IMG/VR virus record: IMGVR_UViG_3300021962_006733 | Location: 1-20,517 of that record | Strand: one strand, 5' to 3' | Length of the DNA: 20,517 bases | Source of the DNA: a virus | Shown: in pieces, positions 1 to 20,517 of the stretch | Numbering within the stretch: the stretch's first letter is position 1 | How the letters are laid out: every line of letters starts with the position of its first letter | Made by a program: the position numbers and the translations under genes | Notes under the pieces: model-generated | Databases searched by the model: none | What the model was told of the DNA's origin: nothing | What the model saw: only the letters and a program-made list of their open reading frames with translations

Positions 1-393
1 TGCGTCCTTTGGATCCAGTTTGCCCTCTATGAATTCCATCTGCTGTATCTGATCCGCCCGTGCCAGTGCGTTGTTCATTGCTTTGACAAGTCTAGGCACA
101 GAGTCATATGGATATAGACTTTGGTCTGGATACATCTCACCAGCAGAGTTGGCGTCCGCCGCCACCTGCCATCCTGATAGATAGATTGCTTTAAGTCCTG
201 CTTTGGCGTGTTGTACCGCGTGATTGCCTGACAGTGATCCCAGTGTGTTCACATAGTCCTCGGTGTTCAATAATTCCCATAACTTCTCTGATCTCTTCTT
301 TGAGATCGTGTGCTCCACATCAAATGTGCCCTGTAATTTTTTAACGTCTGTTTCTGTGTAGGGCCTTGTTACTCCTGCGAATCTATCTTTCAT
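1..393 (-). CDS. aceA: Isocitrate lyase, N-terminal part (cut by window edge)
   Basis: Isocitrate lyase splits isocitrate into glyoxylate and succinate, the first step of the glyoxylate shunt in the cytoplasm. The 131 visible codons read MKDRFAGVTRPYTETDVKKL at the start and contain the blocks KAGLKAIYLSGWQVAADAN and MYPDQSLYPYDSVP, then NNALARADQIQ. From memory these match E. coli AceA almost residue for residue (GITRPY, YLSGWQVAADAN, MYPDQSLYP, RADQIQ). The start is well set: AGGAG lies nine bases upstream of the ATG. The N-terminus is about 15 residues shorter than in E. coli. The gene follows a small minus-strand gene after 3 nt, so the two are probably one operon. The catalytic KKCGH loop lies outside the window, so activity and full length cannot be judged. 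The family call is firm; a phage source for it is unusual. Confidence 0.93.
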   Translation of the reverse strand, partial: MKDRFAGVTRPYTETDVKKLQGTFDVEHTISKKRSEKLWELLNTEDYVNTLGSLSGNHAVQHAKAGLKAIYLSGWQVAADANSAGEMYPDQSLYPYDSVPRLVKAMNNALARADQIQQMEFIEGKLDPKDA

Positions 394-396
394 TTC

Positions 397-597
397 TTAT
401 GCTCCTAGTGCTTGTTTAATTTTTGCTGTGATATCTCTAATAAAGGCTTCGCTAGTTTTGACTACAGATTGAATTGCGTCTAATTCTTTACGGTCCATAG
501 CCGCTATATTAGTATGATAATCACTGGTTTCTGTGTAACAATCGTCGTCAAACGAAACACAGTTGCTCTCAATGTTGTGTTTTTCTCGTCTTGTCAT
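397..597 (-). CDS. Small hypothetical protein, 66 aa, upstream of aceA
   Basis: I do not recognise this protein. It begins MTRREKHNIESNCVSF and has an acidic centre (FDDDCYTETSD) followed by a likely amphipathic helix at the C-terminus (residues about 35-66, ending AKIKQALGA). The open frame extends 19 codons further upstream, but the internal ATG at 597 has a strong Shine-Dalgarno sequence, AAGGAG, six bases before it, so I chose that start. It is the first gene of a minus-strand pair with isocitrate lyase, separated by 3 nt, and its promoter must lie in the divergent region 598-748. Such small lead genes in phage operons are often early host-takeover genes, but nothing here proves a role. 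Confidence 0.75.
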   Translation of the reverse strand: MTRREKHNIESNCVSFDDDCYTETSDYHTNIAAMDRKELDAIQSVVKTSEAFIRDITAKIKQALGA

Positions 598-748
598 TGT
601 CTTCTCCTTGTTAAGATTTTCTTTACTAAATTTACTTATTGTAATTTTCTTCAAAAACCGCGTCGTAAAATGTAAACGGCGTAAATCTTTTACACTACAA
701 AATTTACGTTTTGTAAATCTTGTAAATCTTTAATCATATGATAACTAA
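598..748. promoter_or_regulatory. Divergent control region with tandem GTAAATCTT repeats
   Basis: This AT-rich stretch separates the minus-strand aceA operon from the plus-strand genes. It carries three exact copies of the 9-mer GTAAATCTT at 681-689, 713-721 and 722-730, the last two directly abutting. An inverted pair TTTAC (703-707) and GTAAA (713-717) overlaps them. A TATGAT -10-like hexamer at 737-742 would start plus-strand transcription near 749. On the minus strand TACAAT is a possible -10 element, but I see no good -35. The repeats look like binding sites for a regulator or early-promoter factor; that is inference. Confidence 0.5.
681..730 (+). repeat. Three copies of 9-bp direct repeat GTAAATCTT
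   Basis: Exact GTAAATCTT units lie at 681-689, 713-721 and 722-730. The second and third are perfectly adjacent and the first is 32 bases upstream of the second. They fill the space between divergent genes, where operator sites are expected. Confidence 0.8.
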
Positions 749-952
749 ATGATTATGGCAGTATCAAAAAACAATCCAGGTGCTAGACAAGAGCAAAGAA
801 AACACCTCTATCAAGGACAAGAGTTTAAACCTTGTCTCTATGACGGCAGAGCAGTTGGTAAAAGCAAATATATGTCAGGTGCAATCAATGGAGAATTGAT
901 CCTAGATGCACGAGGCGAGCCTTTACCTTTTAGAGCAATACCGAGAGGATAA
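749..952 (+). CDS. Small hypothetical protein, 67 aa
   Basis: Unrecognised. The product is basic and polar, beginning MIMAVSKNNPGARQEQRKHL and containing a compact segment, SKYMSGAINGELILDARG, rich in turns and short strands. There are no cysteines suggestive of a zinc site beyond one Cys and no membrane segment. Two in-frame ATGs exist, at 749 and 755; neither has a Shine-Dalgarno sequence. A TATGAT hexamer at 737-742 would place a transcript start at about 749, so the mRNA may be leaderless. It is the first of two consecutive plus-strand genes, 37 nt before the next. It resembles the many short conserved early genes of marine T4-like phages, but I cannot assign a function. Confidence 0.65.
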   Translation: MIMAVSKNNPGARQEQRKHLYQGQEFKPCLYDGRAVGKSKYMSGAINGELILDARGEPLPFRAIPRG

Positions 953-955
953 CAG

Positions 956-983
956 TTGACTTTAAATTTAATTGTGTTATTAT
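956..983 (+). promoter_or_regulatory. Sigma70-like promoter
   Basis: A TTGACT -35 hexamer at 956-961 is followed after 16 bases by TATTAT (978-983), each one or two mismatches from consensus; TATACT at 981-986 is an overlapping alternative -10. The predicted start site falls at about 990, which is the A of the ATG of the next gene. Confidence 0.6.
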
Positions 984-989
984 ACTCTT

Positions 990-1199
990 ATGGCTACAAA
1001 ATATAAACACACATACGAATTCCTAAAAGAAGGTGACACTGAGATACAGACCATTGAAGCAAACAGTTTCAAGAAGGCCTGTCGTTCCGCACACAGTGGA
1101 CGTGAGAAAGTAGAGTTTCACGTTAGATACACTAACAAAGCAGGGAATCTTATTGAAAACACTGTTGTTCTACCTAACGGTAGAATGAAAAAACGCTAG
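990..1199 (+). CDS. Small basic hypothetical protein, 69 aa
   Basis: Unrecognised basic protein starting MATKYKHTYEFLKEGDTEI and ending in a lysine/arginine-rich tail (NGRMKKR). The pattern of alternating hydrophobic residues (VEFHVRYTNKAGNL) suggests a small beta-sheet domain. The frame is open from a TTG at 972, but the ATG at 990 is the natural start because the promoter -10 element sits inside the upstream part. No Shine-Dalgarno sequence precedes it, so translation may be leaderless. Its TAG stop overlaps the TAG stop of the convergent minus-strand gene within a shared CTAG, leaving no room for a terminator between them. Confidence 0.65.
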   Translation: MATKYKHTYEFLKEGDTEIQTIEANSFKKACRSAHSGREKVEFHVRYTNKAGNLIENTVVLPNGRMKKR

Positions 1200-2407
1200 G
1201 ATAAAGTATTCACTTCGTTGTGTAAATCTAATTCTCGTTTTATAATCTCTCTGTCATTCTCATTCATATTAGATAATAAACTCTTTGATTGAGCATACAC
1301 ATCTTTATAATCTACAGAGATAGATAGTAATTCACAGGCTTCTTTTATGATTTGTTCTGTAGTTTTTCTTGAATTGCCTAGTTTGCTTTGTAGTCGAGTA
1401 TCACGTAGAGCTTTACGGGCTACAGAATCTAAATCTACGTAGTCTGTTACATCTGGCAATCCTCTTATTCTTAATACCATATCCAATATACCTTCAATAC
1501 TGCTGTCTGTCTGCGTGTTATTATACAGAGGATTATCATAAGAAGCACGAGTTGTATATTTTTCAAAATAGTCTTTCCAGGATGGGTTTTGACTGACTCT
1601 TAATAGAAGATTTCTAGAACTTTCCTGTGACGCTAATGTAGAATATGATAACGTATTTGTAATTGAGTTTTCGTAAGTAATTATACTACCAAGATTAGAA
1701 ACCTCTAATGCAATTTGATCTAATATTGCAGATCTGTTTGAAATAAGTCTTGTTCTACGTTCAGCATATATGCTAGACGATAATGTAGAATTGAAACTGT
1801 CTGCGGCGGTATCAATTGATGTTAATAAATTTTGAAATGTAATAGAGTTAAATGCCGTACTATCAACCAATGTGTCTATGTAATCAATTAGATTTTGAAG
1901 TGCAGTTTGAAAGTCATTATCTTGTGACAAAGATTTTGAATTTATGAAAGTAATATCATTAGCAACCTGTTGTAAATTAGAATCAATCGCTCCAGCTAAA
2001 GTTCCAAAGTGTCCATTTATTCCTCTACTAATAGAATCTGCATCAGTTCCATATAAACTAGGTAGAGTGTTTATAAATCCCATTACAGTTTCTAAATGAT
2101 CAATAAATGTTGATTGAACATCATCTTGAACTATCTGTCCTAATTCTCCTGTGAGCAGTTTGGCTGTATGATTAGGCAAATCTATTAGATATCGACCAAT
2201 ATTGAGATAAGAATGTCTATCTAGTGAATTTACAATATCACTTTTATTGCTGTTTGTAAGAACATCATCACCAGAATATTTTTCAATTAGTAGTTTTGTT
2301 TTTGCCGCAAAGCCTATGTTGCATTGATTTAACAATGATGAAATAGCATTATCAGAGAAGTTAGGTGACTGCTGTGATAGACTCAGAAGTCCTTGATATA
2401 CTGGCAT
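1196..2407 (-). CDS. Probable baseplate or virion structural protein, 403 aa
   Basis: I do not recognise a domain. The protein begins MPVYQGLLSLSQQSPNFSDN, is rich in serine, asparagine and leucine, and looks mostly helical, with repeated short amphipathic stretches, no signal peptide and no membrane segment. The open frame continues 59 codons upstream through the PAAR gene, but that part is arginine/tryptophan-rich nonsense in the wrong frame. The true start is the ATG at 2407, whose A overlaps the TAA of the PAAR gene (TAATG), so translation is coupled. The position directly after a PAAR spike protein and the size suggest a baseplate or tail-associated protein; this rests on context only. 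Confidence 0.7.
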   Translation of the reverse strand: MPVYQGLLSLSQQSPNFSDNAISSLLNQCNIGFAAKTKLLIEKYSGDDVLTNSNKSDIVNSLDRHSYLNIGRYLIDLPNHTAKLLTGELGQIVQDDVQSTFIDHLETVMGFINTLPSLYGTDADSISRGINGHFGTLAGAIDSNLQQVANDITFINSKSLSQDNDFQTALQNLIDYIDTLVDSTAFNSITFQNLLTSIDTAADSFNSTLSSSIYAERRTRLISNRSAILDQIALEVSNLGSIITYENSITNTLSYSTLASQESSRNLLLRVSQNPSWKDYFEKYTTRASYDNPLYNNTQTDSSIEGILDMVLRIRGLPDVTDYVDLDSVARKALRDTRLQSKLGNSRKTTEQIIKEACELLSISVDYKDVYAQSKSLLSNMNENDREIIKRELDLHNEVNTLS

Positions 2408-2829
2408 TAGAATGATCCTTCTGTGGATGTTAGATCTCCTCCACCACCTGCAGGTAATGCAGGTCCTATAAATGACACTACTTGTAATGCAGTTGATAGG
2501 AATGATCCAAAGCCTCCGCGTTTGCCACCACCTACTGGACCACCAACAAATACATTTGGAGAACCTTGTACCACGCTTGTGCAAGTAGCATCTCCGACTT
2601 TGCCCACAGCACGACCTTCAGCAAACACAGTTCCTTGAGATGCTATCAATGGTACAGAATGTCCACAACAGGATTTCCCACAAGGTTTTAAGTGGGTAGT
2701 ATTTTTGTGTCCATTACCACTTACAGGTATTGCGTTAGCAAATACAGTTCTGAATGCACCTTTTCTTCTAGGTGTTGAACAGTGTGTTGCTTCTTTATCA
2801 CCCTTACGGGCTATTGGCATACTCGGCAT
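2407..2829 (-). CDS. PAAR-motif baseplate spike tip protein
   Basis: PAAR proteins cap the central spike of contractile tails and type VI secretion systems with a sharp, metal-stabilised cone; T4 gp5.4 is the phage example. The 140-residue product starts MPSMPIARKGDKEATHCS and shows the repeated glycine-rich PAAR pattern: FANAIPVSGNGHKNTTHL, then HSVPLIASQGTVFAEGR and AVGKVGDATCTSVVQGSPNV. Histidines and cysteines (HC at 16-17, H41, H46, C50, C54, C55, H57) could bind the metal ion. A glycine-rich tail follows (about residues 95-140). A second in-frame ATG at 2820 is possible. An AATAAATA late box lies just upstream, and the stop overlaps the next start as TAATG. Confidence 0.9.
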   Translation of the reverse strand: MPSMPIARKGDKEATHCSTPRRKGAFRTVFANAIPVSGNGHKNTTHLKPCGKSCCGHSVPLIASQGTVFAEGRAVGKVGDATCTSVVQGSPNVFVGGPVGGGKRGGFGSFLSTALQVVSFIGPALPAGGGGDLTSTEGSF

Positions 2830-2834
2830 AAACG

Positions 2835-2842
2835 TATTTATT
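2835..2842 (-). promoter_or_regulatory. Late-promoter-like box AATAAATA before PAAR gene
   Basis: AATAAATA on the minus strand differs by one base from the T4 late box TATAAATA. It ends five bases before the ATG at 2829, so a start site six bases downstream would coincide with the start codon. It overlaps the end of the upstream dioxygenase gene. Confidence 0.5.
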
Positions 2843-3644
2843 TTAGTGTATCACCCAAGGTTATAGCATCGTTTGATTGAGGTATACGACAATCTTTAAG
2901 AATATTTTTATTGTTTTGCAGATGTTTTGGTAAAACCCCATAACCAAAAATTAGTGTTTGTCTGATATTATCTGTCATATTAGCGGCAGTACCGTGCAAT
3001 AACCACCCATCAAACATTAAACAATCTCCAGTTTTTAGTTCAATTGGAACCATATTGTGTCCTTTATAAATCTTAATATCAGTAGGAGTTATTTTCATTT
3101 GTAGACACGCACAACTTTTTCCTGATGCACACCCGTCGTCGCAATATTTTAAACTTTCAGTTCTTTTTGGTTCTATATCTTCTACCCAAAGACACCCACC
3201 CTGTTCAGTGGTATCAGTTAAACTAACATAGGCGCTGTAGAATTCGTTTGTAATTGTATGATGAAAGCTAGAAGGATTATCTTGATGTGGTAACAGTCCT
3301 TGGTAATCTTTTTTTTGATTTATAACTCTATCTTTTATAAATCGTACATCGTCATTTATTTTTCGAAATTCGTCTTCAAAATGTTTTATTAGTTCTACAC
3401 CTTCTGGTCTGGTTTGTAATTTTCCAGTACAACGTAGCATATAAGGACCGTTGGCATCTTTATAAACTATGCTTGAATAAGCATCATCAATCTTTTTATT
3501 TTTTACACCTGCCCATTCTAATATAACTTCTTTTTCTATTGCTGATACAGTGCTTTTCCATTTTTTTATCTGTTCGTGATCGAACATATTTTTAATGACT
3601 GTGTATCCTTTGTTTTGTAATTCTAGTAAATTTTTTTGTTCCAT
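2838..3644 (-). CDS. PhyH-family 2OG-Fe(II) dioxygenase, copy 1
   Basis: Members of the phytanoyl-CoA dioxygenase family use Fe(II), O2 and 2-oxoglutarate to hydroxylate small molecules. The 268-residue protein has the HxD iron ligands in LLPHQDNPSS (H120, D122), the distal histidine in WLLHGTA (H217) and a 2OG-binding arginine in NIRQTLIFGYG (R228). The length is normal for the family. An unusual insertion, C168-x3-C172-x5-C178-x-C180, could bind a metal or form disulfides. It is a paralogue of the gene at 5876-6667, with a 96-bp identical DNA tract. It is the last gene of a four-gene cassette, 9 nt after the TIM-barrel gene, and has its own AATAAATA box. The substrate is unknown. Confidence 0.9.
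   Translation of the reverse strand: MEQKNLLELQNKGYTVIKNMFDHEQIKKWKSTVSAIEKEVILEWAGVKNKKIDDAYSSIVYKDANGPYMLRCTGKLQTRPEGVELIKHFEDEFRKINDDVRFIKDRVINQKKDYQGLLPHQDNPSSFHHTITNEFYSAYVSLTDTTEQGGCLWVEDIEPKRTESLKYCDDGCASGKSCACLQMKITPTDIKIYKGHNMVPIELKTGDCLMFDGWLLHGTAANMTDNIRQTLIFGYGVLPKHLQNNKNILKDCRIPQSNDAITLGDTLK
3160..3255. repeat. 96-bp direct repeat, copy in dioxygenase 1
   Basis: By eye these 96 bases are identical to 6177-6272 in the second dioxygenase gene, in the same orientation, while the flanking parts of the two genes differ at many positions. They encode the region after the HxD motif through the WVEDIEPKR segment. The partner is 3,017 bases away. Confidence 0.85.
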
Positions 3645-3650
3645 TTGAAA

Positions 3651-3658
3651 TATTTATT
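3651..3658 (-). promoter_or_regulatory. Late-promoter-like box AATAAATA before dioxygenase 1
   Basis: AATAAATA on the minus strand ends six bases before the ATG at 3644 and overlaps the stop of the preceding gene. The expected transcript would begin at about 3645, one base before the start codon. There is no Shine-Dalgarno sequence. Confidence 0.5.
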
Positions 3659-4544
3659 GTTGCAATAGTTCTGATACAATAGTTTTAATATCATTCTCTG
3701 CGTGTATATTATCTATTGCCTTGCCAGCATACAATATTCCGTTTTTGCCTTCTTTAACAGTATGCATAAGATTTTTACTTAAATTCTTATCATCGTTTTC
3801 TAATCTAGTACCTATAGACAGTAAATTACTATTGTTGATTTGTTCTCGTTTCAAATCACTACTATTTTTTGATATGAGCATCTGTTTGCTTTCTTTGGAC
3901 AGATTAGATTCTTTTGCAACAGCAAACAACGTGCCTATTAAAACAGCATCGGCTCCGTATCTAAATGCGTTATCTATATCGTTCTTATTTGTAATACCTC
4001 CACTTGCTAACACAGGTAAATTAAAATTCTTTTTAGCCCATACGATAGATTCTTCTAATGTTTGATCTGATGTAGATCCTGCGGCATTGTTGTTTTTTAC
4101 ATTTATTCCTTGCACTTTATCCAAAATATATCCATCAAGATTAACTGTATTGCCTGCTTTAGTATTAATACTCTTAACGTAGACTTTGCACTTTATTTTA
4201 GGAAACAGTACATCAAAAAGAAACTTGTCTTTGTCATGATAGCCTATTCCTAAATGTGCTGGATCTCCGTTGTTGTATATTTCTACATATTTTGGTTTGT
4301 ACTGAAGAAGAAACCCGTGAAATTTAATATTTCTAAAATTAACATTATTAGTTGCAATAATTATATCTCGAGTATCTGAAAAAAAATCATCCCATTCTTC
4401 TTCCGTAAGGTAGTGATTGTGATCTGGGTTATCTGTAAACACTGTACCTGGCACTATACCGCTCTTAGATAGAGACCGTAACCATTCTAGACAGCCCACT
4501 CCCCACATTGGTTGTACACCTATTTTTAATTTATTTTCTAACAT
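3654..4544 (-). CDS. Nitronate monooxygenase-like TIM-barrel protein
   Basis: The 296-residue protein resembles nitronate monooxygenase/2-nitropropane dioxygenase and FabK flavoproteins. The N-terminus reads KIGVQPMWGVGCLEWLRSLS, like the PI-QGPMGGVS--ELAAAVS start of that family. The FMN-phosphate region is clear: LPVLASGGITNKNDIDNAFR followed by YGADAVLIGTLFAVAKES (residues 177-213). The segment that holds the catalytic histidine in classical enzymes (EAGGH) appears here as NNAAGST (153-158), so the histidine seems absent and the reaction may differ. It is a little shorter than usual. The start overlaps the methyltransferase gene by 14 nt, implying coupled translation within the cassette. 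IMPDH-like or other FMN-barrel folds are alternatives. Confidence 0.75.
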   Translation of the reverse strand: MLENKLKIGVQPMWGVGCLEWLRSLSKSGIVPGTVFTDNPDHNHYLTEEEWDDFFSDTRDIIIATNNVNFRNIKFHGFLLQYKPKYVEIYNNGDPAHLGIGYHDKDKFLFDVLFPKIKCKVYVKSINTKAGNTVNLDGYILDKVQGINVKNNNAAGSTSDQTLEESIVWAKKNFNLPVLASGGITNKNDIDNAFRYGADAVLIGTLFAVAKESNLSKESKQMLISKNSSDLKREQINNSNLLSIGTRLENDDKNLSKNLMHTVKEGKNGILYAGKAIDNIHAENDIKTIVSELLQQ

Positions 4545-5859
4545 GAAGCACCCAAGTTACAAATCCAAACTTATCGTTGATTGTTTGATATTCAAAATTG
4601 TGTATTTTAAATTGTTCTTCATATTCTTTTTTAGTGTGCAGAAACATTTTACCCTGTAAACTTTTTTCTTTGTTTTCAATTTCTTGCTGAGTCAACCCAT
4701 TAGATGCTTTCCATTTATGATAAATGTTTCTGTCGACCTCTTTGGTTTTTTCAGATAATATAATCAGTCCTGACTGATTTATTTTTTTTTTGAAATCTGT
4801 AAGTAGATTCCATTTATTTTCATTGAAATGTAAAGTCCAGTTTGAGATTATTACATCATAATTTTCTTCAGGTAATTTGTCGTCACAAATAAGTTTAGCA
4901 ATAGAGTCAGGACATTTATCTAACATTGTTTGACTAGAGTCAACTCCTGATATATTTTTATAACCATTATAACGCAGAGTTCTTAATGTACTCCCTGTTG
5001 CACATCCAAAATCTATTATTTTTTTATCCGTAGTAATATTGTATCTGTGTAGAATAGAGGGTAACTGTTTGATTATATGTTCATAATCAGGAATGTGTTT
5101 TATGGCATGATCTTCAAAAATCTGTGCCACTTCGTCATTAAACTTCCATTCTGTCTCCTGCATTGTAATTGGCTTTGCAGACGTGTTATCGTATCTTCCT
5201 ATTAAAAAATACTTCCATTTTTTAAACCATTCAGGAAGTACCATCTCAGCAACTTTGTGTGCTTTTTTATCAACAGTATATCCATATTTGATCATAAAAT
5301 ATTCTAAGAAGTCCATAGTTGAATGCCATTTTTGAACTTTGATACTTTTTTCAGGATCACTTGTAAATTGATTTTTATCTCGCCAAACAGTAAGTTGTGG
5401 CCCATTCCCCCATTCTAATATAGTTTCTTCAATTATAATAGTTTTTCTTGAGGATAAAAGTTTTTCTAATACTGAAAGATAGTTTTCAGTAAGATGTAAC
5501 GTTGAGGATAGAACAATTACATCAAAATTATCAAAGTTACAATGATTAATAAAATTTTCTATTGAATCATGAAAGAAGTTATTTTTACTATCTATCAACG
5601 TCATTGCTGTATGTGCTATGTCTCTTTGTATTTCCACACCAGTGTAGTGAGCGTTATTCTCATTACACCAAATTTCAAAATAAGGTATTCCTGCTCCTAA
5701 ATCAAGAACACGTTGATTCTGTATGACTTTTCTAGGTAGAAGACATTGTGTCTTCTTAATAATTAGATCTACTGTTAGTGGATATATCTCATTATAATCA
5801 GCAGGTCTCACACGCCTACTGTCGTGTTTAAGCCATTCTGCGACGATAGTTGGATCCAT
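4531..5859 (-). CDS. Two-domain SAM-dependent methyltransferase, C-half CmoA-like
   Basis: Two class I methyltransferase folds lie in tandem in 442 residues. Domain 1 has motif I VLDLGAGIPYFEIW (51-64), the acidic residue GVEIQ (74-78) and a motif IV-like DVIVLSSTLHL (113-123). Domain 2 has motif I IIDFGCATGS (281-290), GVDSSQTMLDKC (305-316) and DVIISNWTLHF. Domain 2 looks like CmoA, the carboxy-SAM synthase of tRNA wobble uridine modification: compare NDEVAQIFEDHAIKHIPDYE upstream of motif I, then IILSEKT and KASNGLTQQEIENKE after it. The arginine CmoA has before ANGY seems to be replaced. The 16-nt gap upstream of the ATG holds a 14-bp near-palindrome (5861-5874). No Shine-Dalgarno sequence is seen. 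The substrate is unknown. Confidence 0.8.
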   Translation of the reverse strand: MDPTIVAEWLKHDSRRVRPADYNEIYPLTVDLIIKKTQCLLPRKVIQNQRVLDLGAGIPYFEIWCNENNAHYTGVEIQRDIAHTAMTLIDSKNNFFHDSIENFINHCNFDNFDVIVLSSTLHLTENYLSVLEKLLSSRKTIIIEETILEWGNGPQLTVWRDKNQFTSDPEKSIKVQKWHSTMDFLEYFMIKYGYTVDKKAHKVAEMVLPEWFKKWKYFLIGRYDNTSAKPITMQETEWKFNDEVAQIFEDHAIKHIPDYEHIIKQLPSILHRYNITTDKKIIDFGCATGSTLRTLRYNGYKNISGVDSSQTMLDKCPDSIAKLICDDKLPEENYDVIISNWTLHFNENKWNLLTDFKKKINQSGLIILSEKTKEVDRNIYHKWKASNGLTQQEIENKEKSLQGKMFLHTKKEYEEQFKIHNFEYQTINDKFGFVTWVLHVRK

Positions 5860-5875
5860 ACCAATACTTATTGGA

Positions 5876-6667
5876 TTATTTTTGTGCTGTTTTTCTTTTG
5901 ATCATGTACTTTTTGTAAACATTTGTTGTGTCTTTATCTTCTTGCCTCATAGCACCATAACCAAATATTAAAGTTTGTCTTACTACATCACTCGTATTAG
6001 TAGCAGTACCGTGTAATAACCAACCATCAAACATAATACAGTCTCCAGTTTTTAGTTCAATTGGAACCATATTGTGTCCTCTGTAAGTCTTAATGTCTGT
6101 AGCTGTAATCTTCATAGGAAAACATTTGCAAGTCTTTCCTGATGCACATCCATCTCGACAGTATTCTAAACTAGTTGTTCTTTTTGGTTCTATATCTTCT
6201 ACCCAAAGACACCCACCCTGTTCAGTGGTATCAGTTAAACTAACATAGGCGCTGTAGAATTCGTTTGTAATTTCTTCGTGTACACTAGAAGGATTATCTT
6301 GATGTGGTAAGAAAGCAGGATAGTCTTGTTTTTGAGTAATGATTCTATCTTTTATAAATCGTACATCATCATTTATTTTTCGAAATTCATCTTCAAAATG
6401 TTTTATTAGTTCTATACCTTCTGGCCTGGTTTGTATTTTTCCATTACATTTAATCATGAACAATTTGTTACCTTCTCGAAGCACGTTAGGTTCAATAAAC
6501 TCATTAGGATTTGAATCTTTAATTCCTGCTGTTTCTAGAATAACTTCTTTTTCTATCTCTTTTATTAATGTTTTCCAGTCATTGACGTTCTCAATAGTCA
6601 ACAGATTTTTAATAACAGTATAACCTTTTTTCTTAAGTTCTTGTAAATTATTGTCAGATATAAACAT
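5876..6667 (-). CDS. PhyH-family 2OG-Fe(II) dioxygenase, copy 2
   Basis: The 263-residue protein shares the fold and most of the sequence of the dioxygenase at 2838-3644. Iron ligands are in FLPHQDNPSS (H122, D124) and WLLHGTA (H219); the 2OG-binding arginine is in VVRQTLIFGYG (R230). The same four-cysteine insertion is kept (C170, C174, C180, C182). The N-terminal 70 residues and C-terminal 25 are the most diverged from the paralogue, while the core holds a 96-bp identical tract, suggesting duplication with gene conversion. It is the first gene of the cassette, with a GATAAATA late box ending six bases before its ATG and an overlapping 12-bp palindrome. Similar proteins are common in marine T4-like phages; their substrates are generally unknown. 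Confidence 0.9.
   Translation of the reverse strand: MFISDNNLQELKKKGYTVIKNLLTIENVNDWKTLIKEIEKEVILETAGIKDSNPNEFIEPNVLREGNKLFMIKCNGKIQTRPEGIELIKHFEDEFRKINDDVRFIKDRIITQKQDYPAFLPHQDNPSSVHEEITNEFYSAYVSLTDTTEQGGCLWVEDIEPKRTTSLEYCRDGCASGKTCKCFPMKITATDIKTYRGHNMVPIELKTGDCIMFDGWLLHGTATNTSDVVRQTLIFGYGAMRQEDKDTTNVYKKYMIKRKTAQK
6177..6272. repeat. 96-bp direct repeat, copy in dioxygenase 2
   Basis: Identical by eye to 3160-3255. Shorter near-identical blocks also flank it in both genes. Recombination between the copies would delete the methyltransferase and TIM-barrel genes and leave one in-frame chimeric dioxygenase. Confidence 0.85.
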
Positions 6668-6673
6668 TGTTAA

Positions 6674-6681
6674 TATTTATC
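6674..6681 (-). promoter_or_regulatory. Late-promoter-like box GATAAATA before dioxygenase 2
   Basis: GATAAATA on the minus strand lies six bases before the ATG at 6667, with no Shine-Dalgarno sequence between. The predicted start site is about 6668. The box overlaps the perfect palindrome ATCAGTACTGAT at 6679-6690. Confidence 0.55.
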
Positions 6682-6690
6682 AGTACTGAT
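6679..6690. promoter_or_regulatory. 12-bp perfect palindrome ATCAGTACTGAT, possible operator
   Basis: The 12 bases are their own reverse complement and overlap the upstream edge of the late box that would drive the metabolic cassette. A dimeric regulator could bind here; this is inference from symmetry and position. Confidence 0.35.
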
Positions 6691-6712
6691 TTTTGTAAAA
6701 GAAATTTACAAT

Positions 6713-6868
6713 TTATAGATTGAATTTATCTAAAAATCTTTTACTGCTTTCGTTAGCAGTTTCTCGCATATGGTTTTTAATTCTTTCCATAAGCTCTTCT
6801 AGATGCTGTTCATACTTTTCTGGATCTTCAGCAAAGTTTTTTAAGAAATCGTCGTCAAAATTATCCAT
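6713..6868 (-). CDS. Small acidic protein, 51 aa, coupled to nrdB
   Basis: Unrecognised. It begins MDNFDDDFLKNFAEDPEKYE and continues as one or two charged helices (residues about 18-45) ending SSKRFLDKFNL. The frame is open upstream into nrdB, but the natural start is the ATG at 6868, which overlaps the nrdB stop as TAATG, so translation is coupled. Its stoichiometric link to the reductase could mean a role in nucleotide metabolism, or it may just be a passenger. A stem of seven AT pairs follows the stop but has no U-tract, so it is not a convincing terminator. Confidence 0.7.
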   Translation of the reverse strand: MDNFDDDFLKNFAEDPEKYEQHLEELMERIKNHMRETANESSKRFLDKFNL

Positions 6869-7968
6869 TATAGAGAAAATTTCTTGAATGAGTCTTTTTT
6901 GACGTCTTGTTTGATACCACCAACGATATAACTTTCCACTTCGGTCTCCTGGGGAGCGACTTGCATACCCCTTGAGCTCAACCAATGTGATGTCCACGGC
7001 AGGGGATTCTGTGTTGCTGGAGTATCGAACTCAGGATCAAATCCCAATGATTTTAATCTTTTGTTGGCGATGTGTTCCACGTACTGTCCTAATAATCTCT
7101 CGTTCAATCCAATGATACTTCCATCCTTGAACAGATGTCTTGCCCAGGCCTTTTCCTCTTCCACGCACTTCTTAAACATCTCTATCACAGTCTTGTCTTG
7201 ACTTTTCATAATCTTGACCATGTCTTTGTCGTCGCCTTTTTGCCAGGCCTTGATCACGTGTGTGGTTAAATTTAAATGTGTTGCTTCGTCTCGAGCAATC
7301 AGTGAAAGTATCTTAGCAGATCCTTCCATCAGTTTCAGTTCTCCAAATGCGAATGTGCAGGCGAAAGATACATAGAATCTCAATCCTTCTAATAGGTTCA
7401 CATTGACCATTGCTAGATATAATTGTTTCTTAACTTCGTCCATGTCGCCTTTGCCTTTGACCACATAGTCCTGTGCAATTTCTGAGAAGCGATCATAGTT
7501 CTCTGTGACTGACACTGCTCGTTTTAGTATCTCGTTGTCGTTCAATATTGTGTCAAACACTTCTGATGGATCTGCGTACACGTTCTTCATTATGTGTGTG
7601 TAGGCTCTGGAGTGTATGGTTTCAAAGAAATCCCAAGTAACAATACAGCCTTCCAACTCTGGATTAGAACAGTAGGGTAGGAAACTTAGGCAAGGTCCTC
7701 GACCTTGTACTGAATCCAACAGTGTCTGATATTTTAAATTTGATGTGAATATGTGCTTCTGTTCTGGACGGAAGTTTTGAAAATCTGCTCTATCCTTCTG
7801 TAGTGATACTTCCTCTGCTCTCCAGAAGTAGCCCAACATTGTTTGGTTCAGTTTGTCAAATTGTGGATACTTGAACACGTCATATCTCTGGATCGCTTGA
7901 TCTTCCCCAAAGAACATGGGTTGTTTGCTCCAGTCCACTTCATTTCTGTTGAATACTGTTTTTGCCAT
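6868..7968 (-). CDS. nrdB: Ribonucleoside-diphosphate reductase, beta subunit (class Ia)
   Basis: NrdB houses the diiron-tyrosyl radical that starts ribonucleotide reduction in the NrdA partner. The 366-residue protein shows the E. coli-type signatures: FFGEDQAIQRYD near the N-terminus, NLKYQTLLDSVQGRGP with iron ligand D85, and ETIHSRAYTHIMKN with E116, H119 and the radical tyrosine Y123. Later ligand helices are LLEGLRFYVSFACTF and ARDEATHLNLT. The C-terminal tail (about 350-366, ending FKKFSL) has the form that docks on NrdA. It starts 3 nt after nrdA, in the same operon, with a weak AAGG just before the ATG. Length and key residues are intact, so it should be active. Confidence 0.97.
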   Translation of the reverse strand: MAKTVFNRNEVDWSKQPMFFGEDQAIQRYDVFKYPQFDKLNQTMLGYFWRAEEVSLQKDRADFQNFRPEQKHIFTSNLKYQTLLDSVQGRGPCLSFLPYCSNPELEGCIVTWDFFETIHSRAYTHIMKNVYADPSEVFDTILNDNEILKRAVSVTENYDRFSEIAQDYVVKGKGDMDEVKKQLYLAMVNVNLLEGLRFYVSFACTFAFGELKLMEGSAKILSLIARDEATHLNLTTHVIKAWQKGDDKDMVKIMKSQDKTVIEMFKKCVEEEKAWARHLFKDGSIIGLNERLLGQYVEHIANKRLKSLGFDPEFDTPATQNPLPWTSHWLSSRGMQVAPQETEVESYIVGGIKQDVKKDSFKKFSL

Positions 7969-7971
7969 ACC

Positions 7972-10443
7972 TTAAATTACACACGCCTCACAATCGTCAT
8001 CCTCTTCAGACATAACTGATTCAGTGTGTCCATTAACTTTAGCATGACCATTGACTTCTGTCAATTGATCTAGCTCAACATCTTCTCCATCTTGTGTTTC
8101 TGTAGTTTCAATACCAGATGGTTGATGATCTTCTTCCTCACCTTTGAAGTCATAGGTATTTTGGTAATAAGAAGTTTTCCAACCGTATTTGTAGGAGGTT
8201 AACAGATCATTGGCCATCACTGACAGGGGAACTTCGTTGTTCTCGTAGTTCTGCGGATTGTAACTCCAGTTACCAGATATAGCCTGATCAAAATATTTCT
8301 GCATCATTGCCACAATATTAATATAACCCTCGTTGCTTTTCATTTCCCACAACAGAGTGTAGGCATTTTTTAATTTAGGAAAGCCTGGCACTATCTGTTT
8401 GAGTGGTCCTTTTTTACTTTTCTTAATGGATAACAATGCTCTCGGTGGTTCAATACCGTTCGTCTCGTTGCTGACAACTGAAGAACTCTCTGATGGCATC
8501 TGTGCGGACAATGTGCTGTGCCTCAATCCAAACTTGGCGATGTCCTTTCTCAGAGCCTCCCAAGCATATCGAGTCTTGTGTGGCACGATCTTGTCTATGT
8601 CTTTCTTGTAGGTGTCTATCGGTAGGAGACCATCCGCATATTTGGTCCTATCAAATGCTTCACACTTACCTCTTTCTTCTGCTAGTTTATTACTTGCTTT
8701 CAATAGATTGAATTGGAATGCTTCTGACAGCCTGTCCACAGCGTCCCAAGCGTTGTTGTCTTCATATTTCAATCCCATCTTTGCAAGATAGTGTGCCAAC
8801 CCAATGTAACCTATGCCCAGCGATCTTCTTTTTCGAGTGGATATCTCTGCCGCTTTCACAGGGTATTCTTGATAGTCTATAATCTCTTCTAGTGCTCTCA
8901 CTGCTAGATCACAAAGATTTTCTAATTCTTCCAGATGATTCAATGATCCTACATTAATAGCGGAAAGGATGCAGAGTGCTATTTCCCCATCCACATCATC
9001 GATATGATTGATAGGTGTTGTGGGCAGAGTGATCTCTTGACAGAGATTGCTCATAGAAACTTTGTCTTTAAATGAAGAATGAGAATTCACGTGATCGATG
9101 TTCATTATGTAGATACGTCCTGTTTCTGCTCGCTCTTTCAAAAGATCAAAGAACAGTTCTTGTGCTGATATTTTCTTACCATTGGCAGATTTGTCTTTCT
9201 CATATTTCACATATAGTTCGTCAAATGCTTCGGTTCCGAATGCGTCATACAGTCCCGGAACTTCGTGTGGAGAGAACAGAGTGATCTCTTGATCATTGAT
9301 GAATCTTTCATAGAACAGTTTGCTGATCTGTATGGAATAATCCAGTTTACGAACTCGATTGTCTTCTGTGCCTTTGTTGTTCTTTAGTACCAGTATGTCT
9401 TCAATCTCTTGATGCCATATAGGGAAATGCACAGTTGCAGAACCGCCTCGCACACCATTCTGTGTGCAACATCTCACAGTGCTTTCAAATTTCTTGAGGA
9501 ACGGTACCACACCTGTGTGCTGTACTTCACCGCCTCTTATCTTTGCGTTGATCCCTCTGATCCTACCAGCATTGATACCAATGCCTGCACGGCGTGCCAC
9601 ATACAGACCAATAGCCATATCGCTAGAAAAAATAGAAGACAGAGTGTCGTCACTGTCCACCAAAACGCAACTTGCAAATTGACGTATAGGTGTTCTAACA
9701 CCTGCCATGACCGGAGTTGGGATATTAATTTTGAATTGCGAAATTGCATCATAATATCTTTTAACATAGTTCATCCTTTTGTTTTTTGGATAGTCAGCGA
9801 ACAAAGTTGCGGCGATCATCATATACATATCCTGAGGAGTTTCATACAGTTGTCCTGATGATCTATCCTGCACAAGATATTTGTCCACAACCTGTCTCAA
9901 ACCAGCATAGGCGAAATTGAGATCTCGCTCTCTGCGTATCCAAGTGTTGAGTTTTTTAATTTCAGTCTTATTGTATTTCTCCACTATGCCTTTATCATAA
10001 ACTCCTAATCTAATATTTCTCATAATCAATTTTAGTAGTGGAAGATATTCATACTGACCGTGAGCTTCTTTTCTTACATCATATAATAAAAGTCTTGAAG
10101 CGGCGTATTGGTAATTAGGATTTTCTAGTGTGGTGAGGTCGTTGGCCGAACGCACCAATACGTTTTGAATGTCTTTAGAAGAGATACCATCAAAGAATTG
10201 TAGGTTGGCGTGTATCTCGATCTGTGATGCTGACACACCCGACAGTCCCTCGCAGGCCTCTTCTACGACGAAATGAATTTTGTTGATGTCCAATAACTCC
10301 TGAGTGCCATCCCTCTTGGTAATCTTGATGGTAGAAGGATTGGTCGCAGTCATAATTTTAATGTTCGAGTCAGTGATTGTTTTAGTTTTTGTATGGGTAT
10401 TTATCTGAATTTTTTTATTGGTGGTGGAAATAGTTTCTGTCAT
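7972..10443 (-). CDS. nrdA: Ribonucleoside-diphosphate reductase, alpha subunit (class Ia)
   Basis: NrdA carries the catalytic and allosteric sites that turn ribonucleoside diphosphates into deoxy forms. The 823-residue product has an N-terminal ATP-cone (about 36-125), redox cysteine C259 in FASCVLVDSDD, the active-site loop SNLCQEITLPT (N466, C468, E470), the partner cysteine C491 in CILSAINVG, and the C-terminal shuttle pair C818/C821 in DCEACVI. It is longer than E. coli NrdA (761) because of a threonine/lysine-rich N-terminal extension of about 30 residues and an acidic tail of about 60 residues containing a VNGH repeat. The ATG for residue 31 (10353) is a credible alternative start, since a GATAAATA box lies at 10399-10406 inside the extension. 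nrdB follows after 3 nt. Confidence 0.97.
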   Translation of the reverse strand: MTETISTTNKKIQINTHTKTKTITDSNIKIMTATNPSTIKITKRDGTQELLDINKIHFVVEEACEGLSGVSASQIEIHANLQFFDGISSKDIQNVLVRSANDLTTLENPNYQYAASRLLLYDVRKEAHGQYEYLPLLKLIMRNIRLGVYDKGIVEKYNKTEIKKLNTWIRRERDLNFAYAGLRQVVDKYLVQDRSSGQLYETPQDMYMMIAATLFADYPKNKRMNYVKRYYDAISQFKINIPTPVMAGVRTPIRQFASCVLVDSDDTLSSIFSSDMAIGLYVARRAGIGINAGRIRGINAKIRGGEVQHTGVVPFLKKFESTVRCCTQNGVRGGSATVHFPIWHQEIEDILVLKNNKGTEDNRVRKLDYSIQISKLFYERFINDQEITLFSPHEVPGLYDAFGTEAFDELYVKYEKDKSANGKKISAQELFFDLLKERAETGRIYIMNIDHVNSHSSFKDKVSMSNLCQEITLPTTPINHIDDVDGEIALCILSAINVGSLNHLEELENLCDLAVRALEEIIDYQEYPVKAAEISTRKRRSLGIGYIGLAHYLAKMGLKYEDNNAWDAVDRLSEAFQFNLLKASNKLAEERGKCEAFDRTKYADGLLPIDTYKKDIDKIVPHKTRYAWEALRKDIAKFGLRHSTLSAQMPSESSSVVSNETNGIEPPRALLSIKKSKKGPLKQIVPGFPKLKNAYTLLWEMKSNEGYINIVAMMQKYFDQAISGNWSYNPQNYENNEVPLSVMANDLLTSYKYGWKTSYYQNTYDFKGEEEDHQPSGIETTETQDGEDVELDQLTEVNGHAKVNGHTESVMSEEDDDCEACVI

Positions 10444-10548
10444 CGGTTCCGTCGTTCTTGTTTATTTTTATATGCTAGTATAACGAAGGAATCGTTGTGT
10501 GTCTATAGGAAAAAAAGAAATGTGGGTAGATTATTTTACAACTGACGG
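10444..10548 (-). promoter_or_regulatory. Gap between tail spike and nrdA, likely nrd promoter region
   Basis: This 105-bp minus-strand gap precedes nrdA. It holds a TATACT hexamer (near 10480) and a TATAAAAATA stretch (about 10464-10473), but I see no convincing -35 element, no exact late box and no terminator with a U-tract. A weak stem AACGA/TCGTT with a five-base loop lies near 10483-10497. Some promoter is expected here; its identity is unsure. Confidence 0.3.
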
Positions 10549-12147
10549 TTATACCATTTCAGATACTTGATGATCCATAGTAGCCGCAGTACCTGTAGAA
10601 GTAGTGGTAAATTTTATTGTAACAGTTTCGTTTCCGGAAACAGTTGAATCTTCATCACTCATATCAGCAGTAAGAGTAACACCAATGTCTGTGTTTTCTT
10701 CATACTCATCATTGTAAGTAGTTAATGTGCCATTGGCATTAACTACAAAGGTACCTACTCTATAACCAGTACCTCTTTCAATTTTATAATTGATAACAAT
10801 TTTTTTATTTGCTGAAACGTGTAATCTAATTCCTGTTGTGGTAGCCGAAGATGTGTTGTCAGCAAGAGTAATTTGTTGAATTTGTTTTTGCGATACTCCT
10901 ATTCCTTGTACTTCTGGAATTGGAGTGATACTAGTTGATCTTCTTTGAGTTCCATCAAAATAATCTAATAAACTTGAACATTCGTCTGTATTGAAAAGAA
11001 TGATAGGAGAGTAACCATCTGTTAAATTAACATCATCATTAGCCGTTCCTACTGTTCGTGCAAAGAAGTTATTAAAACTTACAACACCTCTTACTTCTCC
11101 GACACCAGAATTAGCTCCTGATGCTGTTCCGTCTACTCTGATACCATTTGAATAAATGTTATCAAATGTTGAACTTGTAATTTTTACATCCTTAGGACCA
11201 ATAGTTAAACCATTTGTAGATCCATCCACTGCTTCTCCTACGTATACACCATATCTTCCTGTGGAGAATTTACAGTCGTGTAATTTAATAGAAGTTGCAT
11301 CATATGAGAAATCTGCCAATCGTGCAAATTTTGTAAACTCACAAGAATCAAAAATAATATTTGAACAAGTTAAAGCATTTGTTGATCTTATTGTAACACC
11401 TTTTGAAGTTGTTACATCAGCACCGCCTGCCGCATATGTGCCTTGAAATTTACATCTCACAAAACGAGCATTGGTTACTGAATCCAAACTCACACCATTG
11501 TGTGCAGTTCCGTTTTTGAACGTCATTCCTTCGATATTAATATTAGTTGCTACAGTGGTCATAGCACCATACTCGTTGCCTGCATTGTCCTGTGTTTTCG
11601 CTACAGGAGCTGATGACCCTGAATAATAAATGATTGACTTGTCTATACCTTCACCTTCTATTGTTGCGTAAGGTGGTATTGTAATGGAAGAACTGATATT
11701 GTATTGACCAGCTGGAAAGAAAAGTTTTCTTCTAGATCGAGAATCTGTTTTGTCTGTGTCTGTGTACAATTCATCTAGTGCTCTTTGAATAGCCGCAGTA
11801 TCATCTGTACTACCATCTCCGGTGGCACCAAATGCTTTTATAGATACGTAATCGTCTAATCTCTGTTGTAGTGTTCGAGTAATATCTATACCGTTACCTG
11901 TAACGATAGGTGTGGATGCACCAAGATATCCTTTGTAAATGTATGATATTGCTGTAAGAAAACTAGATGACCCAGCAGTCATTATTTCTGTATTACCTAC
12001 AGCAGGAGCACCGTCTGCTACTGTGCCGTTTCCAATATATAATCTTTGTTCATCAACAACCCAACCCAACTCGCCAGCCGCAAGTTGTGGTAGATCTGTA
12101 GCAAGACCTCTTCTGTGTTGAATACGTGATATCTGAACAACTGCCAT
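10549..12147 (-). CDS. Tail spike/fibre with pectate-lyase-type beta-helix
   Basis: The 532-residue protein is probably a receptor-binding or depolymerase tail spike on the virion. Residues about 5-50 (ISRIQHRRGLATDLPQLAAG, then ELGWVVDEQRLYIGNG) match the short repeat found at the start of many phage fibre proteins and in the major tropism determinant N-terminal domain. Residues about 100-380 begin YVSIKAFGATGDGSTDDTAA, the hallmark of the pectate_lyase_3 family, and continue as a glycine/asparagine-rich beta-helix with short NIxFxxCxF-like coils. The rest (about 400-532) is a threonine-rich beta domain. The start is set by a perfect TATAAATA late box ending nine bases upstream. It is the last gene before the gap to nrdA. 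Whether it cleaves a polysaccharide cannot be told. Confidence 0.85.
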   Translation of the reverse strand: MAVVQISRIQHRRGLATDLPQLAAGELGWVVDEQRLYIGNGTVADGAPAVGNTEIMTAGSSSFLTAISYIYKGYLGASTPIVTGNGIDITRTLQQRLDDYVSIKAFGATGDGSTDDTAAIQRALDELYTDTDKTDSRSRRKLFFPAGQYNISSSITIPPYATIEGEGIDKSIIYYSGSSAPVAKTQDNAGNEYGAMTTVATNINIEGMTFKNGTAHNGVSLDSVTNARFVRCKFQGTYAAGGADVTTSKGVTIRSTNALTCSNIIFDSCEFTKFARLADFSYDATSIKLHDCKFSTGRYGVYVGEAVDGSTNGLTIGPKDVKITSSTFDNIYSNGIRVDGTASGANSGVGEVRGVVSFNNFFARTVGTANDDVNLTDGYSPIILFNTDECSSLLDYFDGTQRRSTSITPIPEVQGIGVSQKQIQQITLADNTSSATTTGIRLHVSANKKIVINYKIERGTGYRVGTFVVNANGTLTTYNDEYEENTDIGVTLTADMSDEDSTVSGNETVTIKFTTTSTGTAATMDHQVSEMV

Positions 12148-12156
12148 AATTTACAG

Positions 12157-12164
12157 TATTTATA
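12157..12164 (-). promoter_or_regulatory. T4-type late promoter box TATAAATA before tail spike
   Basis: This is the exact T4 late consensus on the minus strand, ending nine bases before the ATG at 12147. The expected start site near 12151 gives a leader of only about four bases. It abuts the stop of the nuclease gene. Confidence 0.75.
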
Positions 12165-12875
12165 TTAAAGAATGGACTTATAATATTGCTCTACTCTGCG
12201 ATACCACCGGTCGGACCATTTGTCGTAATCGTCTATTTCAAAGGTCTGATATTCGTTTTTCTGTGTGCATATAAAGATACGACCCGTGCGTATGTCCGTG
12301 TCAAATAACTTGTTGTGTGCCTCCGCATAGGCCACCAACTGTAGGAAATAGTCTTCCACCCATTCCGCTTTCTTTAGTTTGCGTGCCTGTTTGAAATCCA
12401 TTATGGCAGGTGCACCGTGACATACCCCCACAAGGTCTGTAGTGCCTGCATACAGTTCTGGATAGTAGAGATTGATCTCCGACCCCCAAACCTCTGATAC
12501 ATCTTTTAAACCGTGCTCAATGATCACATTAGCCATTGCGTGTGCTTTTTGTTGTATGAGGTTACTGCCAGGTGTACGATCTTGCCCTAACACGTGCTTC
12601 TCAAGACTGCGGTGCATCACTGTGCCGATGTTGGCTGATTCTGTAGCAATCCTCTGTGCCTCTTGTTCGCCTATTCTTTTCTTCCAAGCATTAAGGTGTG
12701 TCATGTCTTTGGTAGCAGAAAGTATAGTGGTTACTGATGGTACTTGTCTTCCGTCGGGTGTAGCATAATGTCTGCGACCTTCTGTGGTTACTCGTTTGAT
12801 TTGATCATAAGGATACTTTGCATTTACTACAATGCCTTGTTTTTGTAGAATTTCGTTTGATATTTTCACAGCCAT
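12165..12875 (-). CDS. RecB-like PD-(D/E)XK exonuclease
   Basis: This 236-residue protein belongs to the RecB/Cas4-like PD-(D/E)XK nucleases, which degrade or process DNA ends with divalent metals. Motifs appear in the expected order: GTVMHRSLE (H88), WGSEINLYYPE with E133, AGTTDLVG with D147, IMDFKQA with D160 and K162, and the helix DYFLQLVAYAEAH with the Q-x3-Y motif (Q179, Y183). Length and motif spacing are complete. In T4-like phages such nucleases serve in recombination, repair or host DNA breakdown. It lies between the radical SAM gene (8-nt gap) and the tail spike, and has no clear Shine-Dalgarno sequence. Confidence 0.85.
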   Translation of the reverse strand: MAVKISNEILQKQGIVVNAKYPYDQIKRVTTEGRRHYATPDGRQVPSVTTILSATKDMTHLNAWKKRIGEQEAQRIATESANIGTVMHRSLEKHVLGQDRTPGSNLIQQKAHAMANVIIEHGLKDVSEVWGSEINLYYPELYAGTTDLVGVCHGAPAIMDFKQARKLKKAEWVEDYFLQLVAYAEAHNKLFDTDIRTGRIFICTQKNEYQTFEIDDYDKWSDRWYRRVEQYYKSIL

Positions 12876-12883
12876 ATTATAAT

Positions 12884-14161
12884 TTATTTTAAGGAATCAG
12901 TCAAAGACTTTTCCAATTCAGGTAATAATTGTCTCCAAGTTTGTTTTTTTCTAAAACTGTCTTGAAAGTCATTATATCTAATAAACATTTTTTGATAGTT
13001 TCTTTTTTGATCTTTATTATATAATTCTCTCATAATATCTTCTGCGTGAGCTTTTAAATTATTTTTAATCTTTTCTATTTGTATTTTGTCAGCTGATATA
13101 GACAATTTCTCTGCAATCTTTTGTTTGTAGTCGGTAGGTGTTATTGAGTAATCGCATATAATTGGATATCTGACTTGTGATACCCAAGCAATATCACAAT
13201 TTTTAGTAATAAAATTTTCTATAAAGAAATTAATTAGATCGTCTAATTGATCAATGTTTAATAATTGTATTGCTGGTGCAAAAGAAAAATTCCCATTTTT
13301 ATGTTTTAAGATTGTTTGTTTATAGAATTCAATTGATTTTAAAACACTGTTCCAATCGCACGGAAAACGTATGTAGGTATTCCTTTCTTGTATTCCATCT
13401 ATACTAGCATGAATAGTAAAATGTCTAAGGTTACCTAACCAAGTGCTTAAATTTTTATTTGTATTGGTCATGTTGGTTGTAACCATTAAACTTTTTTCTT
13501 TCAGAGTATTTGCTCTATGACAATAATCTAATAATTCGTAAAATTCTTTTATGATAGTGGGCTCGCCTCCAATAACTGTTAAATTTTGAACGTGTTTGCT
13601 TACGTTTTCAAATATACTATTTTTAATTTTATCATTTTTATACCAGTCATATACTATGTCTAATTCACCTGTCCAATTGTTTAACACCCCAGACTCTTTC
13701 TTGACCCATTGTAAAAAGTCAGGATCTTGTTCACCCATTTTGATTAGCTCTTTGCCAATAGAATGACTGAACATTTGACTGCACATTTTACAGTGAAGAT
13801 TACAAGTGTTTCCAAAATGTAATTCAACCGACTCTGGAAAATGATCCACAGATCCATCTGCGTTTGTTCTTGCTATATTTTTTTTCCTATAAAGTTCTGT
13901 TCGCATTGATTGCAACCCTTCTGTTTCAGAACGCACACACTTCTCACAGTTAGGGATAGATTCGCCTGCAATCATTTTCTTTCGTATATTTTTCATATAC
14001 TCGCTGTTCCAACTGTCAAACAAGCCATCTCGAGAACTATTGTAATGATGATAGCCATCGTCTTTGAGGATATTATCCTCACTCATACAGCATATTTTTT
14101 GATGTCCAGAAGTATGCACATATAGATGTCTCCATGGATAATCACAATAGGATTTAGGCAT
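12884..14161 (-). CDS. Twitch-type radical SAM protein
   Basis: Radical SAM enzymes cleave S-adenosylmethionine with a 4Fe-4S cluster to start radical chemistry. The cluster motif is C120-NLH-C124-KM-C127, followed by the SAM-binding VIGGEPTII (GGEP at 198-201). Additional cysteines before the core (C6, C24, C25, and the pair NCEKC at C72/C75), together with PWRHLYVHTSG, look like the auxiliary-cluster part of SPASM/twitch proteins, here placed at the N-terminus. The 425-residue length is complete. Similar proteins occur in marine T4-like phages with no known substrate. The ATG overlaps the end of the glutathione peroxidase gene by 8 nt, so the two are likely translated together. Confidence 0.85.
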   Translation of the reverse strand: MPKSYCDYPWRHLYVHTSGHQKICCMSEDNILKDDGYHHYNSSRDGLFDSWNSEYMKNIRKKMIAGESIPNCEKCVRSETEGLQSMRTELYRKKNIARTNADGSVDHFPESVELHFGNTCNLHCKMCSQMFSHSIGKELIKMGEQDPDFLQWVKKESGVLNNWTGELDIVYDWYKNDKIKNSIFENVSKHVQNLTVIGGEPTIIKEFYELLDYCHRANTLKEKSLMVTTNMTNTNKNLSTWLGNLRHFTIHASIDGIQERNTYIRFPCDWNSVLKSIEFYKQTILKHKNGNFSFAPAIQLLNIDQLDDLINFFIENFITKNCDIAWVSQVRYPIICDYSITPTDYKQKIAEKLSISADKIQIEKIKNNLKAHAEDIMRELYNKDQKRNYQKMFIRYNDFQDSFRKKQTWRQLLPELEKSLTDSLK

Positions 14162-14564
14162 TTAACACATCCATTGGTAGTGTATAGGCATTGAATTGTT
14201 TTACAAATTCGTGTTTCTCATTGAAAAGATATTTGTTAAAGTTCCAATCAGGAGTGCCAAACTTTTTAAAAAATGTATGATCTGTGTTTGTTTTTTTACA
14301 AATTGGAAATGTTACACCATAACGATTTTTAGCAAATTGAATAATCTCATAGTCATCGCCTGGTTCTTGACTGCCAAAATTGTTTGTGGGAATAGCTATC
14401 GGAACGGCTAAACCTTCTTCGTATATTTTTTGAAAATCTGCTAACTGTTTGGTAAAGCCACATTGACTGGCTGTGTTAAAAATTATTAATTTTTTATTCC
14501 AGAATCTATCAGATGACAATAGTCCTAATTTTAATGATTCTAGACCTAGATCTATGATATCCAT
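14154..14564 (-). CDS. Glutathione peroxidase-like thiol peroxidase
   Basis: Glutathione peroxidases reduce hydrogen peroxide and lipid peroxides with glutathione or thioredoxin. The 136-residue protein has the peroxidatic cysteine in NTASQCGFTKQ (C35), the glutamine in NNFGSQEPGDD (Q66), and the WNF motif in DWNFNKYL (W107, N108), which together form the catalytic tetrad. It uses cysteine rather than selenocysteine. C89 in TFPICKK might serve as a resolving cysteine, though its place differs from the usual one. It is somewhat shorter than the bacterial average of about 160, mainly at the C-terminus. It lies 20 nt after an unknown gene and overlaps the radical SAM gene. Confidence 0.88.
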   Translation of the reverse strand: MDIIDLGLESLKLGLLSSDRFWNKKLIIFNTASQCGFTKQLADFQKIYEEGLAVPIAIPTNNFGSQEPGDDYEIIQFAKNRYGVTFPICKKTNTDHTFFKKFGTPDWNFNKYLFNEKHEFVKQFNAYTLPMDVLNA

Positions 14565-14584
14565 ACAGTTAATTAGTTGAACGA

Positions 14585-14944
14585 TTATGATCTTCTTTTA
14601 AGAGCGGATTTAGCCATTTTCTTTACCACATCAGTGGAACCAGTGTCGTCGTAATTCATAGGTTCGTCTTTGGCCATTGTTTTTTCAGTCTTGAGAATAA
14701 TCTTTTCTTGATTAAAATCATCCACTACACTTTTAAGTGCGTCGGACGAGTCATACATTGATTTGAATAATGAGTAAGTGAACTGTGGATAGCCTGTGTT
14801 CTTCATTATTTGATCCAGTGCGGCAAAACTGATTTCTGTGGTTTGCTCAGCATCGTTGGCATCACCTCGGATACTGTTGAGAGTGTTCACTATTGCTGAT
14901 TGCAGTTCAATTGTTTTGCTGTCTTGGAACTCAAAGAACCTCAC
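14585..14944 (-). CDS. Hypothetical protein, 119 aa, GTG start
   Basis: Unrecognised. The product starts (V/M)RFFEFQDSKTIELQ, is mostly helical and polar, and ends with a basic tail, KKMAKSALKRRS. The frame stays open with an ATG at 15040, which would overlap the upstream gene by 92 bases, but an AAGGAG sits eight bases before the GTG at 14944, inside the last codons of that gene. The GTG is therefore the real start, four bases after the upstream stop. The tight spacing suggests it works or assembles with the 281-residue protein. Confidence 0.75.
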   Translation of the reverse strand: MRFFEFQDSKTIELQSAIVNTLNSIRGDANDAEQTTEISFAALDQIMKNTGYPQFTYSLFKSMYDSSDALKSVVDDFNQEKIILKTEKTMAKDEPMNYDDTGSTDVVKKMAKSALKRRS

Positions 14945-14948
14945 AGGA

Positions 14949-15794
14949 TTATCTCCTTGCGAGTTTAGATAATATTCTTGATGTGGTTTCGAAAACTTCT
15001 CTTGACTCTCTTTGCTCTCTGCCTTCTGGTTCAGTTCCACCTGCTTCTGCGTCTGAGGCTCCGAACTCGTCTGAGTCAGAGTCTAATGAGTCTAAGTCTT
15101 CTTCTGAATCTAAATCTGCTTCAGGTTCGCCCATTGGTTCTGCGGCTGTTTCTTCACCAGTTAATATTCTCACACCACTTTCTAAATCTTCTCTAGTTTG
15201 TGATAGAGCGGCTTCTGCTGACTCAATAGCAGGTTGGATTTTAGCAACGAAAGCATCTGCTTTGTCTGCACCCATTTCATCTCTGATTGAATCTGCTAAT
15301 GATAACATACCTTCTGTTTTCATTGAAGCAAGATCTTCAAGGTAACCTGTTACTTTGTCCATCATATCTTTTGCGGCAAGAATTAATTCTGATTGTTGTT
15401 CAATGCCTTCTTTGACTTCTGATTCTTTCTGTACCATAGCACCAATCAACTGATCTTTGTCCTGCGGGTTAAGAGTGGGTATGTTTTGAATTTTTTTAAT
15501 TACAGCCTGTTGTGCTGGAGGTATGTTTGTGTTGATACCTTGTCCTGCTTCTTTTACTGCCTGATTAACTATGTCTAACATTGCCTGTGATTTTTGATAC
15601 TCGTTGTTCTTCAACTCGTGTCCAAAGTGCATATTGTCTGTTAGAGTGTGAATTTTTGTTCTGATATGATTAGCAACATCTTCCATTTGCTCTACTGTCA
15701 TACCAGTTAGGTTTACTGTTTGTCCAAAACGAGTTTCAAACGTTTTTAACAAACTCTCTGCTGTTACGGGTTTTGTAAATTCTTTGCTGTGCAT
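14949..15794 (-). CDS. Helical protein with acidic tail, 281 aa, possibly assembly-related
   Basis: I cannot name a family. Residues about 1-215 are predicted helical by composition, with coiled-coil-like runs (QQSELILAAKDMMDKVTGYL and AIESAEAALSQTREDLESGV). Residues about 216-262 are a low-complexity acidic stretch of repeated D, E and S (DLDSEEDLDSLDSDSDEFG), and the end is basic (RILSKLARR). This layout, a helical body with a charged disordered tail, is typical of phage scaffold or assembly proteins, but that is only an analogy. Two TAAATA boxes lie upstream, one ending five bases before the ATG. The next gene's ribosome binding site lies inside its last codons. Confidence 0.7.
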   Translation of the reverse strand: MHSKEFTKPVTAESLLKTFETRFGQTVNLTGMTVEQMEDVANHIRTKIHTLTDNMHFGHELKNNEYQKSQAMLDIVNQAVKEAGQGINTNIPPAQQAVIKKIQNIPTLNPQDKDQLIGAMVQKESEVKEGIEQQSELILAAKDMMDKVTGYLEDLASMKTEGMLSLADSIRDEMGADKADAFVAKIQPAIESAEAALSQTREDLESGVRILTGEETAAEPMGEPEADLDSEEDLDSLDSDSDEFGASDAEAGGTEPEGREQRESREVFETTSRILSKLARR

Positions 15795-15799
15795 AATGT

Positions 15800-15815
15800 T
15801 ATTTACGTTATTTAG
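15800..15815 (-). promoter_or_regulatory. Tandem TAAATA late-promoter-like boxes
   Basis: On the minus strand CTAAATA (15809-15815) and GTAAATA (15800-15806) lie nine bases apart just before the ATG at 15794. The nearer one would start transcription exactly at the ATG; the farther one would leave a leader of about eight bases. They overlap the stop of the upstream gene. Confidence 0.5.
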
Positions 15816-16320
15816 CGAAGTTCATACGGAATGTGGAATCAAAGTTTGACTGTATTTCACGCTTCAAACGATCCGCTTGACGGTTTGCTTGATTTAATTT
15901 TTCTTGATATATAAATTCTTTGGCTTCGTCTTTGTTTAGTTTCGCTGAACGAATGAATCTACGAAAGTTTGAGATTTCAAATATTTTAGATGCAAAGTGT
16001 TCGTCTGTGTTTAGTATTGATTCTGGCACAGACATACCATCAGCTAGATGATGTGCTACTAGTATAGCAGTCTGTTTTAGATTGATTGAATCGTACAGTA
16101 TCTTTGCATTCACCATATCTGCTATCACATACACGAACCGTGAATCATCCACTTTACGAGGGACAATTGCAATGTTACCTATAAGAATACCTTTGGAAAA
16201 TTGTTTGGGTAGATGACGAAACGGTTGTCGTTCTAGTTCTCGCTCAGCAAGATTTTTCAATCTATCTTTGAGATTGTATGCTTCTATCTGTCGTTGTAGT
16301 TCAGTTTTTGTTTCCGTCAT
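15808..16320 (-). CDS. Hypothetical protein, 170 aa
   Basis: Unrecognised. It begins MTETKTELQRQIEAYNLKD and has a central beta-rich part (ILIGNIAIVPRK, FVYVIADMVNAKILYDSI) flanked by charged helices. The C-terminal helix (about 120-165) is rich in K, R, E and Q. It has no membrane segment or cysteine. A TTG two codons upstream is possible, but the ATG is the better start. It overlaps the preceding 78-residue gene by 20 nt. A TTAAATA box lies at 16339-16345. The mixed fold and place among structural-type genes suggest a virion or assembly role without proof. Confidence 0.7.
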   Translation of the reverse strand: MTETKTELQRQIEAYNLKDRLKNLAERELERQPFRHLPKQFSKGILIGNIAIVPRKVDDSRFVYVIADMVNAKILYDSINLKQTAILVAHHLADGMSVPESILNTDEHFASKIFEISNFRRFIRSAKLNKDEAKEFIYQEKLNQANRQADRLKREIQSNFDSTFRMNFAK

Positions 16321-16537
16321 TTTCAAAACGTATGTTTGTATTTAAATTATATTGTGTGTTGTCAGAAAGTTTTTTTCTTACCAATATACCTTTAGAAGCA
16401 AGTGTTTGAGCTGTGGCTATGTCTTCCACATCAAATTGAGTCTGTAGCATAGGAAAACGTTTCTCATACTTGTGAACGAACTCTATCTGTCTTTCAGTTA
16501 CATATACACGAACATATCGTGATAATCTTGCGTACAT
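16301..16537 (-). CDS. Small basic hypothetical protein, 78 aa
   Basis: Unrecognised. It starts MYARLSRYVRVYVTERQIEF and contains DVEDIATAQTLASKGILVRK, which reads like a helix-turn followed by a strand, reminiscent of a winged-helix fragment but too short to call. It lies 18 nt after the membrane-protein gene and overlaps the next gene by 20 nt, so it is an internal operon member. No Shine-Dalgarno sequence is clear. Confidence 0.6.
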   Translation of the reverse strand: MYARLSRYVRVYVTERQIEFVHKYEKRFPMLQTQFDVEDIATAQTLASKGILVRKKLSDNTQYNLNTNIRFENDGNKN

Positions 16538-16555
16538 TTTTGTTTTGAATATTTT

Positions 16556-16789
16556 TTAGCCAGGCATTTTCATCAGGATTACGACTATCGTGGATAGTAG
16601 TCCTGCTACCACTGTGCCTGCTGTGGCGATGAGCGTTCTGCTTGTGCCTTTTTGACTCTGAACCATATCTGCATTGATGCGATTAAGTGTTTGCTCAATA
16701 GCAGTCAAGCGATCGTGTAATCCTTTGTAGCGTTCTGCACAAAGGTCTACGTGTGCTTCCAGGTTCTGTTTTTCGAGATCAGTGCTCAT
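16556..16789 (-). CDS. XhlA-like membrane-anchored coiled-coil protein, 77 aa
   Basis: The N-terminal 45 residues (LEAHVDLCAERYKGLHDRLT, then AIEQTLNRINADM) form a heptad-like coiled coil, and residues about 52-73 (TLIATAGTVVAGLLSTIVVI) form one membrane helix with a short MKMPG end. This size and order match the XhlA/haemolysin family, small phage proteins linked with holins and lysis. A holin accessory or a membrane-bound tether are both possible. The start has a Shine-Dalgarno sequence AAGGAA six bases ahead. A CTAAATA late box at 16856-16862 gives a leader of about 60 bases, unlike most late genes in this window. Confidence 0.6.
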   Translation of the reverse strand: MSTDLEKQNLEAHVDLCAERYKGLHDRLTAIEQTLNRINADMVQSQKGTSRTLIATAGTVVAGLLSTIVVILMKMPG

Positions 16790-16854
16790 TGTTTCCTTGT
16801 TAGGGTTTGTTTATAGTGTTGCCTGAGATTGCCTGGGTGAGCCTTAATGTACAT

Positions 16855-17328
16855 TTATTTAGTCTGAATACCAAGATAGGTAAACTGAGTGTTTTTAAAT
16901 TTGTGATCCTGAGTAATGAATGTGTTGGCAGGAAACGTTACAGATTCTTTACAGAACGTTAGTATGGGCACACAATCAAAATCCGTCACAAGACTGCCAC
17001 AAGGTGTGCTCATATCATTGTAGATTTCTGGCTGTTCTGTTTCCCACATAAAGGTCCAACAGTTGGCTTTGCCTTCGTAGTGCGATCCAAATGTTCTATC
17101 CTGAGTCAATACCAGCTCAGATCGTATGGGTGGTTTATCCCACCCAATATTACCTCTCATTTGTAGCAGTTGAATCAGTGTTGTAAAATTAGAATTCTGA
17201 TTGCGAGCAATTTCCAGTGAATGTTTATCGTGTATCAGTTCCCCAGACAGAGTCTTAAATGGAAATTCTTTTTTGAGATTTCCATTCTCTGTGATGTCTA
17301 CTAGTGTCTGAATAGCGAATGAATACAT
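16855..17328 (-). CDS. Hypothetical protein, 157 aa
   Basis: Unrecognised. The sequence begins MYSFAIQTLVDITENGNLKK and appears beta-rich with aromatic residues (NCWTFMWETEQPEIYNDM, VPILTFCKESVTFPA). Four cysteines are spread without a clear metal pattern. The start follows a TATAAT hexamer at 17335-17340 by six bases, and a strong terminator lies just upstream, so it needs its own promoter there; no Shine-Dalgarno sequence is seen. Its end overlaps the late box of the next gene. Confidence 0.7.
   Translation of the reverse strand: MYSFAIQTLVDITENGNLKKEFPFKTLSGELIHDKHSLEIARNQNSNFTTLIQLLQMRGNIGWDKPPIRSELVLTQDRTFGSHYEGKANCWTFMWETEQPEIYNDMSTPCGSLVTDFDCVPILTFCKESVTFPANTFITQDHKFKNTQFTYLGIQTK
16856..16862 (-). 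promoter_or_regulatory. Late-promoter-like box CTAAATA before XhlA-like gene
   Basis: CTAAATA on the minus strand overlaps the stop of the upstream gene. The expected start near 16850 leaves a leader of about 60 bases that ends in AAGGAA six bases before the ATG. Confidence 0.45.
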
Positions 17329-17334
17329 CTATGC

Positions 17335-17340
17335 ATTATA
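17335..17340 (-). promoter_or_regulatory. TATAAT -10 element before the 157-aa gene
   Basis: A perfect TATAAT lies six bases before the ATG at 17328, on the minus strand. The best -35 match, TTGTAT at 17358-17363, is weak and 17 bases away. It is the only promoter candidate between the terminator and the gene. Confidence 0.4.
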
Positions 17341-17360
17341 AACTGTTACTTTAATTTATA

Positions 17361-17401
17361 CAAACAAAAAAGGGCGAACCTAATTAAAGATCCGCCCTTT
17401 T
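17361..17401 (-). terminator. Intrinsic terminator after the 135-aa gene
   Basis: A stem of 13 pairs joins 17368-17380 with 17389-17401 around an eight-base loop. On the minus strand it reads AAAAGGGCGGATC, loop, GGTTCGCCCTTTT followed by more T and TTG. Two of the pairs are G-U wobbles only in minus-strand RNA (they would be A-C mismatches in plus-strand RNA), which fixes the strand. It lies 28 bases after the stop of the gene at 17429-17836. Confidence 0.9.
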
Positions 17402-17428
17402 GGTAAAGTGTTACCTTACGGTAGACTA

Positions 17429-17836
17429 TTAGCTTACAGCCGCCGCAGTTAAGATACCAAGTTTAGTTTCTGTAACTGTTGCTGACGTGATGTTTGCTTG
17501 AATGTTAGGATAAGCCGCTGAAGACTGATCTAACGCTCTGATTGCAGTTTGTAATGCCGCTAACGTAGTAGTAGCAGATAACTCATCTAATTGATCAGCT
17601 CTAACCATAAAAGTTTTTTGAGTTCCTGAATCAGTTAATGGACCTTCTGCTAAGATAGTCACGTATTGGTTGATTGTGTTTCTCACAAGATCGATACCAG
17701 CAGTTGTTGAACCAGATGATACATCACCTGTCTCAGACGCCATAGTGTTGATAAAGTCTACTGTGAAAAGTTTTACATCTACTGAACCAACTTCATAGTT
17801 TTGGTTTAGTGAGAAGTTATTTTTTGATATTGCCAT
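17429..17836 (-). CDS. Probable abundant virion protein, 135 aa
   Basis: I cannot name the family. The protein starts MAISKNNFSLNQNYEVGSVD and is rich in alanine, threonine and serine, with a beta-rich first half and a helical middle (RADQLDELSATTTLAALQTA). It has no cysteine, signal peptide or membrane segment. It stands alone as a transcription unit: late box at 17900-17907, a leader with a hairpin, an excellent AAGGAG seven bases before the ATG, and a strong terminator after the stop. Such isolation suggests high expression, as for a capsid decoration, tail or other structural protein. That role is inferred from expression signals and composition only. Confidence 0.75.
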   Translation of the reverse strand: MAISKNNFSLNQNYEVGSVDVKLFTVDFINTMASETGDVSSGSTTAGIDLVRNTINQYVTILAEGPLTDSGTQKTFMVRADQLDELSATTTLAALQTAIRALDQSSAAYPNIQANITSATVTETKLGILTAAAVS

Positions 17837-17873
17837 TTTATTCTCCTTTTTGTTCTCTAGTTAAAATGGGCGA

Positions 17874-17890
17874 ATTGCCGCTCAGGCAAT
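17874..17890 (-). other. Leader hairpin upstream of the 135-aa gene
   Basis: ATTGCC (17874-17879) and GGCAAT (17885-17890) form a six-pair stem with a five-base loop in the untranslated leader. It might stabilise the mRNA; it has no U-tract, so it is not a terminator. Confidence 0.45.
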
Positions 17891-17899
17891 GCGTTAAAT

Positions 17900-17907
17900 C
17901 TATTTAG
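17900..17907 (-). promoter_or_regulatory. Late-promoter-like box CTAAATAG before the 135-aa gene
   Basis: CTAAATA on the minus strand with the expected start near 17895 gives a leader of about 60 bases holding the hairpin and the AAGGAG ribosome binding site. Confidence 0.5.
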
Positions 17908-17944
17908 TCCATAAATTGGTAAATTATGCTGTAATATAATGGTT

Positions 17945-18511
17945 TTATGCTAATATTGTCTTAATTTTACGATGAATATCAGAATTTGGCATAAGATCTA
18001 ACAAAACAGCACTAAGATCTCTCAAAACTTTTTTCTTATCAGTTGCTGTCTGTTGATTCCAATCTGCAATGGATCTTCTCATCTGTCTGTATCTTGAGTT
18101 ATGTATTCTCAACTCTCTTTCCAATCTATAGAGGAAACTGTAATCATCTGTGAGTTTGCGTAGATATCTTTTGGTGAACAGTGTAGGGAATGGAGAACGC
18201 TGTCTCTGTACTTCAGCGTCTCTTTTGTTTCGTAATTTCTGTAGAATATCTTTTCTACCATCCAGCACCGCGAGTAGATTGTGTAGGTCATTAGCTGACC
18301 CTCTCACAATGTCAAAAGCACCATATGCCATGGTTTGGTCAGCATAGCTCTTAGCCCAGTCCTGTGTTTCTTTGTTGTTTTTTAACAGTGATAGAGCAAG
18401 GAAACTGACATACACTCTTTCCTGTATATCCTGAAAGGTATATCTTTCTAGGTCATTATTGCGTCTGACTACTCGAGCTTCAGATACATACTGTAAAAAG
18501 GGCATTAACAT
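17945..18511 (-). CDS. Hypothetical helical protein, 189 aa
   Basis: Unrecognised. It starts MAMLMPFLQYVSEARVVRRN and is strongly helical and basic, with arginine-rich helices (RYLRKLTDDYSFLYRLEREL and HNSRYRQMRRSIADW). The frame is open nine codons upstream, but the ATG at 18511 is five bases after a GTAAATA box at 18517-18523, so the transcript would begin at the start codon. No domain is visible. A structural or DNA/RNA-binding role would fit the charge, but nothing shows which. The gene is divergent from the glycosyltransferase-like gene, with 22 bp between the start codons. Confidence 0.7.
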   Translation of the reverse strand: MLMPFLQYVSEARVVRRNNDLERYTFQDIQERVYVSFLALSLLKNNKETQDWAKSYADQTMAYGAFDIVRGSANDLHNLLAVLDGRKDILQKLRNKRDAEVQRQRSPFPTLFTKRYLRKLTDDYSFLYRLERELRIHNSRYRQMRRSIADWNQQTATDKKKVLRDLSAVLLDLMPNSDIHRKIKTILA

Positions 18512-18516
18512 AGCCA

Positions 18517-18523
18517 TATTTAC
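18517..18523 (-). promoter_or_regulatory. Late-promoter-like box GTAAATA before the 189-aa gene
   Basis: GTAAATA ends five bases before the ATG at 18511 on the minus strand. A start site six bases downstream is exactly the A of the ATG. Confidence 0.45.
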
Positions 18524-18533
18524 CGTCTTGAGT

Positions 18534-19586
18534 ATGACCAAACATAATCTTGTTTTAACTGATCTGATGCATATGGGAGATCATTTCTATTTTGAAAATT
18601 ATTGGAGATTTGCTAATGTACCAAACGAGACCTTTGATTATTTTGCCAACTATTATGAATTACCAGAGTTTAATCTAAACAAATATGACCGGAAGATTGC
18701 CTTAATAGACCATCGAGATTCTTATCATAAAAGTTGGCGGAATGAAGAGTACATCCATGACATAGGTAGGAGAATAGAAAAACTACACAATTTAGGATTT
18801 GTTTTTATCATTGCTCATCCATGGGAGTCTAACAATAACATATCAATTGACGTGTACAAAAATCTGTTAAAGGATAAACAAGTCACAAGGTGGGAGGGAG
18901 ATGTTTCATTCTTTTGGCACATGATGTATGAGAAACATCAAAATAGAAAATTTATGTTTGATCATTCAGATAAAAAATATGATTTTTTATATCTAAATAA
19001 AAATATGTATAGGAAACATAGAAAAAAATTGTATGATGCACTATCACAGCAACAACTATTGAAAAACAGTCTGGTGTCTTTTATTGATTTGGGCATACGA
19101 TTACCAGAAGAATACGAGTTGCCGTGGGTGGATCGAAAGAATTATCCTTATCGAGGTATGGATCAGGATCTATTCGAAGCACCCTACAATGACACAACCT
19201 TTAGTATCGTATCTGAAACCAATGTAGGAGATAATATTTTTATAACTGAAAAAATATGGAAAGCCATTATTGCTGAACATCTCTTTGTGGTGCACGGAAA
19301 CAATCATTATTTAAAATGGTTGAGACAATTAGGATTCAAAACATTCTCTGAGGTGTTTGATGAGACATATGATAATGAAACTGACGAGGACAAAAAAATA
19401 GAGAAGATTGTAAAAACTGTGAGATCCATAACAGAAATGGATAGTACAGAACTGTATCAAAGAACAAAAGAGATAAGAACACACAATCGACAGTTATTTT
19501 TCGATAAGAACACAGTGAAAGGTGTTGTGGGAGACAGTATTCTACGACTGCTCAAATTTTTTGATAGCAGTCAAATTTCTTCTTGA
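18534..19586 (+). CDS. Glycosyltransferase-like phage protein, 350 aa
   Basis: The C-terminal half shows the pattern of a large family of viral proteins resembling fucosyltransferase-type glycosyltransferases: TTFSIVSETNVGDNIFITEK, then IWKAIIAEHLFVVHGNNHYL, then KWLRQLGFKTFSEVFDETYD. The N-terminal half (from MTKHNLVLTDLMHMGDH) holds IIAHPWESNN and the repeated YDFLYLNKNMYRKHRKKLYD, often seen in the same family. Known relatives are thought to move sugars onto host or viral surface groups; the substrate here is unknown. The ATG at 18534 avoids overlap with the divergent gene; an earlier TTG/ATG would run through it. No Shine-Dalgarno sequence is seen. Its last 45 bases overlap the end of the convergent gene. 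Confidence 0.7.
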   Translation: MTKHNLVLTDLMHMGDHFYFENYWRFANVPNETFDYFANYYELPEFNLNKYDRKIALIDHRDSYHKSWRNEEYIHDIGRRIEKLHNLGFVFIIAHPWESNNNISIDVYKNLLKDKQVTRWEGDVSFFWHMMYEKHQNRKFMFDHSDKKYDFLYLNKNMYRKHRKKLYDALSQQQLLKNSLVSFIDLGIRLPEEYELPWVDRKNYPYRGMDQDLFEAPYNDTTFSIVSETNVGDNIFITEKIWKAIIAEHLFVVHGNNHYLKWLRQLGFKTFSEVFDETYDNETDEDKKIEKIVKTVRSITEMDSTELYQRTKEIRTHNRQLFFDKNTVKGVVGDSILRLLKFFDSSQISS

Positions 19587-20517
19587 GAACGTTAGTCGAT
19601 CCACTAACTTAACAGCACCACCGTCTGTGCCCACTGCCACAAAGCCTTCTGGGTCTGTGACTTCTAACCCTGCATCAGTCTGAGCGAATGTGCCCACCTG
19701 CATTGCCTGATTCATTTTTTGTAGTGCCTGCATTTTTAATGCCTGTGCCTGTTTGTAGAATGCCAACATTGCTGATAGAGGTTTTCGCATTGTGGCAAGG
19801 AACTTAGGCATCTCTGCCATCTTCTGTTGTCGTAGAGCGATGGCCTTCTGTGCTTTTAATCCTGCCAACTGCTGTTGCATTCTGTCTAGATAGAACTGTT
19901 GAAACCCTTTTAGAAAAGCATTTACATCTGTGGGTACTTTGCCTTGTTTAATTTCTGCATTGATGTACATTTGAAACATTGGTACAAAATCTTTGTTGGT
20001 GGTTAACATTGCGGAAAGATTTTTAGGAACTCCATTTAATAACGTCTTAAGAATTTGTATGCCTTTAGCAAAGTCTGTGCTTTCTGTTTTTGTAAATGTG
20101 GCAGAACCTGCAACGTTTTTGTATGAAGCATTATCAAACCACACATCTGCAGTCTTTGTAAAACTAGCAACATCCACACCCGCTTTGGCATTCATATCTG
20201 CTAATCGTTCTCCTGTGTACGTGGTATGGAATATTATGCCCACTTTGGCAGATGCAATTTGTTTGCCTATGTCTGAGTCTTCAGGCACGGCGTACACAAT
20301 CTCATTGGGTTTAAATGTGATGAACTTACCACCGTTGATGTCTTGCGTGGTTAGATCATTATCTGTGAACATCATATCTCCCTGTACCACGCCCTGTATG
20401 TTCAGTTTGGGTAGATGTACTAGACATTTTAATAACTTTTGTCCTAGATCATCTGTGCCGTGGTTACGAGCAATGTCCTGTTTGGTATAATTGATTTTGG
20501 CAGATTGAGCAAACACT
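19542..20517 (-). CDS. Large phage protein of the DUF6267 type, C-terminal part
   Basis: The frame enters from the right edge, so the start is missing; a GTG at 20516 is only a chance start. The visible 324 residues include AKINYTKQDIARNHGTDDLG, HLPKLNIQGVVQGDMMFTDN, ITFKPNEIVYAVPEDS and AKVGIIFHTTYTGERL. From memory this matches a protein in many marine T4-like phages labelled DUF6267, whose N-terminal part contains a KxDG-like ligase motif; that part is outside the window, so I do not assign an activity. The second half is helical and rich in glutamine, methionine and lysine (about 205-275). It overlaps the plus-strand gene tail-to-tail by 45 bases. Confidence 0.65.
   Translation of the reverse strand, partial: VFAQSAKINYTKQDIARNHGTDDLGQKLLKCLVHLPKLNIQGVVQGDMMFTDNDLTTQDINGGKFITFKPNEIVYAVPEDSDIGKQIASAKVGIIFHTTYTGERLADMNAKAGVDVASFTKTADVWFDNASYKNVAGSATFTKTESTDFAKGIQILKTLLNGVPKNLSAMLTTNKDFVPMFQMYINAEIKQGKVPTDVNAFLKGFQQFYLDRMQQQLAGLKAQKAIALRQQKMAEMPKFLATMRKPLSAMLAFYKQAQALKMQALQKMNQAMQVGTFAQTDAGLEVTDPEGFVAVGTDGGAVKLVDRLTFSRRNLTAIKKFEQS

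Follow-up and report, generated by a model that had tools for sequence, protein, structure and literature searches.

The window analysed here, a 20,517-nucleotide stretch of the virus record IMGVR_UViG_3300021962_006733, contains a real and unusual block of four genes, the second of which encodes a protein with two class I methyltransferase domains. By sequence, the C-terminal one of these (the C-domain) belongs to the CmoA family of carboxy-SAM (Cx-SAM) synthases. Our best reading, to which we assign a probability of about 0.4, is that the block encodes a late tailoring pathway which would oxidise and then carboxymethylate its acceptor, using a Cx-SAM synthase fused to its transferase.

A four-gene block at an insertion hotspot

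The virus is a T4-like marine phage whose NrdA is ~69% identical to the NrdA proteins of Synechococcus T4-like phages. The ORF listing places four genes on the minus strand of the window. In order of transcription, they encode PhyH-A, a PhyH-family 2OG-Fe(II) dioxygenase (5876..6667, 263 aa; Pfam PhyH 4.4e-15); the two-domain protein (4531..5859, 442 aa), with a class I methyltransferase N-domain (residues ~1-215) followed by the C-domain (~206-442); a TIM-barrel protein resembling nitronate monooxygenase (NMO) and FabK (3654..4544, 296 aa; Pfam NMO 2e-14); and PhyH-B, a paralogue of PhyH-A (2838..3644, 268 aa; Pfam PhyH 2e-17). A gap of 16 nt follows the first gene, the second and third genes overlap by 14 nt, and 9 nt separate the third from the fourth; the next gene, PAAR, starts 8 nt further on. 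The sequence-only reading had described just such a cassette, on one strand with gaps of at most 16 nt or overlaps and with two PhyH genes enclosing the methyltransferase and NMO-like genes, and these claims are confirmed. The locus recurs in a second IMG/VR contig (G001; 38,389 bp), which shows 5 differences over 16.3 kb, so the cassette is not an artefact of a single assembly. Neither is it a product of chance, since all four ORFs match known folds and the relatives show a clean empty site.

All of the flanking genes also lie on the minus strand. Upstream are nrdB (6868..7968) and a small ORF of 51 aa (6713..6868, with its ATG at 6868), which is itself contained in a longer GTG-start ORF (6713-6997); downstream is the gene for a PAAR-motif baseplate spike (2407..2829). 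With nrdB as a conserved anchor, 80 related environmental phage loci were found, in which its identity is 73-87%. The locus arranged most like the window is L023, where a homologue of the small ORF stands between nrdB and PAAR, with PAAR immediately behind it. In five others (L075, L019, L061, L031 and L027) PAAR begins within ~100 nt after nrdB, again with no block between them. A tblastn search of the loci of the 80 relatives recovered none of the four cassette genes. Across 40 whole records there was no full-length copy; 5 of them showed weak matches to the PhyH profile over short stretches, and these were the only traces. Other relatives carry different genes at the site, namely a GIY-YIG endonuclease (L009, L072), a cytochrome b-like gene (L040, L042) and a lipoprotein-like ORF (L021), which marks it as an insertion hotspot. 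We infer that the block was gained in this lineage, loss elsewhere being less economical. Its total GC is low and its GC3 (0.20-0.25) differs from that of nrdA and nrdB (0.39-0.45). Recent acquisition is nevertheless unproven by composition, because the GC3 of the cassette equals that of PAAR and of the fiber gene. The cytochrome b-like gene of L040 has its best genome match in 'Candidatus Fonsibacter' (69%), and an alphaproteobacterial, SAR11-like host is therefore our guess for the related phage group, as distinct from a demonstrated host of this virus.

The four genes were seen side by side in one virus only, represented by its two contigs. Short-peptide scans of viral contigs with PhyH, NMO and methyltransferase sequences recovered the same virus alone, while scans for PhyH in genome contigs, and by tblastn in phages and plasmids, gave no match. 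A PhyH profile applied at a strict E limit of 1e-12 to 297 genomes of the order to which a Fonsibacter assembly belongs likewise gave none, which is a weak negative. No description of this gene set in phages was found in the open-licence literature.

The C-domain belongs to the CmoA family

The two-domain protein had been read from the sequence as a methyltransferase. The two class I domains stand (Pfam), but the second is not generic. It matches PHROG 4752 (6.3e-42) and the CmoA/YecO structures 1im8 and 4gek in the PDB (5.6e-18). E. coli CmoA and its phage and plasmid homologues, with the window sequence left out, were made into a profile against which the C-domain scores 119 bits; of all ORFs in the compared set, the next unrelated methyltransferase reaches 22. 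The resemblance spans the entire domain and takes in the lid, which carries the motif YHxWKxxNGLTxxEIxxKEKSLxG. The conserved residues Tyr39, Asp62, Gly64, Asp89 and Glu164 are kept, with Ser66 replaced by Ala and Asn90 by Ser. Synthesis of carboxy-SAM by this domain is nonetheless a prediction, because it is only ~25% identical to verified CmoAs and its score against the curated NCBIfam equivalog TIGR00740 (70.8 bits) is far under the 193-bit cut-off.

In E. coli CmoA, Arg199 forms a salt bridge to the carboxylate (PMC3663124). The C-domain has Glu at this position, where other phage homologues also vary. We considered the absence of Arg199 as a bar to carboxy-SAM synthesis and rejected it: the CmoA of phage S-B43, biochemically proven to be a highly active carboxy-SAM synthase (PMC12783734), is also without this arginine. 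The K-E-K at E. coli positions 198-200 is identical in the C-domain and in S-B43 CmoA, so residue 199 is not diagnostic.

The N-domain is generic methyltransferase-like and matches no CmoB family, and no other fused two-domain copy was present among the loci examined. In an 84.5-kb contig (L199), the N-domain homologue (26% identity) and the C-domain homologue (33%) are encoded by separate genes with a 14-nt overlap. This pair is preceded by a 2OG-FeII_Oxy_5 gene and by two genes that are 2OG-oxygenase-like by reading only, and is followed by one with a marginal Asp_Arg_Hydrox match; PF05721 is absent from the record. In four further loci (L195-L198) the C-domain homologue adjoins genes with a methyltransferase-like motif I, as judged by inspection, although Pfam confirmed none of the three such neighbours tested from L195 and L196. 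The partners of the C-domain homologues in all five loci differ from those in the window. The neighbour pattern fits a synthase-plus-transferase pair that is fused in the window. SAR11 homologues of the C-domain lie in polysaccharide clusters with NeuB-, HisF/HisH- and amidotransferase-like genes (annotated by reading). In L196-L198, the homologue stands beside amidinotransferase-like, glycosyltransferase-like and 2OG genes, and G001 has homologues of these neighbours (amidinotransferase 37%, 4e-67). The label of the glycosyltransferase-like genes comes from motif alone, with no Pfam or PHROG match.

The oxygenases and the flavin-type barrel

PhyH-A and PhyH-B are 68% identical over 246 aa. 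Both keep the HxD...H iron ligands expected of PhyH (PF05721) 2OG dioxygenases together with an Arg that follows the distal His by 11 residues (H122, D124, H219 and R230); in PhyH-A the first two ligands form the motif HQD. Between the copies, dS is 0.35-0.39 at residues 81-150 versus 0.96 at residues 1-80, and local gene conversion between them may be suggested. The nearest PDB sequence (E 0.008) is 6ec3, a methyltransferase-oxygenase fusion which we take to be of the EvdMO1 type, joining a methyltransferase to a PhyH enzyme with a role in orthosomycin. An assignment as methylphosphonate hydroxylase was unsupported, the weak NCBIfam match reaching 28.5 bits against a cut-off of 500.

For the NMO-like protein, the sequence-only label of a nitronate-monooxygenase-like barrel holds in part. 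The Pfam NMO match covers residues 154-232 only, and an alignment with two bacterial relatives (PF03060) shows that the FMN phosphate-binding half, GGI...GT(L/R)F, is kept. The GGH motif of nitronate monooxygenase carries the catalytic His. In the same alignment, the ESGGH/EAGGH of the relatives is replaced by NNAAGST, and nitronate oxidation is unsupported because this motif of true NMO/FabK enzymes is lost. We prefer to name it an NMO/FabK-fold protein, without assigning a reaction. The AlphaFold models of PhyH-A and of the NMO-like protein have pLDDT values of 33.9 and 32.0, respectively.

Late-promoter motifs in and around the block

The window has five ATAAATA sites, each on the minus strand, and four of them stand 5-9 nt ahead of the PhyH-A, PhyH-B, PAAR and fiber gene starts. 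Those in and around the block are at 6674..6680 (6 nt before the PhyH-A ATG), at 3651..3657 (6 nt before the PhyH-B ATG, overlapping the stop codon of the NMO-like gene) and at 2835..2841 (5 nt before the PAAR ATG, overlapping the PhyH-B stop codon). The chance of such placement is ~6e-9 under a uniform-placement model that ignores the A+T-rich character of gene junctions, and the position of ATAAATA near starts could partly reflect these junctions, two of the sites overlapping stop codons. Comparison across relatives is the better control. There, the motif precedes PAAR in 15 of 21 cases and the fiber gene in 18 of 22, versus none of 7 for nrdA, 7 of 74 for nrdB and none of 17 for PDDEXK (pooled contrast, Fisher p ~1e-16, a statistic that ignores relatedness).

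The published late promoter of cyanomyoviruses is NATAAATA (PMC2984593), and the window has NATAAATA close upstream of predicted late genes, as in T4-type late promoters. From the motif placement, the pattern in relatives and the published consensus, late promoters are probable for PhyH-A, together with the genes that follow it, as well as for PhyH-B, and the cassette would be expressed late. The earlier description of the block as lying between nucleotide-metabolism and tail genes is correct as to position, but the late motif ties it to the late and virion genes, and would link an accessory metabolic block to virion production and not to early host takeover. The motif-to-ATG spacing of 5-6 nt would mean very short leaders.

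A possible pathway and its alternatives

In the reading that we prefer, an accessory insertion, arriving as a single block under T4-type late promoters, would encode a tailoring pathway. The PhyH dioxygenases would hydroxylate the acceptor, the two paralogues perhaps acting on two positions or two substrates. The C-domain would make carboxy-SAM out of SAM and prephenate, and the fused N-domain would move the carboxymethyl group (-CH2-COO-) to the acceptor, a scheme that would resemble the formation of tRNA cmo5U, where hydroxylation likewise precedes carboxymethylation. A further redox or isomerisation step may fall to the NMO-like flavin-type barrel. The proposal that the enzymes hydroxylate, alkylate and oxidise one substrate thus survives, with the change that, the C-domain being of the CmoA family, the alkyl group may be carboxymethyl instead of methyl. 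We infer each biochemical step, including the carboxymethyl transfer, the reaction order and the acceptor; that the four genes share a pathway is suggested by their adjacency in one virus. A glycan, virion-surface or host-surface acceptor appears somewhat more likely than DNA, given the predicted late expression and the homologues in cell-surface polysaccharide clusters. The fully specified version, in which PhyH hydroxylation of a virion or cell-surface glycan, and not of a nucleic acid, is followed by late carboxymethylation by one bifunctional enzyme, at once carboxy-SAM synthase and carboxy-SAM-dependent transferase, is unlikely to be right in every part.

The polysaccharide clusters of the SAR11 homologues would also suit ordinary surface-glycan tailoring, in which both domains are plain methyltransferases that, with the PhyH enzymes, modify O-antigen or other host or virion sugars, the C-domain keeping a CmoA fold but methylating only or serving a structural role. 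The recurrence in G001 of the glycosyltransferase-like, amidinotransferase-like and 2OG neighbours of L196-L198, and the fusion 6ec3 as nearest PDB match to PhyH, point the same way. Against it stand the lid signature and the K-E-K triad, which favour carboxy-SAM chemistry, and the lack of any Pfam or PHROG match for the glycosyltransferase-like genes; we regard this explanation as somewhat doubtful. Alternatively, the four genes could be unrelated morons, gathered at a hotspot that holds other genes in relatives and sharing no pathway, as the failure to find a second virus with the set would allow. Their tight spacing and overlap, common strand and similar GC3, the duplicated PhyH genes flanking the set and the recurrence in L199 of the N-/C-domain pair with 2OG genes make this quite unlikely.

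The kinship of the C-domain with the CmoA of phages that encode it beside a DNA cytosine methyltransferase (PMC12783734) raises the prospect of DNA hypermodification of the S-B43 CmoA/CmoX/CmoY kind, with carboxymethylated bases in the viral DNA. The available 38 kb of this incomplete genome contains neither the [ST/G]PPC cytosine-methyltransferase motif of CmoX nor the asparagine-synthetase SGGxDS motif of CmoY. The predicted cassette promoters are moreover of late type and, to our knowledge, no PhyH enzymes are DNA hydroxylases, so that we consider such a role improbable. Support of nucleotide metabolism together with the neighbouring ribonucleotide reductase is highly improbable: adjacency to nrdB speaks for it, while the cassette has its own late-type motif, mostly missing from nrdA and nrdB, and a different GC3 from theirs.

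Comparison with known systems

Carboxy-SAM users are so far a handful, covering tRNA, microcin C, 3-thiaglutamate and phage 5-carboxymethylcytosine. If the C-domain is active and fused to its transferase, it would be a new architecture among them, and no description of a single enzyme both making and using carboxy-SAM was found in the open-licence literature. As the fused enzyme is one small protein, this central claim is cheaply testable. In the EvdMO1-type fusion (6ec3), a methyltransferase and a PhyH-type oxygenase also act together, but this is a single fusion of those two activities, weakly matched (E 0.008) and belonging to a bacterial oligosaccharide antibiotic.

The CmoA/CmoB system of tRNA cmo5U (PMC10491745) shares with the proposed pathway a carboxy-SAM synthase, a transferase and the order of hydroxylation before carboxymethylation. 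There, however, CmoA and CmoB are separate proteins, the hydroxylases are unrelated to PhyH, and the N-domain of the window has no CmoB-family match. TglE/TglF (3-thiaglutamate) and MccS/MccB-CTD (microcin C) likewise pair a carboxy-SAM synthase homologue with a separate transferase domain for tailoring (PMC10491745, PMC9239234). MccS is not a two-domain fusion: the papers present it as a stand-alone synthase, and the transferase sits in MccB (PMC10491745, PMC9239234). Both systems differ from the window in their peptide substrates and in a transferase that is either fused elsewhere (MccB) or free, and no PhyH or NMO-like partner is described for either (PMC10491745, PMC9239234).

The closest parallel in setting is the 5-carboxymethylcytosine system CmoA/CmoX/CmoY of S-B43 (PMC12783734), likewise from a T4-like marine phage, with a CmoA-family domain bearing K-E-K at 198-200 and paired with a methyltransferase that acts as alkyl acceptor enzyme. 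The window differs in that a non-C5 methyltransferase is the fusion partner of its CmoA-like domain, with no CmoX or CmoY motif in 38 kb, in its additional PhyH and NMO-like genes and late motif, and in the location of the locus at the PAAR gene and not among replication genes. An active C-domain fused to its transferase would suggest that phages use carboxymethylation on targets besides cytosine.

Other genes at the nrdB-PAAR site

The site between nrdB and the PAAR gene, which holds the four-gene cassette in the window, is an insertion hotspot, given the GIY-YIG-like homing endonuclease ORFs found there in two related phage loci (L009, 2841-3527, and L072, 3203-3889; family assigned by reading only). 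In two further phage contigs sharing nrdB, the position equivalent to that of the cassette is occupied by a cytochrome b-like gene of the respiratory complex III type (L040, 11110-12363; L042, from 11098 onward, after nrdB), for which the top genome match is Candidatus Fonsibacter (69%).

Within the cassette, the paralogous dioxygenases PhyH-A (5876-6667, minus strand) and PhyH-B (2838-3644, minus strand) both retain a C-x3-C-x5-C-x-C cluster in a loop of the enzyme (residues 170-182 of PhyH-A), possibly a metal site. Synonymous divergence between the two copies is lower over residues 81-150 than over residues 1-80, and this unevenness hints that local gene conversion may have occurred between them.

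Accessory genes elsewhere in this virus and its relatives

At window positions 12884-14564, a Twitch-domain radical SAM protein (matching NF033640 at 290 bits) is followed by a glutathione-peroxidase-like ORF, a pair also kept in the related loci L075 and L040. A longer contig of the same virus, L008, is densely packed with accessory genes over positions 2640-14955: two amidinotransferase/ADI-like genes, an amidohydrolase, a radical SAM enzyme, a methyltransferase, a 2OG-oxygenase-like gene, a nucleotide-sugar dehydrogenase and several mutually paralogous glycosyltransferase-like ORFs, the last without a match in Pfam or PHROG. Amidinotransferase-, glycosyltransferase-, 2OG- and CmoA-like genes are common to this virus and to three phage contigs with a homologue of the cassette methyltransferase's C-terminal domain (L196, L197 and L198), with an SGGxDS-bearing asparagine-synthetase-like ORF additionally present in L196 and L197. 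CmoA-family genes also occur in genomes that belong to the same order as a Fonsibacter assembly (SAR11 group), where they lie within apparent surface-polysaccharide clusters (L180, 8741-9535; L181, 8259-8990).
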